The position numbers and the translations under genes were made by a program. A stretch of 64,000 nucleotides of DNA from NCBI GenBank assembly GCA_902570505.1, contig CACFYR010000001.1, forward strand, positions 1 through 64,000, in the 5' to 3' direction. This DNA comes from an uncultured Pelagibacteraceae bacterium (GTDB lineage Bacteria; Pseudomonadota; Alphaproteobacteria; Pelagibacterales; Pelagibacteraceae). Below are positions 1 through 64,000 of this stretch, one piece after another. Each line of letters opens with the position of its first letter. Position 1 is the stretch's first letter. A model generated the notes under the pieces. The model worked only from the letters and a program-made list of their open reading frames with translations. It had not been told where the DNA came from and ran no database searches.

Positions 1-683
1 TTTTGTTTTTTCAAAATTTTCATAAATTCTTGTGATATTTCTTTATCTAAACCAGGTGTTATATGATCAAGATATTCAATAACATGAACCTCTGAACCTA
101 ATCTCGACCATACTGATCCCATTTCAAGACCAATATATCCAGCTCCAATTATAAGCATTTTTTTTGGAACTTTTGGAATATTTAGTGCTCCGGTTGATGA
201 CAAAATTTTTTCTTCATCAAATTCTATTCCTGGTAACGATACAGCCTCTGAGCCTGTGCTTATAACAATATTTTTAGTTTCAATATTTTTTTCATCATCA
301 TTACTCTTTATTAATATTTTATTTTTATCTAAAATGCTTCCGTATCCTTTAAAATAAGTTACTTTATTTTTCTTAAATAAAAATTCGACTCCTTTTGTTA
401 AAATTGTTACTGCTTTATCTTTATTTTTCATCATTTTTGACAAATTCAGCTTTATATCACCAGTTTCAATTCCAATTTTAGAAAAATCTTTAGCCTGATG
501 GAATGCCTCTGACAAATTTAAGAGGCTTTTAGAAGGTATACATCCAATGTTAAGACAAGTTCCTCCAAGAGTGCCTCTTGATTCAATACATGCTGTCTTT
601 AAACCAAGTTGTGAAGCCCTTATTGCGCAAACATATCCAGCAGGTCCACCTCCAATTACTGTAACATCGAATTTTTCTGACAT
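1..683 (-). CDS. lpdA: Dihydrolipoyl dehydrogenase (E3), N-terminal part
   Basis: This gene is cut by the window start; about 227 N-terminal residues are present and it is absent from the ORF track. E3 is the FAD flavoenzyme that reoxidises dihydrolipoyl groups of 2-oxoacid dehydrogenase complexes with NAD+. Visible features are an N-terminal FAD dinucleotide-binding motif (VIGGGPAGY), the redox-active disulfide GGTCLNIGCIPSK at about residues 41-53, and a second dinucleotide fold (IGAGYIGLEMG) near residue 190. Its ATG directly abuts the sucB stop, so it is the last gene of the sucCDAB-lpd operon and most likely serves the 2-oxoglutarate dehydrogenase complex. Use by pyruvate dehydrogenase or the glycine cleavage system is also possible, since E3 is often shared. 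Confidence 0.95.
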   Translation of the reverse strand, partial: MSEKFDVTVIGGGPAGYVCAIRASQLGLKTACIESRGTLGGTCLNIGCIPSKSLLNLSEAFHQAKDFSKIGIETGDIKLNLSKMMKNKDKAVTILTKGVEFLFKKNKVTYFKGYGSILDKNKILIKSNDDEKNIETKNIVISTGSEAVSLPGIEFDEEKILSSTGALNIPKVPKKMLIIGAGYIGLEMGSVWSRLGSEVHVIEYLDHITPGLDKEISQEFMKILKKQ

Positions 684-2009
684 TTAATTATCTAAAAACA
701 ACTTTTCAGGTTCCTCTAAATTATCTTTAATTTCTCTAAGAAAAGATACAGCTTCCTTACCATCTATAATTCTATGATCATAAGATAGCGCCAAATACAT
801 TACAGGCTTTATTTGAATGCTTCCATTAACAGCTATAGGTCTATCAACAATGTTATGCATTCCTAGAACTCCTGATTGAGGTGGATTTAATATTGGAGTA
901 GACAACATAGAACCATATACACCTCCATTACTTATTGTAAATGTTCCACCTTGTAAGTCATCAATCGATAAAGAACCACTATTTGCTTTATCCGATAAAG
1001 TTTTTATATTGCTTTCAATATCTGCAAATGACATTTCATCTGCATTTTTTAAAACAGGTACAACTAATCCTTTTTCAGTTCCAACTGCAAAACTAATATT
1101 ATAATAATTTTTATAAATTATGTCGTTGTTTTCTATCTCTGCATTCACTACAGGATATAACTTTAAACTTTTTATTGAAGCCTTCACAAAAAATGACATA
1201 AAGCCTAATTTTGTACCAAATTTATTTTTAAACTCGTCTTGATTTTCTTTTCTAAAATTTATTACCTTGGACATATCTACTTCGTTAAAAGTAGTTAGCA
1301 TTGCTGCGTTTTCTTGCGCAGATTTTAATCTTTTCGCAATTGTTTGTCTCAATCTAGACATTTGTATTCTTTCTTCCGGACCATACTTTATTTTTCTTTG
1401 ATTTGGTTCTGGTGTCTTATTCATTAAATTTAAAAGATCACCTTTTAAAATTGCTCCACGCTTTCCAGATCCTCTAATTCCCTCAAGTTTCAAATTTTTT
1501 TCCGTAACTATTTTTCTAACTGCTGGTGAAAGATTATTATTCAAAATCTCAGATTTTCCATTTTTAATCTCATTTGTTAGAACTAATGGTTCATCCTTAT
1601 CCTCTATATCAAAAATTTTAGTTTCTATCTGTTCGTCTTTTTGTTGATTAGATTTTATAACATCTTCTTTTTTAGATTTTTCCTCTACAAAACTTTCTGC
1701 CTCTGCAATTATTTTCTCTGTAACTGGTGGAATTTTTTCGATTTTTTGCAATTTTTCGGGCTGATCATTAGAGCCACTTGAAACGATGCCCAAGATTGAT
1801 CCAACTTCTACATTATCTCCATCTTTGGAATTTATTTTTGAGATTACCCCGCTAACAGGAGACGGAACCTCTAAATTTACTTTATCGGTCTCTAACTCTA
1901 CGACTGGCTCATCTACAGATACTTTTTCTCCCTCTTTTTTTAACCAACGTGCAACTGTAGCCTCGGTTACACTTTCTCCAAGAACTGGGACTAATATATT
2001 TTCGCTCAT
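684..2009 (-). CDS. sucB: 2-oxoglutarate dehydrogenase E2, dihydrolipoyl succinyltransferase
   Basis: E2 core of the cytoplasmic 2-oxoglutarate dehydrogenase complex; it transfers the succinyl group from lipoate to CoA. The 441-residue protein has an N-terminal lipoyl domain with the modified lysine in [11 protein letters not shown] (Lys about 43), a long charged linker (about 80-155), a peripheral subunit-binding domain ([14 protein letters not shown], about 160-195), and a catalytic acyltransferase domain ending in the DHRIIDG active-site motif. One lipoyl domain and the PVxGES-type N-terminus are typical of SucB rather than AceF. The gene starts 2 bases after the sucA stop and its own stop touches the lpd ATG, which indicates a tightly coupled operon. 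Confidence 0.97.
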
Positions 2010-2011
2010 AT

Positions 2012-4858
2012 TTATTCAAATACTTTTTTTATAATTTCTTCTTGTTGGGCAACATGTCTTTTTGCATACCCTGTTGCAGGTGAAGCAGCTGGGTTTCTAC
2101 CAATATAAGAAATTTTATTATTATTAGCGCCAATATACTCTAAAGTCCATTGTATATAATCTCTAACTGAGCTCCAAGCCCCCATATTTTTTGGTTCCTC
2201 TTGACACCAAAAAAAACTAGCATTTTTCGCATATTTTTTAGTCTCTTTTACTAAAGACTTTACCGGAAAAGGATAAAGTTGTTCTACTCTAATTAAAACT
2301 ACGTCATCTTTTTTAATTCTCTCTCTTGATTTAAGTAAATCGAAATAAATTTTTCCAGAACATATAATTACCTTCCTAATGTCTTTATCTTTTTTTAATT
2401 TGATAAAATTTCCACTGTCAGTATAGGAGTGATCTTTGAGAACTCTGTGAAACGACTTATTTTTTTCAAAATCTTCCAGATTTGACACACATAATTTATT
2501 TCTTAGTAAAGATTTCGGGGTCATTATTATTAAAGGTTTTCTAAAATCTCTATGAATTTGTCGTCTTAAAACATGAAAGTAATTAGCTGGAGTTGTACAA
2601 TTGACTACTTGTAAATTTTCTTGTCCGCTTAATTGTAAAAATCTCTCAAGTCTTGCTGATGAATGTTCCGGTCCTTGACCTTCGTATCCATGGGGTAGCA
2701 ACATAACTAATCCTGAAGCTCTACTCCATTTTCTCTCTCCAGAGGAAATAAATTGGTCAATGACTACTTGAGCACCATTTGCAAAATCACCAAACTGCGC
2801 TTCCCATAAAGTTAAAGTCTCAGGTTCAACTAAACTATAACCATATTCAAAACCTAGAACAGCTAATTCAGATAAAAAACTATCAACTATTTCAAAACTT
2901 TTTTGTTTATTTGAAATATTATTGAGTGGAATATATCTTGAATTATCGTCTTGGTTTCTTAACACTGAATGCCTTTGGCTAAATGTTCCTCTGCCAGAAT
3001 CTTGTCCAACTAATCTAACAGGGAAACCTTCATTAAGAAGGGTGCCAAATGCTAATGCCTCTGCGGTTGACCAATCAATATTTTTTTTTGAAATTACCGT
3101 CTCATGTCTTTTGGTAAATATTCTTTTGATCGTTTTATGAGCTTTAAGTTCTTCACCTAAATAACTTATCTTTTCAGAAATATTTATTAAACTCTCAGAT
3201 TTTACACCTGTTTTACCTCTTCTATCTTTACCTTTTTGGGGTCTGTAACGAGACCATGTGCCAGTAAACCAATCTAGTTTAGGTTTATCATCTTTAGCTG
3301 ATTTAAATTGATTTTCTAAAAGAACATTGAATTGATTTTTTTCTTTTTGATATTCTTCCTCAGAAATTAAATTTTCTTTTATTAATTTTGAAGAGTAAAT
3401 ATTTAATGTGGTTTTATGTGACTTAATTTTTTTATACATTAATGGTTGAGTAAAAGAAGGCTCATCTCCTTCGTTATGACCAAACCTTCTGTAACAAATT
3501 AAATCAATAACAACATCTTTATTAAATTTTTGTCTAAACTCGATTGCAATTTTTGCACAATGGACTACTGCTTCTGGATCATCACCATTGCAATGTAAAA
3601 TAGGCGACTCCACAACTTTACCTAAATCTGAGGGATAAGGACTTGACCTTGCAAATCTAGGACTTGTTGTAAATCCAATTTGATTATTTACAATTATATG
3701 AATTGTGCCACCAGTATTATGTCCTTTAAGACCAGACATAGCAAAGCATTCTGCAACCACTCCTTGTCCTGCAAATGCAGCGTCACCATGAATTAATATT
3801 GGTATAACTTGACGTCTTTGTTTATCGTTATGATAGAATTGTTTAGCTCTCACTTGTCCTAATACTACAGGATTTACAGCTTCTAGATGAGATGGATTAT
3901 CTGTTAAGCTAACATGAACAGAATTACCATCAAATTCTCTATTTGAAGACGCCCCGAGATGATACTTTACATCGCCAGCTGAATCTTCACTTTTGGAATC
4001 TAGTTCTCCAGCAAACTCATTAAAAATTCTTTTATAAGATTTTTGTAAAACATTTGCTAAAACATTAAGTCTTCCTCTGTGTGGCATTCCGATTTTAATT
4101 TCTTTAACACCAAGTTGTCCTCCTCTTTTAATGATCTGTTCTAATGCTGGTACTAAAGATTCTCCTCCATCTAATCCAAATCTTTTGGTTCCAATAAATT
4201 TTTTTGCCAAAAATTTTTCAAATCCCTCTGCTTTTATTATAGTTTTAAGAATTGCTTTTTTTCCATTATTTGTAAAATTAATTTGATTTTCTTCTTTTTC
4301 CATTCTCTCTCTAAACCATACTTTTTCAGTTGGGTCTGAGATATGCATAAATTCTGCTCCAATTGTTGAGCAATATACTTTTCTTAACTTGGACATTATT
4401 TCATTAATACTTGCGTAATTTTTATCTAGATAAGAGCTGACATAAATTTTTCTGTTATAGTCTTCTTTTGTAAAACCATGATCAGATGGATGTAGTTCGT
4501 GTAGGTAGTCTCTTTTCATCATTCCAAGAGGGTCTAGATTTGCTATTAAATGACCTCTAATTCTATAAGCTCTTATTAGTGCTATTGCTTTAACCGAATC
4601 TATTTTTTCTTTTTCAAAATCTGTTGAGTTGATTTTCTTTTTTATTAAGTAATCATTATTTTTACTCCAAGATGGTCCTCTAATATCCTTGAGTATTGAA
4701 GATGTGTCCTCGTTTAATTCTTGAAAATAATTTTTCCAGCTATCTGGCAATGATGCATCTTCATTAATATATTTTATATACATCTGTTCTATAAAAGAGC
4801 TGTTAGTCTTTGACAAAAAAGATGTTTTTTTAAGATTTAAATTTTTTTCCGCACTCAT
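2012..4858 (-). CDS. sucA: 2-oxoglutarate dehydrogenase E1
   Basis: Thiamine diphosphate-dependent E1 that decarboxylates 2-oxoglutarate and succinylates the E2 lipoyl group. At 948 residues it has the normal length for homodimeric OdhA/SucA. Recognisable parts are the short N-terminal E2-binding segment ([20 protein letters not shown]), the HRGRLN motif in [14 protein letters not shown], the ThDP and Mg-binding region [15 protein letters not shown] to NNQIGFTT, and the C-terminal transketolase-type pyrimidine and C-terminal domains ([23 protein letters not shown]). It lies between sucD (35-base gap) and sucB (2-base gap) in the order sucC-sucD-sucA-sucB-lpd. Nothing unusual is visible in the active-site motifs. 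Confidence 0.98.
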
Positions 4859-4893
4859 TAATAGTTTTTTATTATAGTGTCTGAAAAGAATAT

Positions 4894-5769
4894 TTAAAGT
4901 GACAATTTGTTTAATAGGGTTTTTCCTATATCTGCTGGTGATTTAGCAATTGAAATGCCAGCTTCTTGCATTGTCTTTATTTTTTCCATGGCTCCGCCTT
5001 TACCACCTGATATTATTGCACCCGCATGTCCCATTCTTCTTCCTGGTGGAGCTGTTATTCCAGCGATGAAACCAACCATTGGTTTTTTTATTTTATGATT
5101 TTTTATGAAATCTGATGCCTCCTCTTCTGCTGAACCTCCAATTTCACCAATCATAACTATAGACTCAGTTTCTGGATCGTTCAAAAATAGTTCAAGACAA
5201 TCTATGAAATTTGTTCCATTTATTGGATCCCCGCCGATACCTATGCAGGTAGATTGTCCTAATCCTAACTTTGAGGTTTGATCTACAGCTTCATAAGTCA
5301 GGGTTCCAGATCTCGAAACAATTCCTACTGAGCCCTTTTTGTGAATATTGCCTGGCATAATACCAATTTTACATTCATCAGGAGTAATTATTCCCGGACA
5401 ATTTGGGCCTATTAATTTAGATTTAGAATTAGAAAGATGTTTTTTCACATTCAACATATCTATGACTGGAATTCCCTCTGTTATACAAACTATGATTTCA
5501 ATTGATGCATTAATAGCTTCTATTATTGCATTAGCGGCAAACTTTGCAGGAACATAAATCATTGATGCATTTGCGTTTGTTGCAGTCACAGCATCTTTTA
5601 CAGAATTAAAAACTGGTTTTCCAAGATGGATTTGACCACCTTTTCTTGGTGTAACACCACCAACTAAATTAGTTCCATATTTTAAAGCTTGTTCTGAATG
5701 AAAAGTGCCATGTGAACCAGTAAATCCTTGGCATATAAGTTTAGTATTTTTATCAACTAAAATTGACAT
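4894..5769 (-). CDS. sucD: Succinyl-CoA synthetase alpha subunit
   Basis: Alpha subunit of succinate-CoA ligase, which performs substrate-level phosphorylation in the TCA cycle. The 291-residue length is standard. The N-terminal CoA-binding Rossmann domain carries [15 protein letters not shown] and GGVTPRKGG, and the ligase domain carries the phosphorylated histidine motif [14 protein letters not shown] near residue 245. The ATG overlaps the sucC stop in a TAATG arrangement, so alpha and beta subunits are translationally coupled. A 35-base AT-rich gap before sucA is the largest space within the sucC-D-A-B-lpd run. Confidence 0.98.
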
Positions 5770-6929
5770 TATTTAATAGCGTTAACAATTTTCTCTGCAG
5801 CATCTGATAAATCTGAAGCCGGAATAATTTTTAATTTAGAGTTATTTAATATTTTATTTCCCTCTTCAACATTAGTGCCTGCCAATCTTACAACAATTGG
5901 TAAATCTATTTTTATTTCACTTGCAGCATCCACAACACCTGCCGCAAGAACATCACATCTCATTATGCCGCCGAAAATATTAATCAAAATACCTTTAACA
6001 TTTTCATCTGATAAAATCAGTTTTAGCGCTGCGGAAACTTTTTCTTTTGATGCACCACCTCCAACGTCTAAAAAATTTGCTGGGGTTTGACCATATAATT
6101 TGATTATATCCATAGTAGCCATAGCCAAGCCAGCACCATTAACCATGCATCCTATATTGCCATCTAATTTTATATAAGATAAACCATGTTTACTTGCCTC
6201 TATTTCTGTCTCCTCTTCCTCTTTTAAATCCCTTAAATCTAAATGTTCTGGGTGTCGAAAAAGCGCGTTATCATCTAATATTACTTTGGCATCTAAACAA
6301 ACTATATTATTTTCTTTTGTGAGTATTAATGGGTTAATCTCAATTAAACTTGCATCTTTTTCAATAAACATTTTGTATAGATTTTTTATTAAATCTACGC
6401 CTTGATCTTTTGCATCATATTCTAAGTTAAAAACTTTTATTATTTTTTCACAATCACTCTCGGATATGTCTGTACTAATATCAACTTTTGTAGTGATGAT
6501 TTGTTCGGGTGTTTTTACTGCAGTTTCCTCAATATCCATTCCACCTTGAACACTAGAAATAAAAGCAATTTTTGAACTTTTTCTATCAACTAGACAAGAT
6601 AAATAAAATTCTTTGTCTATGTTTGATGCTTCCTCGACATACAATCTCTCAACTTTTCTTCCTTTTGGTCCAGTCTGATGAGTTATTAAAGTCTTTCCAA
6701 AAAGTTGATTAGCAGCTTGTTTAAGTTCCTCCAAACTATTTGCAATTGTGATCCCACCTGCTTTCCCTCTGCCTCCAGCATGGATTTGTGCCTTCAAAAC
6801 ATACTTTTCAGTAGTGAGAAGTTTTGACTTTTGTAAAATTTCGTCCACACTAAAACCAAATACGCCCACAGGAACGGGCACACCATACTCTTTTAAAAGC
6901 TTTTTTGCCTGATGCTCATGTATATTCAT
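5769..6929 (-). CDS. sucC: ADP-forming succinyl-CoA synthetase beta subunit
   Basis: Beta subunit carrying the ATP-grasp domain and the succinate site of succinate-CoA ligase. The 386 residues begin [20 protein letters not shown], the family's characteristic N-terminus. The glycine-rich nucleotide segment [13 protein letters not shown] and the C-terminal [14 protein letters not shown] and FLDVGGGA motifs are intact. The start overlaps the last bases of mdh, and the stop overlaps the sucD start. This places malate dehydrogenase and succinyl-CoA synthetase in one transcript, the arrangement often seen in alphaproteobacteria. Confidence 0.98.
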
Positions 6930-7894
6930 TATCTATTCAAATCCGGATCAATTTTAATAGCTGCTTCCCAAAGTTTTTTTACCGCTTCAACTGATTTTAG
7001 AAAATCGTCTTTCTCATTGCTCAATAAATTAATTTCAGTAATTTTTTCAACACCGTTTTTTCCAATTATCACTGGGACACCAGCATAAATATCTTTTACA
7101 CCATATTCACCATTAATATAAACCGCACACGGTAGTAATTTTTTTTCATCGTTAATATAACTTATTGCCATCTCTACACCTGAAGCAGCTGGAGCATAAT
7201 AAGCAGATCCTTTTTCAAGATATTTAACTATTTCTGCACCACCATCTCTTGTTCTCTGATTTATTTCTTCTATTCTTTCTTTTGTAATTATGCCATCGTT
7301 GACTAAATCTAAAAGCTTTTTTCCATTTATTTTAGTGAAACCTGGTAATGGAACCATGGTATCTCCATGACCTCCCATTACTAGAGCTTCAATGTTTTTT
7401 ACAGGGACATTGAGTTCTACAGATAAAAATAATTTATATCTTGAAGAATCTAATATTCCAGCCATTCCAACCACTTTGTTTTTTGGCAAATTTGAGTATT
7501 TTTGTAAAGCCATAACCATCACATCCAATGGATTTGTTATACAAATAACAAAGGCATCTGGACAATTTGATTTAATACCTTCAGCAACCTGTTTCATTAT
7601 TTTTAAATTTATCCCAAGCAAATCATCTCTGCTCATTCCAGGTTTTCTAGGAACGCCTGCAGTAATAATAATAACGTCTGAATTTTTTATATCTTTATAA
7701 TCATTTGTTCCTGAAAATTTAACATTAAAACCATCCACAGAGGATGATTGCGCTATATCTAAAGCTTTACCTTTCGCAACACCAGAGGCAACATCGAATA
7801 ATACTACTTCTGAAACTACCTCTTTAAGACCGAGTAAATGAGCTAAAGTACCTCCAATCTGACCCGCGCCAATTAATGATATTTTTTTTCCCAT
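6929..7894 (-). CDS. mdh: Malate dehydrogenase (LDH-like type)
   Basis: NAD-dependent oxidation of malate to oxaloacetate. At 321 residues it belongs to the lactate dehydrogenase-like MDH group. The N-terminal NAD fold is [14 protein letters not shown], the substrate-specificity loop [13 protein letters not shown] has the arginine expected for malate, and the catalytic histidine lies in [12 protein letters not shown] near residue 175. It is followed immediately by sucC with a one-base overlap, and preceded by mmsA with a 2-base gap, all on the same strand. A lactate dehydrogenase is less likely because of the Arg in the loop and the sucCD context. Confidence 0.97.
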
Positions 7895-7896
7895 TT

Positions 7897-9390
7897 TTAT
7901 TTCATAGTGGGCATTACAAACTCAGGGTTTGATCTTATTCCTGATGGCCATCTTGAGGTTATTGTTTTAAGTTTAGTATAAAATCTCACACCTTCAGGAC
8001 CATGCATATGCTGATCCCCGAATAGTGATCTTTTCCATCCACCAAAACTATGGAATGCCATTGGAACTGGTATAGGTATATTTATTCCTACCATTCCAAC
8101 TTTTATTTTACTTGAAAATGATCTTGCAGCGTCGCCATCTCTTGTAAAAATACTAACACCATTACCATACTCATGATTATTCACTAATTCCGAAGCTTCA
8201 TGAAAGTCTTTTGCTCTCACAACCGATAATACTGGTCCAAAGATTTCTTCCTTATAAATTCTCATTTCTTTTTTTACATTATCAAATAAACATCCACCCA
8301 TAAAAAAACCATTTTCATAACCTTGAAGTTTTAAATTTCTACCGTCAACAACGAGATTTGCACCCTCTTTGACACCCAAATCTACATATCCTTTTACTTT
8401 TTCTAAATGTTCTTTAGTTATTAGTGGTCCCATTTCAGAATTTTTATCCATTCCAGGACCAACTTTTAAAGCTTCAACTTTTTTTGATAAATTATTAACT
8501 AATTTATCTCCAATATCTCCTACTGCAACTGCAACTGATTGTGCCATACATCTTTCACCAGCAGATCCATAAGCTGCTCCCATCAAACCATTGACTGCTT
8601 GATCTAAATCGCAATCTGGCATTACAACACAATGATTTTTTGCTCCACCTAATGCTTGAACTCTTTTCTCATTTTTTGCTGCATTTTCATAAATATACTT
8701 AGCAATTGGAGTAGATCCAACAAAGCTAACTGCCTGAATGTCTTTATTATTTAAAATTGCATCAACAACCTCTTTATCTCCATTAATCACGTTAAATACT
8801 CCATCTGGCAATCCTGCTTCATTTAATAATTCTGCAAGCCTAAATGCACAAGATGGATCTTTTTCAGATGGTTTTAGAATAAATGAGTTTCCACATGCTA
8901 TTGCCATTGGAAACATCCACATTGGAACCATCGCAGGAAAATTAAAAGGTGTTATGCCTGCACACACACCAAGTGGTTGTCTTATTGACCAACTATCAAC
9001 TTCTGATCCAACATTTTCTGTAAATTCACCTTTTAGTATTTGAGGGATGCCACATGCAAACTCTACAACTTCTAGTCCTCTTGTTAATGATCCTTTTGCA
9101 TCTTCATAAACTTTACCGTGTTCAGAGACTATCAGCTTTATTATATCATCTGAATTTTTCTCAATTAATTCTTTAAACTTAAACATTACTCTTGCTCTTT
9201 GTAGCGGTGGTTTCAATGACCAGCTTTCATAAGCTTTTTTTGCAATTTCAACAGTTTTATTAAGATCTTCTTTATTACCCAATATTACCTCAGACTCTTG
9301 ATCGCCAGTTGCAGGGTTGTATACTTTACCTTTTTTTGATGAACTTCCTTTGTATGTTTTACCATTTACAAAGTGTTGTATTAAATTCAT
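7897..9390 (-). CDS. mmsA: CoA-acylating methylmalonate-semialdehyde dehydrogenase
   Basis: Aldehyde dehydrogenase superfamily member of 497 residues. MmsA-type enzymes convert methylmalonate semialdehyde to propionyl-CoA, or malonate semialdehyde to acetyl-CoA, with NAD+ and CoA. Supporting features are the family-typical N-terminus HFVNGKTY, the nucleophilic cysteine in [12 protein letters not shown], the ALGGAKNH motif near residue 247, and the C-terminal [12 protein letters not shown]. It sits between sdhB and mdh within the TCA block. The physiological substrate may be valine, beta-alanine, or C3 acids produced by DMSP metabolism from the nearby dmd genes. The family assignment is firm; the substrate is inferred. 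Confidence 0.9.
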
Positions 9391-9413
9391 GACGATTTTA
9401 TTTAATTAAGTAA

Positions 9414-10187
9414 TTAGCTTGTTGCAAGCATTTTTTTAATAGATGCTATCGCTTTTGCTGGATTTAATCCTTTTGGACATGCATTTGTACAATTCATGAT
9501 AGTGTGGCATCTATAAAGCTTTAATTCATCTGCAACTTTTTTTAATCTTTCTTTTCTATCTTCATCTCTAGAATCTATTATCCACCTATATGCTTGTAGC
9601 AACACAGCTGGACCTAGATATTTATCTCCATTCCACCAATAACTTGGACAAGAAGTTGAGCAACAAGCACACATTATACATTCATACAGTCCATCCAATT
9701 TTGCTCTATCCTCTTTAGATTGTATATTTTCCTTATCAGATTTATTACTGGAATTTTTTAACCATGGCTCGACAGATTCGTACTGTTTGTATAGCGTACT
9801 TAAATCTCCAATTAGATCTTTCAAAACTTTTAGATGTGGCAAGGGATAAATATTTATATCTCCTTTTATCTCTGAATGAGCTTTTGTACATGCTAATCCA
9901 TTTTTACCGTCCATATTCATAGCACAAGACCCACATACTCCGTGTGCACATGATCTTCTATAAGCAATTGATGGATCTATTTCATTTTTTATTTTATTAA
10001 GAAGGTCTAAAACTTTCGATGGACAGTTATCCATATCAACTTCATATGTGTCTATTCTAGGATTTTCTCCTGTAGAAGGATCCCACCTATAAATATTTAC
10101 CTTACGTAAATTTTTTGAGCCCGTCTTGTCCTTATAATATTTGCCTTTTTGAATTTTTGAATTTTGTGGCAAACTTATTTGAACCAT
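9414..10187 (-). CDS. sdhB: Succinate dehydrogenase iron-sulfur subunit
   Basis: Electron-transfer subunit of respiratory complex II at the inner membrane. The 257-residue protein has the plant-type [2Fe-2S] cysteines ([18 protein letters not shown]), followed by the ferredoxin-like C-terminal domain with [16 protein letters not shown] for the [4Fe-4S] cluster and [17 protein letters not shown] contributing to the [3Fe-4S] cluster. The start codon overlaps the sdhA stop (TAATG), and it is the last gene of sdhC-D-A-B. Short, Lys/Ser-rich material around residues 145-155 looks like a lineage-specific surface loop. Confidence 0.98.
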
Positions 10188-11962
10188 TAGTAAACTCTCT
10201 CTTGTGGTGGAAAATATTGAACATCGTTAGTTAATGTTGATCTATGCACTGGTCTATAATCAATTTTTGTTTTGGTTCCATTACACCAAGATAAAGTGTG
10301 TTGCATATATTTACTATCATCTCTTTTTGGATAATCTTCTCTTGCATGAGCTCCTCTACTTTCTTTTCTATGATAAGCAGAGTCCATAGTTGTTATTGCT
10401 TGTCTTATTAGGTTGTCAAATTCCAAAGTTTCGACTAAATCAGTGTTAAATATTAAGGATTTATCTTTGACTGATAGGTCGATCATTCCTTCATAAGGTT
10501 TTCTGATCTCATCAACACCTTCTTTGAGAGTTTTCTCAGTTCTAAATACAGCACACTTGGATTGCATAGTTTTTTGCATAGAAAGTCTTAATTCAGCTGT
10601 GCTGTTTGTCCCGCTTGAGTTTCTTAATTTATCAAATCTTTCCAAACATCTATCTGTTTCTGACTGAGAAATTTCTTCATGAGGTTTGCCAGGTTTAACA
10701 AGTTCCGCAGCTCGTTTCGCAGCTGCTCTTCCAAAAACTACAAGATCAATTAAAGAATTTGACCCAAGTCTATTTGCACCATGCACAGACACACAAGCCG
10801 CTTCACCAATTGCCATAAGGCCTGGCACAGTTTTTTCAGAACCATTAAGTGTTAAAACTTCAGCCTTATAATTTGTTGGTATTCCACCCATGTTGTAATG
10901 AACTGTTGGAACAACTGGAATTGGTTCTTTTGTTACATCGACATTAGCAAATAACCTAGAGGACTCGGATATTCCGGGCAATCTTTCTTCTATGACATTT
11001 GGGTCCAAGTGATCTAAATGAAGATGTACGTGGTCTTTCTCTTTTCCGACACCTCTTCCCTCATTGATTTCTACAGCTATAGATCTACTAACTACATCTC
11101 TCGAAGCAAGATCTTTTGCTTTTGGAGCGTATCTTTCCATAAATCTTTCCCCTTTTGAGTTTACTAAGTATCCACCTTCACCTCTGACACCTTCGGATAT
11201 TAAAGTGCCATGACCGTAAATTCCTGTTGGATGAAATTGGACAAATTCCATATCCTGTAAAGGCAATCCAGCTCTTAAAACCATAGCATTTCCATCTCCA
11301 GTGCATGTGTGAGCAGATGTAGCGGAATAATAAACTTTACCATATCCACCTGTTGCTATAATTGTTATGTGCGATCTAAATCTGTGAATAGTACCATCGT
11401 TTAAATTCCAAGCTATAAGTCCTTTGCATTCACCATCCTTCATTAAAAGGTCTAATGCGAAATATTCAATAAAAAATTCAGTATTATGTTTTAGAGCTTG
11501 TCCATATAGAGTGTGTAGTATTGCATGACCAGTTCTATCAGCTGCAGCACATGTTCTTTGAACAGTTCCATTTCCATAATTTTTTGTCATTCCACCAAAG
11601 GGTCTTTGGTAAATTTTTCCATCCTCAGTTCTACTAAAAGGTACTCCATACTTTTCTAATTCTAAAACTGCTCTAGGAGCTTCCTTACACAAATATTCTA
11701 TACAATCTTGATCACCTAACCAGTCTGCTCCTTTTACTGTATCGTACATGTGCCATCTCCAGTCATCCTCACCCATGTTTCCTAAAGCTGCAGATATTCC
11801 TCCTTGAGCGGCTGATGTATGACTTCTTGTTGGAAATACCTTGGACACACAAGCAGTCTTTAATCCTGCTTCACTCAATCCCACTGCTGCTCTTAAACCA
11901 GATCCACCAGCACCAAGAACGACAACATCGTATTCATGATCTACTATTTTATATGAGCTCAT
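10187..11962 (-). CDS. sdhA: Succinate dehydrogenase flavoprotein subunit
   Basis: Catalytic FAD subunit of complex II, oxidising succinate to fumarate. The 591 residues start with an FAD-binding fold ([16 protein letters not shown]), then the histidine that carries covalent FAD in SHTSAAQGG (His about 48), and the substrate-site segments [16 protein letters not shown] and the C-terminal [15 protein letters not shown]. The start overlaps the sdhD stop in an ATGA arrangement and the stop overlaps the sdhB start. The size and covalent-flavin motif favour succinate dehydrogenase over soluble fumarate reductase or aspartate oxidase. Confidence 0.98.
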
Positions 11963-12288
11963 AATTTTAAATTATAAATAATAATAAGTGTTATTAAAGG
12001 AATTAGTATAGCAAATAAATACAATATTTTGTTTGCGACATTTTTAATTTTTTGATTTTTTACATAATCCTCAAAGATTTCACTTATTGTAAGCGCAGAA
12101 AAGAAATAAGACACTATAAATAATATTGATATTAAGATTTTAGCTGGCTGGGTTGTAAAAAATACAACAATTTCATTGAACTCCTTGTCATAGATACCAG
12201 CAATTACAAAGCTAAACCATATCATTAATGGTATTAGAAGTACTGAAGATCCTTTAATGAATAACCATTTTTTTGTGGGATTAAGCAT
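11959..12288 (-). CDS. sdhD: Succinate dehydrogenase membrane anchor subunit
   Basis: Small hydrophobic anchor of complex II, 109 residues with three predicted membrane helices (about 12-31, 48-66 and 86-107). It helps bind quinone and heme b with SdhC. Sequence identity to characterised SdhD is hard to judge by eye, as usual for this fast-evolving subunit, but the position between sdhC and sdhA, the length and the topology fit. No clear heme-ligand histidine stands out, so heme co-ordination is uncertain from this sequence. Its stop overlaps the sdhA ATG by 4 bases. Confidence 0.87.
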
Positions 12289-12672
12289 TTATATAATTAT
12301 CCTTCCTAAAAAATAAAAAAGTATTGTAAAAACTATTGAAAGAACAATTGTAAGTGCTCCTGTAAAATTTGCAGTCTTTAATTCAAAACCATAGCCCATA
12401 TCCCAAAAAAGATGTCTTAACTCACTTAAAGAATGAAAAATAAAAGACCAGATTGATGCTATAACAAAAAATTTACCAATAAAAGAATTTAAAAAATTAT
12501 AAATGATTTTGTAATTCACCTCTCCTAACAAAAGTGAGGCTAGCCATACAGAAATTAAAGTTAAAATTATTATATTTAATACTCCAGTTATTCGATGTCC
12601 AATAGAAACTAATGAAGATATATGCCAGCTATAAATTTGAATATGAGGAGATATAGGATTTTTATTTTCCAT
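12289..12672 (-). CDS. sdhC: Succinate dehydrogenase cytochrome b556 subunit
   Basis: Membrane cytochrome subunit of complex II. I place the start at the second ATG of the ORF (MENKNPISPHIQIYSW) because SdhC proteins usually begin just before the SPHLQIY motif. The upstream ATG at 12681 would add three residues and lengthen the overlap with asd. Features are the conserved HRITGV after helix entry (WHISSLVSIGHRITGV), three membrane helices and the heme-proximal histidine segment SLSELRHLFWDMG. It overlaps the 3' end of asd by about 11 bases, so the sdh genes are probably co-transcribed with asd. Confidence 0.93.
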   Translation of the reverse strand: MENKNPISPHIQIYSWHISSLVSIGHRITGVLNIIILTLISVWLASLLLGEVNYKIIYNFLNSFIGKFFVIASIWSFIFHSLSELRHLFWDMGYGFELKTANFTGALTIVLSIVFTILFYFLGRIII

Positions 12673-13672
12673 AAAAATCATTTTTAATTAAAGTCTCTGC
12701 GATTTCAACAGCATTTAAAGCAGCACCTTTTAATAAATTATCTGAAACTATCCACATATTTATTGTATTATCTTGCGATGTGTCTTGACGTATTCTAGAT
12801 ATAAAAGTTTCAAATTTATTTTCTGCATCAACAGGAGTTATATATCCTCCATCCTTTTGTTCATCTATCACTTTACATCCAGGAGCGGACGACAGCACTT
12901 TTTTAATTTCATCTAAATTATATTTTTTATTAAACTCAACATTCACACTGATAGAATGCGATACAAGCACAGGTATTCTTACACAAGTAGAGGTAACTTT
13001 AATTTTGCTATCCATAATTTTTTTTATTTCATCATGATTTTTTTGCTCTTCTTTTGTGCTCCCGTTTTCAAGAAAACTATCAATATGAGGAATTGCATTA
13101 AATGCGATTTGTTTAGTAAAATTTTTTGAAACAACTTTTTTATTTTCTAAAATCTCTTTGGTTTGAGATATCAATTCATCCATTCCTGCCTTACCAGCTC
13201 CAGATACGGATTGATATGTGGAAGCTACTATTCTTTTTATGTCGTATAAATCGTGTAAAGGTTTAAGAGCAACAACTATCGGGATAACAGAGCAATTAGC
13301 ATTAGCTATAATATTTTTATTTTTGAAATTAGATAATTTCTCTGAGTTAACTTCAGGAACAATTAAAGGAATATCAGGATCTTTCCTAAAAAACTTTGAA
13401 TTATCTATAACAATTGTTTTTTTAGCTGCAATAGGCACCCATCTTTCCGCAACAGAACTACCAGCTGCAAAAAAAGCAATTTTTACTTTAGAAAAATCAA
13501 ATTTTTCTAAATTTTCAACAATATGTTCTTTTCCTAAAAAATTTATTTTTTTTCCAGAACTTTTTGAAGATGCAACCAAAAAAGCCTCTGTTACAGGAAA
13601 ATTTTTTTTCTCTAATACCTCAATTAATTTTCTGCCAACGTTTCCGGTCGATCCAACAATTGCTATATTCAT
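12662..13672 (-). CDS. asd: Aspartate-semialdehyde dehydrogenase
   Basis: NADPH-dependent reduction of aspartyl phosphate to aspartate semialdehyde, the branch point to lysine/diaminopimelate, threonine and methionine. The 336-residue protein has the N-terminal nucleotide fold (VGSTGNVGRKLIEVL), the catalytic cysteine in NANCSVIP (Cys about 127) and the active-site segment STYQSVSGAGKAGMDEL. It lies between dmdA (17-base gap) and sdhC (overlap), so a biosynthetic gene is embedded between DMSP and TCA genes. Nothing unusual in length or motifs. Confidence 0.96.
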   Translation of the reverse strand: MNIAIVGSTGNVGRKLIEVLEKKNFPVTEAFLVASSKSSGKKINFLGKEHIVENLEKFDFSKVKIAFFAAGSSVAERWVPIAAKKTIVIDNSKFFRKDPDIPLIVPEVNSEKLSNFKNKNIIANANCSVIPIVVALKPLHDLYDIKRIVASTYQSVSGAGKAGMDELISQTKEILENKKVVSKNFTKQIAFNAIPHIDSFLENGSTKEEQKNHDEIKKIMDSKIKVTSTCVRIPVLVSHSISVNVEFNKKYNLDEIKKVLSSAPGCKVIDEQKDGGYITPVDAENKFETFISRIRQDTSQDNTINMWIVSDNLLKGAALNAVEIAETLIKNDFYGK

Positions 13673-13689
13673 GATTTTTAAAATTTATA

Positions 13690-14802
13690 CTAAATGAAAG
13701 GCAAATCACAAAGTCTGCCTGAGTAATCTTTTCCATCTATATTTATTTTGATCTCCTGAGAAACATTAAAATAGGGTTTATTAATCATTGCAATTCCAAT
13801 AACTTGTTTAAACATTGGATTATATGATCCGGATCTTAATTCACCAATAAAATTTTTAGAATTATCATATAAATTGATAGAACCATTAACTGCAATTTGC
13901 TGAGCGTCAATTTTAACTCCCATTAATTTTCTTTTAATGCCCTCGGACTTAACTCTTTTTAACTCTTCTTTTCCTAAAAATTCTACATCTGAATCCAAAT
14001 TTACATACTTATCAAAACCACATTCTAAAGGGTTATCACCAATATCAATATCGTTGCCATAGGATAGTAGAGAGCTTTCTATTCTTTCAATTAAATTTGG
14101 ACAACCAGGTTTTAAATTAAATTCATCTCCAACCTCAAATAATTTATCGTATAATGCAAGTCCTGCCTCCTCATGCTCCATGTATACCTCGAAACCACCT
14201 TGTTTTGACCATCCAGATCTTGCAATTAAATGTTTTGAGCCTCCAAATTCAAAATAATCAAATCCAAAAAATTTTAACTCTTTTATTTTTGGACCTAATA
14301 CTTTTTCCATTAAGCTTAAAGATTTTGGTCCTTGAACAGAAAAAATATCAACTTTTGCCTCAAATATATTAACATCATACCCTTTGCCAATAGCTAATCC
14401 TTTAGCGAATAACTCCAAGTCTGAATCCGATAAAGATATCCACCATCTATCCTCTGCTAATTTAAGAATTACCGGATCGCTTATTAATTTTGCTTTATGA
14501 TCTATAATAGGTGCATAGTAACACCTTCCTATTTTAGATTTTGATAAATCTCTGCAAGTTATAAGTTGTACCAATTTAGCAGAGTCTTTTCCGTTAATTT
14601 CTGTTTGTCTTTGTACTGATACATCCCAAACTTGTACATGACCCTTTAAATGATGGTATGCATCTTCTAATGTGCCTTCAAATTTTGTAGGTAAAAGCAT
14701 ATGATTATAAACTGTGTAAGCAGTCACTCCCTGTTTCTCAATTCTAGATGTATAGGGCGTTCCTCTTAATCTTCTTGATTTTGATATTAAGTAATTCTTC
14801 AT
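13690..14802 (-). CDS. dmdA: DMSP demethylase (tetrahydrofolate-dependent)
   Basis: DmdA transfers a methyl group from dimethylsulfoniopropionate to tetrahydrofolate, giving methylmercaptopropionate (MMPA). The 370-residue protein has the GcvT/aminomethyltransferase fold but looks specifically like the SAR11 DmdA I know. Evidence includes the N-terminus [76 protein letters not shown] and the C-terminal [10 protein letters not shown] plain glycine cleavage T protein would usually neighbour gcvH and gcvP, which are absent here; instead a CoA ligase and an acyl-CoA dehydrogenase of DmdB and DmdC type lie upstream. The ATG overlaps the stop of the preceding hydrolase (ATGA), so its translation is coupled to that gene. 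Confidence 0.94.
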
Positions 14803-15575
14803 TTATTTATAAAACCTAAAACATATTTTCTCATTTCAAATGCTTTCTCAAAAATAATCATATGTCCACAATTACTTATGACTTTTACTTCAGAATTTTT
14901 TATAATTTCCGCCATTTTATTTCCAACTTTTAGAGGCACCATTTTGTCCAAGTCTCCAAAAATACATAACGTAGGACAAATGATTTTTTCTAAAGATTCT
15001 TTACCGGTCTTATAGTTGTTACATGCATTTAAGTCTACATACAAAATTTCTCGAATTTCCCTAGTGGAATTGATTATTTTTTTTACAGGATTTCCACCTA
15101 TAAAGGCCTTAGATCCTTCATATCCCCATTTCATCATTAAAAGAATTGCTTTTTCATCTCCCGCGTAAGATAGATCCAAAAGATCTTGGTTCACAGGTAA
15201 TTTATATGATCCACCAACTAAAATTAGCTTCTCTGTTAAATTTGGATATCTTGATGCAAAATCAATTCCAACAAGACATCCTTGAGAATGACCAACGAAA
15301 TTTATTTTTTTAATATTTAATTTTTGTAATAATTCACTTGCCCAGTCAGAAATTCTTTCTATTGTATCTAAAGCTGGTCCTTGCGAATTTCCATGACCAG
15401 GTAAATCAACTGATAATACATTAAATCCATTTGTGATATAAAATTGCTCATGAAGAGACCAAACAATATGGGTTAAACCACTTCCATGCATTAATAATAT
15501 CGAGGGTTTTGTTAAGTCAATCTCTCTACCACCAGTTGAGATGAAAACATCCTTATCGTTGATGTTTATATTCAG
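14799..15575 (-). CDS. Alpha/beta hydrolase in the DMSP operon, probable CTG start
   Basis: The ORF track starts this gene at an internal ATG (15491), which would place the oxyanion-hole motif HGSG at residue 2 and delete the first core strand. The frame is open upstream and encodes [16 protein letters not shown], a normal first strand. No ATG, GTG or TTG occurs there, but a CTG at 15575 lies 5 bases after AAGGAG and overlaps the dmdB TGA stop, so I extend the gene to 15575 (258 residues). The catalytic triad is visible: nucleophile GHSQG (Ser about 97), Asp in FGDLDKMVP and His in NCGHMIIF. Substrate is unknown; a thioester or ester in DMSP catabolism is a reasonable inference from its place between dmdB and dmdA. 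Other rare starts (ATA, ATC or ATT) cannot be excluded. Confidence 0.85.
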
Positions 15576-17200
15576 TTTAGCTCCTTAGCCTTTTTTCTTA
15601 ATTCAAATTTCTGAATTTTTCCCGTTGAAGTTTTTGGTAATTCACAAAATTCTATTTTTTTTGGAACTTTAAAATTAGCTAGCGTCTCTTTACAAAATTC
15701 TATTAACTCTTTTTCTGTTGTTGGTTTATCCTTTACTGACTCTATAAATGCACAAGGCACCTCTCCCCATTTTTCATCAGGTTTTGCAACTACTGCGGCT
15801 ATAGATACTGATGGATGTTTTGCTAAAGTATTTTCAATTTCTATTGAAGAAATATTTTCTCCACCTGATATAATTATGTCCTTAGATCTGTCCTGGATTT
15901 TAATGTAACCATCTGGATGCATAACGGCCAAATCTCCAGAGTGAAACCAACCGTCTTTCATAGCTTTATCAGTAGCATCTTTATCTTTATAATATCCCTT
16001 CATAACAACATTTCCTTTTATCATTATCTCACCCATTGTTTTCCCATCTTGTGGAACTGGCCTCATTGTTTCTGGATCAATAACTGAAACACCTTCTGTA
16101 TTTGGATATCTAACACCTTGCCTTGCTTTAATTTCATTTATTTTATCTTCATCTAAAGAATTCCATTCATCATTCCAAGCACATTGAGTTATATGGCCAT
16201 ACGTTTCCGTTAATCCGTATACATGCATAACTTCAAATCCTAAACTCTTCATTTTTTTAAAAATGATACTTGGTGGTGGAGCGCCAGCAGTAAGAACATG
16301 AACTTTATGTTTTAACTCTTTTCTATCACTTTCGGAGGCACCTGTGATCATGTTGAGAACTATCGGTGCCCCTCCAAAGTGTGTAACTTTATATTTATCA
16401 ATTAAGTCAAAAATTTTTTTTATATCTATGTTCCTCAAACAAATAGTTTTGCCGTTGAGCATGGGAACTGTCCATGGATAACACCATCCATTACAATGAA
16501 ACATTGGAACAACGCATAAAAAAACAAGTCTATTTGGCATGTTCCAAGCAACAGCACTGCCGGTTGCCATTAAGTAAGACCCTCTGTGATGATAAACAAC
16601 ACCTTTTGGATTTCCAGTTGTTCCAGATGTGTAACTTAGAGAAATTGCTTGCCACTCATCATCTGGTTTCTTCCAAATATAATTTCTATCTCCAGATTTT
16701 AAAAACTCCTCATATTCAAGCTCTCCTATTTTACTTAACTTTGATTGATCAGCATACTTATCGTGGATATCTATGATCTTAATCTTTTTTTTAATACTTA
16801 ATAAAGCTTTTTTAACCACCTCGTGAAATTGTCTATCTACAATTAATACTTTCGCATCACTATGTTCAAGTATGTAACTTACTGTTTTAGAATCTAATCT
16901 GATATTTATAGTATTTAAAACAGCGCCGGTCATAGGTACCGAATAATGTGCCTCGAATATTTCTGGAGTATTGCAAGCCATAACGGATACAGTGTCACCT
17001 TTGCCAATTCCAATTTTTTCTAATGCACTAGCAAATTGAGTACATCTTTTATAGATTTCTGACCATGTATACTTTCTGTCTTCGTACACAAGGGCTTCAT
17101 AATTTGGATAAATATCTTTAGCTCTTTCTAAAAAAGTTAGTGGTGTTAATGGAACAAAGTTTGCGTTATTTTTATCTAGATTTTGTTCAAAGCTACTCAT
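15572..17200 (-). CDS. dmdB: Methylmercaptopropionate-CoA ligase
   Basis: ANL-superfamily acyl-CoA synthetase of 542 residues. DmdB activates MMPA with ATP and CoA in step two of DMSP demethylation. Adenylation motifs are complete: the phosphate loop SYTSGTTGNPKG (about 189-200), YGLTETYGH, the GWFHSGDLA and DRSKDIIISGGENISS hinge region, and the catalytic lysine in PKTSTGKIQKFELR. The assignment to DmdB rather than another medium-chain acyl-CoA ligase rests on operon context with dmdA and a DmdC-type dehydrogenase. It starts one base after the dmdC stop, and the downstream hydrolase appears to start inside its stop codon. Confidence 0.88.
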   Translation of the reverse strand: MSSFEQNLDKNNANFVPLTPLTFLERAKDIYPNYEALVYEDRKYTWSEIYKRCTQFASALEKIGIGKGDTVSVMACNTPEIFEAHYSVPMTGAVLNTINIRLDSKTVSYILEHSDAKVLIVDRQFHEVVKKALLSIKKKIKIIDIHDKYADQSKLSKIGELEYEEFLKSGDRNYIWKKPDDEWQAISLSYTSGTTGNPKGVVYHHRGSYLMATGSAVAWNMPNRLVFLCVVPMFHCNGWCYPWTVPMLNGKTICLRNIDIKKIFDLIDKYKVTHFGGAPIVLNMITGASESDRKELKHKVHVLTAGAPPPSIIFKKMKSLGFEVMHVYGLTETYGHITQCAWNDEWNSLDEDKINEIKARQGVRYPNTEGVSVIDPETMRPVPQDGKTMGEIMIKGNVVMKGYYKDKDATDKAMKDGWFHSGDLAVMHPDGYIKIQDRSKDIIISGGENISSIEIENTLAKHPSVSIAAVVAKPDEKWGEVPCAFIESVKDKPTTEKELIEFCKETLANFKVPKKIEFCELPKTSTGKIQKFELRKKAKELN

Positions 17201-17201
17201 T

Positions 17202-18971
17202 TTAATTAAATTTAAAATCCATTATATATCTACTACCACTCATAGCAGATGAGCAATGGGCATCTATTCTGGGAAGGACTCTTTGAAAGAAAAAATTTGC
17301 CGTTTGAATTTTATCCTCATAAAAAATTTTGTTATTGTCATAATCTTCGAAACTCACTTGTAATACCTTTAACCATGAGTAACCTACGGCTACCAGTCCT
17401 AAAACTTTTAAATAATCATTGCTAGCCGCATTTGCATCATCTTTGGAATTTTGAATTTTATCTTTAACCCATGATGTAAAAGAAGACAGCTTCTCTAAAT
17501 AAGTATCTAATATTGCAATAAACGGAGCAATTTTTTCATTGTTATTTATTTCCATTTCCTTTTTTACCATGTTTATATATCGATCAATTATGTCCCCGTT
17601 TTTGTTAACTAATTTTCTAAAAACTAAATCGATAGCTTGGACAGAATTTGTGCCCTCATAAATTGGTGTGATTCTGTTATCTCTATATAGTTGTTCTATT
17701 CCCTGATCTTTTGTATATCCATATCCTCCAAAAATTTGCATTGCTTCACTCGTTATCTCCGATCCCATGTCTGTAAATAAAGCTTTAACCACTGGTGTCA
17801 TAAGAGACACAAAGTCAGCTGCTTCTTGTTTAATTTTTTTGTTTTCGTGGTTTAAGCTGACTTCAGTTTGTTGGGATAACCAAAAACATAGCGCTCTCTC
17901 TCCCTCTATTATTGATTTCATATTTAAAAGAGATCTTCTAATATCTGCATGTTCAATGATAAAATCAGCAGACCCATTTGATGTTTTATTATTATTACTT
18001 TTTCCTTGTTTCCTTTCTTTAGAATACATCAAAGAATTTTGGTAAGCTATTTCTGATATTCCTAGACCTTGTATTCCTACGACAATTCTTTCAAGATTCA
18101 TCATCGTAAACATTGAGTTTAGTCCTTTATTTTTTGGTCCTATCATATAACCAACTGCATCATCAAAATTTAAAACACATGTTGCTGAGCCCTTTATACC
18201 CATTTTGCTCTCGATTGATCCAGTGCTAATACCATTTCTTGGTCCCAAACTTCCGTCGTCATTGACAATATACTTGGGAACTAAAAACAAACTAATTCCT
18301 CTTGTGCCAGATGGAGAGTCTGTTGACCGAGCAATTACTAAATGAATGATATTCTCTGTTAAATCATGATCTCCAGATGTAATAAAAATTTTTTGACCAC
18401 TTAATTTATAAGTTCCGTCACTCTGCTCAACTGCTTTTGTTTTCAATAAACCTAAATCAGTTCCACATATTGGTTCAGTTAAACACATTGTACCACTCCA
18501 CTTACCCTCTACCATCTTAGGTAAATATTTATCTTTAACCTCATTTGTAGCATGATGGTTTATGCAATTATATGCTCCAATACTTAGCTCACTATACAGC
18601 TTAAAGGATAATGATGCAGAGGAAAGCATTTCATCAAAAAAGGCACTTACAGTTTTTGGCATTCCTTGACCACCATATTTTGGATCACAAGATAGAGAGG
18701 TCCAACCATCCTCTATATATTTTTTATAAGCTTCTTTATATCCTGGTGGTGTTCTAACGACACCATTTTCCAATGTAGCTGGTTGTTCATCACCAACTTT
18801 GGCCAACGGTAAAATAATATTTTGATTAATTTTTGCAGCCTCTTCAAGAATATTTTTTACAAGATCTGGTGTTACATCTTTATATTTTTCTAATTCATTA
18901 TACGATTTATTATTTCTAAGTTTCTCATAAAGAAACATCATATCTTCAACTGGTGCTGTATATGTTGTCAT
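17202..18971 (-). CDS. dmdC: Methylmercaptopropionyl-CoA dehydrogenase
   Basis: FAD-dependent acyl-CoA dehydrogenase of 589 residues, the long form with a C-terminal extension typical of DmdC. It would oxidise MMPA-CoA to methylthioacryloyl-CoA. Visible motifs are CLTEPICGTDLG (flavin and substrate loop), SGQKIFITSGDHD, GYGYTKDQGIEQLYRD and PIYEGTNSVQ, whose Glu is the expected catalytic base. The gene leads the dmdC-dmdB-hydrolase-dmdA run and follows leuB by only 27 AT-only bases, so read-through from leu genes is possible. A general long-chain FadE-like role cannot be excluded from sequence alone. Confidence 0.88.
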   Translation of the reverse strand: MTTYTAPVEDMMFLYEKLRNNKSYNELEKYKDVTPDLVKNILEEAAKINQNIILPLAKVGDEQPATLENGVVRTPPGYKEAYKKYIEDGWTSLSCDPKYGGQGMPKTVSAFFDEMLSSASLSFKLYSELSIGAYNCINHHATNEVKDKYLPKMVEGKWSGTMCLTEPICGTDLGLLKTKAVEQSDGTYKLSGQKIFITSGDHDLTENIIHLVIARSTDSPSGTRGISLFLVPKYIVNDDGSLGPRNGISTGSIESKMGIKGSATCVLNFDDAVGYMIGPKNKGLNSMFTMMNLERIVVGIQGLGISEIAYQNSLMYSKERKQGKSNNNKTSNGSADFIIEHADIRRSLLNMKSIIEGERALCFWLSQQTEVSLNHENKKIKQEAADFVSLMTPVVKALFTDMGSEITSEAMQIFGGYGYTKDQGIEQLYRDNRITPIYEGTNSVQAIDLVFRKLVNKNGDIIDRYINMVKKEMEINNNEKIAPFIAILDTYLEKLSSFTSWVKDKIQNSKDDANAASNDYLKVLGLVAVGYSWLKVLQVSFEDYDNNKIFYEDKIQTANFFFQRVLPRIDAHCSSAMSGSRYIMDFKFN

Positions 18972-18998
18972 ATATTTATATAAATTAATTTATATTTT

Positions 18999-20108
18999 CT
19001 AATTTTGCAAATAAGCAATAATCGCATCACCCATTACTTTTGTAGATACCTCTTTATTGCCTTTGGACAAAATATCTTTAGTTCTAAGTCCGTCATTTAA
19101 GACTTTTTGTACAGCATCCTCTATTTCTTTTGCTTCTTTATCTAGATTTAAAGAATATTTTAAAGCCATCGAAAAACTTAGAATCGTTGCAATAGGATTA
19201 GCCAAGCCTTTACCGGCAATATCTGGAGCTGAACCATGTACTGGCTCATACATGGATCTCATATTTCCATCTTTATCTTTTGCCCCTAGAGATGCAGATG
19301 GTAAAAGACCTAATGATCCTGTAAGCATTGCAGCTTCGTCTGATAAAATATCACCAAATAAGTTATCTGTAACAATTACATCAAATTGTTTTGGGTTCCT
19401 CAAAAGTTGCATTGCACAATTATCTGCGAGCATATGTTCAAGCTCAACATCTTTATATTCCTTATCATGAAGTATTTGAATTTCTTCTTTCCAAAGTTGT
19501 CCAGCTTCCATCACATTTGATTTTTCACATGAAGTTACTTTATTATTTCTTTTTTTTGCTAAATCAAAAGCTACTCTTCCAACTCTTTCTATTTCATTGG
19601 TCGTATAAGTGTGAGTATTAATTCCTTTCCTCTCACCATTGTTAATTGGTTTAATTCCACGTGGTTCTCCAAAATAGATACCTCCTGTTAACTCTCTAAC
19701 AATCATAATGTCTAGACCAGAGACTATTTCTGGCTTCAAACTTGATGCGTCAACTAATTGTTTAAAACATATGGCTGGTCTTAAATTTGCAAATAATTTT
19801 AATTCTTTCCTTAATTTTAGTAATGCTCTTTCAGGTTTTTTTGAAAACTCTAAACTATCCCACTTAGGTCCGCCCACTGCACCTAAAACTACAGCTTGGC
19901 TCTCCAATGCCTTATAAAAAACTTCGTCAGTAATTGGCGTTCTGTGTTTATCATATGCTGCACCTCCAACTAAGTCTTCGTCTATCTCAAAATCAAGTGA
20001 TCGATTTTTATTTAACCACTCTATAATTTTTCTGACTTCTGCGATAACCTCTGGCCCAATTCCGTCTCCAGGTAGTAAAAGAATTCTTCTCTTTTTTACT
20101 TTAATCAT
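18999..20108 (-). CDS. leuB: 3-isopropylmalate dehydrogenase
   Basis: NAD-dependent oxidative decarboxylation of 3-isopropylmalate in leucine synthesis. I use the ATG at 20108 ([20 protein letters not shown]) because the family begins just before [11 protein letters not shown] and the longer ORF start would run 47 bases into leuD. This start leaves an 8-base overlap. Motifs include [16 protein letters not shown], the substrate loop [16 protein letters not shown] and the metal/NAD segment [20 protein letters not shown], with [14 protein letters not shown] near the C-terminus. It is the last gene of leuC-leuD-leuB and ends in TAG. Confidence 0.96.
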
Positions 20109-20706
20109 TAAAAATCCATGGTCTTTCAGATTTAATTTTATTCTCAAATTCTTGAATTTTTGACTTATGATTTAAAGACAAAGCAATGTCATCGTAACCC
20201 TCAATTAAACATTCTTTTTTAAAATCATCGATATCAAATTTAATCTCATTATTTCCATAACTAATTTTTTGCTCAATTAAGTCGACTTTAATTTCTTCTT
20301 TTCGTGTAGAGTACTCTGCAAGTTCTTTAATTTTGTCCTCTGAAATTGTGATTGGTAAAATTCCATTTTTAAAACAATTGTTATAAAAAATATCTGCATA
20401 ACTGGAGCTTATTACGCAAGTGATTCCAAAATCTAAAAGCGCCCAAGGAGCATGTTCTCTTGAGGATCCACAACCAAAATTTTTTCCAGCAATTAATATT
20501 TTTGAGTTTTTATATGGATCTTTGTTTAAAATAAAATCTTTTATTTTATTGCCATCTTGATCATATCGCATTTCAAAAAACAAACTTTTTCCTAGCCCTG
20601 TTCTTTTAATAGTTTTAAGAAATTGTTTTGGTATTATCATATCTGTATCAATATTGACTATCGGCAAATAAGCTGGAATGCTTTTTAAATTTGTAAATTT
20701 TTTCAT
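20101..20706 (-). CDS. leuD: 3-isopropylmalate dehydratase small subunit
   Basis: Swivelling-domain subunit of isopropylmalate isomerase, which works with LeuC in leucine biosynthesis. The 201 residues carry the family motifs [20 protein letters not shown] at the N-terminus and [17 protein letters not shown], with the substrate-binding Ser-Arg pair, followed by [19 protein letters not shown]. The start overlaps the leuC stop (TAATG) and the end overlaps the leuB start. Confidence 0.97.
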
Positions 20707-22109
20707 TAATTGGAATATTTTCTTACATCATCTAAATTACCAGAAACTGCTGCAGCGGCAGCCATTGCTGGACTTACTAAATGAGTTCGTCCACCCCTGC
20801 CTTGACGTCCTTCGAAGTTTCTGTTTGAAGTAGATGCACATCTCTCTTCTGGTTTTAATTTATCTGCGTTCATTGCTAAGCACATTGAACATCCAGGTTC
20901 TCTCCATTCAAAACCAGAGCTAATAAATATTTTGTCTAATCCCTCCTGCTCTGCTTGTTCTTTTACAAGTCCTGAGCCTGGCACAACCATTGCATTAACG
21001 TGTTTAGCTATTTTTTTATCTTTTAATATTTTTGCAGCTTCTCTTAAATCCTCAATTCTCCCATTTGTACAACTGCCTATAAATACCTTATCGATTTTTA
21101 TATCCTTAACATTTATATCTGGTTTTAATCCCATGTATTTTAAAGATCTTTCAATTGAGCTTTTCTTATCTGGATCAGTGATATCTTTCGGATTTGGCAC
21201 CTTTCCATCAATAGGTACAACATCTTGAGGAGAGGTTCCCCAAGTAACCATCGGTTTTATATCTCTACCGTCAAGTTTTACTTCTTCATCAAATATTGCG
21301 TTATCATCTGAATAAAGTTTACTCCAATAATTTAAAGCTTTATCCCAATTTTCTTTTTTAGGAGAAAAAGGTCTATCTTTTAGATATTTAAATGTCTTTT
21401 CATCTGGTTTAATCAGCCCAGCTCTCGCTCCACCCTCAATAGTCATATTACAAATTGTCATTCTTTGTTCCATGCTTAATGAAGAAACTACATCACCTGC
21501 ATATTCTATAACATAGCCAGTTCCTCCAGCTGTTCCAATTTTTCCAATGATTTGTAAAATAACATCTTTAGATGTCACACCAATTGAGAGTTTTCCATTT
21601 ACACTTATTCGTAAGTTTTTAGATTTTTTTTGAACCAAAGTTTGTGTTGCTAATACATGTTCAACTTCTGATGTTCCAATTCCAAACGCTAAAGCTCCAA
21701 ATGCTCCATGGGTTGCAGTATGACTATCTCCACACACAATTACTGTCCCTGGTTGAGTAAAACCTTGCTCTGGCCCTATGATATGGACGATACCTTGTCT
21801 TTTATCGTTCATGCCAAACAATTTAATTCCAAATTCTTTGCAATTTTTTTCTAAAGTCTCTACTTGAATTTTTGAATCCTCATCTGCTATACCTTTTGAC
21901 CTATCCGTTGTTGGAACATTATGATCCGCAACAGCTAAAGTCAAATTAGGCTGTCTAACTTTTCTATTAGATGTTCTTAAACCCTCAAAAGCTTGAGGGC
22001 TAGTTACCTCATGTACTAAATGTCTATCAACAAAAAGTAAAGATGTTCCATCATCTTGTTGATGTACTAAATGATGATTCCAAATTTTATCGTATAAAGT
22101 TTGAGACAT
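20706..22109 (-). CDS. leuC: 3-isopropylmalate dehydratase large subunit
   Basis: Aconitase-family subunit with the catalytic [4Fe-4S] cluster. The 467-residue length is standard. Cluster ligands are visible in [17 protein letters not shown] and in GCSMCLAMN, and the N-terminal signatures [17 protein letters not shown] and [20 protein letters not shown] are typical of LeuC. It follows rplS by 9 bases on the same strand, so leucine genes may share transcription with the ribosomal protein operon unless a promoter lies within rplS. Confidence 0.97.
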
Positions 22110-22118
22110 TAGAAAAAA

Positions 22119-22655
22119 TTATTTTTTTTCTGAAGATCCCTCATCTTTTTTTAAGGTCTCTTCTTTTTTCGAATCTTCTTTTTCTTCAGTGGTTTTATTA
22201 ATTTCTTGAGCCTTGTTTTCAACAGCAACTCTTTCATCAGCTTCTACTGGGGTATTAATATTTTCTTGTTTAACCTCTATATCAATACCTATATTTTTTC
22301 TAATTTTTTCTGCAATTCTTGCAGATTTACCTGTTCTATCTCTCAAATAATAAAGTTTTGCTCTTCTTACTTCTCCTGATCTAATTACCTTAATTGAATT
22401 CACAATAGGACTATACAATGCGAATGTTCTTTCAACACCTTCTCCAAAAGATATTTTTCTCACTGTAAATGATGAGTTTATATCTCTATTTTTTTTTGCG
22501 ATACAAACTCCCTCAAAGTATTGTATCCTATCTCTCTTGCCTTCGGAAATTTTTACTCCAACTTTAATAATATCTCCTGGGAAAAAATCTGGTAGTTTTT
22601 TTTCTGCAGATATTTGTGCAACATTGGCTTTATTTATTTCGTCAATTGTTTTCAT
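22119..22655 (-). CDS. rplS: Ribosomal protein L19 with charged C-terminal extension
   Basis: Large-subunit protein L19, located at the interface with 16S rRNA. The conserved core covers [18 protein letters not shown] to [19 protein letters not shown] (about residues 20-115). The ORF track start at 22670 is a TTG; I prefer the ATG at 22655 ([12 protein letters not shown]), giving 178 residues. This is far longer than the usual 115-120 because of a roughly 55-residue C-terminal tail rich in Glu and Lys ([18 protein letters not shown]). The tail resembles the Lys/Glu tail on S16 in the same operon. It follows trmD directly. Confidence 0.95.
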
Positions 22656-22671
22656 TTTTAAGTTAGTCAAA

Positions 22672-23361
22672 TTAATTTTTTTTATTATATTTTTGCCATA
22701 AATCTGGTCTTCGGTCGCGAGTTATAGCCTCAGATTGAGATAAACGCCAGTGTTTAATTTTAGCATGATCCCCTGATAAAAGTACATTTGGAACTTCTTT
22801 TTCCTCCCAAATTTGAGGTTTTGTGTACTGAGGATACTCCAAAAGCCCGTTTTCAAAACTTTCCTCTTTTGTCGAATTTTCGTTACCCAAAACTCCTGGC
22901 AATAGTCTTAGGATTGCATCTATAAAAACAAACGCTGCTGTCTCACCTCCGGAAAGTATAAAATCACCTATGCTATATTCTTCGATATTTCTAGTTTCAA
23001 TTACCCTTTGATCGATACCCTCAAAACGTCCACAAATAATATTAACCACTTTTTCTGATGAAAGTTCTTTTGCGATCTTTTGATTAAAAATTTTACCCCT
23101 TGGTGTTAGAAAGATGACTTTTTCTCCTTTTACAACATTATTATCTAAAGCACTTCCTATAACATCTGGTTTTATTAACATACCTGATCCACCTCCATAA
23201 GGGGTATCGTCAACTTTCAGATTTTTATCACTTGAATATTTACGTATATCAATATTTTCCAACTTCCATAATTTGTTCTCAATTGCTTTTGCAAATAAAC
23301 CTTCGCTTAATGGGCCTGGAAACATTTCTGGATACAAAGTAAATAATCTTGTGATAAACAT
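22672..23361 (-). CDS. trmD: tRNA (guanine37-N1)-methyltransferase
   Basis: SPOUT-family methyltransferase that uses SAM to make m1G37 and prevents frameshifting. The 229 residues include the start [16 protein letters not shown], the trefoil-knot SAM-site motifs [28 protein letters not shown] and [12 protein letters not shown], and a C-terminal helical domain ([22 protein letters not shown]). Start and rpsP stop are adjacent with no intervening rimM, which normally lies between rpsP and trmD. Confidence 0.97.
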
Positions 23362-23763
23362 TTATTTTTTTTCTTCCTTAGGTGCTTCAGCTTTTTTTTC
23401 TTCCTTAGGTGCTTCAGCTTTTTTTTCTTCCTTAGGTGCTTCTTCAGATTTTTCCTCTTTTTTTCTGTCCTTCTTTGGAATAGCTTTTTGAGGATTGTTA
23501 CCTTTTTTAGGCATTGGCATTATTTGATTTTCACCCAAAATTCTTGCTACTCTTGTTGTTGGTTGAGCTCCTTGACCTAACCAATATTTTATTCTTTCCT
23601 CAACTAATCCAACTCGTTCCTTTTTATCTTTTGGCATTAGTGGGTTAAAAAAACCTAATTTTTCTATAAATCTTCCATCTCTTGAAAATCTACTATCTGC
23701 TACAACTATTTTGTAGACTGGTCTTTTCTTCGTTCCTCCCATTGATAGTCTTAATTTTAACAT
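23362..23763 (-). CDS. rpsP: Ribosomal protein S16 with repetitive Lys/Glu tail
   Basis: Small-subunit protein S16. The conserved core is residues 1-80 ([45 protein letters not shown]). The protein then continues to 133 residues with a tail built from three copies of a 9-residue unit, APKEEKKAE, encoded by tandem 27-bp repeats. Such a tail is probably disordered and flexible. A good ribosome-binding site (AAAGGAG, 4 bases before ATG) precedes it. The gene lies 13 bases after ffh. Confidence 0.96.
23364..23447 (-). repeat. Three tandem 27-bp repeats in the rpsP tail
   Basis: Nearly perfect direct repeats of a unit reading cttttttttcttccttaggt followed by gcttcag on the plus strand. Unit boundaries are about 23364-23390, 23391-23417 and 23418-23447. 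The first unit differs at its first base and the third carries one extra ttc codon. In frame they encode AEAPKEEKK-type units. Each unit contains a run of eight T (eight A in the coding strand), so both slippage and unit gain or loss are plausible. Confidence 0.9.
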
Positions 23764-23776
23764 GTTTCTCCTTTTG

Positions 23777-25135
23777 TTATTTTAATTGATTAAAAAGTTC
23801 TGGCGGAATTCCTTTATCAGCCATGCCTTTTGTATTTCCTTTTGACATTTTCTTCATCATTTCAGACATCATTTTAAATTGTTTCAACAATTTATTGATA
23901 GTGGCAATGTCGGTTCCTGAGCCATTAGCAATTCTTTTCTTTCTCGATCCATCGATTATCTTTGGGTTTTCTCTTTCTCTTTTTGTCATAGATAAAATAA
24001 CTGCTTCATTTTGAGTAATAATTTTTTCGTCAACACCGGCTTGATCCATTTGTGACTTTATTTTAGAAACTCCAGGTAAAAAAGACATGACCCCTTCAAT
24101 TCCACCCATTTTTTTCATTTGTCTTAACTGAGAAAGATAATCCTCAAGAGAAAATTGTCCTTTTTTTAATTTTTCCTCTGCTTTTTTTAATTTTTCTTCA
24201 TCTAAATCTTCTGCAGCTTTTTCAACTAAAGAAACGATATCTCCCATTCCTAAAATTCTGTTAGCCACTCTATCTGGGTGAAATACCTCTAAATTATCAA
24301 TTTTTTCTCCTACGCCTAAAAATTTTACTGGAACTTCTGAAACATATTTCATACTTAATGCTGCTCCTCCTCGTCCATCACCATCAGATCTGGTCAAAAC
24401 GATTCCCGAAACATTCACAGTATTTTTAAATTCTTTTGCAACATTTGCTGCCACTTGACCTGTTAACGAGTCTGCAACTAACATTACTTCTGAAGGTTTT
24501 ATTATATTTTCTATTTCTTTAATCTCACTCATCATTTGAAGATCAATTTGAGTACGTCCTGCCGTGTCAAATATAATAACTTCCGAACCGTTTAAATTCG
24601 CTGCACTTAATGCTCTTCTACAAATATCTCCTGGCAATTGTCCTTCTATAATTGGAAGAGTTAGAATATTATTCTGTTCACCTAATAATTTTAATTGTTC
24701 CTGAGCTGCTGGCCTATAAATATCCAGACTTACCATCATCACTTTTTTTTTTTTATTTTTTTCAATGAATTTTGCAATCTTAGCAGTTGTAGTAGTTTTA
24801 CCGGATCCTTGTAAACCAACCATCATAATTGGGACCGGCGGAACAGAATTTAGATTAATTTCAGAATTTTTTTCACCCAAAAGTGATACTAATTCATCAT
24901 ATACAACTTTTACAACCATCTCGCCAGGTGACGTAGATCTGATAATTTCTTTACCAACGGCTTTAGGTTTTACTTTAGATATAAACTCCTTAGCAACCTC
25001 TAAGGAGACATCCGCTTCAAGTAGCGCAAGCCTTATTGCTTTCAAACCTTCATCCACTTGTTTTTCATCAAGTGAAGGAGCTTTTTTTAAGGAGGAAAAA
25101 ACTTCCTCGAATTTATTTGTTAAATTTTCAAACAT
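23777..25135 (-). CDS. ffh: Signal recognition particle protein Ffh
   Basis: Cytoplasmic SRP GTPase that binds signal sequences and 4.5S RNA. The 452-residue protein shows the N domain (about 1-90), the G domain with P-loop [15 protein letters not shown] (about 107-121), DTAGR and [14 protein letters not shown] (the usual TKLDGDxRGG motif, here with Arg-Ser), and a Met-rich M domain at the C-terminus ([23 protein letters not shown]). It leads the ffh-rpsP-trmD-rplS operon. The 157-base space upstream holds a structured RNA leader, which suggests post-transcriptional control of this gene. Confidence 0.97.
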
Positions 25136-25144
25136 ATTTTTTTC

Positions 25145-25232
25145 CAGCAGTTATCGCATCAGTGGGCGAATATCGCTGACTGATGTCGATCTCTTTGTAA
25201 CCAAAGACACCGCAAATTGCTGTTTTTTGCGG
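25145..25232 (-). ncRNA. Structured 5' leader of ffh
   Basis: On the minus strand three hairpins lie in series before the ffh ATG. Hairpin 1 is CCGCAAA/TTTGCGG (25210-25232). Hairpin 2 is TCTTTG-GTTA-CAAAGA (25192-25207). Hairpin 3 is a long one, CATCAGT paired with ACTGATG, extended outward by ATCG/CGAT around one bulged A and inward by GCGA-TAT-TCGC (25153-25190). The block is much richer in G and C than its surroundings. A candidate cis-regulatory RNA preceding the gene for the SRP protein component was reported from comparative genomics of P. ubique; I believe this is that element, possibly an autoregulatory site. Hairpin 3 ends about 17 bases before the ATG, so folding could affect ribosome access. 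Confidence 0.8.
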
Positions 25233-25292
25233 AAACTTGAACAAACTATAATAGAGGTTCAAAAAGTCAATAAATAAGTTAAGTATAAACTT

Positions 25293-26117
25293 ATGAGTAT
25301 TAATGCTTTTAAAATGGATGGTTTAGGTAATGATTTTATAATTATAGATGTTAGAGACAATAAAATAAATCTCTCAGAACAACAAATTATTAAAATATGC
25401 GACAGGAATTTTTTAGGTTGTGACCAATTGATATTAATAGAAAAAAATAATGAAGCCGACGCTCAGTTAATTTTTTATAATTCTGATGGAAGCGAGTCAG
25501 GAGCCTGTGGTAATGGAACTAGGTGTGTTGCTTATTTGATTTCAAAAGAGATGAATAAAAAAGAAGTAAATTTAATTACAAAATCTGGCAAATTATGTTC
25601 TAAAATTTTAGGTAAGAATTTAGTCGAAACCACAATTGGAAAAGCAAAAACTGATTGGAGAGAAATACCACTTAGCAAAAATAAAAATACAAAAAATTTA
25701 GGTATTAAAATTGAAGATAAAAATCAAAATATTTTTACTGGAGGCACGGCAGTAAATGTTGGAAATCCTCACACAATTTTTTTTGTTGATAATATTAATA
25801 ATTTTGATCTAGAAAAAATTGGGCCTAAATTAGAAACCAGCAGTCTATATCCAGAAAGATGCAACATAACCCTTGCTAAAATTGAAAATAAAAAAAAAAT
25901 TTCTATCAAAGTATGGGAAAGAGGTGCTGGGCTAACAAAGGCTTGTGGATCTGCTGCGTGTGCAACGGCTTTTGCCGCTAATTTAAATGGCTTAGTTGAA
26001 AGCCATGTTGACATTTGTTTTGAACTTGGCAATTTATCAATAATCTTAGAGCATAATAATTATATTAAAATGAAAGGTTCAGTCTCAGAAATTGAAAAAA
26101 TAAAAATAGAATTATAA
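25293..26117 (+). CDS. dapF: Diaminopimelate epimerase
   Basis: PLP-independent racemisation of LL- to meso-diaminopimelate for lysine and peptidoglycan. The 274-residue protein contains both active-site cysteines: GACGNGTRC near residue 70 and KACGSAACAT near residue 215. It diverges from ffh, and a TATAAT hexamer at 25247-25252 about 40 bases before the ATG is a plausible -10 element, though a convincing -35 is not evident. The stop overlaps the ftsY start in a TAATG junction, so the two form an operon. Confidence 0.96.
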   Translation: MSINAFKMDGLGNDFIIIDVRDNKINLSEQQIIKICDRNFLGCDQLILIEKNNEADAQLIFYNSDGSESGACGNGTRCVAYLISKEMNKKEVNLITKSGKLCSKILGKNLVETTIGKAKTDWREIPLSKNKNTKNLGIKIEDKNQNIFTGGTAVNVGNPHTIFFVDNINNFDLEKIGPKLETSSLYPERCNITLAKIENKKKISIKVWERGAGLTKACGSAACATAFAANLNGLVESHVDICFELGNLSIILEHNNYIKMKGSVSEIEKIKIEL

Positions 26118-27034
26118 TGAGTATTTTTGAAAAATTTAAATTAGGTTTTAAAAAGAGTGCAAATAAAATTTCCGAAGGTTTCAAAGAAATAGTAATAAAA
26201 AAAGAAATTAGTGATAAAAAATTAGATGAAATCGAAGAGTTTTTAATTAGTGCAGATGTTGGTATAGAGGCATCGTCAAAAATTAAATCTATTATCTCAG
26301 AAAAAAAAATAAATCCTAATTTAGATCAAGTTTCAGAAATTAATAATCTTTTAAAAGAATTTATAATTTCGTTAATGCAACCATTAGAAAAAAAAGAATT
26401 TTTTGATAAAAAGATTAAAAACGAAATTATTTTAATTTCAGGTGTAAATGGTGCTGGAAAAACAACCACTATCGGGAAAATTGGTAAAATATTTAGAGAC
26501 AACGATAATAAAGTAATCTTTGCTGCTTGTGATACATTTAGGGCTGCTGCAATTGAGCAACTGGAAGAATGGTCGAATAGAATTAATGTTAGCATTGTCA
26601 AATCCTCTGCTGGATCTGACCCTGCATCTGTGGCATTTAAGGCTACAGATTACGCCAAAAAAAATGATGTTGATAAAGTTTTGATTGATACAGCTGGTAG
26701 ACTTCAAAATAAAAAAAATTTGATGGAGGAATATAAAAAAATCGCAAATGTAACTAAGAAAATTATTCCAGATGCTCCAAATGAGGTTATACTTGTACTA
26801 GACGCAACATCCGGTCAAAATGTAATTAATCAGGTAGATGAGTTTAATAAAATTATTCCTCTCACTGGAATAATTATGACGAAATTAGATGGTACAGCCA
26901 AAGGGGGCATATTAATAGCGATAGCACAGAAATACAAACTTCCAATTATTGCAATTGGTTTAGGAGAGAAGATAGATGACCTTCAAATTTTTGACTCGAA
27001 AAAATTTGCTGATGCTTTTATTGGATCTAATTAA
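26117..27034 (+). CDS. ftsY: SRP receptor GTPase FtsY
   Basis: Membrane-associated receptor for SRP-ribosome complexes. At 305 residues it is the short form: the N and G domains are present but the acidic A domain found in E. coli FtsY is absent. The N-terminus (MSIFEKFKLGFKKSANKISEGF) could form a membrane-targeting amphipathic helix. G-domain motifs are GVNGAGKTTTIGKIG, DTFRAAAIEQLEEW, DTAGRLQNKKNLM and TKLDGTAKGG. The ffh and ftsY genes being only about 1 kb apart, on opposite strands around the ffh leader, is notable. The 3' end overlaps the convergent gene at 27027 by 8 bases. Confidence 0.97.
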   Translation: MSIFEKFKLGFKKSANKISEGFKEIVIKKEISDKKLDEIEEFLISADVGIEASSKIKSIISEKKINPNLDQVSEINNLLKEFIISLMQPLEKKEFFDKKIKNEIILISGVNGAGKTTTIGKIGKIFRDNDNKVIFAACDTFRAAAIEQLEEWSNRINVSIVKSSAGSDPASVAFKATDYAKKNDVDKVLIDTAGRLQNKKNLMEEYKKIANVTKKIIPDAPNEVILVLDATSGQNVINQVDEFNKIIPLTGIIMTKLDGTAKGGILIAIAQKYKLPIIAIGLGEKIDDLQIFDSKKFADAFIGSN

Positions 27035-27587
27035 ATATATATGTTGAAACTAAAGGCTTATAAAAATTACATTCATAATTATCTGTTAAATTTTTAAAAC
27101 CACAACTTTTAGCAAGAGTAGAAATAATGAAATCTATTTTTCCACTATTTTTATGAATAGATAATTCTTTTTTTGCGATATTAAACTCAAAGTTTTTTTT
27201 ATTCTTTTTTTTTGCATTTATCATTACAAGTGTATTGTTATCTTCTAATAAATAATAAGCAAAATCCTCGGGAAAAACTGGATACTTATAATGATTTGTC
27301 ATATTTTTTACTGCTCTTGGAAACCACTCATAAGAGATTAGAGGGACATCCTCTTTTGTTTTATGAATATATATATAGAGGTCTTGTGGATAATCTTTAA
27401 TATAATTCTTATCTTCACCTCTTGCTAATATTGCCTTATTTCTTGGTTTAAAATATAATGTGAATTCTTTGTTATAAGACTCCATTTTTCCTACATTAAA
27501 TAAAATATCGAAGTTTTGATGACTTATCTCTGCAACTAAATTTCCAAAATAAAAAATACTTAAAATTAATGATATCAAAAATTTCAC
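27027..27587 (-). CDS. Exported protein of unknown function
   Basis: A 186-residue protein starting at a GTG codon with a clear Sec signal peptide (KFLISLILSIFYFGNLVAEI, cleavage probably after residue 19). The mature part is mixed alpha/beta with several aromatic and Lys-rich segments, such as YIKDYPQDLYIYIHKTKEDV and PLISYEWFPRAVKN, and two cysteines near the C-terminus (SCGFKNL, YECNFY). I do not recognise a family. It is the last gene of the minus-strand run descending from the TRAP and amidase region, and its 3' end overlaps ftsY tail-to-tail. Confidence 0.75.
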   Translation of the reverse strand: MKFLISLILSIFYFGNLVAEISHQNFDILFNVGKMESYNKEFTLYFKPRNKAILARGEDKNYIKDYPQDLYIYIHKTKEDVPLISYEWFPRAVKNMTNHYKYPVFPEDFAYYLLEDNNTLVMINAKKKNKKNFEFNIAKKELSIHKNSGKIDFIISTLAKSCGFKNLTDNYECNFYKPLVSTYIFN

Positions 27588-27636
27588 AAATAAAGATTAA
27601 AATTAAAATTGGTTTCTTATTTGACTATAATGTGTC

Positions 27637-28446
27637 TTAATTTAAACTCTTTATAAACTGATTGATACTTTGGATAAGCTGAGAGTTATAATCCATCATA
27701 TGGTCATCTATTTCGTTGAAATATCTGTATTTAGGTTGCAAAGATATTTCATATATTCTTTTTCCCATTTCAAAAGGTACAATTGTATCCTGTTCTCCAT
27801 GCATAACTAAAATTGGTGTATTTATATTTCTTAATTTTTTCTCTGATTCATATTTATCTTTTAAAAGAATTTTTACAGGCAAATATGGATAATATTTTTT
27901 TGCAAGTTTCACCATTGAAGTAAATGGAGACTCTAGAATTATGCCAGCAAATTCGTTTTCTGATGCTAAATTTACGGCAACCGCTGTACCTAGGGATTCC
28001 CCATATAAAATTATACTTTCATCTTCCACGCCAATATTATTTAGCCAGTTTTTTGCGGCTGAAGAGTCTATATATAAACCTTTTTCACTAGGGTTGCCTT
28101 TGTTGCCACTAAAACCTCTATAAGCTACGATTAAATAATTTACATCTAATCTGGATAGCTCGTTAAGTTTATAAACTCTGTTGTCTAATTTTCCTGCATT
28201 CCCATGAAAAAAAAGAATTGTTTTAAATTTTTTATCCTTGATATAATGCCAAGCAACCAACTCATTATCAGATTGAATATAGACCCTCTCAATTTTATGA
28301 TTAAGATTAGTTTCATCAAGATAATTATTTTCTGAGGGGTGGTATAAAAGCTTTCTCTGATAAAAAAAAATAAATACAACTAAAATTAAGTATAATATTA
28401 ATATAGATGCTATTATATTAATTATATTCATTTTACTTTTTTTCAT
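27637..28446 (-). CDS. Membrane-anchored alpha/beta hydrolase (BEM46/ABHD13-like)
   Basis: A 269-residue serine hydrolase with one N-terminal membrane helix (about residues 7-29). The remaining domain has the oxyanion motif FFHGNAGKLDNR, nucleophile elbow YGESLGTAV, acid in HGEQDTIVP and a histidine in DDHMMD. These place it in the family that includes yeast Bem46 and ABHD13; the substrate is unknown, probably a lipid or ester. The upstream ATG used here overlaps the EamA gene by 14 bases; a second ATG at 28431 (MNIINIIASILIL) would remove the overlap and is equally possible. Confidence 0.85.
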   Translation of the reverse strand: MKKSKMNIINIIASILILYLILVVFIFFYQRKLLYHPSENNYLDETNLNHKIERVYIQSDNELVAWHYIKDKKFKTILFFHGNAGKLDNRVYKLNELSRLDVNYLIVAYRGFSGNKGNPSEKGLYIDSSAAKNWLNNIGVEDESIILYGESLGTAVAVNLASENEFAGIILESPFTSMVKLAKKYYPYLPVKILLKDKYESEKKLRNINTPILVMHGEQDTIVPFEMGKRIYEISLQPKYRYFNEIDDHMMDYNSQLIQSINQFIKSLN

Positions 28447-29338
28447 TTTTTATTTTTTTAACTAAATATATCCCAAGGAAAACTAGTATAGTTGATACAT
28501 AGTGGTAGATTTCTAAATTTTCATTAAAAAAAACAATACCGTAGAAAGCCCCATAAACCGTAAATAAATACAATGTAAATCCAGTTGTTGTAGCGCCAAG
28601 ATATTTTTGAGCATAAGTGTAGAGGCTGAAAGCTATAATCCCTGGAGAAATCGCAGCGAAGAATGTCCAAATAAAGAAGTTTCTATTAAATTCAGTGCTA
28701 CTTAAATACATTTCCTCAGCGACGTAAAAAGGGAATAAGCTAACAGCTCCAAATAAAGATATTAAAGTAAACCTCTCAAATACAGATAAATTCGATTTCC
28801 AATTAAAAAGATAAATTGAATAAAGAGCCCAACCAATTGATGCACCTAACATCCATAAATCGCCTGTTGTAAATCTTAAACTTAAGAGTATTTCTAAGTC
28901 AGCTTTTGTAATAATTATAATAACGCCTAATAAACACAAAACTAATCCTAAAAATTTTATAGATGTAAATTTTTCTTTAAAAAAAAGGTAAGAAATTAAA
29001 ATTATAAAAATTGGAGATGAAGTATAGATAATACCCATATTTACAATAGTTGTAGTTTGACCTGCCAAAAAGGGAAACGCACCACACACCCCACATCCCA
29101 TAGCTCCAAGGAAAAATAATTTTTTGATTTCTTTTTTAATTATTTTAGTTTTGTTTACTAAAGTTTGAAAGTTAAAAAATAATAAAATGGAGAAAACTAT
29201 TGTCCATCTCCAAAAAGCCAATGATATTGGAGGGACATATTCAACGCCACCTCTTGCAACAACTAAATTACTAGCCATAAAAATTGGTTGAATGAATAGC
29301 AGTAAATAAGGAATAAAGATTGTGTAACTATTTTTCAA
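28433..29338 (-). CDS. EamA/DMT-family transporter
   Basis: A 301-residue integral membrane protein with ten hydrophobic helices in two EamA halves. Typical motifs are ASNLVVARGG and SLAFWRWTI in the first half and LGASIGWALYSIYL with ISPGIIAFSLYTYAQKYLGAT in the second. DMT family members usually export amino acids, nucleosides or other small metabolites; substrate cannot be assigned. The ORF begins at a TTG codon next to the stop of the preceding small gene; the next ATG is 20 residues in and would remove part of the first helix, so TTG is preferred. Confidence 0.9.
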   Translation of the reverse strand: MKNSYTIFIPYLLLFIQPIFMASNLVVARGGVEYVPPISLAFWRWTIVFSILLFFNFQTLVNKTKIIKKEIKKLFFLGAMGCGVCGAFPFLAGQTTTIVNMGIIYTSSPIFIILISYLFFKEKFTSIKFLGLVLCLLGVIIIITKADLEILLSLRFTTGDLWMLGASIGWALYSIYLFNWKSNLSVFERFTLISLFGAVSLFPFYVAEEMYLSSTEFNRNFFIWTFFAAISPGIIAFSLYTYAQKYLGATTTGFTLYLFTVYGAFYGIVFFNENLEIYHYVSTILVFLGIYLVKKIKNEKK

Positions 29339-29339
29339 T

Positions 29340-29516
29340 TTATTCTTTATCGAAAAATGCCTCGTAAAACATCATAACAATAGCAACACCCATCAATATG
29401 TAAACTGGTAGAACATCAAAAAAAGATATCATCATTGACCTTGTAAGAGTTGTTGCTAAACCTATTAAAAAAAATAATGCAAACGATAAACCAACAAGAG
29501 TAGTAATTTTATTCAT
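29340..29516 (-). CDS. Small membrane protein, two helices
   Basis: A 58-residue protein from the ATG at 29516 (MNKITTLVGLSFALFFLIG). The ORF track starts it at 29552, but that would place 12 residues inside the amidase 3' end; the internal ATG leaves an 8-base overlap. Two membrane helices are evident (about 5-24 and 33-51), and the C-terminus is short and acidic (FFDKE). No family is recognised. It lies between amidase and EamA genes and is probably co-translated with them. Confidence 0.65.
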   Translation of the reverse strand: MNKITTLVGLSFALFFLIGLATTLTRSMMISFFDVLPVYILMGVAIVMMFYEAFFDKE

Positions 29517-30846
29517 TGTGCTCCTTGCTTTTTTGTTCCAACCACCTAGCAATACCTAGAAATCTATGATCATCATATTTATCACCAATTAGCTGTATAC
29601 CTAAAGGTAAATTATTTTCACCTTGAAGTAAAGGAAGTGAAATCGCAGGAGTATGCATATATGACCATACTCTATTAAAATCAGCACTTCCCGTGCTTTT
29701 AAGCCCTTTATCTGCTACTCCAGTACTACAAGGTGTAAGCACACCATGGTAATCTTCAAAAACTTCTTTATAGGAATCGTAACTTCTTTTCATAAAATCA
29801 ACTGCATTTAAGTATTCTTTTGCTGAATATTTCATTCCTTTAGAAATTGCACTCTGCATTTCCTTAGATAATCTATTTTTTGATTTTTTATAATACATCT
29901 GAAAATTATTTGCTAAATCACATTCATGAATAATTCTGTGATATTTATCTACATCTTTAAAATAAGAAGGAGTATCAAATACCTCTATATTTTTTTTAAA
30001 TGATTTAATGAAAAATTCAAAAGCTTCTCTTGATTTTTTATCAATTTTTTTCCAACTATCAGTTTTATAGAAAATAAATTTTGGATCGTATAGAGGACCT
30101 TTCAAACATTCCTCTAACATAAATTCTGATGAATAATGAACTGTAGCTTCATCATATTGATCCTTTTTAATTAAAACTTTAGCAAGCAAAGCAACGTCCT
30201 CAACAGTTTTACCGAAAACCCCAATGTGATCTAAGTAATAAGAAGTTCTTAAAACCCCATTTCTCGAAATTAAACCATAACTGGGTTTATATCCTACAAC
30301 ACCACAATATGATGCTGGTCTAATTACAGAACCACCTGTTTGAGATCCAATTGAAAGAGGTGCCATGTGTGTTGCTATAACTGCTGCTGATCCGCTCGAT
30401 GACCCTCCAGGTGTTCTTGTTAAGTCATGGGGATTTCTAGTTGCGGGTGGTGCAAGAAATGCTAATTCTGATGTAGCAGTTTTTCCCATAATTATAGCGC
30501 CGGATGATTTCAAAATATCAACTATTTCTGCATTTTGAGATTGTGTTCTTCCCTTTCTTAAGACCGTACCACACTCAGTTGGCATGTCGTAAGTTCCAAT
30601 TATATCCTTTAAAGCAACTGGTATTCCATGAAGAGGTCCCATTGGCTTCCCAGACTTTCTATGATTGTCAGCCTCATCTGCTTTTTCTAATAGTAGTTTT
30701 TTGTCTAAATGAACCCAAGCTTTTACATCTTTTTCAAATTTATCTATTTGTTCAATATAATTTTTACAAAGTTCTGTCGAGCTTAACTCAGATTTTTTAA
30801 TTTTTTCAGCTAACTGATGAACAGGTAATGAAAAAAGGTTTGTCAT
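29509..30846 (-). CDS. Amidase signature family hydrolase
   Basis: A 445-residue amidase with the complete Ser-cisSer-Lys triad: Lys in VALKDIIGTYD (about residue 78), Ser in GGSSSGSAAV and the nucleophile in SIGSQTGGSVIRPAS. It resembles GatA and related amidases. It lacks gatB/gatC neighbours and instead starts 8 bases after dctM of a TRAP transporter, so I infer it hydrolyses an imported amide or an acyl-amide rather than acting in Gln-tRNA formation. Substrate is not predictable from sequence alone. Confidence 0.88.
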   Translation of the reverse strand: MTNLFSLPVHQLAEKIKKSELSSTELCKNYIEQIDKFEKDVKAWVHLDKKLLLEKADEADNHRKSGKPMGPLHGIPVALKDIIGTYDMPTECGTVLRKGRTQSQNAEIVDILKSSGAIIMGKTATSELAFLAPPATRNPHDLTRTPGGSSSGSAAVIATHMAPLSIGSQTGGSVIRPASYCGVVGYKPSYGLISRNGVLRTSYYLDHIGVFGKTVEDVALLAKVLIKKDQYDEATVHYSSEFMLEECLKGPLYDPKFIFYKTDSWKKIDKKSREAFEFFIKSFKKNIEVFDTPSYFKDVDKYHRIIHECDLANNFQMYYKKSKNRLSKEMQSAISKGMKYSAKEYLNAVDFMKRSYDSYKEVFEDYHGVLTPCSTGVADKGLKSTGSADFNRVWSYMHTPAISLPLLQGENNLPLGIQLIGDKYDDHRFLGIARWLEQKSKEHNE

Positions 30847-30854
30847 TAAATTTA

Positions 30855-32216
30855 TTATTCAGCAAAAAGAGTATCTGGCAACCATAATGCAATACCAGGA
30901 AATATATACATTAAAACCATAGCTAATATTACAATTCCTAAAAATGGCATTATACCTCTAAAAATTTGCATAAGTTCAACATTCCTACTTTGTACCCCTT
31001 TTAAATAATAGGCTGACATAGCCATCGGGGGAGTTAGAAAGGATGTTTGCAAATTAAGAGCTATTAACATTGCAAAGAAATATGGATTGACACCAAAAAA
31101 CTCGACTAGTGGTAAAAATATTGGAACGAAAATAATTAGTATCTCAGTCCACTCTAATGGCCAACCAAGTAAGAAAATAATTATTTGAGTTATAACTAAA
31201 AATTGCCAAGGTTGAATATCCATAGATTTAAAAAAATGTTCAAACACCTCGTGTCCCCCTAAATATGAAAAAACTGATGCAAAAGTCCATGATCCTACAA
31301 ATAACCACATAATCATTGCACTTGTCTTTGCTGTAAGGAATACTGACTCCTTAAAATTTTTCCATTTTAAAGATTTATAAAAGTATGAGAGAACTAATGC
31401 ACCAAATGCCCCTACCGCAGCTGCCTCTGCAGGAGTAGCAAGTCCAGCTAATATAGTTCCCAAAACTAAAATTATTAATGAGAATAATGGAACAAAAGAA
31501 ACTAACACTTCTTTCAATATCTCCGATCTTGGAGGAATTTCTTCTGCTGCAGGTTTTGGTGCTAGGGACGGATTGAAATAAGCTCTTATTATTACATACA
31601 GAATGTACAATCCTGCTAACATTAGTCCTGGAAATATTGCTGCAGCAAATAATCTTAACGGAGATAATTGTGCTATTACAGCGTACACAATCAGCATTAT
31701 ACTTGGAGGAATTAAAATACCTAAACATCCCCCAGAACAAATAACACCGGAAGCAAATTTTTTATCATAACCTGCCCTTATCATCGCTGGCCAAGCTAGA
31801 AGACCCATTAAAGTAACTACTGCTCCTATAATTCCTGTTGCTGTTGAAAATAGCGCACATGTCACAAGCGCGGCAACAGCCATTGATGCAGGAAGTCTGT
31901 GGGATGCTAGTCTTATAGCAAAAAATAATTTTGCGACGATACCAGCTCTTTCTACTAAATATCCCATAAATAAAAACAAAGGCACCGCTGTCAGAACTGT
32001 ATTATCCATTATTGTATATGTGTTGGAAACTAATAAGGAAAATATCCGATTATCAAGCAAATGCTCCATTCTAGATGGATCAAAATATGCATAGTATCCA
32101 AAACCAACACCCATTGCTAGCAATGTAAATGCTATGGGAAAACCTAGAAGAACCGCAAAAAGAAATAAGCTCATCATTAAAATTGCAATTTCCGGATTTG
32201 TTAAACTAAATAACAT
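30855..32216 (-). CDS. dctM: TRAP transporter large permease subunit DctM
   Basis: Twelve-helix ion-coupled permease of a tripartite ATP-independent periplasmic transporter, 453 residues. Family features include the N-terminal LGFPIAFTLLAMGVG, VPLFLFMGYLVERAG, and the ILIPPSIMLIVYAVIA and TPAEAAAVGAFGAL segments. The start overlaps dctQ by 11 bases. Together with dctQ and the binding protein dctP it forms a sodium-driven importer of organic anions. Confidence 0.95.
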   Translation of the reverse strand: MLFSLTNPEIAILMMSLFLFAVLLGFPIAFTLLAMGVGFGYYAYFDPSRMEHLLDNRIFSLLVSNTYTIMDNTVLTAVPLFLFMGYLVERAGIVAKLFFAIRLASHRLPASMAVAALVTCALFSTATGIIGAVVTLMGLLAWPAMIRAGYDKKFASGVICSGGCLGILIPPSIMLIVYAVIAQLSPLRLFAAAIFPGLMLAGLYILYVIIRAYFNPSLAPKPAAEEIPPRSEILKEVLVSFVPLFSLIILVLGTILAGLATPAEAAAVGAFGALVLSYFYKSLKWKNFKESVFLTAKTSAMIMWLFVGSWTFASVFSYLGGHEVFEHFFKSMDIQPWQFLVITQIIIFLLGWPLEWTEILIIFVPIFLPLVEFFGVNPYFFAMLIALNLQTSFLTPPMAMSAYYLKGVQSRNVELMQIFRGIMPFLGIVILAMVLMYIFPGIALWLPDTLFAE

Positions 32217-32793
32217 CTGCTTTGTCGTCCTTTTGTGAAGTTCTCATCAAAACTTTTTCTGTTTCCTCTGCATCTGCAGAGGCTCTCTCAGGCCAATGTC
32301 CAGTTTTAATACAAATTATTGCTCTTAGTACTTCGCTTATTCCTTGAATGGTTAATAACATTCCTGATAATGGAATTAGAGATTTTGCCATATAAATTTG
32401 AATTTGTGCGGGACTGTTCCAGCTAGTTTCTTTTATTTTCCAAGCAAGCGCAGCATATTCATATCCGTAAAATGCTAATGCTAAAATTCCTGGAAAGAAA
32501 AATAAGAAATATAAAACTAAATCAATCCAACCTTGAACTCTTGTTGGGAATAGTCTGTATATTACATCTCCTCTTACATGTGCTTCAGTGGATAAGGTAT
32601 ATGCACCTGCCATCATAAAAATAGCTCCATACATTTGCAAACTAAAATCAAAGTTCCATAATGTTGGGCTGTTAAATGCATATGCCATAATCACTTCATA
32701 GCATGTTCCTCCCATTAAAATTACAATACACCATGAAAAAGCTTTTCCCATAGATGCGCTAAGTGTATCTGCAAATTTTATGAAGGATTTCAT
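32206..32793 (-). CDS. dctQ: TRAP transporter small permease subunit DctQ
   Basis: Four-helix small membrane subunit, 195 residues, that partners DctM. The conserved segment AYTLSTEAHVRGDVIYRLFP is typical of DctQ (the HVRxD motif). The C-terminus is a cytoplasmic charged tail. It follows dctP by 84 bases that contain a strong terminator hairpin, so its level is likely to be lower than that of the binding protein. No independent promoter is obvious in the short AT-rich stretch between the terminator and the ATG. Confidence 0.94.
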   Translation of the reverse strand: MKSFIKFADTLSASMGKAFSWCIVILMGGTCYEVIMAYAFNSPTLWNFDFSLQMYGAIFMMAGAYTLSTEAHVRGDVIYRLFPTRVQGWIDLVLYFLFFFPGILALAFYGYEYAALAWKIKETSWNSPAQIQIYMAKSLIPLSGMLLTIQGISEVLRAIICIKTGHWPERASADAEETEKVLMRTSQKDDKADVI

Positions 32794-32829
32794 TTTTATA
32801 TTTATGTTAATTTATATAATTTAATCAAT

Positions 32830-32855
32830 AAAAAAAAAGGGGGCCATTGGCCCCC
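32830..32855 (-). terminator. Intrinsic terminator between dctP and dctQM
   Basis: On the minus strand a perfect 7-bp stem GGGGGCC/GGCCCCC with a 3-base loop (AAT) is followed at once by nine T residues. It lies 23 bases after the dctP stop. In such AT-rich DNA this G/C block is conspicuous. It should end most dctP transcripts and allow only partial read-through into dctQ and dctM. Confidence 0.92.
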
Positions 32856-32877
32856 TTAATTTAATTAAGATTTAACT

Positions 32878-34023
32878 TTATATTTTAACTTTCCCTAAAG
32901 GTCCGAACTCATTTTCATAAGCTAATCTGTAATTAGGCTGATTCATCAGCAAGTATTTCATTACTCTCTTAGCGTATGCTTTTTGAGAATCTACGATTTT
33001 TTTGAAGAAAGCGTCTTTCTTCGTGAAATCGCCAATAACTTTATCCCAACCTTTTAATTGTTGAGCTAAAATTTCATCAGACGTTTGATAAACGTTAACT
33101 TTATGTTCATTCATTAATTTAGATAAATCTGCTGAGTATCTAACTAATGCTTTGAAATAGTTATCTGTATTAGCAGCATAAGCAGCATTTTTCAATATTG
33201 CTTGATTTGCTGGTGACAGACCGTTGAAAGTTTTATTGTTTATTGGTATTTCAAACATCTCTTGAGATTGGTGGAAGCTACCTAAGTGATAATGCTTAGA
33301 AACATCTTGCATACCAAACTGAGAGTCTGAAGTTGGGTTGTTAAACTCAGCTGCTTCAATCAAACCAGTTTTCATTGCTGGTTGAATTTCACCACCTGGT
33401 AACTGTCTAACTACCATTCCCATTGCAGTAAGAACGTTAGTAGCAAGACCAACTGTTCTATACTTCATACCTTTAACATCAGATACTTTCGTTACATTTT
33501 TCTTAAACCATCCAAATGGCTGTGCTGGCATCGGCATATGGAAAACACCTGTATAATCGAAGCCTACTTTTTTAATAGTCTCTTCGTATAGTGCTCTTCC
33601 TCCACCATATTCCATCCATCCCATAACTTCTTGAGATGACATACCGTAAGATGGACCTGTACCAAATAATGATGCAGCTGGATTTTTTCCATACCAGTAT
33701 GCAGTTACCCAGTGACCCATATCAACGGCACCTGAACTTACAGCTTGACCAATTTCACTAGTCTTAACAACTGCTCCAACAGGTTGTAGATCAATTTTTA
33801 GAGATCCTCCAGACATATCGCTAACCATTTTGCAATAATCGCCTGCCATTTCAAAAAAGATGTTAGCTCCACTTGGCCATGCTGCTTGCATTTTCAAAGT
33901 TTGAGCGGCACCTAAATTTACATAAGGCATCGCAACTGCTGCTACTCCGGCTGCTGCTGCTGTCTTGAAGAATTTTCTTCTTGAAGGAGTATTTCCCTTC
34001 AAAGATTTTTTTGATTTAATCAT
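32878..34023 (-). CDS. dctP: TRAP transporter substrate-binding protein DctP
   Basis: Periplasmic solute receptor of 381 residues. The N-terminus has a twin-arginine-type signal (SRRKFFKTAAAAGVAAVAMP) and the mature protein begins near AQTLKMQAAWPSG. Segments AYWYGKNPAASLFGTGPSYG, WMEYGGGRALYEE, LPGGEIQPAMKTGLIEAAEFN resemble the 2-oxoacid/monocarboxylate receptors (TakP group) more than C4-dicarboxylate DctP proteins. This fits the neighbouring 2-hydroxyacid dehydrogenases. The RBS is strong (GAGGAG before ATG) and an intrinsic terminator follows the gene, consistent with high expression of the receptor relative to its permease. Confidence 0.93.
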   Translation of the reverse strand: MIKSKKSLKGNTPSRRKFFKTAAAAGVAAVAMPYVNLGAAQTLKMQAAWPSGANIFFEMAGDYCKMVSDMSGGSLKIDLQPVGAVVKTSEIGQAVSSGAVDMGHWVTAYWYGKNPAASLFGTGPSYGMSSQEVMGWMEYGGGRALYEETIKKVGFDYTGVFHMPMPAQPFGWFKKNVTKVSDVKGMKYRTVGLATNVLTAMGMVVRQLPGGEIQPAMKTGLIEAAEFNNPTSDSQFGMQDVSKHYHLGSFHQSQEMFEIPINNKTFNGLSPANQAILKNAAYAANTDNYFKALVRYSADLSKLMNEHKVNVYQTSDEILAQQLKGWDKVIGDFTKKDAFFKKIVDSQKAYAKRVMKYLLMNQPNYRLAYENEFGPLGKVKI

Positions 34024-34145
34024 TCTTCTTCTCCTCTTTAGTTAATTAACTAAATAATTAAAGCACAAAAGGGTTAAAGAGTCTTATGCTAAATAGACCT
34101 ATTATAAATTATTTTCAACCTTGGGTGGTAAATTTAGAATTCTTT
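34024..34145 (-). promoter_or_regulatory. Upstream region of dctP
   Basis: A 122-base gap between the D-2-hydroxyacid dehydrogenase and dctP, long for this window. Reading the minus strand, TTGAAA followed 17 bases later by TATTTA could be a promoter, and a TATAAT lies inside that spacer. An imperfect stem (AAGGTTGAA with TTTAACCCTT) encloses the same segment. A purine-rich GAGGAGAAGAAG ribosome-binding stretch precedes the ATG. The promoter reading is tentative; the ribosome-binding site is clear. Confidence 0.4.
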
Positions 34146-35099
34146 TTAATTTACTTTATTTTTACAGCTGCCTGTATCAAAAAATTCTGTTAAATTATCT
34201 ATAGCTAGATTTGCCATAGCTGTTCTGGTCTCCTTAGTTGCGCTTCCTAGATGAGGGAGAATAAAAGCACTTTTGTGTTTCATATATCCAGGATTTAAAT
34301 TCGGTTCTCCCTTATACACATCGAGACCTACAGCATAAACTTTTCTTCTATCTAAAGCATCAATTAGAGCATCATCATCAACTATATCACCTCTAGCAAC
34401 ATTAGTTACAACTGCTCCTCTCGGAAGTTTTTCTAAAGCATCTTTGTTAATTAAATTTATAGTTTCTTTGGAAGCTGGACAACATACGGACAACACATCT
34501 GAAACAGATAACAAACTATCAAGTTGTTCATGATATGTTGCACCTTGTTCTTTATCATCAGTTAATTTTGATCGGTTGTGATAATGAATAACCATACCTA
34601 AAGATCTTGCTATGTGGGCAATTTTTTGTCCAATTCTTCCCATTCCGAGAATTCCCAAACGTGCTCCAGTTAACTGTTTGCCTATTAAATAATCCGCTGA
34701 CCATTTCCAATTTGATGCTCTAGCTCCTTCGATCCCCTCAGAAGCTCTTCTACATGCACCTAAAATTAATAATATTCCAATTTCAGCAGTTGCATCTGTC
34801 AAAACTTCTGGGGTATTTGTTACTGCAATATTTCTTTTTTTTGCAGCCTCTAAATCGATATTACCAAATCCCACAGCAAAGTTAGACAATATTTTAACAC
34901 TGTCCGGAAGTTTTTTTATAGTTTGTTCATCAAGTTTATCAGTCAATGCTGAAAGAATACCATCACAACCTTGACTTAGTTCAATTAATTTATCTTGGGA
35001 GTAAAGTTCATCATTTGAATTTAAATTAACATCATACAATTTTTTTAATTTATCTTCATTGGATGTAAGTAGTTTTCTTGTTACTAAAATTTTTTTCAT
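34146..35099 (-). CDS. D-2-hydroxyacid dehydrogenase (glyoxylate/hydroxypyruvate reductase-like)
   Basis: NAD(P)-dependent enzyme of 317 residues that interconverts 2-oxoacids and D-2-hydroxyacids in the cytoplasm. The nucleotide-binding motif LGILGMGRIGQKIAHIAR is near residue 150; the catalytic Arg is in NVARGDIVDDDAL, the Glu in KGEPNLN and the His in LPHLGSAT. Sequence style is closest to glyoxylate reductase GyaR/GhrB. It follows the FAD-linked oxidase by 3 bases and precedes the TRAP genes, so a role in 2-hydroxy/2-oxo acid balance is inferred. Confidence 0.9.
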   Translation of the reverse strand: MKKILVTRKLLTSNEDKLKKLYDVNLNSNDELYSQDKLIELSQGCDGILSALTDKLDEQTIKKLPDSVKILSNFAVGFGNIDLEAAKKRNIAVTNTPEVLTDATAEIGILLILGACRRASEGIEGARASNWKWSADYLIGKQLTGARLGILGMGRIGQKIAHIARSLGMVIHYHNRSKLTDDKEQGATYHEQLDSLLSVSDVLSVCCPASKETINLINKDALEKLPRGAVVTNVARGDIVDDDALIDALDRRKVYAVGLDVYKGEPNLNPGYMKHKSAFILPHLGSATKETRTAMANLAIDNLTEFFDTGSCKNKVN

Positions 35100-35102
35100 A
35101 GA

Positions 35103-36479
35103 TTAATTTAAATCAAATATTTTTCCTGGATTCATTATATTGTTAGGGTCTAAACTTCTTTTAATTGTTTTCATTAAAGGTATGTTATCTGGATGCTCTT
35201 TTAAAAGATAGCTTTTTTTATGTAAACCTACACCGTGTTCACCAGTAATTGTTCCTTTTAATTCTAAAGTTTTATCAATTAGTTTATTGCTAAAATCTCT
35301 AATTTTTTTGTAAGCAACTTTGTCATTTGGATCATAGGGAAATAAAACGTGAAAGTTTCCGTCTCCTAAATGGCCAACCATTGGTGCTCTCAAACCGACT
35401 TTGCTAACCTCTTTCTCAGCAAAATTAACACACTCAGTAATTTTAGAAATTGGAACACAAACATCAGTTGAATAAACTCTTCCATTTTTAACTAAAGCTT
35501 TTACAGAATAATACACATCCCATCTTGCCTGCCAAAGCTTATTTCGTTCTTCAAGATCTGCAGCCCACTTGAACTTACTGCCTTTATTATTGTTAGATAG
35601 TTCCTCTACAATTTTTATACACTCTTTATTTGTTATCTCAGAACCGTGAAACTCAAAAAATAAAGTCGGTTCAACATTTACATCTTTAAGATTAGAGTAA
35701 TTAATACTAATATCCATCTGGTCCTTGTTTAACATTTCTATTCTTGCTATTGGAATGCCATATTGTATTGTCTCTTGCGCAGTTCTTACTGCGTCCTCTA
35801 AACTCGGAAAATGACAAACTGCACTCATAATACTCTCTGGTATGGGAGATAGTCTTAATTGAATTTCAGTTATAACACCAAGCGTCCCTTCGGATCCTAT
35901 AAAAAGATTAGTTAGATTATATCCAGCTGAAGTTTTCTTTGTTCTACCACCAGTGTTTACAATATCACCATTAGGTAGAATAACTGTAAGTCCTGAAATT
36001 ACAGTCTTCATTGTTCCATATTTAACAGCCATAGTACCTGAGGCGGATGTTGCGGCCATACCTCCGATTGCAGCATTTGCACCTGGGTCAATAGGGAAAA
36101 AAACACCATCTTCTCTTAAATGTTCATTTAGCTGTTCTCTCGTAACATTAGCTTGAACTCTGCAATCAAAGTCTTCTACATTGACACTCAAAATTCTATT
36201 CATTTTTTCTAATGAAATTGTTATCCCTTCCTCATTTCCTACTACATTTCCCTCTAATGAGGTTCCAGTTCCAAATGGAACAACAGGAACTTTTCTTTCG
36301 TTGCAAAGTTTTAGGATGGTTGAAACTTCCTCATTAGTCTCAGGAAAAATTACGGCTTTTGATAGGACTGGATCATATGTGTCCTCACCACGAGAATAGT
36401 TTGTTCTAGTAGACTGTGACGTTGAAAAACGTTCTTTAAAAATGCTTTTAAGTTCGGTTTCTATAGATGCAATGCTCAT
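35103..36479 (-). CDS. FAD-linked oxidase, D-lactate/glycolate dehydrogenase-like
   Basis: A 458-residue flavoprotein of the vanillyl-alcohol oxidase superfamily. The PCMH-type FAD domain shows VVPFGTGTSLEGNVVG, GGMAATSASGTMAVKYG and NLFIGSEGTLGVITEIQL; the C-terminal FAD-oxidase domain has MVGHLGDGNFH and GEHGVGLHKK with the metal/substrate histidines. It resembles cytochrome-type D-lactate dehydrogenases (DLD) and GlcD. No glcE or glcF neighbours are present, so a single-subunit D-2-hydroxyacid dehydrogenase is favoured over glycolate oxidase. Confidence 0.88.
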   Translation of the reverse strand: MSIASIETELKSIFKERFSTSQSTRTNYSRGEDTYDPVLSKAVIFPETNEEVSTILKLCNERKVPVVPFGTGTSLEGNVVGNEEGITISLEKMNRILSVNVEDFDCRVQANVTREQLNEHLREDGVFFPIDPGANAAIGGMAATSASGTMAVKYGTMKTVISGLTVILPNGDIVNTGGRTKKTSAGYNLTNLFIGSEGTLGVITEIQLRLSPIPESIMSAVCHFPSLEDAVRTAQETIQYGIPIARIEMLNKDQMDISINYSNLKDVNVEPTLFFEFHGSEITNKECIKIVEELSNNNKGSKFKWAADLEERNKLWQARWDVYYSVKALVKNGRVYSTDVCVPISKITECVNFAEKEVSKVGLRAPMVGHLGDGNFHVLFPYDPNDKVAYKKIRDFSNKLIDKTLELKGTITGEHGVGLHKKSYLLKEHPDNIPLMKTIKRSLDPNNIMNPGKIFDLN

Positions 36480-36516
36480 ATATTTTCTATGAACTTAATT
36501 TATAAGAAAATTTTAA

Positions 36517-37686
36517 TTAACCCAACATTTTTTTGATATTATCTAATGCCTTAGATATATCATCTCTAGATGCTGCAAAACTGAATCTTACATAATCGTT
36601 ACAAGTTTTTCCAAATGCTGTACCTGGAACAATAGCGACACCGGCCTCATGCATAGCTCTTTTGCAAAATTCAGAACCATTCATTCCAGTTTTAATAACC
36701 TTTGGAAATGCATAAAAAGCTCCACCTGGTAAACTACATTCAACCCCTGGCAAGCTATTTAAACCTTCATGTATGAGTTTTCTTCTTTGAGTAAATTTTT
36801 CCATCATTTCATGTATGGAGTCATCAGGTCCATCCAAAGCAGCTATTCCAGCATATTGAGCAGCAGCGTTTACACAAGAAACACTGTTGATTAATAATTT
36901 GTTTACATGCTCCACTAAATGCTCTGGCCAAAAACTCCATCCCAATCTCCATCCAGTCATAGAATACGCTTTACTCCAACCTTCTAGAACAATTAATCTG
37001 TCTCTTAATTCTGGATAATTAAAAAAAGTAGGCATCTCTTTATTATCAAAGATTTGTCTACTATAAATTTCATCACTTAGTATAGTTACCTTGGGATGTT
37101 TTTTTAATCCCTCTGCTAGTTTGTCTATTTCAGACTTTTCAACAAAACTTCCTGTAGGATTATTCGGATTAATTAAAATTAGCAATCTTGTCTTATCAGT
37201 TATTAAAGATAAAATTTTATCAGCGCTAAACTTTAGATCTTTATCCTCTGTAAGATCATAAGGTACAGCAGTTGCTCCCGAATAATTAATCATAGACTCA
37301 TATATTGGAAATGCTGGCGTAGGGTGAATAATTTCTGCACCTGGCTCACCGAAACACATAATTGCATAATACATTGTTGGCTTTCCACCTGGCATTATTA
37401 AAATTCTGTTCGCATCTACATCAGCGTTATAAAGTTGTTTCAATTTTCTTGACACCGCTTCTCTACATTCTGGTATACCATTCGACATTACATAACCATG
37501 ATGACCATCATCTAAAGCTTTTTTAGCTGCTTCTACAACATGTTTTGGTGTTTTAAAATCTGGTTGACCAAGTCCTAAGTGGATCATTGGTTTACCTTGG
37601 GCCTCTAACTTTTTTGCCTCCGCTAAAACTGTGAAAGCACTTTCAGTTCCTAATCTGCTTAACGCACTTGCTAATTCTACACTCAC
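36517..37686 (-). CDS. Class I aminotransferase
   Basis: PLP-dependent aminotransferase of 389 residues, fold type I, aspartate aminotransferase-like. Visible are LINPNNPTGS, the PLP lysine in EGWSKAYSMTGWRLGW (about residue 238), and the C-terminal arginine in YVRFSFAAS. It starts at GTG, preceded by an almost ideal Shine-Dalgarno AGGAGGTGA that lies inside the end of the preceding gene. Neighbours suggest it converts a 2-oxoacid product of the hydroxyacid dehydrogenases into an amino acid, but aspC or aromatic activity is equally compatible. Confidence 0.88.
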   Translation of the reverse strand: MSVELASALSRLGTESAFTVLAEAKKLEAQGKPMIHLGLGQPDFKTPKHVVEAAKKALDDGHHGYVMSNGIPECREAVSRKLKQLYNADVDANRILIMPGGKPTMYYAIMCFGEPGAEIIHPTPAFPIYESMINYSGATAVPYDLTEDKDLKFSADKILSLITDKTRLLILINPNNPTGSFVEKSEIDKLAEGLKKHPKVTILSDEIYSRQIFDNKEMPTFFNYPELRDRLIVLEGWSKAYSMTGWRLGWSFWPEHLVEHVNKLLINSVSCVNAAAQYAGIAALDGPDDSIHEMMEKFTQRRKLIHEGLNSLPGVECSLPGGAFYAFPKVIKTGMNGSEFCKRAMHEAGVAIVPGTAFGKTCNDYVRFSFAASRDDISKALDNIKKMLG

Positions 37687-37690
37687 TTAA

Positions 37691-37699
37691 TCACCTCCT
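37691..37699 (-). promoter_or_regulatory. Shine-Dalgarno made from the last codons of the upstream gene
   Basis: The minus strand reads AGGAGGTGA, which is both the final Arg-Arg-stop of the upstream FMN dehydrogenase and a near-perfect complement to the 16S rRNA tail. Seven bases separate AGGAGG from the GTG start of the aminotransferase. The strong site probably compensates for the GTG start and couples the two genes. Confidence 0.85.
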
Positions 37700-38842
37700 A
37701 AATATTAATCTTGAATAATCTAGATCTTTTAAATTTTTGCAACCCATCAATATCATATTTCTCTCTAATTCGTCATGCATATTTTGTAGCAGTTTTTCAA
37801 CACCTTTTTGACCCCCAGCACTCAAGCTAAATAAGAATGCTTTACCAAAACTGCAGGCTTTTGCTCCTGCTGATAAAGCTTTTAGCACGTGGGTTCCTCT
37901 CCTAATGCCTCCATCTAAAATTATATCTGCTTTATCTCCTACAGCATCAGAAATTAATTTAATTTGATCAAAAGGAGATCTGGAGCCATTTAATTGTCTT
38001 CCACCGTGATTTGAGACTATTATAGCTGTACAACCAATATCAACAGCTCTTTTCGCATCATCTACACTCATAATGCCTTTTATAGCAAATGGTTTTCCCC
38101 ATCTTTTAATAACGTATTCTGCGTCTTTCCATTCCATTCCGGGATCGTATTGTTCATTTATATAATCAATAACAGATTTTGTTATATTAGTACCTTTATC
38201 AGTTTTATTCTTTACATTTGATAATTCAAATTTTCTATTTGTGAAATAATTAAAAACCCATTTAGGTTTGACACCAAAACTCATTAAGCTTTTTAAAGTC
38301 AATTTTGGAGGTGTTGTAAATCCTGTTCGATGGTCTCTTTCACGATTACCTGCCACAATAGTATCAACCGTTAAACAAAGACCATCAAAGTTTGCTCTTT
38401 TACATCTATCGACCAGGTCATCTGTAATGGATTGATCTTTGTGAATATATAGTTGAAAAAGTTTTGGGCCACTAGATATATTTGCTATCTCCTCAATTGA
38501 GGTATTTGCCATTGTAGACATGCTATAAAAAGTGTTAAATTTTTCTGCTGCTTTAGCGGAGGCTATATCGCCATCGGGATGATATAATCTTTGCATTGCT
38601 GTAGGAGATAAAAAAATCGGTATACTGATTTTTCTCCCGAAAACTTTTGTTGAAAGATCTGGTTTTCCAACATTAGCCAATACATTAGGTACTAAATCAC
38701 AATCATTAAATGCTTCTGTATTCCTAATCAAAGTTTCCTCGTCATCAGAACCACCATCAATGTAATGAAATATTGGAGAGGGTAATTTTTTTTTTGCTAA
38801 TTTTCTAAAATCGTCATAGTTTAGACATTCATTAACATTCAT
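37691..38842 (-). CDS. FMN-dependent L-2-hydroxyacid dehydrogenase (LldD family), copy 1
   Basis: A 383-residue TIM-barrel flavoenzyme of the LldD/glycolate oxidase family that oxidises L-2-hydroxyacids to 2-oxoacids. Active-site features are the N-terminal FHYIDGGSDDE, the FMN-site LSPTAMQRL, LTVDTIVAGNRERD, and the signature SNHGGRQLNGSRSPFDQI that carries the catalytic His and Arg, then GGIRRGTHVLKALSAGA. It lies directly downstream of a second family member. Whether it reduces the respiratory chain (dehydrogenase) or oxygen (oxidase) cannot be told by eye. Confidence 0.92.
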   Translation of the reverse strand: MNVNECLNYDDFRKLAKKKLPSPIFHYIDGGSDDEETLIRNTEAFNDCDLVPNVLANVGKPDLSTKVFGRKISIPIFLSPTAMQRLYHPDGDIASAKAAEKFNTFYSMSTMANTSIEEIANISSGPKLFQLYIHKDQSITDDLVDRCKRANFDGLCLTVDTIVAGNRERDHRTGFTTPPKLTLKSLMSFGVKPKWVFNYFTNRKFELSNVKNKTDKGTNITKSVIDYINEQYDPGMEWKDAEYVIKRWGKPFAIKGIMSVDDAKRAVDIGCTAIIVSNHGGRQLNGSRSPFDQIKLISDAVGDKADIILDGGIRRGTHVLKALSAGAKACSFGKAFLFSLSAGGQKGVEKLLQNMHDELERNMILMGCKNLKDLDYSRLIFRR

Positions 38843-38844
38843 GA

Positions 38845-39999
38845 CTATCTAAATCTTAAATTTTTTCTACTTAGGTCGCTAATTTTTGTGCAACCCATTA
38901 ACTTCATATCCCTTTCAAGTTCACTTTTATATTGACTTAATGCTCTTTCGACTCCAGCTTGTCCAGCTGCAGCGAGTGCATACAAATATAATCTTCCACC
39001 CGCGCAAGCTTTAGCACCTAAAGATAAAGCTTTAAGCATATGTGTCCCTCTCTGAAATCCTCCCTCACAAATTACATCTAACTTGTCTCCAACTGCATCA
39101 ACTATTTCTGCAATTTGATCAAATGGAGATCTTGATCCATCTAGTTGTCTGCCTCCGTGGTTTGATACCATTATACCTGTGCAACCAATATCAACTGCTC
39201 TTTTGGCATCTTCAACACTCATTACTCCTTTTAATGCAAAATGACCTCCCCACTGTGAACATAATTTTTCGGCGTCGTTCCAATTCATTGATTGATCCAA
39301 CATTGTAGAAAAGTAATTACCTATTGATGTATTTGTGTTAGTTCCTTCATCCAAATAATCTTGAATATGAGGTAACTCAAATTTCCCTTTAGTTAAGTAA
39401 TTTATTCCCCACATTGGTTTTGTCGCAAAACTAAATAAACTGGATAAAGTAAGTTTAGGAGGAGAAGTAAAGCCAGTTCTTAAATCTCTTTCTCTGTTCC
39501 CACCTGTTATTGTATCAACTGTTAATGCCATAACATCAAATTTAGCTGCTTTAGCTCTTTCTAAACATGAGTCGTTTAAACCTCTGTCTTTATGGAAATA
39601 AAATTGAAACATCTTAGGAGTGTCAATAAGTGAAGATATTTCCTCAACGCTAACAGTAGCTAGTGCTGAAACTCCAAACATCGTTTTAAATTTTTGTGCT
39701 GCTTTACCCACTGCTCTTTCACCATCGTAATGAAATAGTCTTTGTAAAGCTGTTGGTGAACAGTAAAAAGGCAGATCAAGTTTTTTGCCAAATATTGTTG
39801 TGGATAAATCAACATTTTCAACACCCCTTAAAACATTAGGGACTAAATCAACATCGTTAAAAGAAGAAGTATTTCTGTTGTATGTTATTTCATCATCTGC
39901 AGCACCATCAATATAGTGAAATATTGGGGACGGCAATCTTTGCTTAGCTAATTTTCTAAAATCTCCGAAATTATGACAATCTTTTAAATTCATTAACAT
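38845..39999 (-). CDS. FMN-dependent L-2-hydroxyacid dehydrogenase (LldD family), copy 2
   Basis: A 384-residue paralogue of the next gene, with the same order of motifs: FHYIDGAADDE, YCSPTALQRLF, LTVDTITGGNRERD and SNHGGRQLDGSRSPFDQI. Aligning the N-termini of the two copies favours the second ATG (39993, MNLKDCHNFGDF) over the first. The copies differ substantially between the FMN motifs and the signature, so they are not a recent duplication and probably differ in substrate. A 2-base gap separates them, indicating co-transcription. Confidence 0.92.
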   Translation of the reverse strand: MLMNLKDCHNFGDFRKLAKQRLPSPIFHYIDGAADDEITYNRNTSSFNDVDLVPNVLRGVENVDLSTTIFGKKLDLPFYCSPTALQRLFHYDGERAVGKAAQKFKTMFGVSALATVSVEEISSLIDTPKMFQFYFHKDRGLNDSCLERAKAAKFDVMALTVDTITGGNRERDLRTGFTSPPKLTLSSLFSFATKPMWGINYLTKGKFELPHIQDYLDEGTNTNTSIGNYFSTMLDQSMNWNDAEKLCSQWGGHFALKGVMSVEDAKRAVDIGCTGIMVSNHGGRQLDGSRSPFDQIAEIVDAVGDKLDVICEGGFQRGTHMLKALSLGAKACAGGRLYLYALAAAGQAGVERALSQYKSELERDMKLMGCTKISDLSRKNLRFR

Positions 40000-40002
40000 T
40001 TG

Positions 40003-40515
40003 TTAAAACCTTTTTAGGAAATTAAACATATAACTATTTGCCCCAGGGTTTTTATCACCAATACTCGCATTAGATATGTGATTATATGAAAAGCCTAATT
40101 CAGAGTTTTTAAACAAATCCAAAGATAAATGCATCTCACTTTTAAACTCGATAATATGCCCTAGGTCTTTTCCGTCACCTTCACCATATAAACCAGGAGT
40201 GAAACTTGGAATTATATTCAAAGATCCAATCTTATATTGAGCTTGGACACCTGTATAAAAATATTTTGCATTATCAGCAGTAAACATAAATCCAGTTACT
40301 GGAGACAAAGTGCCTAAGAAACTTTCTCTTAATAAGTTTTCATTTTGGTGTTGAATTCCAAATAGAGTTGATTTTGCTCCCTCATCACTAAAGTCGAAAG
40401 TACCAGAATAAAAATTCCACTGATGTTCTTTGTCAAATACTACTTTATCTTCTGCATAGCATTTAATAGCTAGCGTAATACTAATAAGAATATATCCAAA
40501 ATATTTCAAAATCAT
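40003..40515 (-). CDS. PagL-like acyloxyacyl hydrolase family outer-membrane protein
   Basis: A 170-residue protein with a signal peptide (about 1-21, cleavage near CYA-ED) followed by alternating beta strands, ending in aromatic Phe as outer-membrane barrels do. The C-terminal motif GFSYNHISNASIGDKNPGAN matches the PagL lipid A 3-O-deacylase active-site region, with His 146 and Ser 148. In Pseudomonas PagL the third residue is a Glu 14 positions after the His; here that position is Asn 160. Lipid A remodelling is therefore a possibility, not a certainty. It lies 3 bases before the lldD pair and 7 after ccmH. Confidence 0.72.
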   Translation of the reverse strand: MILKYFGYILISITLAIKCYAEDKVVFDKEHQWNFYSGTFDFSDEGAKSTLFGIQHQNENLLRESFLGTLSPVTGFMFTADNAKYFYTGVQAQYKIGSLNIIPSFTPGLYGEGDGKDLGHIIEFKSEMHLSLDLFKNSELGFSYNHISNASIGDKNPGANSYMFNFLKRF

Positions 40516-40522
40516 TTTTTCG

Positions 40523-40891
40523 TTACTTGATAATAATTACTTTTCTGAATATTAATAGTCCTCCAAAAATAAACAAAATCAACGGTATTGACCAAAGAAG
40601 GATTGTGTTTTTATCAAGTTTTGGATCATATATAATCCAATCTCCATATTTAACTTTTAAGTAATCATAAATTTCTTCATCGGTTTGACCCTCGTCAATT
40701 TTCTTAATAATTAAATCTCGTATACTTAGGGCAAATTCAGATTGAGAGTCGTACACTGATTGACCTTGGCAAATTAAACATCTCAAATTTTTAGAAACTT
40801 TATCTATTCTTTTTATTTTTTCATCCGCAAAGCTATAATTGATAAATAGAAAAAATATTAATAATAACTTGATATTAAATTTACTGTTCAT
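40523..40891 (-). CDS. ccmH: Cytochrome c maturation protein CcmH/CcmL
   Basis: Short CcmH (CcmL/CycL type), 122 residues, acting as apocytochrome c thiol reductase in the periplasm. A signal peptide (to about residue 22) precedes the redox motif LRCLICQGQS (Cys 38 and 41), and a C-terminal membrane helix (about 98-116) follows YGDWIIYDPKL. The ATG overlaps the ccmG stop (ATGA). The CcmI/CycH TPR extension found in longer CcmH proteins is not part of this gene. Confidence 0.94.
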   Translation of the reverse strand: MNSKFNIKLLLIFFLFINYSFADEKIKRIDKVSKNLRCLICQGQSVYDSQSEFALSIRDLIIKKIDEGQTDEEIYDYLKVKYGDWIIYDPKLDKNTILLWSIPLILFIFGGLLIFRKVIIIK

Positions 40892-41418
40892 TGGTTTACT
40901 AATGATTGAATTTCTTTGATATTTTCTTCATTAATTGGTCCTAAATATTTTTTAATTATTTTTTTATTTATATTATTTATCAAATAAGTTTCTGGAACTC
41001 CATACGCTCCTATTTCAATGGAAATTAATCCATTTTCATCTTTAAGAATAATATCGTAAGGGTTTCCTAGTTCTGAAAGAAAGGATTTAGCATTTTCGAA
41101 CTTATCTTTGTAATTTAAACCTATCAAATCTGCCTCGATGTTTTCTCTAAGTTCAGTTAAATTTTTATGTTCTTTCCTACAAGGTAAGCACCATGATGAC
41201 CAAATATTGAGAATTATATATTTTTTATCAGGTGAAATATTTTTAAAATTTATTTTTTTATTTGAAAAAAACTCATAGCTTTCAAAATTTTCGATTTTTT
41301 TGTAAACAATATTTTCGGTGGTATAGTAATTATTTTTGTTCAGACCTAAATAAAGGGTAAAAAATATAAAAATTGTTGAGGACAAAATTAAGAATAATTT
41401 TATTTTCTTATTTACCAT
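40888..41418 (-). CDS. ccmG: Thioredoxin-like CcmG/DsbE
   Basis: Membrane-anchored periplasmic thiol-disulfide oxidoreductase that keeps apocytochrome c reduced. The 176-residue protein has one N-terminal membrane helix (about 6-24) and a thioredoxin domain with the WCLPC active site (Cys 77 and 80), LNIWSSWC before it, and a cis-Pro region YGVPETYLI. It overlaps ccmF at its start and ccmH at its end, which indicates an operon. Confidence 0.94.
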   Translation of the reverse strand: MVNKKIKLFLILSSTIFIFFTLYLGLNKNNYYTTENIVYKKIENFESYEFFSNKKINFKNISPDKKYIILNIWSSWCLPCRKEHKNLTELRENIEADLIGLNYKDKFENAKSFLSELGNPYDIILKDENGLISIEIGAYGVPETYLINNINKKIIKKYLGPINEENIKEIQSLVNQ

Positions 41419-43282
41419 ATTTTATAACTGCTAAGGTCCCCCCAAATGCTAGCATAATGATAGATATCCAAATCCAGATCATAAAAGGTTTATGTTGATA
41501 TCTTACATTAAAAATTTCGTTATCTTTAAGCAAAGTAAAGACTATAAAATTATCATTAAATAAATTAGTTTTAATGTCGGCCTCACTTGTTGAAATGACT
41601 GGTTGGTTATATATTCTAATTTCTGGATTAAATCTTAATGTATTTTTCCCACTGTCAATAACCTCAAAATCTCCTCTTAGAAGCTTGTAGTTATCTTTTT
41701 CATCAAAGTTAATACCCTTAAATTTAATTGTTTTATCTATAAATTTTAGTTCGTCACCAACTTTCATATTGGAGTTAAATTCCTCTGAGTAAATTCCATT
41801 TAAAAGAATACTCAAAATAAGAATACTAAAAGAAAAATGAGAAATTTTTTGAGGAATTTGTACAGATTTACTAAAAAAATCATATAGGCTATTCAATACA
41901 AGAAATATCGAAGCAGCAATTAAAAAACTAGAAAAAAGATAACTAACACTTGAATTAGAAAATATTATGTATGCAATAATTAATGATGATATAAAGACAA
42001 TTATTTGTGTATAATTTATTTTTTTTAGTTTGTCTTTGATCCATTTAACTCTAGGCCCAAATGACATAAAGATAAAAAAAGGTATAAGAAAGGGTATCAT
42101 CAGTTTTTGGTAAAAAGGTGGTCCCACTGATATTTTTTCATTAGTAAAAACTTCTAGAAATATTGGATATATAGTACCTATTAAAACTACAGATAAAAAA
42201 TACATCATAAACCAATTGTTTACTAAAACTGCAGTTTCCTTACTTAAAATGTTAAAGTTATTTGAATTTTTTTTGTCATTTTCTAAATAAATAAATAGAA
42301 CGATGATTGCTAATAAAATTAAAAAGAACAAAAAAGTAAGTATGAACACTCCTCTCGATGGATCATTTGCGAAGGTATGAATAGAATTCAAAATTCCGGA
42401 TCTTACTAGAAAAGTTCCACTCATACTTAATGAGAAAGTTGCAATAGATAAAACTATGGTCCAGTTCTTTAAAGCATTTCTTTTTTCTAGTACTAGAATT
42501 GTATGCAATAAAGCTGTTAGACAAAACCATGGCATCAAAGAAACATTTTCTACTGGATCCCAGAACCAAAAACCACCCCATCCAAGCTCATAGTAAGCCC
42601 ATATTGAACCTAGCATAATGCCAAGTGTTAAAAAAATCCAAGAAAGAAATACCCATTTTTTTATTTGTTTCGCCCATTCTGAGTTAACAGTATTATTTAT
42701 AACTGCAGCCAGAGAAGATGAAAATATTAATGAGGTGCCAACATAACCAATATATAGAATTGGAGGGTGAATTGCTAAAGCAGGGTCTTGTAAAATCGGA
42801 TTAAGACCCAGTCCTTCTAAAGGTACCGGAAATATATAATCAAATGGGTTAGATGTGATAATTATAAAAAGTAAAAATCCTAATATAATTATTTCTTGAA
42901 ATATAACTGTCAATAATTTGTATTTATTGTCGTAATTTTTTGTATCTAATATAAATAAAAAAAGAAATAAAACTAAAACCAAAAGCCATAAAAGCAAACT
43001 TCCCTCATGATTTCCCCATACACCTGAAATTTTATAGAAAAATGGTTTTTCAGTATGAGAGTTATTATAAACTGTTATATTGCTAAAATCTGACGATACA
43101 AATGCAATCAATAAACATGAAAAACTAAAAATTACAAAAAATAATTGTAAAGTAATTATAGTGTAAATCTTTTTTAGAAAAATTTTAGATTGATTTCCTA
43201 TAAGTTTTGCCGATTGTAATATAATTAAAAATGCAAAGATAGTACAAAAAATCAGTGAGTAAGAACCTAGGTGGCTAATCAT
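41408..43282 (-). CDS. ccmF: Cytochrome c heme lyase subunit CcmF
   Basis: Large integral membrane heme lyase component, 624 residues with many helices. The tryptophan-rich heme-handling WWD motif is visible as [19 protein letters not shown], with [14 protein letters not shown] and [19 protein letters not shown] nearby, all CcmF signatures. It joins heme from holo-CcmE to apocytochrome c with CcmH. The start overlaps the ccmE stop by 8 bases. Confidence 0.97.
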
Positions 43283-43700
43283 TATTTGTTTCTAAAGCTT
43301 CTTTAACTTCTGGTGGCATATAATTTTCGTCATGCTTAGCTAAAATTTTATTTGCGATAAAAAATCTTCTATCTTGAATAAAACCTTCCGCAACTACTCC
43401 TTTTCCCTCTTCAAATAGATTGGGTATAATGCCAGAATACTTTACTCGAATTTCATTTTTATAATCAGTAATTACAAAGTTTATCTCATTCGACATAATC
43501 TCTATAGAGTTTTTTTTTACCATACCACCAATTCTTACTTTTTTTTTTGTTAATTCGCTAAGATTTTGAATTTCAGTTGGGGACTTAAAGTAAACAACAT
43601 TTTCCTCTAGTGACTTCAAAATTAAGAAAACAATTAAAACTAAAGATAAAAATAATAAAAATAAAAAAGTAATTCTTAACTTTACTTTTTTACTAATCAT
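43275..43700 (-). CDS. ccmE: Heme chaperone CcmE
   Basis: Periplasmic, membrane-anchored heme chaperone of 141 residues. It has an N-terminal helix (about 9-27), an OB-fold beta-barrel ([15 protein letters not shown] to [12 protein letters not shown]) and the covalent heme histidine in the [10 protein letters not shown] motif near the C-terminus. Its stop overlaps the start of ccmF. Confidence 0.96.
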
Positions 43701-43711
43701 GAATTAATTAG

Positions 43712-43945
43712 TTAAATTTTAGAAATATTTGTAAATGCAAGTATCTCTTTGTAAGTCTCTTGTTTTCTTACAGTTTCAGAAACATCTTTTGTAAGATCAA
43801 AATATTTAGTTTTGAATTTTTTTTGCTCTTTTACTAACTGTAATTTAATTACTGTGTATAAACTAATAAAGCACACAAGCGTAAATATGAAAGATGACCA
43901 AACATATAAACCATAACCATTCATATTTATAAATTCGTAAATCAT
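43712..43945 (-). CDS. ccmD: CcmD-like heme exporter protein
   Basis: A 77-residue single-helix membrane protein (helix about 13-34) starting MIYEFINMNGYGLYVWSSF, followed by a basic and charged cytoplasmic tail. CcmD proteins keep heme on CcmE within the CcmABC complex. Assignment rests mainly on the aromatic YGLYVWxSF N-terminus, the topology and the position between ccmC and ccmE; the tail is somewhat longer than usual. The start overlaps the ccmC stop (ATGA). Confidence 0.82.
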   Translation of the reverse strand: MIYEFINMNGYGLYVWSSFIFTLVCFISLYTVIKLQLVKEQKKFKTKYFDLTKDVSETVRKQETYKEILAFTNISKI

Positions 43946-44637
43946 ATTCTATCTAATCCTTTATTTTTAATCTTTATCAGTTCTGTATTATATTTCATTA
44001 AAAATATTAAAATTGAAAAAAGTACAAATGCCGCAGTCATAATGAATAATGGCACCAACATTGAGCTATGTATAGAGGAACCTGAAAGAGTTATTGATGC
44101 TGGTTGATGTAACGTATTCCACCATTCTACGGAGAATTTAATTATAGGTAAATTTATAAGTCCTAGTATTGATATTAAAGACGTAACTTTATTAACGCTC
44201 GTTTTATTTTCAAGAATTCTCCAAGATAAAATATAAAGTATATAAAAAATACATAGTATAAGCATCGAAGTAATTCTCGCATCCCACGCCCACCAGGTTC
44301 CCCAAGTTGGACGCCCCCAAATTGATCCTGTTACTAAAGCAATTATATTAAATACCAAACCCGATGGAGCTAAACTTTTTGCAATTAATAAAAAATATTT
44401 ATTTTTAAATACTAAATTTCCCAAAGATAGAATAGCGATTAATGAAAAAATACCAACTGAAGTCCAAGCCGATGGAACATGCACATACATTATTCTAACG
44501 CTATCGCTTTGTTTATAATCCTCGGGTGATAATACAAGAGCTTCAATAACTCCAATTGAAAAAACTATTATAAATAGAATAAAAATATATTTTTGAGCTT
44601 TAAAACTCATTTTGCTTAATTTTATAAATGGTTGCAT
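43942..44637 (-). CDS. ccmC: Heme exporter/handling protein CcmC
   Basis: Six-helix membrane protein that presents heme to CcmE. Motifs are MYVHVPSAW (first heme His), GRPTWGTWWAWDARITSMLIL (WWD motif) and SVEWWNTLHQPASIT (second His). The ORF extends upstream to a TTG at 44646, but I prefer the ATG at 44637 (MQPFIKLSKMSF), giving 231 residues. ccmA and ccmB, the ABC exporter genes that usually precede ccmC, are absent here; a 172-base gap with a structured RNA candidate lies upstream instead. Confidence 0.95.
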   Translation of the reverse strand: MQPFIKLSKMSFKAQKYIFILFIIVFSIGVIEALVLSPEDYKQSDSVRIMYVHVPSAWTSVGIFSLIAILSLGNLVFKNKYFLLIAKSLAPSGLVFNIIALVTGSIWGRPTWGTWWAWDARITSMLILCIFYILYILSWRILENKTSVNKVTSLISILGLINLPIIKFSVEWWNTLHQPASITLSGSSIHSSMLVPLFIMTAAFVLFSILIFLMKYNTELIKIKNKGLDRI

Positions 44638-44660
44638 AAAAGACAACTATTTAATCATTA

Positions 44661-44757
44661 TGAAAATATTTTCTAGGGGAATTTCTGACCAAGAACACAG
44701 AGGGAGATAAATAAGGAAGAAGTTTGTGTCCTTGATCAGAATAATCTTAATATTTCA
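44661..44757 (-). ncRNA. Candidate structured small RNA between hspQ and ccmC
   Basis: Reading the minus strand, TTCTGATCAAGGACACA (44741-44725) can pair with TGTGTTCTTGGTCAGAA (44699-44683) to form an unbroken 17-bp helix with two G-U wobbles. On the plus strand the same two positions would be A-C mismatches, so the minus-strand RNA is the better folder. The 25-base loop is pyrimidine-rich (CUUCUUCCUUAUUUAUCUCC). An outer stem of 9 bp with one bulge (TGAAATATT with AATATTTTCA) closes the structure across asymmetric internal strands. The region has more G and C than other gaps here. It could be an sRNA or a ccmC leader; I recognise no known family. Confidence 0.6.
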
Positions 44758-44809
44758 AATAGATATGTCTAAGTTTTGAGTTAAATGTGTTTAAATATTG
44801 ACTGGGATA

Positions 44810-45130
44810 TTAATTAGACGGCTTAAAGTAGCTAGAACCTCTTTTGCCTGAAAATATTTCATTTATTAGAGGGTGTTTAATAGGTTCTTCTGAGTTATCC
44901 GCTAATAAATTTTGCTCGGATACATAAGCCTCGTAAGTAATTTCATCATTTTCAGCAAGCAGATGATAAAATGGTTGATCTTTTCTTGGTCTTACATTTT
45001 TAGGTATTGATTGATACCATTCCTCTGAATTATTAAATTCAAAATCCACATCATAAATGACACCCCTGAAATCAAAATGTCTGTGTTTTACAACGTCGCC
45101 TATTGAAAATTTTGCTTTTTGAACAGTCAC
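44810..45130 (-). CDS. hspQ: HspQ/YccV-like hemimethylated-DNA-binding domain protein
   Basis: A 106-residue soluble protein of the YccV family, starting at GTG. Family motifs are FSIGDVVKHRHFDFRGVIYDVD, the WYQSIP segment and PFYHLLAEN, followed by YVSEQNLL. In E. coli HspQ is a heat-shock protein and Lon specificity factor; the name hemimethylated DNA-binding comes from early work. It stands alone, between the RNA candidate and the divergent yciB. Confidence 0.93.
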   Translation of the reverse strand: MTVQKAKFSIGDVVKHRHFDFRGVIYDVDFEFNNSEEWYQSIPKNVRPRKDQPFYHLLAENDEITYEAYVSEQNLLADNSEEPIKHPLINEIFSGKRGSSYFKPSN

Positions 45131-45205
45131 TACATTAATATGGGGATTTAAAAGAAAAAATCAATAAAAAAACTTGAATGTTTTCTCAATCTGTTAATAT
45201 GTGTT

Positions 45206-45760
45206 GTGAATAAATCATTGATAAAATTTGTCACAGACTTTGGCCCGCTTTTAGTTTTTTTCAGTTTTTACTATAATAACGATAAAGATCTGAAGGTCGC
45301 TATACCACCATTTATAGTTGCAACATTAATTGCTCTAGTAATAGTTTGGTTTTTAGAAAAAAAAATTCCAATGATTCCTCTTGTTGGAGGTATTTTAATT
45401 ACTTTTTTTGGAGCACTTACAATTTATTTTGATAACCCAATTTTTATATATATTAAACCCACAGTGGTGAATATATTGTTTGGAACTATTTTAATTTTGG
45501 GGAAATTTTTTTCATCAGAACCTTTGTTAAAAAAATTTTTGGGAAAATCATTACTAATAAAGGATGAAGGCTGGTATATTTTAACAAATAGATGGATATA
45601 TTTTTTCTTTTTTTTAGCAGTATTAAACGAAATAGTTTGGAGAACTCAGTCTGAAGAATTTTGGGTAAACTTTAAAGTTTGGGGTTTATTACCAATTTCA
45701 TTCATATTTACGGCATTCCAAATTGGTTTAATAAATAAATACAAAATAGATGAAAACTAA
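45206..45760 (+). CDS. yciB: Inner-membrane septation protein A (YciB/IspZ)
   Basis: A 184-residue membrane protein with five helices; family motifs KFVTDFGPLLVFF at the N-terminus, MIPLVGGILITFFGALTIYF, the KPTVVNILFG stretch and LNEIVWR are all present. YciB is linked to cell-envelope integrity and septation. The only usable start is a GTG at 45206; no Shine-Dalgarno is evident, and a TAATAT sits just 7 bases upstream. It overlaps the next gene by 11 bases. Confidence 0.93.
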   Translation: MNKSLIKFVTDFGPLLVFFSFYYNNDKDLKVAIPPFIVATLIALVIVWFLEKKIPMIPLVGGILITFFGALTIYFDNPIFIYIKPTVVNILFGTILILGKFFSSEPLLKKFLGKSLLIKDEGWYILTNRWIYFFFFLAVLNEIVWRTQSEEFWVNFKVWGLLPISFIFTAFQIGLINKYKIDEN

Positions 45761-46094
45761 TTTAAAATTAATAATTAACAACAAATTCGACACAGATAAC
45801 AAAAAAAATTTTTTCGAAAAAAAAGAACTCAAAATAATACTAAATCTTTACGCGAAAATGGTATCAGAAGGATCATGGAAAGATTATGGATTATCTATTT
45901 CAACTAAACAAGTGGGTTTTAGTGTTTTTAAAAACGCAGCTGATAATGAAATGTATAAAATTTGTAAAAACTTTAAGCCTAACAATAAATATTTTAAATA
46001 CGTGATAACTGATTCAAAAGGTATAATTTATAAAAACTCAGATAATCTTGAAAATTTACTAAATAATACTAATTGGAAAAAGCTTCATAAATAA
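45750..46094 (+). CDS. DUF2794 family protein
   Basis: A 114-residue protein of the alphaproteobacterial DUF2794 family. Supporting features are ELKIILNLYAKMVSEGSWKDYGL and YKICKNFKPNNKYFKYVITDSKG, the family's typical core. No function is known. It overlaps yciB, and its stop abuts the stop of the convergent BI-1 gene with no gap. Confidence 0.85.
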   Translation: MKTNLKLIINNKFDTDNKKNFFEKKELKIILNLYAKMVSEGSWKDYGLSISTKQVGFSVFKNAADNEMYKICKNFKPNNKYFKYVITDSKGIIYKNSDNLENLLNNTNWKKLHK

Positions 46095-46856
46095 TTATCT
46101 TCTTTGTCCAAACAATCTTAACAGCATTATAAATAAGTTGATGAAATCTAAGTATAAAGTTAATGCTCCCATTATTGCCTTTTTACCCATTAACTCTCCA
46201 CTATCAGAAGCTACATACATATTTTTAATTTTTTGAGTATCATATGCTGTCAATCCTACGAATATTAGTACGCCTAAAATTGATATAACAAAGTACATCA
46301 TAGATGATTTTAAAAAAATATTTACTAATGATGCAATTATAATTCCTATTAACCCCATCATTAAAAAGGATCCCAATTTTGTAAGATCTCTTTTTGTGGT
46401 ATAACCGTAAATACTCATTGCACCAAACGTTGCAGAAGTAATAAAGAAAACTCTTGTTACACTTAATCCTGTATAAACTAATAGAATTGAGGAAAGTGAA
46501 AGACCCATCAGGCCTGCAAAAATCCAAAATACAGTTTGTGCTTTTGATGAGCTCATTTTATTAATACCAAAGCTCATATAAAAAACTATCCCTAAAGGTG
46601 CTAACATAATTATCCACTTCAAACCAGACAAGTAAATTGCATTACCAATTTCTGTTAAAGCGACTATTGAACCATCTGCACTAGTAACAACGGACATCTT
46701 AAATGTTAAAAGCGCAATAATTCCAGTTAGTAAAACACCGGTTGACATATAATTGTAGACTTTAAGCATGTAAGCTCTTAAGCCTTCATCTGTAACTGCA
46801 GCAGTTTTAGCAGTCGTTGTTTTATTTTTTAATATATTATCCCTGTTAAATTCCAT
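46095..46856 (-). CDS. Bax inhibitor-1/YccA family membrane protein
   Basis: Seven-helix membrane protein of about 253 residues from the ATG at 46856 (MEFNRDNILKNKTTTAKT). The ORF-track start at 46895 would add 13 residues without support. Family signatures are LRAYMLKVYNYMSTGVLLTG at the N-terminus, FWIFAGLMGLSLSSIL, and the C-terminal GLTAYDTQKIKNMY with ALTLYLDFINLF. BI-1/YccA proteins act as calcium leak channels or protease modulators in other organisms; the role here is unknown. Confidence 0.92.
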   Translation of the reverse strand: MEFNRDNILKNKTTTAKTAAVTDEGLRAYMLKVYNYMSTGVLLTGIIALLTFKMSVVTSADGSIVALTEIGNAIYLSGLKWIIMLAPLGIVFYMSFGINKMSSSKAQTVFWIFAGLMGLSLSSILLVYTGLSVTRVFFITSATFGAMSIYGYTTKRDLTKLGSFLMMGLIGIIIASLVNIFLKSSMMYFVISILGVLIFVGLTAYDTQKIKNMYVASDSGELMGKKAIMGALTLYLDFINLFIMLLRLFGQRR

Positions 46857-46925
46857 ACTTAATATATAGTGATAATTTGATATATTTTCAAGCAATCAAA
46901 GTAAAATTACTTATAGTTTACAATT

Positions 46926-47960
46926 ATGAATTATAAAAAATTAGGAAATACAGACCTTAATGTAAGTACAATTTGTCTCGGTACTATGACGTGGGGAGAG
47001 CAAAATACTGAGTTGGAGGCGTTTGAACAAATGAATTATGCAATTGATAATGGAGTAAATTTTTGGGATACCGCAGAACTATATTCTGTTCCTCCAAAAA
47101 AAAATACATATGGTTTAACTGAGAAGATAATTGGTAATTGGTTCGTTAAATCAAAAAAAAGAGAGCAGATTATACTTGCCTCAAAAGTAGCAGGGCCTTC
47201 CAGAAACTACCTTAGAGATGGAGAAAATAGCTTTGCTGGAAAAAATTTAGAAAGCGCAATCAATAATAGTCTTAAAAGATTAAAAACAGATTATATAGAT
47301 TTGTATCAATTACACTGGCCTGAAAGAAACGTAAACAATTTTGGAAGACTTGGGTACATTCATAAAGAAAGTGAGTGGAATCAGTTTGAAGACGTGTTGG
47401 GTGATTTAAAAAAGTATATTGATTCTGGAAAAATTAGGTATGTAGGTCTTTCCAATGAAACTCCGTGGGGAGTTATGAATTTTATGCAATTATCTAAGAA
47501 TAAAAATTTACCTAGAATGATGTCAATTCAAAATCCTTACAGTCTACTTAATCGTTCATATGAAGTTGGACTTGCAGAAGTTTCGATCAGAGAACAAATA
47601 GGTTGTTTGTCATATTCACCTTTAGCCAGTGGATATTTGAGTGGGAAATATAGAAACGGAGCAATGCCAAAAGGCTCAAGAATTGAAAGGGATTATGAAT
47701 TTTGGGGCAGATACAGAAAACCACAATCTGATAATGCAGTAGAAGAGTATTACAAAATCAGTAAAAAATTTGAGCTTGATATGAGCCAAATGTCTATAAA
47801 ATTTTGCGAGATGCAAGATTTTATGACAAGTGTGATTATTGGTGCAACTACAATGGAGCAGTTGAAAACAAATATAGAAAGTGTACAAGTAAATTTAGAC
47901 AAAGATGTAATAAATGAAATTAATAATGTTCAAAAAAAATATCCTAACCCATGTCCATAA
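46926..47960 (+). CDS. Aldo/keto reductase (Tas-like)
   Basis: A 344-residue NADP(H)-dependent TIM-barrel oxidoreductase. Catalytic tetrad residues are visible: Asp in NFWDTAELYSV with Tyr, Lys in ILASKVAGP and His in YQLHWPERN. The N-terminus MNYKKLGNTDLNVSTICLGT and the long loop sequence resemble E. coli Tas. Substrate is unknown. It overlaps the IalB-like gene by 10 bases, starting a plus-strand run that continues through argG. Confidence 0.92.
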   Translation: MNYKKLGNTDLNVSTICLGTMTWGEQNTELEAFEQMNYAIDNGVNFWDTAELYSVPPKKNTYGLTEKIIGNWFVKSKKREQIILASKVAGPSRNYLRDGENSFAGKNLESAINNSLKRLKTDYIDLYQLHWPERNVNNFGRLGYIHKESEWNQFEDVLGDLKKYIDSGKIRYVGLSNETPWGVMNFMQLSKNKNLPRMMSIQNPYSLLNRSYEVGLAEVSIREQIGCLSYSPLASGYLSGKYRNGAMPKGSRIERDYEFWGRYRKPQSDNAVEEYYKISKKFELDMSQMSIKFCEMQDFMTSVIIGATTMEQLKTNIESVQVNLDKDVINEINNVQKKYPNPCP

Positions 47961-48463
47961 TTAAAAAAATTTATAGTGCTTTATTCATATATATTTTTGT
48001 TTTATCAAGTATAGCAAACGCTGAGGAAATTAAAAAAATTGGAAAATTTAAAGATTGGGAAACTATAGTTTATAAAAATGGTACAGAAAAGGTTTGCTTT
48101 GCACAATCCAAACCCGTTCTTCAATCCCCAAAAAAAACTGAGAGAGATTCAAGAATTTTTGTAAGTTTTAGACCTAATGAAAAAATATTTGACGAAGTAA
48201 GCACAACTTCTGGGTATGATTTTAATGAACAAAATACTGTTTCAGCAAAATCTGGAAAATCAAATTATAAATTTGATATTAAAAAAGAAAACTTCGCCTG
48301 GATTAGTGAAAATAAAATTGAAAAAAAAATTATAAAAACCATGAAAAAAGCCTCTAGAATTATGGTGACCGGCTACAATAAATCAGGCTCACAAACAATT
48401 GATCATTATTCTTTAATGGGATTTACTAAAGCCTATAATAGTGCAAAAAAAAGTTGTGAGTAA
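47951..48463 (+). CDS. Invasion-associated locus B (IalB) family protein
   Basis: A 170-residue exported protein with a Sec signal peptide (about 1-24, cleavage after ANA). The mature part begins FKDWETIVYKNGTEKVCFAQSKP, the typical IalB beginning, followed by RIFVSFRPNEKIFDEVST and a C-terminal cysteine. IalB-like proteins are common and poorly characterised in free-living alphaproteobacteria, so the invasion name should not be taken literally. Confidence 0.85.
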   Translation: MSIIKKIYSALFIYIFVLSSIANAEEIKKIGKFKDWETIVYKNGTEKVCFAQSKPVLQSPKKTERDSRIFVSFRPNEKIFDEVSTTSGYDFNEQNTVSAKSGKSNYKFDIKKENFAWISENKIEKKIIKTMKKASRIMVTGYNKSGSQTIDHYSLMGFTKAYNSAKKSCE

Positions 48464-49140
48464 TGAGCGAAAAAAATAAAATAAGAGCTCTTTGGCCAAC
48501 ATTATTTGGAGAATTTCACAACGAAAATCATCAGAACATCAAGAAAGAATTAATTAATTTTTTCGAGGACTACAAAAAGAAAAATCCCTCAGGACGTAAA
48601 AAAAGCTCACTAGGTACAGAAAACTATAATCTTTACGAGAGCAAATACGATTTACATATGCAAAAAAATCCTGTTTACGACAAATTATTTTCCGATTTTA
48701 TTATGAGAGGTTTTTTTACAATGTCAAATGAAGCAAATAAAAGTTTGTTAAATAATTTTTCTGATAAAGAGATAGGAGTTTCAATAACTGGCTCATGGTT
48801 TATTCATTATGAACAAGGTGGCTTTGTGCTGCCTCATAATCACGGAGAATGTAGCTGGTGTTGTGTTTATTATGTTCAGGTTGGCAAAGATGCTACAACT
48901 GGAAATGGAGGGACTTACTTTCAAAAGCCAACCCCTAATAGAACAACTTTAGATTTTGGATCTTATTATAACAGATTTAATGTCCATGATTTTAATCCCG
49001 AAGAAGGTAAAATGCTAATTTGGCCAAGTTATGTTGTTCACGGATCATATCCATATAAAGGAGATCAAGACAGAATTATTATTTCTGCAAATGCAAATGT
49101 GTCTATTTTAGAGAACGGAAAACCTATTAACACAAAATAA
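48463..49140 (+). CDS. Putative 2OG-Fe(II) oxygenase
   Basis: A 225-residue protein of the small family of predicted 2-oxoglutarate/iron oxygenases (TIGR02466-like). The metal site appears to use LPHNHGECSWCCVYYVQV for the first histidine(s), and VVHGSYPYKGDQDRIIISAN for the distal histidine and the arginine that would bind 2-oxoglutarate. The acidic ligand of the usual HxD motif is not obvious (HNHGE), so a variant site is possible. Start and stop are adjacent to the IalB-like gene and argG. Substrate unknown. Confidence 0.75.
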   Translation: MSEKNKIRALWPTLFGEFHNENHQNIKKELINFFEDYKKKNPSGRKKSSLGTENYNLYESKYDLHMQKNPVYDKLFSDFIMRGFFTMSNEANKSLLNNFSDKEIGVSITGSWFIHYEQGGFVLPHNHGECSWCCVYYVQVGKDATTGNGGTYFQKPTPNRTTLDFGSYYNRFNVHDFNPEEGKMLIWPSYVVHGSYPYKGDQDRIIISANANVSILENGKPINTK

Positions 49141-50319
49141 ATGAAAAAAAGAATTATTTTAGCCTACTCAGGTGGATTAGATACTTCAATTATACTTAAA
49201 TGGCTTCAGGAAAATTATGATGCTGAGGTAGTCGCATATACAGCTGATATTGGTCAGGAAATTAATAAAGAAAAAATAATTAGTAATGCAAAAAAGTTGG
49301 GAGTAAGGAATATTATTATAAAAGATTTAAAAGATACTTTTGTTAAAGAGTATGTTTATCCAATGATAAGAGGTCACGCGCTATATGAAGGTGTTTATTT
49401 GCTTGGCACATCAATCGCACGGCCTTTAATAGCAAAAGATCAAATAAGAGTTGCAAAAAAATTCAAAGCTTTTGCTGTATCTCATGGTTCAACAGGAAAA
49501 GGTAATGATCAAGTAAGATTTGAATTGGGCTACCATTATTTTGGTCCTAAAATAAAAGTCATTGTTCCTTGGCGTATTTGGAAAATGAATTCAAGATCAG
49601 ATTTAATTAAATACGCAAAAAAAAATAAAATACCTGTTCCTAAAGATAAAAAAGGCGCACCACCTTTTTCAGTTGATGATAATTTATTTCATACGTCAAC
49701 AGAAGGTAAAGCATTGGAAAATCCCAAAAACTTTGCCCCGGAGTTTATATTTCAAAGAACAATATCTCCTGAGAAAGCTCCTAATAAACCAAGTTTTGTG
49801 ACAATCAATTTTAAAAATGGAGATCCTTATGGAATTAATGGTAAAAAAGTTTCACCTGCTAAACTTTTAGAAAAACTTAATCAATTAGCTGGTAAAAATG
49901 GGATTGGAAGAGTAGATCTAGTTGAAAATAGATTTATAGGAATTAAATCTAGAGGAGTTTATGAAACTCCAGGTGGAACTTTATTGTTACATGCTCATAG
50001 AGCAATAGAGTCCGTAACATTAGATAAAGAAACAATGCATAAAAAGGACGAGATAATGCCAAGATATGCTGAATTAATTTATAATGGATATTGGTTTTCT
50101 AAGGAAAGATTTAAGTTACAAAAAATTGTTGATAATAAAAGAAACAAAGTAAACGGCTCAGTAAAATTGAAACTATATAAAGGAAATATCACTATTTATT
50201 CAAGACAAACTAAAAGCAAAGCTTATTCAATGAAAAAAGTTTCGTTTGAGGAAAATAAAACATTTAATAAATCTATCGTAGAAAGATTTATTAATTTTCA
50301 CAAAAAAAAGCTGAAATAA
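49141..50319 (+). CDS. argG: Argininosuccinate synthase
   Basis: ATP-dependent condensation of citrulline and aspartate in arginine synthesis. The 392 residues begin with the PP-loop AYSGGLDTSIILKWL and contain SHGSTGKGNDQVRFE, the citrulline/aspartate segment, and ETPGGTLLLHAHRAIES, all standard. It follows the oxygenase-like gene directly. Nothing unusual. Confidence 0.97.
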   Translation: MKKRIILAYSGGLDTSIILKWLQENYDAEVVAYTADIGQEINKEKIISNAKKLGVRNIIIKDLKDTFVKEYVYPMIRGHALYEGVYLLGTSIARPLIAKDQIRVAKKFKAFAVSHGSTGKGNDQVRFELGYHYFGPKIKVIVPWRIWKMNSRSDLIKYAKKNKIPVPKDKKGAPPFSVDDNLFHTSTEGKALENPKNFAPEFIFQRTISPEKAPNKPSFVTINFKNGDPYGINGKKVSPAKLLEKLNQLAGKNGIGRVDLVENRFIGIKSRGVYETPGGTLLLHAHRAIESVTLDKETMHKKDEIMPRYAELIYNGYWFSKERFKLQKIVDNKRNKVNGSVKLKLYKGNITIYSRQTKSKAYSMKKVSFEENKTFNKSIVERFINFHKKKLK

Positions 50320-50325
50320 ATAATT

Positions 50326-51468
50326 ATGAATTTTGAGACATCTAGGGCGAAAGCCATTGAAAAGTTAGATAGATTTGTTGAAAGAAACTTATCGGACTAT
50401 TCAAAATTGAGGAATTTTGATTTTGGACATAATAAACGTGATAATGTTTCATGTCTGTCCCCATATATAACTCATGGAGTTCTTAACGAGGTTGAAATTC
50501 TTAAAAAATCTTTAGCAAAGTCTTCTTTTAGTAAAAACGAAAAATTTATTCAAGAAGTGCTCTGGAGGACTTATTGGAAGGGATGGCTAGAGTTAAGACC
50601 TTCAGTTTGGAGTGATTATATAATCAGCTTAAATAATATAAGAGAGAAATATAGAGAAGATCCAAATTATCTAAAAGCAATAGAAGGAAAAACTAATATC
50701 GAGTGCTTTGATGAGTGGGTAAAAGAATTAAAAACATACAATTACTTGCACAATCATACGAGAATGTGGTTTGCTAGTATCTGGATTTTCACACTTGATT
50801 TACCCTGGCAATTAGGAGCAGAACTTTTTTTAAAACATCTTTATGATGGAGATGCTGCATCAAATACACTTGGTTGGAGATGGGTTGCTGGTATTCAAAC
50901 ACAAGGAAAGCATTATTTAGCATCAGAATGGAATATTAAAAAATTTACTAATAATAGGTTTCAAAATATAAAATTAAATGAGAACGCACCCCCAAAAATG
51001 ACTGATAAAACTTATTCAATTATTAAGAACGATTTTATTAATCCGGAAATAAGTGAAGATAAAACGCTTGTCATTTTTGAAAATAATTTATCATTTGAAA
51101 ATTCAGATTTTAAAGAATTTAAATTTGATAAAATAATTTTAGCTGTTAACTCAAATGAATTTAGAAATATCAAACTAAGTGATAATGTTACAAAATTTAA
51201 GTCTGAGTTAATTAATGACCAACTTGAAAGAATTAAAAGTTTATCAATCAATTGTGAGAAAGTTTCAATTGACAAATTAAAAGATATAAAAAGTGACTTT
51301 TATATTCTTTACCCATCTGTTGGAGAAAATTTGGATTTTGTTTTATCTAACTTAAATAATTATAAGTTTATTTATAGGGAATTGGATAAATATTCTTGGC
51401 AATTTTGTAATAAAGGTTTTTTTAATTTTAAAGGTTATATACCTAAGATAATTGCTAAGTTTACCTAG
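50326..51468 (+). CDS. Photolyase/cryptochrome-like FAD protein with a C-terminal alpha/beta domain
   Basis: A 380-residue protein whose first 215 residues match the helical FAD-binding domain of the photolyase/cryptochrome family: LSPYITHG (about 44-51), FIQEVLWRTYWKGWLE, HNHTRMWFAS (142-151), DGDAASNTLGWRWVAG (174-189) and HYLASEWNIKKF. The usual N-terminal alpha/beta antenna domain is missing. Instead residues 246-380 look like an alpha/beta domain, starting TLVIFENNLSFENSDF, then IILAVNSNE and DFYILYPSVGENLDF, reminiscent of the photolyase N-terminal domain. This suggests a permuted or swapped domain order. Photorepair or light sensing is inferred; activity is unknown. The stop overlaps the convergent gene at 51461 by 8 bases. 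Confidence 0.82.
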   Translation: MNFETSRAKAIEKLDRFVERNLSDYSKLRNFDFGHNKRDNVSCLSPYITHGVLNEVEILKKSLAKSSFSKNEKFIQEVLWRTYWKGWLELRPSVWSDYIISLNNIREKYREDPNYLKAIEGKTNIECFDEWVKELKTYNYLHNHTRMWFASIWIFTLDLPWQLGAELFLKHLYDGDAASNTLGWRWVAGIQTQGKHYLASEWNIKKFTNNRFQNIKLNENAPPKMTDKTYSIIKNDFINPEISEDKTLVIFENNLSFENSDFKEFKFDKIILAVNSNEFRNIKLSDNVTKFKSELINDQLERIKSLSINCEKVSIDKLKDIKSDFYILYPSVGENLDFVLSNLNNYKFIYRELDKYSWQFCNKGFFNFKGYIPKIIAKFT

Positions 51469-52162
51469 CAAGTTTAATAAATATATCTCCCATTCCGGCT
51501 TGTAATTTTTCTAAAGGGGTGTTGTTTCTGATATCACAGTATTCTCCAGTAACAGGATGGGCTTTCACAATTTTTATGTCATTATCATTACATGGTTTTG
51601 TATTATGAAACAAACCAATGACCATTCGTCCATCTAGATTATAAACTTGGTCTTTTGAAATATTACTACCATCACAGAAATATTTTTTTGTTACTCTCTC
51701 AGGGAAATCTTTTTTTGTACAAGGATTATTAATTGTAAGAACATAAAATTCTTTTAATCCATCTTTAAATTTGTGCTTCATTTTTTGAACCGTCGTATAT
51801 TTCATTAAATCACATGAGCAGGGCACGCAACATCTATAATAATTTCCGCACATTTGTTTTCCAGTATTTTCCTCACTTATATTCACAAACTCAGCAGTAC
51901 TATTAGGATCAATAAGTGATCCAGACACAGCACAGTATAATTTATTGTATTCAACAAAATCTTTATAAGTAATTTCTTTATCAATTATATATTTAAAAAA
52001 TTTTGGACCTGCAGCGTTTCTATTATTGTCTGGAAAGATTCTAGACCAATCTGTAACTAAATCTTTATAATAATTTTTTTCAGAGGAAATGGAAATATTT
52101 GAAAAAATTAGAGCTAACAAAATAAATGCAGTTAATTTAAAAATATTTTGCAGTAATTTCAT
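51461..52162 (-). CDS. Cysteine-rich exported protein of unknown function
   Basis: A 233-residue protein with a signal peptide (about 1-25). The mature region holds ten cysteines, including the cluster YRCCVPCSCDL near residue 111, plus LYCAVSG, NPCTKK, YFCDGSN, KPCNDN and EYCDI. The number and spacing suggest several disulfides or a metal or cofactor site in the periplasm. No family is recognised. It follows a small membrane-protein ORF on the same strand. Confidence 0.78.
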   Translation of the reverse strand: MKLLQNIFKLTAFILLALIFSNISISSEKNYYKDLVTDWSRIFPDNNRNAAGPKFFKYIIDKEITYKDFVEYNKLYCAVSGSLIDPNSTAEFVNISEENTGKQMCGNYYRCCVPCSCDLMKYTTVQKMKHKFKDGLKEFYVLTINNPCTKKDFPERVTKKYFCDGSNISKDQVYNLDGRMVIGLFHNTKPCNDNDIKIVKAHPVTGEYCDIRNNTPLEKLQAGMGDIFIKLAR

Positions 52163-52178
52163 ATAATTAATTTGGTTT

Positions 52179-52349
52179 TTAAAAACCCATTTTTGACCAG
52201 TTGAATCTCTCTTGGTCTTCTTTTTCGAATTTATTTAACTCTGCTTTTGAAGGTTTTCTAAAAATAAAAATACTTAGTGCAGCAATAAATAATGCGATTA
52301 ATGATACTGAACAAAATGTCATAAGTTTTAATACATTAAATATTGACAT
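52179..52349 (-). CDS. Small single-helix membrane protein
   Basis: A 56-residue ORF too short for the track: MSIFNVLKLMTFCSVSLIAL, then a hydrophobic segment to about residue 30, then a charged amphipathic tail (RKPSKAELNKFEKEDQERFN) ending in MGF. One membrane helix with a cytoplasmic tail is likely. It ends 16 bases before the Cys-rich exported protein gene and probably shares its promoter in the 77-base gap to the divergent FAS1 gene. Coding status is supported by reading-frame length, membrane character and placement but not by known homology. Confidence 0.55.
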   Translation of the reverse strand: MSIFNVLKLMTFCSVSLIALFIAALSIFIFRKPSKAELNKFEKEDQERFNWSKMGF

Positions 52350-52426
52350 TTTGTAATAATTTTATTCTAACATTTGTCGCACTCGAACAACCTTTTAAAT
52401 TATTAATTTATTGCTATTTATAACTT

Positions 52427-52900
52427 ATGAAAAAAATCTATCTATTCTTAAGTTTCATTATAATGATTTTTGTACCATCTATTACATTTGGGAACGTTAT
52501 AGATAAACTCAATGAAGCAGGAAAATTTAATAAATTAAATGAAACTCTTTCTAAATCTGGTTTAAATGAAAATCTAAAAGGTGCTGGACCTTTCACTGTT
52601 TTTGCGCCATTAGATGATGCATTTGCTGCCATAAGTGCACAAACATATTATGGTCTCTTGAGAGATGAAAATAAAGATAAATTAGTAAATATACTAGGTC
52701 GACACGTTTTTTCAAAAAAAATTACCTCATCTGAAATAGATGGTGAAATTAAACTTGAGGCTATTAACGGTGAAGAAATTACTATTAAAAAAGTAAATGG
52801 TATAGTTTATATTAATGAGGCTGAAGTTGTAACAGCTGATGTTGAAGTTTCAAACGGTGTAATACATTATATAAATAGAGTTCTTCAACCTTTAAAGTAA
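52427..52900 (+). CDS. Fasciclin (FAS1) domain protein, exported
   Basis: A 157-residue protein with a signal peptide (about 1-22) and a single FAS1 domain: GPFTVFAPLDDAFAAI, the ILGRHVFSKKITSSE region containing the family's conserved His, and a C-terminal SNGVIHYINRVLQP that matches the NGVIHVIDxVL signature. FAS1 domains mediate adhesion or bind small ligands. Its stop abuts the stop of the convergent CRTAC1-like gene. Confidence 0.94.
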   Translation: MKKIYLFLSFIIMIFVPSITFGNVIDKLNEAGKFNKLNETLSKSGLNENLKGAGPFTVFAPLDDAFAAISAQTYYGLLRDENKDKLVNILGRHVFSKKITSSEIDGEIKLEAINGEEITIKKVNGIVYINEAEVVTADVEVSNGVIHYINRVLQPLK

Positions 52901-54343
52901 TTATTTTTGTGTTAACGTAATTGTTTGATTCAAATCTTTAACTGAAATTGTTTTTGTTTTTCCGTTTGTCCATTTAATTTGAACTCTAATATTTTTTTCA
53001 TTTTTTCTAATCCCATAATGAGCGACTGGCTCCATCTGACATAAATATCCAGATCCAGCATCAATGGTTTTGGAATGCTTTCTTAAGTTCGAGATAAGAG
53101 TTACGGTTGCACCTCTTGCTGGTGATCCGTATTTATTCAGAGGTTTTACTCTTAAATATTTATGGTTAGGGTCCACTTTTGCTTTATAAAGGGATAATGG
53201 TTGGTCTCTGCTTTCACCATGAGAAACTAATAATTCCAATATACCGTCATTGTCTATATCAGCTACCGCAGCTCCAGTTCCGTAACCATCTGGTTCTAAA
53301 CCAATATCTAGTGGTAATTGTTCTAAAACTCCATTATCTAAAATTTTGAAAAGTTTATTTGGTTCACCTATGTTGTTCATAAAAACCTCATCATAACCGT
53401 CATTATCTAAATCAGCTGAAATAATAGTTCTAATTCTTGTTGGTACATCAAATGTTGGTTTTGCAATATCTTCAAAAATTTTGTCTTTTAATACATAAGC
53501 TCTATGAAAACCTCCCCAGTTACCATTCAAAATATCCAATCTTCCTCTATAATATATATCTGATAAAGCTGTGCCTCGACCATTTTGAAGAACATCCTCT
53601 ACTCTATACTCGTATGCAACGTCTAAAAATTTACCGTTATTATTTTTGTAAAGGAAATTTGCACCCCTCTCATTGGCAGCAAAAATATCCATTTTATTTG
53701 AAATAATATGACCTGCTACAACTGCTCTACCTCCTGTTACTTTTGCTAAATTTAATTGAACTGACTTATCAACTATTACATCGTCACTGTATTCATAAAA
53801 TCTAGTAGGTCCCCCATAATTCGCAACATAAACACCGTATGTTCCATCGCCTTTTCTATCTACACAAGCCACTGACCGTCCAGCAGTCAAATTTAAATCC
53901 TTTTTATTTTTTTCAACTTCAAATAAATCTATAAATTTTTTTCCATCAAAATCTATTAGTCTATCTGAGTATTTTTTCGTACCACTATATGTGTCTGTGT
54001 TAAGGAAATATATTTCTTCGTATCCATCTTTATCAATGTCACATGCAGCAACACCAATAGTTCTTCTAAATTCGTCAGAAAAAATATTTTCATTAATAAT
54101 ATTTATTAATTTTCCATCTTTATAAGATAATGCTAAGTTAAGATAACCAAACCCAGTGACCACAAAATCAAAGTTTCCATCTTTATTTACATCTGTCACA
54201 GAAACTCCATAACTAAGTCTTTTTGGGTTTTCGACAATTTGACTTGTTAAATCTTCAAAAAAACTAGCATAAAGTTTATTTGGAAATATTAATAAGAATA
54301 AGAATAAAATTTTTTTTAAATTTAGAATTACATTAATTTTCAT
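52901..54343 (-). CDS. CRTAC1-like FG-GAP/VCBS repeat protein with ASPIC/UnbV domain
   Basis: A 480-residue exported protein (signal peptide to about residue 26) built from beta-propeller-type FG-GAP repeats. Calcium-binding DxDxDG-like loops are visible as DVNKDGNFDFVV, DIDKDGYEEIYF, DLDNDGYDEVFM and DIDNDGILELLV. The C-terminus is an ASPIC/UnbV domain (YLRVKPLNKYGSPARGATV to VQIKWTNGKTKTISV). Such proteins are extracellular or periplasmic and of unclear function. The gene overlaps the preceding one by 11 bases and closes the photolyase operon. Confidence 0.92.
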   Translation of the reverse strand: MKINVILNLKKILFLFLLIFPNKLYASFFEDLTSQIVENPKRLSYGVSVTDVNKDGNFDFVVTGFGYLNLALSYKDGKLINIINENIFSDEFRRTIGVAACDIDKDGYEEIYFLNTDTYSGTKKYSDRLIDFDGKKFIDLFEVEKNKKDLNLTAGRSVACVDRKGDGTYGVYVANYGGPTRFYEYSDDVIVDKSVQLNLAKVTGGRAVVAGHIISNKMDIFAANERGANFLYKNNNGKFLDVAYEYRVEDVLQNGRGTALSDIYYRGRLDILNGNWGGFHRAYVLKDKIFEDIAKPTFDVPTRIRTIISADLDNDGYDEVFMNNIGEPNKLFKILDNGVLEQLPLDIGLEPDGYGTGAAVADIDNDGILELLVSHGESRDQPLSLYKAKVDPNHKYLRVKPLNKYGSPARGATVTLISNLRKHSKTIDAGSGYLCQMEPVAHYGIRKNEKNIRVQIKWTNGKTKTISVKDLNQTITLTQK

Positions 54344-54866
54344 TTTTTTTTCTTTTATATTGTTTCATCCACTCACTAAATAATTTTATAGCATCATTCA
54401 TATCTCTAGTTTTATTTGGGTGGTTTTTTGCCCTCCCAAGCATAGTCGCAATGACGTTTACCTGATATTTTTTTGATCTATATTTTATAGTATTAATTGT
54501 GTATAAAGCTTTTTCTTTATTTTTAAATCCCAGACCTTTAGTGGTTGTTTTAGGATTGTAATCTGAAAATAAAGACAAATTTATAGGTTTAATTTTATTG
54601 CTTAGTGGCATTTTATTAAAGGTTTTGAAAACTACTTTATAATCAAGTTTATCTAGTTTTTTTTTTGACTCTCCATTGAATTCTATGAGATCAATTGAAA
54701 AATTGTTTTTTTTGTCAGTTTTACAAATTAATTTTATGTATCTTTTGTGAAATTCTTTAATTTTTTCTTGATATATTTTTTTTACATTTAAATATTTCTT
54801 TTCCTTGTAATTGGGTGTTAAAACAAACAAAATTCTACTTTTCCATTTATATTTTTCTAAATTCAT
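54333..54866 (-). CDS. DUF4174-like domain fused to a small basic domain
   Basis: A 177-residue protein. The first half (about 1-95) resembles the DUF4174 thioredoxin-like family: [14 protein letters not shown], the central [10 protein letters not shown] strand and a final [10 protein letters not shown] corresponding to the DaMPmR end of that family. The second half ([20 protein letters not shown] onward) is basic and helical with the pattern [18 protein letters not shown] and does not belong to DUF4174. No signal peptide is seen. The start overlaps the DUF2256 stop in ATGA form and the end overlaps the CRTAC1-like gene. Confidence 0.7.
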
Positions 54867-54994
54867 ATTTTTTTACCAGAGCATCTTTTTGAACAATATT
54901 TGACTTTCTCCCAGTTGAGTTTCCATTTTTTCCTCCAGTTAAATGGTCTTTTGCAAACTATGCATAATTTAGTCGGTAAGTAGGATTTTTTCAT
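54863..54994 (-). CDS. DUF2256 zinc-ribbon-like protein
   Basis: A 43-residue protein missed by the ORF track. Sequence begins [20 protein letters not shown] and contains KYCSKRC, giving a CxxC...CxxxC pattern (Cys 11, 14, 34, 38) with RKKWKLNW between, which is the DUF2256 consensus. These tiny proteins are often encoded beside photolyase/cryptochrome genes, as here. Both ends overlap neighbours in ATGA junctions (DUF393 gene upstream, DUF4174-like gene downstream), strong support that it is real. Function unknown; nucleic-acid or protein binding through zinc is likely. Confidence 0.9.
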
Positions 54995-55341
54995 TTTAGT
55001 TGATGTTTATTTTTCAAAAATAAAAAATATGCAGCAATCTCATACGCATAGTGAAATAATATAAATAAGGGCTTTTTACTGAAGACTTTGTATAAAAATT
55101 TGTATTTTGGAATATTTGACCAAATGATTAGAAATGCTTTTGCTCCACCAATTACTTGTCCGTCCTGAATAACATGTAATCTTCTTAAAAGCTCTGCTTG
55201 TGTTTTAGAAGTTAAAGAAATTGCCTCATCATTATTAGTTATATCTATCCAATCTAAAGAATTATCAGAATATTTTTTATAATGATCGATTTCCATCTTA
55301 CAGATATTGCAAGAATTATTAAAAAAGACTTTAACCGACAT
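54991..55341 (-). CDS. DUF393 (DCC family) thiol-disulfide oxidoreductase-like protein
   Basis: A 116-residue protein of the DCC/DUF393 family with a thioredoxin-like fold. The family DGxCxxC motif appears as [13 protein letters not shown] (Cys 11 and 14), so the leading DG is replaced by NN. The conserved [17 protein letters not shown] stretch is present, as is a hydrophobic C-terminus. It overlaps the photolyase gene by 11 bases and the DUF2256 gene by 4, so all are translationally linked. Confidence 0.9.
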
Positions 55342-56827
55342 TAGTGTTTTCCTTTATAAAATTATCTGCAGCTGAAAAAATTAATTTTTTTCTATCTGGC
55401 TTCATTTTATCTAAAATACGAACCATCATTGACAATCTGGGATTTTTTAAAAAGAAAGCCCTGTTTCTATTTATGAATCTCCAGTAAAGACCATCCATGA
55501 TGTTACACCATTCTCCCTTTTTAAAATCCATCATTTTCATAAAATAACTAGATCCACATATATAAGGTTTGGTGGCGAAAATTCCACCATCGCTAAATAA
55601 TCCCATTCCATAAACATTTGGAACCATTACCCAGTCTGCTGAGTCTACAAACATTTCCATAAACCATTTATAAACATAAATAGGTTTGATTTCACAAAGG
55701 TTCATTATATTTGCAAGTATCATTAATCTTTCAATATGATGTGACCATCCATGAGTAAGAGCATTTTTTATTGCATAGTCTAAAGGTGGTAGACCCGTAT
55801 TTCCTTCATACCACGAACTTTTCATTTTCCTATTTTGTTTAAAAAAATTTCTTGTTTCCATTTCTTTACTATAGCCTCTGTAAATTCCTCTCATAAACTC
55901 TCTCCATCCTATAACTTGTCTTATATATCCCTCTAAAGAATTAAGCCTGATTTTATTTTTTTTATGATGAGTTAAAATTCTATCAACAACAAATTCTGGA
56001 GTTATCAGACCAAGATTTATATAAGGGCTGAGTGCGCTATGGAATAAAATATTGTCTTTTTGATCAACTGCATCCTCATAGTCTCCAAATAAATTGGACT
56101 TTTCCTTAATAAAAAAATCTAAAAGCTTAACTGTATCTTTGTGAGTCGTAGCTAACCAAAAATTAGTAACGCTTCCTGGATGTTTTGGAAATTTTTTTTC
56201 AACTATTTTTTTTAATATCTGAGTGTGTTTAGTTTCATTAATTTTTGGGAATTTGGGTATAGAAATATTTTTAGGTAACTTATTTCTGTTATCTTCGTCA
56301 AAACTCCACTTTCCACCAACGGGTGTTCCATCTTTAGACATCAAGATATCGAGTTTTTTTCTAGTTTCTTTATAAAAAGTTGCCATAAATGGTTTTTTAT
56401 TTTTATTCAAATATGCATCGAATTCCTGACGAGAATTAAGAAACATAGGTGTTTGAACAATATTCCATCTAACTTTAATACTGTTAAAAAATTTTTCTAA
56501 TTTGATTTCAAAAAATTTATCCTCTACTTCAAAACTTGTTACTTCCTTTATCTTTTTAGATTGAATAATTTTTTTTAGTTTTTCTGTATAATTTTTGTTA
56601 AAATCTTTATCTTCAATCTTTGAATACTCTATTTTTAGTTTATTTTTTTTCAACTCATCGGCGTGCGATCTCATGGATGATAAAAAAAGCAATATTTTCA
56701 ACTTGTGATGTTTCTCGTAAGTACAAAGCTCTAGATCTTCTGCCATAAAAAATAGGTGATCATTTTTGTAGCGATCTAAGTATTTTAGTGGAAATAATTG
56801 ATTTCCAAGTATAAAAAATAACTTCAT
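55331..56827 (-). CDS. PhrB-like cryptochrome/photolyase family protein
   Basis: A 498-residue protein of the bacterial PhrB (6-4 photolyase/CryPro) family, distinct from class I photolyases. The N-terminal alpha/beta domain begins KLFFILGNQLFPLKYL and includes FFMAEDLELCTYEKHHKLKI; the FAD domain has GWREFMRGIYRGYS, LTHGWSHHIERLMILANIMN, DWVMVPNVYGMGLFSDGG, TKPYICGSS and LYWRFINRNR. The usual CxxC plus Cys insertion that carries the [4Fe-4S] cluster in PhrB is not seen between KPYI and LYWRF (only about 23 residues). It starts a five-gene operon and diverges from an SDR gene with only 27 bases between start codons. DNA repair or light-sensing is inferred. Confidence 0.92.
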   Translation of the reverse strand: MKLFFILGNQLFPLKYLDRYKNDHLFFMAEDLELCTYEKHHKLKILLFLSSMRSHADELKKNKLKIEYSKIEDKDFNKNYTEKLKKIIQSKKIKEVTSFEVEDKFFEIKLEKFFNSIKVRWNIVQTPMFLNSRQEFDAYLNKNKKPFMATFYKETRKKLDILMSKDGTPVGGKWSFDEDNRNKLPKNISIPKFPKINETKHTQILKKIVEKKFPKHPGSVTNFWLATTHKDTVKLLDFFIKEKSNLFGDYEDAVDQKDNILFHSALSPYINLGLITPEFVVDRILTHHKKNKIRLNSLEGYIRQVIGWREFMRGIYRGYSKEMETRNFFKQNRKMKSSWYEGNTGLPPLDYAIKNALTHGWSHHIERLMILANIMNLCEIKPIYVYKWFMEMFVDSADWVMVPNVYGMGLFSDGGIFATKPYICGSSYFMKMMDFKKGEWCNIMDGLYWRFINRNRAFFLKNPRLSMMVRILDKMKPDRKKLIFSAADNFIKENTNVG

Positions 56828-56854
56828 AGTATTAATATAACTAAAAATAAATTT

Positions 56855-57565
56855 ATGTCAGGAAAATATATAATTTTTGGTGCGACAGGTTCTATCGGTT
56901 CTAGCCTTGCTGAGAAACTTGCAAATGACAAAGCTGAAATTCATCTAGTTGCAAGGAACCAGGACGAAGTAAAGCCTCTAGCTGAGAGATTGGGTTGTAC
57001 TTTTACTGTAGCGGACGTTTTACAAGATGGATTTATAGAGAAGGTTAAGACTGATGTAACTGAAGCAAAAGGAATTGCTTATTGTATAGGATCAATAGAC
57101 TTAAAACCTGTTAGAATGACAAAAGAAGATGATTTTAATAAATGCATGAAATTAAATCTTTATTCAGCTGTAGAAGCCATAAAAGGTTTTCAAGATAGTT
57201 TGAGAAAGAATAAAGGATCTATCGTTCTTTTTTCTACAGCAGCTGTTCATAGAGGTTTTACAAATCATTCAATTATTGCATCAGCAAAAGCTGCTGTTGA
57301 GGGTCTTTCAATAAGTCTTGCAGCTGAATTTGCTCCAAATATAAGAGTAAATTGTATTGCTCCTAGTTTAACAAATTCTAAGATTGCTCAACCAATGTTA
57401 AAGAATTCTGCAATTGCAGATGGCATTGCTAAAGCACACCCTTTAAAAAGAATTGGCGAAGGTCAAGACTCTGCATCACTAGCAAAATTTTTAATTTCAG
57501 AGGACAGTTCTTGGATTACAGGACAGGTCATTGCAGTAGATGGCGGTCGTTCAAGGCTAGCGTAA
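56855..57565 (+). CDS. Short-chain dehydrogenase-like protein lacking the catalytic Tyr
   Basis: A 236-residue SDR-fold protein with the NAD(P) motif FGATGSIGSSLAEKLA and the strand IAYCIGS in place of NNAG. The catalytic Ser is plausible (FSTAAV, Ser 127) and Lys 145 is present, but the YxxxK tyrosine is replaced by isoleucine (IASAK). The C-terminal DGGRS is typical of SDRs. It is divergently paired with the photolyase-like gene, as SDRs often are near cryptochromes, and overlaps the convergent metallo-beta-lactamase-fold gene by 9 bases. Classical SDR catalysis is doubtful. Confidence 0.85.
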   Translation: MSGKYIIFGATGSIGSSLAEKLANDKAEIHLVARNQDEVKPLAERLGCTFTVADVLQDGFIEKVKTDVTEAKGIAYCIGSIDLKPVRMTKEDDFNKCMKLNLYSAVEAIKGFQDSLRKNKGSIVLFSTAAVHRGFTNHSIIASAKAAVEGLSISLAAEFAPNIRVNCIAPSLTNSKIAQPMLKNSAIADGIAKAHPLKRIGEGQDSASLAKFLISEDSSWITGQVIAVDGGRSRLA

Positions 57566-58612
57566 AATATTATCTAAAGTTTCTAACTGACCAATCTTAA
57601 ATGTTATTGCATCGTCTGAATGGTAACCATATTGGTTAGAAGAATTTTTGAATCTTTCGCCAGGTTCCATAATTGGTTCTAATGACAGCACAACTGTGCC
57701 CCAATGCATTCCTAGAACCTTTTTACTTTTTAAATCCTGTCCGATGTTTAATGCCTCCTCTGGATTCGTGTGATAAATAGATTTATCTTTTTTAGGAGCC
57801 ATTGGATAAAAGTTATAAGCACCAATATTTATAAATGTTAAATCAATTGGACCATATTTTTGACCAAGGTATTTATATATCTCTCCATAGCCAGTATCGC
57901 ATGCGAAAAAAAGTTTTTTTCCTTTATACTCAATTAAAAAACTCCCCCATAAGGTTTTGTTAGTATCCCAAAGACTTCTTTTTGACCAATGCACCGCTGG
58001 TAAAAATGTAATTTTAATATCATTGACCATTATTTGATCATACCAATCCAACTCGCTTACGTCTTTAAATCCATTCTTAGTAAAATATTTGCCTAGATTT
58101 AAGGCAGTAGCAACTTTCGCATTTTTGTATGGAAATCTTTGTATTGTCCTAGTACTTAAATGATCGTAATGATTATGGGTTAAAAGAAATAAATCAATAT
58201 TCGGTAACTCATTTAATTTAATGGCTGGATCTACAAATCTTTTTGGGCCAAATATTAAAGGTCCCATGTTATTTTCAAAAACTGGATCAGTAATAATAGT
58301 TGTTTCTCCTAACTTAATTACAAACGTAGCATGTCCAATCCAAAATATATAATCTTTATCTTCGTTATCCTTTAAAGATTTTATTACAACATCCTTTGAA
58401 ATTACATGTTCATTTGGAACATTCATGTTCAATTTTTTTTTTTCTTCATTAAATATTTTGTAACTCCAGTTAAATTTCATATCTCGAACAGGAGATCCTT
58501 CTGGATTTCTAAATCTTCCATTTTCTAAATGATGATATGGTTTGTTTTCCATTGTTAATACCTCTAGATTATAATTAAAAAAAATAATAAAAAAAATTAA
58601 AATTTTTTTCAC
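57557..58612 (-). CDS. Metallo-beta-lactamase-fold hydrolase (NAPE-PLD/UlaG-like)
   Basis: A 351-residue protein with the MBL metal motif THNHYDHLS (HxHxDH), upstream WIGHATFVIKLGETTIITDPV, further ligands in PAVHWSKRS and FACDTGYGE, and GMHWGTVVLSLEP at the end. These segments and the spacing match the N-acyl-phosphatidylethanolamine phospholipase D-like group. A short hydrophobic N-terminus from a GTG start (KKILIFFIIFFNYN) could be a signal or anchor; the next ATG at 58552 would give a cytoplasmic protein. Phospholipid or ester substrate is inferred only. Confidence 0.87.
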   Translation of the reverse strand: MKKILIFFIIFFNYNLEVLTMENKPYHHLENGRFRNPEGSPVRDMKFNWSYKIFNEEKKKLNMNVPNEHVISKDVVIKSLKDNEDKDYIFWIGHATFVIKLGETTIITDPVFENNMGPLIFGPKRFVDPAIKLNELPNIDLFLLTHNHYDHLSTRTIQRFPYKNAKVATALNLGKYFTKNGFKDVSELDWYDQIMVNDIKITFLPAVHWSKRSLWDTNKTLWGSFLIEYKGKKLFFACDTGYGEIYKYLGQKYGPIDLTFINIGAYNFYPMAPKKDKSIYHTNPEEALNIGQDLKSKKVLGMHWGTVVLSLEPIMEPGERFKNSSNQYGYHSDDAITFKIGQLETLDNILR

Positions 58613-58618
58613 TTATAT

Positions 58619-59467
58619 TTATTTTTTTTGAGATCTTTTAAAACACTCAATTGTATTTTTTAATAGACATGCAATTGTCATTGGTCCTACGCCACCTGGG
58701 ACAGGTGTTAATGCACTTGCTACTTTTGATACTTGATCAAAATCAACATCACCGACAATTCCTTTTTCAGTTTTGTTTATTCCAACATCAATTACTATTG
58801 CATCTTTTTTTACCCAATCTCCTTTTACTAGTTCTGGAATACCTACTGCTGCAACAATTATGTCTGCTTCTAAACATTCTGCTTTTAAATCTTTTGTTTT
58901 AGAATGTGTAATGGTGACTGTACAATTTTCTTTTAATAAAAGCTGCGTCATAGGTTTGCCATTAAGATTTGATCTTCCAACAATTACTGCTTTTTTTCCA
59001 TTTAAATTTGGCTCTATTTTTTTTATTAATAAATAACATCCTAAAGGAGTACAAGGAACTGAGCTTTCATACCCAGATGATAAATTTCCTACATTCATAG
59101 GATGAAATCCATCAACATCTTTACTTGGATGAATGGTTTCTATTACTTTTTGTTTATCAATATGTTTTGGTAATGGTAGCTGGACTAAAATACCTGAAAC
59201 TGTATCGTCTTCATTTAATTCATTTATTTTATCTAGAACTTTTTTCTCATCTACTGTATCAGGATACTTAATAACATCAGATTTAAGACCTACTTCTAAA
59301 GCAGATTTTTCTTTATTACGAACGTAAATTTGACTAGGGGTTAAATCTCCAATTAATATAACTGTTAAACCAGGAACTTTATTATATTTATTTTTAAGTT
59401 CCGAAACTTCATCTTTAAGTTCATTTCTTAATTCTGCAGCAGCTTTTTTTCCATCAATTAATATCAT
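58619..59467 (-). CDS. folD: Methylenetetrahydrofolate dehydrogenase/cyclohydrolase
   Basis: Bifunctional one-carbon enzyme of 282 residues interconverting 5,10-methylene-, methenyl- and 10-formyl-THF. Conserved motifs are YVRNKEKSALEVGL with the catalytic Lys, GILVQLPLPKHID, VIGRSNLNGKPMTQLLL-like NADP site (VGRSNLNGKP) and TPVPGGVGPMTIACL. It may also serve the methyl-THF produced by DmdA. Gap to yggT is 6 bases. Confidence 0.97.
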   Translation of the reverse strand: MILIDGKKAAAELRNELKDEVSELKNKYNKVPGLTVILIGDLTPSQIYVRNKEKSALEVGLKSDVIKYPDTVDEKKVLDKINELNEDDTVSGILVQLPLPKHIDKQKVIETIHPSKDVDGFHPMNVGNLSSGYESSVPCTPLGCYLLIKKIEPNLNGKKAVIVGRSNLNGKPMTQLLLKENCTVTITHSKTKDLKAECLEADIIVAAVGIPELVKGDWVKKDAIVIDVGINKTEKGIVGDVDFDQVSKVASALTPVPGGVGPMTIACLLKNTIECFKRSQKK

Positions 59468-59473
59468 AAACGC

Positions 59474-59764
59474 TTAAAAAATTATTGGAGCAATGTAAAT
59501 CTTCATACACATTTCTACAAACCATAGCAACAACAGAAGTATAATAGGGGAGATGTCAAAAGCACCCAGGTTGGGTAAAAATGCTCTGATTCTATTCAAA
59601 AATGGGTCTGTTAATCTATATGTGAAATCTAAAATTGAATATACAAATCTATTAGAAGTATTTAAAATGTTAAAAGCAACTAGCCAGCTAATTACAACAT
59701 TGGCAATAACCACATAACTATAAAGTTTTATAATTTGTAAAATCAAATAAAATAATGCAATCAT
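59474..59764 (-). CDS. YggT family membrane protein
   Basis: A 96-residue protein with two membrane helices: VVIANVVISWLVAFNIL after the first, and ISPIILLLLLWFVEMCM. The central LTDPFLNRIRAFLPNLGAFD matches the YggT signature. Function is unclear, with osmotic or divisome links in other bacteria. The start overlaps the mscS stop (ATGA). Confidence 0.93.
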   Translation of the reverse strand: MIALFYLILQIIKLYSYVVIANVVISWLVAFNILNTSNRFVYSILDFTYRLTDPFLNRIRAFLPNLGAFDISPIILLLLLWFVEMCMKIYIAPIIF

Positions 59765-60846
59765 TTTTTTTCAACATAAATAGATTGACTAGGAAATGCG
59801 AATGATGCTTTGTTTGCTTCAACAATTTCTTTAATTCCTAAAGCTAATCTCTCCTTAACTTGTAAATATTCACTCCACCTATTAGTTTTAGTGAAACATC
59901 TTACATACATATCAATTGAACTGTCAGAGAATTTATCTACTCTCACCGAAACACCTACAGCCACATTAAAGTCATCATGATTATTAATATAATCTTCTAT
60001 TTTATCTCTTATTTTTTTTAGTTGATCAATCGTAGTGTCGTACTGCAAAGTAATATTCCAGCTAATTAGCCAATTTGTTTTTTGGCTGACATTTATTACT
60101 GCGTTCTCAGCAAATTGGAAATTTGGAATTATTGCTAAAGATTTATCAAATTTTCTTATTACAGTTGATCTAAAACCAATTTTTTCAACTATTCCTTCTA
60201 TAATTCCCTCTACAATTATCCAATCCCCAATTTTAAATCTTTTTTCTACTAACACTAAAATACCAGATATTAGATTTTTAAATAAGTCTTGAGCTCCTAG
60301 TGCGACTGCGACTCCAAATAATCCTAGTCCTGCAATTATTGGTCCAATTTTTATACCCCATAATTCTAATACCGCAGCTGCTCCCAATATAAATATTAAA
60401 ATTTTTAAAGATTTTATAATCCAACCGATTAATTCTCTTGTTAATAATTTATCAAGTCCACTTAAGACATAAGAAATTGGCTCAATAATTTGATGAATAG
60501 TCCAAAACAGCAAAATTGTAATTAAAGTTCTATTAATATTATCAACAAACGACCTAGTTTCTTCAGCAAAAGTTATATAATAGCTCGCAAAGAAAAAACC
60601 TAGTACTATAGGTAAAAATTTTGCCGGGCCTTCCATTGCTTTTACAAAAGTATCATCAAGCTTATTGGTGGTCCTTTTAGATATGATTTCGAGTTTTTTT
60701 ATAATAAGTTTACTTATTAGTCCTCTGAATATCAAAAATATAAAAAATATTCCTAGTCCAATTAGAATCTGAGTAAAATCAATTCCTACGATTCCTTTAT
60801 TCCAAACAGATAAAAAAAGATCATTAAAATTAGTCAATATTTCCAT
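59761..60846 (-). CDS. mscS: Small-conductance mechanosensitive channel family protein
   Basis: A 361-residue MscS family channel with about five N-terminal helices, the pore-lining TM3 region GLFGVAVALGAQDLFKNLISG, and the cytoplasmic beta domain KRFKIGDWIIVEGIIEGIVEKIG with RKFDKSLAIIPNFQFAENAV. Such channels release osmolytes on hypo-osmotic shock. The N-terminal extension is longer than in E. coli MscS. It follows hemD by 2 bases. Confidence 0.92.
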   Translation of the reverse strand: MEILTNFNDLFLSVWNKGIVGIDFTQILIGLGIFFIFLIFRGLISKLIIKKLEIISKRTTNKLDDTFVKAMEGPAKFLPIVLGFFFASYYITFAEETRSFVDNINRTLITILLFWTIHQIIEPISYVLSGLDKLLTRELIGWIIKSLKILIFILGAAAVLELWGIKIGPIIAGLGLFGVAVALGAQDLFKNLISGILVLVEKRFKIGDWIIVEGIIEGIVEKIGFRSTVIRKFDKSLAIIPNFQFAENAVINVSQKTNWLISWNITLQYDTTIDQLKKIRDKIEDYINNHDDFNVAVGVSVRVDKFSDSSIDMYVRCFTKTNRWSEYLQVKERLALGIKEIVEANKASFAFPSQSIYVEKK

Positions 60847-60848
60847 AA

Positions 60849-61547
60849 TTAAATTTTATATAATAAAAATTCTTCATCTCCAGGATTAAATAAAAAAATC
60901 TTTTTCCATTTTATCTCGTTTAAAACTGAAGATGTTTTTTCACCTAAACACATTAAGTTAGTATTCATCCAATAGTCAACTAGTTCGTATTTTTTAATAA
61001 TATTTAGCAAACTTTTTGCGCTATTTTCAGAATATACATAAATTATCTCTGGCATGAAACTTTTCATTTGCTCAATAAAATTTTGATCAAGATCATTATT
61101 ATGTTCGACCTCATAATTAATAACGCGATCAATATCAAAATTTTCGTCTTTTAATTCTTTATGCAAGTTTGATGAAACAATTTCTCCACTAACATATAAA
61201 AGTTTCCCTATTTTTTTGCTAAAATTTTGAATTATGATTTCTTTTAAGTTTCTCACGTTACCACCAGCTGCATAAACGTTTTGAAAACCTTTTTCTAAAG
61301 CAAGTTTTTCGGTGGCTGATCCTACACAAAAACAATAAATAGATTTGGATATATTTTTTGTTTCTAAAAATTTAATTGAATTTGAACTTGTAAATATTAT
61401 GCCTGAATATTCTTCATATTTAAGATTTATCAATTCCCTTCTTTTAACTTTAATAACTGGCATGTGAGAAACATCATGGCCTAATGATTTCAGTTTAGAA
61501 ATAAGCACTTTTGAGTCTTCTATTGGTCTTGTAAGCATTATATGCAT
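60849..61547 (-). CDS. hemD: Uroporphyrinogen-III synthase
   Basis: Cyclises hydroxymethylbilane to uroporphyrinogen III in heme synthesis. The family is poorly conserved, but the start MLTRPIEDSKVLISKLKSLG, IIFTSSNSIKFLE and YVYSENSAKSLL fit HemD, and the gene follows hemC. I use the ATG at 61547 (MHIMLTRPIED); the ORF track start at 61568 would extend into hemC, and an ATG at 61538 is also possible. Confidence 0.88.
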   Translation of the reverse strand: MHIMLTRPIEDSKVLISKLKSLGHDVSHMPVIKVKRRELINLKYEEYSGIIFTSSNSIKFLETKNISKSIYCFCVGSATEKLALEKGFQNVYAAGGNVRNLKEIIIQNFSKKIGKLLYVSGEIVSSNLHKELKDENFDIDRVINYEVEHNNDLDQNFIEQMKSFMPEIIYVYSENSAKSLLNIIKKYELVDYWMNTNLMCLGEKTSSVLNEIKWKKIFLFNPGDEEFLLYKI

Positions 61548-61548
61548 A

Positions 61549-62460
61549 TTATTTTTTATAATCACCACCAGATTGTTCTTTAAGTTTTTTTCCTAATGTT
61601 TTTCCTGCTTCAATCGATTTTTTTTTTTCAGATCTAACTTTATAATAATACCTTCGTCTTCCATCAATAGAGAAAAGCTCACCAGATATAAAAATCTCAT
61701 TATTCTTTATTTCTGAAAAAGCACCTACAGCAGTCTCACAATCACCATCTAAAACTTTTAAAACTTCTCTCTCAGCTTTGACTTTTAAACTGGTTTCATG
61801 GTGATTTATTTTTTTTAAAAATTCATTTATTTCATGATCATCATCTCTACATTGAACTGCAATGGTTCCTTGTCCTGCACTAGGTATTATGTCGCTATTC
61901 GTAAATTCCTCTGTAATCTCATGATCCATCTCTAATGATATCAATCCTGCTTTTGAAAGTATAATTGCATCATATTCACCATTTTTTAATTTTTTTATAC
62001 GAGTGTCTATATTTCCTCTTATAAGTTTAAAATTCAAATCTTTTCTAATATTTCTAAGTTGAAATTCTCTTCTAAACGAAGAAGTACCTATTATAGATCC
62101 AGGCACTAAATCTTTTAATTTTTTTTTTGAATTACTAATTAATACTTCATTTGAACTGTTTCTTTTTAAAAAACAATTTGTTTTTAAACCTTTAGTTTCA
62201 AAAGATGGCAAATCTTTAAGTGCATGCACTGCAATATCTATATTTTTTTTTAGAAGCTCTTCCTCTATATTTTTAGAGAATAATCCTTTTCCTCCAATTT
62301 CGCTAAGTCTTATGTCTATTTTAGTATCACCTTTTGTTGTTATTTTTTTTATGGTTATTTCCTGATTAAAGTACTTTGAAATTTCGTCTTTAACTCTGTT
62401 AGCATAGATTAATGCTAATTTGCTTGCTCTAGACCCTATTATTAATTTTTTCCTTTTCAT
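61549..62460 (-). CDS. hemC: Hydroxymethylbilane synthase
   Basis: Porphobilinogen deaminase of 303 residues. The ORF track extends it to 62577, across the tsaD start on the other strand, but the family begins at KKLIIGSRASKLAL and the ATG at 62460 fits. Motifs include KDLPSF, IGTSSFRRE and the cysteine that holds the dipyrromethane cofactor in DGDCETAVGAFSEI. hemC and hemD are 1 base apart with this start. It diverges from tsaD over a 55-base gap. Confidence 0.96.
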   Translation of the reverse strand: MKRKKLIIGSRASKLALIYANRVKDEISKYFNQEITIKKITTKGDTKIDIRLSEIGGKGLFSKNIEEELLKKNIDIAVHALKDLPSFETKGLKTNCFLKRNSSNEVLISNSKKKLKDLVPGSIIGTSSFRREFQLRNIRKDLNFKLIRGNIDTRIKKLKNGEYDAIILSKAGLISLEMDHEITEEFTNSDIIPSAGQGTIAVQCRDDDHEINEFLKKINHHETSLKVKAEREVLKVLDGDCETAVGAFSEIKNNEIFISGELFSIDGRRRYYYKVRSEKKKSIEAGKTLGKKLKEQSGGDYKK

Positions 62461-62515
62461 AAAATTTCTGTATATTGCATAATTATAGTTTAATCGTTTA
62501 ATTAAAAATAAAATT

Positions 62516-63589
62516 ATGCAAAAAGAACCTTTAATACTAGGAATTGAGACAAGTTGCGACGAGACTGCTGCATCCATAATCCAAAATAATGGATCGGGTG
62601 TTCCAAAAATACTATCAAATATTATATCCAGTCAATTTGATGTTCACAAAGAATTTGGAGGAGTAGTTCCAGATTTAGCTGCAAGAGCTCATGTTGAAAA
62701 AATTGATTTAATTGTAAAAGAAGCACTTAAAAAAAGTGGAAAAAATTTTTCTGAAATTGATGCAGTTGCGGCAACTGCAGGCCCAGGTTTAATAGTATGT
62801 CTGACGGTAGGGCTTAATTTTGCGAAAGGTTTATCTATCTCGCTAAATAAACCTTTTATAAGCGTGAATCATTTAGAGGGACACGCGTTAAGTCCAAAGC
62901 TACATACCAATTTAGATTTTCCTTATCTACTTTTACTAATTTCAGGCGGTCATACTCAATTTTTAAGTGTAAATGGATTAGGAAATTATAAAAGACTGGG
63001 TACAACTATTGATGATGCTCTAGGTGAGGCTTTTGATAAGACAGCAAAACTTTTAGGTGTAGATTTTCCAGGAGGTCCACAAATTGAGATACTTGCTAAA
63101 AAAGGAAATCCCGATGAATATACTTTACCCAAACCTATAATCAACAAAGGTGGATGTAATTTGTCATTTGCAGGTCTCAAAACTGCTGTATTAAAAGTAA
63201 CAAAAAATATTAATTATGAAAAAGAAAAATATAATTTAGCAGCTTCGTTCCAAAAGACCATAAACGAAATTTTATATAAGAAAACTAAAATCGCATTCAA
63301 AGAATTTAAAAAAATCAATAAAACAAAAAAAAATGCTTTCGTAGTAGCAGGTGGAGTTGCCGCAAATAAAAGCATAAGAGATATTTTAACTGTTGCTTCT
63401 AGAGAGGAAAAATTTGAACCTATTTTTCCTTCATATGATCTATGTGGAGATAACGCTGCAATGATAGCTTTAGTAGGATTAGAAAAATTTAAGCTAAAGA
63501 AATTCGACAAATTAGATTGCCCTGCAAAACCTAGATGGCCTTTAGATAAAGATGCAAGTTTTCTAAAGGGCGCAGGAGTGCAATTATGA
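62516..63589 (+). CDS. tsaD: tRNA threonylcarbamoyladenosine synthase subunit TsaD
   Basis: ASKHA-fold catalytic subunit of t6A37 synthesis. The 357-residue protein has GIETSCDETAASII, the metal histidines in NHLEGHALSP, LLISGGHTQFLSV, GEAFDKTAKLLG, and VAGGVAANKSIRD. It diverges from hemC and is the last complete gene before a membrane protein at the window end. Confidence 0.97.
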   Translation: MQKEPLILGIETSCDETAASIIQNNGSGVPKILSNIISSQFDVHKEFGGVVPDLAARAHVEKIDLIVKEALKKSGKNFSEIDAVAATAGPGLIVCLTVGLNFAKGLSISLNKPFISVNHLEGHALSPKLHTNLDFPYLLLLISGGHTQFLSVNGLGNYKRLGTTIDDALGEAFDKTAKLLGVDFPGGPQIEILAKKGNPDEYTLPKPIINKGGCNLSFAGLKTAVLKVTKNINYEKEKYNLAASFQKTINEILYKKTKIAFKEFKKINKTKKNAFVVAGGVAANKSIRDILTVASREEKFEPIFPSYDLCGDNAAMIALVGLEKFKLKKFDKLDCPAKPRWPLDKDASFLKGAGVQL

Positions 63590-63696
63590 TTAATCGTTGC
63601 TTAAGCCTATATATTAATTACATAAATAATATATTTCTTTTCAAAAATAAAAATTGAGACTATAAAATTATCTATAAGTAAATAGAAAAGTTATTA

Positions 63697-64000
63697 ATGA
63701 TTGATATAAGTGAATTAGAACCAATAGTTTTATTAATCGTAAGCAGTTTTTTGATTAGACAAACTTTAATTTATGCTAATCAAGGTTGGGCAAAATCTTA
63801 CTCTCAAACTATTTCTTTTTTCTTGCTTCCAATAATCACGTACGTAATTACAAAAACAATCTCAGGAAATATTGCTTTATCTTTAGGGATGATTGGGGCT
63901 TTATCGATTGTAAGATTTAGACATCCAGTGAAAAGTGCGCTTGAATTGATTATATATTTTGATCTTATAACTTTGGGTATAGCTACCTCTGTTAGAACTA
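63697..64000 (+). CDS. DUF4956 membrane protein, N-terminal part
   Basis: The reading frame from ATG 63697 is open to the window end (101 residues). It encodes MIDISELEPIVLLIVSSFLI, further hydrophobic helices, and SLGMIGALSIVRFRHPVKSA, which is the signature of DUF4956 proteins. Members are multi-helix membrane proteins of unknown function, sometimes near polyphosphate polymerase genes. It is too incomplete to say more. The 107-base gap from tsaD is AT-rich with no clear structure. Confidence 0.85.
   Translation, partial: MIDISELEPIVLLIVSSFLIRQTLIYANQGWAKSYSQTISFFLLPIITYVITKTISGNIALSLGMIGALSIVRFRHPVKSALELIIYFDLITLGIATSVRT

Follow-up and report, generated by a model that had tools for sequence, protein, structure and literature searches.

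Strong support for a new structured RNA behind hspQ in the family Pelagibacteraceae, with a pyrimidine-rich loop that may pair with ribosome-binding sites

The window, i.e., the whole stretch of 64,000 nucleotides that was analyzed, carries on its minus strand the gene hspQ (YccV-like, PF08755; positions 44810..45130; Pfam E 5.7e-30), followed by ccmC (PF01578; 43942..44646, with a probable start at the ATG at 44637) and, after it, ccmE and ccmF. The gap between hspQ and ccmC contains, on the same strand, a hairpin at 44683..44741 that is composed of a 17-bp stem and a 25-nt loop and is delineated by its fold, by shuffling and by covariation. Elsewhere in the window, at 25148-25200 of the minus strand, lies an ffh motif (RF01793, 51.7 bits), a known Pelagibacter cis element that confirms the assignment of the window to Pelagibacter (SAR11).

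On the minus strand, the two arms of the stem are TTCTGATCAAGGACACA (44741-44725) and TGTGTTCTTGGTCAGAA (44699-44683), and they enclose the loop AACTTCTTCCTTATTTATCTCCCTC (44700..44724), which is free of G and rich in C and U. The end of the loop is occupied by a conserved core, AUCUCCCUC (44700..44708), the complement of GAGGGAGAU. Folding of the minus-strand RNA yields -31.9 kcal/mol (z -3.9), a value equalled by none of 200 shuffles, whereas the plus-strand fold has a z of -1.2 and an interrupted stem. When the 166-nt gap was subjected to 1000 dinucleotide shuffles, with G-U pairs allowed and loops of 12-50 nt, the longest uninterrupted stem was 16 bp, and 17 bp was never reached; the longest on the actual plus strand is 10 bp. 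The uninterrupted stem and 25-base loop put forward in a preliminary description of this DNA are therefore present as claimed. An outer stem closing a bubble, also described there, appears in the single-sequence fold, but when 30 homologous gaps are folded to a consensus, a 16-bp hairpin alone remains.

Conservation of the hairpin within the genus is extensive. All 30 recovered ccmC loci that have hspQ upstream possess it, and a covariance model built from 26 sequences matches 183 genomes. Four near-complete genomes of the genus without the hairpin also lack hspQ and ccmC, such that no part of the locus was recovered from those assemblies. For example, in strain HTCC1062 (G106), a member of the same genus, the hairpin lies upstream of ccmC on the minus strand at 289,543-289,617. 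Among named genomes, matches to the hairpin pattern fall overwhelmingly in the Pelagibacteraceae; weak covariance-model matches elsewhere in two genomes (G328 and G100) are distant from both hspQ and ccmC and were rejected. In the genus alignment, changes on both sides occur at 10 of the 17 stem pairs and 93.9% of cells are paired, and none of 500 shuffles equals it on any of five measures. The stem cells of 26 homologues include 58 G-U combinations and a single A-C, from which it follows that selection acts on the minus-strand RNA. The strand asymmetry first noted in the window's own copy is, then, a general property and not an accident of one sequence. The preliminary description had named homologous gaps devoid of conserved pairing as counter-evidence; the homologous gaps do keep both the pairing and the loop.

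The same arrangement extends across the family. DNA behind hspQ was surveyed in 14 sampled genera of Pelagibacteraceae, and the hairpin is found downstream of hspQ in every one of them. An uninterrupted stem of 12-17 bp follows hspQ in 53 of 55 family loci, the exceptions being one locus with an interrupted stem (L245) and one in which no stem was found (L229). Stem sequences have drifted yet still pair, as in GTCCAGTTTGAAG of g5, TACCTAACTGAG of g6 and the GCCTAATTAAG-type stems of many others. In an alignment of 29 cross-genus sequences, whose arms were cut to 12 bp and joined to the loop core, double changes affect 11 of 11 counted pairs; paired cells amount to 99.4%, against 15-52% in slid controls, a figure inflated by the picking of arms for pairing. 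That choice accounts neither for the double changes nor for the occurrence of the hairpin in every genus. Loops are mostly 17-37 nt long with 2.9% G (174 copies), and their core reads AUCUCCCUY, CUCCCU being present in 170 of the 174. Neither of the two places checked in the sister family f2, behind hspQ and at ccmC, has a hairpin; there, a gene for a septation protein directly follows hspQ, and ccmC follows ccmB. That the hairpin is a selected structure of the minus-strand RNA is close to certain, and the data strongly support a new structured RNA of the whole family. One locus (L246, of g12) has the 3' half of the hairpin and the downstream DNA in tandem duplicate behind hspQ, with two copies of CATCATCTCCCTC.

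Upstream of the hairpin, the minus strand contains a box, AAACACATTTAACTCAAAACTTAGACATA (44764..44792), recognized from a profile of family copies anchored on GACA, with the consensus AACAnnnTTnnnnCAAAnCTnnGACAnA. The box consists of CA-CA-CA at 11-bp steps and is located ~26 nt upstream of the hairpin family-wide. In the anchored copies, the consensus is followed by 9 nt and then by TAnnnT (T in 97% and A in 95% at its first two positions), such that a conserved TA stands 12 nt after GACA, and the stem usually begins 29-31 nt after GACA. The copy in the window is imperfect in this respect, its candidate -10 element (44744..44752) being either TATTAA (44752-44747), shifted by 2 nt from the family TAnnnT, or TAAGAT (44749-44744). 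A sigma-70 reading of the window as TAGACA-16-TAAGAT was rejected: the RNA would start inside the stem, and the family keeps the TA 12 nt after GACA. Activators of the PhoB/OmpR type bind boxes that end ~11 bp before the -10 and replace the -35. By its layout, the box together with the -10 looks like a regulated promoter, the box being a probable activator site, from which the RNA would start at the base of the hairpin. The 5' end is accordingly predicted within a few nt of 44741, with the hairpin forming the 5' end of the RNA. In HTCC1062, the box matrix recovers a single site of 36.9 bits, the next best reaching 15.0; the idea of the box as a marker of a regulon was rejected on this count.

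At the 3' end, a terminator scan of the window found none, as the preliminary description had noted for this gap, and the 174 copies share no conserved terminator after the stem. Just 3' of the stem, 65 of 123 copies in the genus, and 6 of 51 from outside it, have a T-rich stretch. Three fates are conceivable for the RNA: processing, an end at an unrecognised site, or read-through into the next gene. Past the stem by some 10 nt, CCCACCAGAAAAATTTTCATAATTT is kept in one subgroup (L009, L010, L014, L015 and L017) of the genus, while many others have TTTC(A/G)TA-TAAA at this distance; the stretch may be another conserved element of the RNA.

The function that we consider most likely, with our confidence evenly balanced, is that of a short, structured, trans-acting small RNA whose loop pairs with purine-rich ribosome-binding sites independently of Hfq. 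In the proposed mechanism, the promoter behind hspQ (11-bp-spaced box and -10) would launch an RNA from the hairpin foot, the long stem would keep the G-poor loop open, and the CUCCCU core would pair with GGGAG-type, purine-rich ribosome-binding sites of target mRNAs, such that translation is blocked without Hfq. In genomes with ccmC next in line, this RNA may double as the ccmC 5' leader via read-through. Hfq (PF17209) was found in none of ten SAR11 genomes, HTCC1062 included, in a search that does find it in E. coli and Caulobacter; since the stem is strong and the loop open and poor in G, the hairpin is suited to Hfq-independent pairing. Of the earlier proposals, the data support a minus-strand RNA that is functional and whose pyrimidine loop could pair with purine-rich sites; anti-Shine-Dalgarno action is plausible and unproven.

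Predicted pairing of the loop with translation-initiation regions yields a modest signal. Gene starts for this ranking came from a simple script and not from a gene finder, and 8000 N-masked bases of the HTCC1062 genome were excluded. The mean of the 20 best interactions of the HTCC1062 loop is -16.5, compared with -15.0 for the best shuffle, and the loop surpasses all 60 shuffled loops. Five ortholog pairs are shared by the top 40s of HTCC1062 and a g5 genome (G101), a number reached by 2 of 60 shuffles; the binding energies of the G101 loop itself fall inside the control range. Of 82 secreted proteins of HTCC1062 chosen without bias, five are among the top 20, a count reached by 1 of 80 shuffles, and by 8 of 80 when the shuffles preserve CUCC. 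An enrichment of substrate-binding proteins (p 4e-10) was withdrawn as circular, its set having been seeded from the top matches; the unbiased test is much weaker. The best single predicted sites belong to a sodium:solute symporter and to glutamine synthetase (AGAGGGAGAGAUAAUG), and others of the best to an NMT1-type and two OpuAC-type binding proteins, two DctP proteins and LivJ2. For proteorhodopsin, also among the best, a 9-nt site is predicted, AGAGGGAGU, at the ribosome-binding site; the proteorhodopsin leader, AGGGAGUUUUUUAUG, is identical in 16 genomes and was not recovered from the genome that holds the window (G000), an incomplete assembly of 906 kb. The 16S anti-Shine-Dalgarno sequence ranks largely different genes from those ranked by the loop. 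Glutamine synthetase (glnT), proteorhodopsin and the substrate-binding proteins are candidate targets, to be taken as leads only. When HTCC1062 was limited for sulfur, the ccmC transcript was raised 4.74-fold relative to control stationary phase, and transcripts stood at 0.19 for glnT, 0.22 for opuAC and 0.23 for livJ2 (PMC5069961). This is the direction that trans-repression would predict, although the contrast is correlative and growth state confounds it.

A search of Rfam 15 with the window and eight homologues, at gathering score and at permissive E values (up to 10), gave nothing at the locus beyond chance matches; the scan included 6S RNA, a possibility raised in the preliminary description, and the locus is not 6S. 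Several known small RNAs nevertheless invite comparison. AbcR1/2 and NfeR1 of rhizobia (alpha-r15, alpha-r14) present anti-Shine-Dalgarno motifs in exposed loops and have several transporter targets; they are multi-hairpin RNAs with a terminator. The SAR11 hairpin resembles them in the exposed motif and differs from them in having no Rfam match. A parallel is also offered by sX13 of Xanthomonas, whose C-rich loops act, independently of Hfq, to repress mRNAs that carry G-rich motifs close to the start; like Staphylococcus RNAIII and Helicobacter HPnc5490, it has stable stems that present a C-rich apical loop, the complement of G-rich start motifs (PMC3771888). Whereas sX13 has 115 nt, three stem-loops and 4C/5C loops, the SAR11 hairpin has a single long stem and a CUCCCU core. 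Of the features of the sX13-like RNAs, a functional class and not a homology family, the SAR11 hairpin has the stable stem with a conserved, unpaired C-rich loop and a host without Hfq; its pairing with G-rich motifs at the starts of repressed mRNAs is putative. We know of no sequence relation between sX13 and the SAR11 hairpin. The proposed mechanism resembles that of known C-rich-loop small RNAs, while the RNA family itself is new.

The alphaR8 small RNAs of Caulobacter (SisA-D) also contain a conserved, single-stranded C-rich core, UUUCCUCCCU, and SisA represses its targets through base-pairing (PMC12559287). In alphaR8, the core lies outside and downstream of a weak hairpin, and the RNAs are Hfq-dependent, end in a Rho-independent terminator and are typically encoded beside an FGase gene (PMC12559287). 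In contrast, the SAR11 core sits in the loop of a strong hairpin, beside hspQ, with no terminator and no Hfq. Membership in alphaR8 was rejected: of the 10-nt core UUUCCUCCCU only CUCCCU is shared, the terminator scan and the unconserved T-tract offer no Rho-independent terminator, and the neighbors are hspQ and either ccmC or a PagL-type gene rather than an FGase gene.

Earlier work on Pelagibacter has reported structured RNAs, namely the ffh, rpsB, rpsL, SAM-V, rhtB, pntA, bablM and SAR11_0636 elements (PMC2704228), which are likewise intergenic, conserved in structure and from the same organisms, but occupy other loci. That survey of HTCC1062 intergenic regions applied a GC cut-off of 26% (PMC2704228). 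The HTCC1062 hspQ-ccmC gap (182 nt) has 23.1% GC and is absent from the survey's table; this AT-rich gap lies below the cut-off. In the openly readable full texts that were searched, no RNA at hspQ or ccmC is described; an unnamed detection is possible in paywalled work, such as the first small-RNA study of marine metatranscriptomes.

The position of the hairpin relative to its neighbors bears on two other explanations. It could be a cis element, the 5' leader of whichever gene is downstream (mostly ccmC), that stabilizes the mRNA or binds a regulator via its loop. In most genera, the gap does continue straight to ccmC without a conserved terminator, and the published rise of the ccmC transcript (SAR11_0287; 4.74-fold in sulfur-limited HTCC1062 versus control stationary phase, PMC5069961) would be read from the hairpin's putative promoter. 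However, in g10, g12 and g14, ccmC is located elsewhere, and the hairpin, loop and box stay behind hspQ (12 loci with the hairpin region and without ccmC), upstream of a replacement gene that has a PagL domain in the one copy tested. Conversely, where ccmC is not behind hspQ, it has no hairpin, as at L188; in G328, ccmC is found behind ccmE and lacks a hairpin. The spacing between hairpin and ccmC also differs by tens of nt, and the intervening stretch is poorly conserved. A rule of "always upstream of ccmC" fails on these loci, and the ccmC leader suggested in the preliminary description cannot be the primary identity of the RNA; since the hairpin stays with hspQ in the absence of ccmC, the RNA is tied to the hspQ side or stands on its own. 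A cis leader is, on this evidence, unlikely. The constant position behind hspQ, and the T-rich stretch that follows the stem in about half of the genus copies, would suit a 3' end of the hspQ mRNA, be it a terminator, a processing hairpin or a stability hairpin. Such a role is improbable, as the T-tract is nearly gone outside the genus, the loop is too long and too conserved for a terminator, and a -10-like box intervenes between hspQ and the hairpin family-wide; as an intrinsic terminator of hspQ, the hairpin was rejected because the U-tract is not in all copies.

Two further explanations concern what might recognize the structure. If the loop were a protein-binding site, the RNA would titrate or deliver a protein that favors unpaired pyrimidines, for example a SAR11 cold-shock protein, and the long stem, the G-poor loop of C, U and A, and the nearly invariant short core fit this equally well. 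Against it, we know of no such protein-RNA pair for CUCCCU in SAR11, and HTCC1062 start regions are enriched in the loop's complement; a protein site is doubtful. A DNA-level inverted repeat, acting as a protein site or cruciform, has in its favor that regulator sites are often inverted repeats, but it is already contradicted by the 58-to-1 ratio of G-U to A-C, by a loop conserved on one strand, and by stems that change in sequence while the pairing stays, and is scarcely credible.

In the sea, SAR11 bacteria rank with the most abundant of all cells, and their genomes hold very few regulators of transcription. Gene control in SAR11 is an open question, to which the usual answer is riboswitches. 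A single-copy hairpin with a promoter-like box in 14 of 14 sampled genera would be a core regulatory RNA of SAR11, and the trans-acting small RNA proposed above would provide a natural test of C-rich-loop regulation without Hfq, with measurable candidate targets that include proteorhodopsin. A bolder, and unlikely, extension is that of a family-wide, Hfq-free master small RNA, in which one gene under its own single-copy activator box would use the C-rich loop to damp translation of abundant nutrient-uptake proteins, proteorhodopsin and glutamine synthetase in starvation. If true, the almost regulator-free SAR11 cells would gain one post-transcriptional switch.

Some features of SAR11 ribosome-binding sites are of note. 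Several transport and energy genes (L289:13133, L304:14302, L336:616 and other HTCC1062 starts) have AGAGGGAG- or GGGAG-type sites, not AGGAGG. Sixteen genomes share the proteorhodopsin leader stretch AGGGAGUUUUUUAUGAAAAAA without variation. In its loop, HTCC1062 has GACUCCCUC in place of the AUCUCCCUC of most of the genus, a change that lengthens the pairing of the loop with the strain's own proteorhodopsin leader (AGAGGGAGU).
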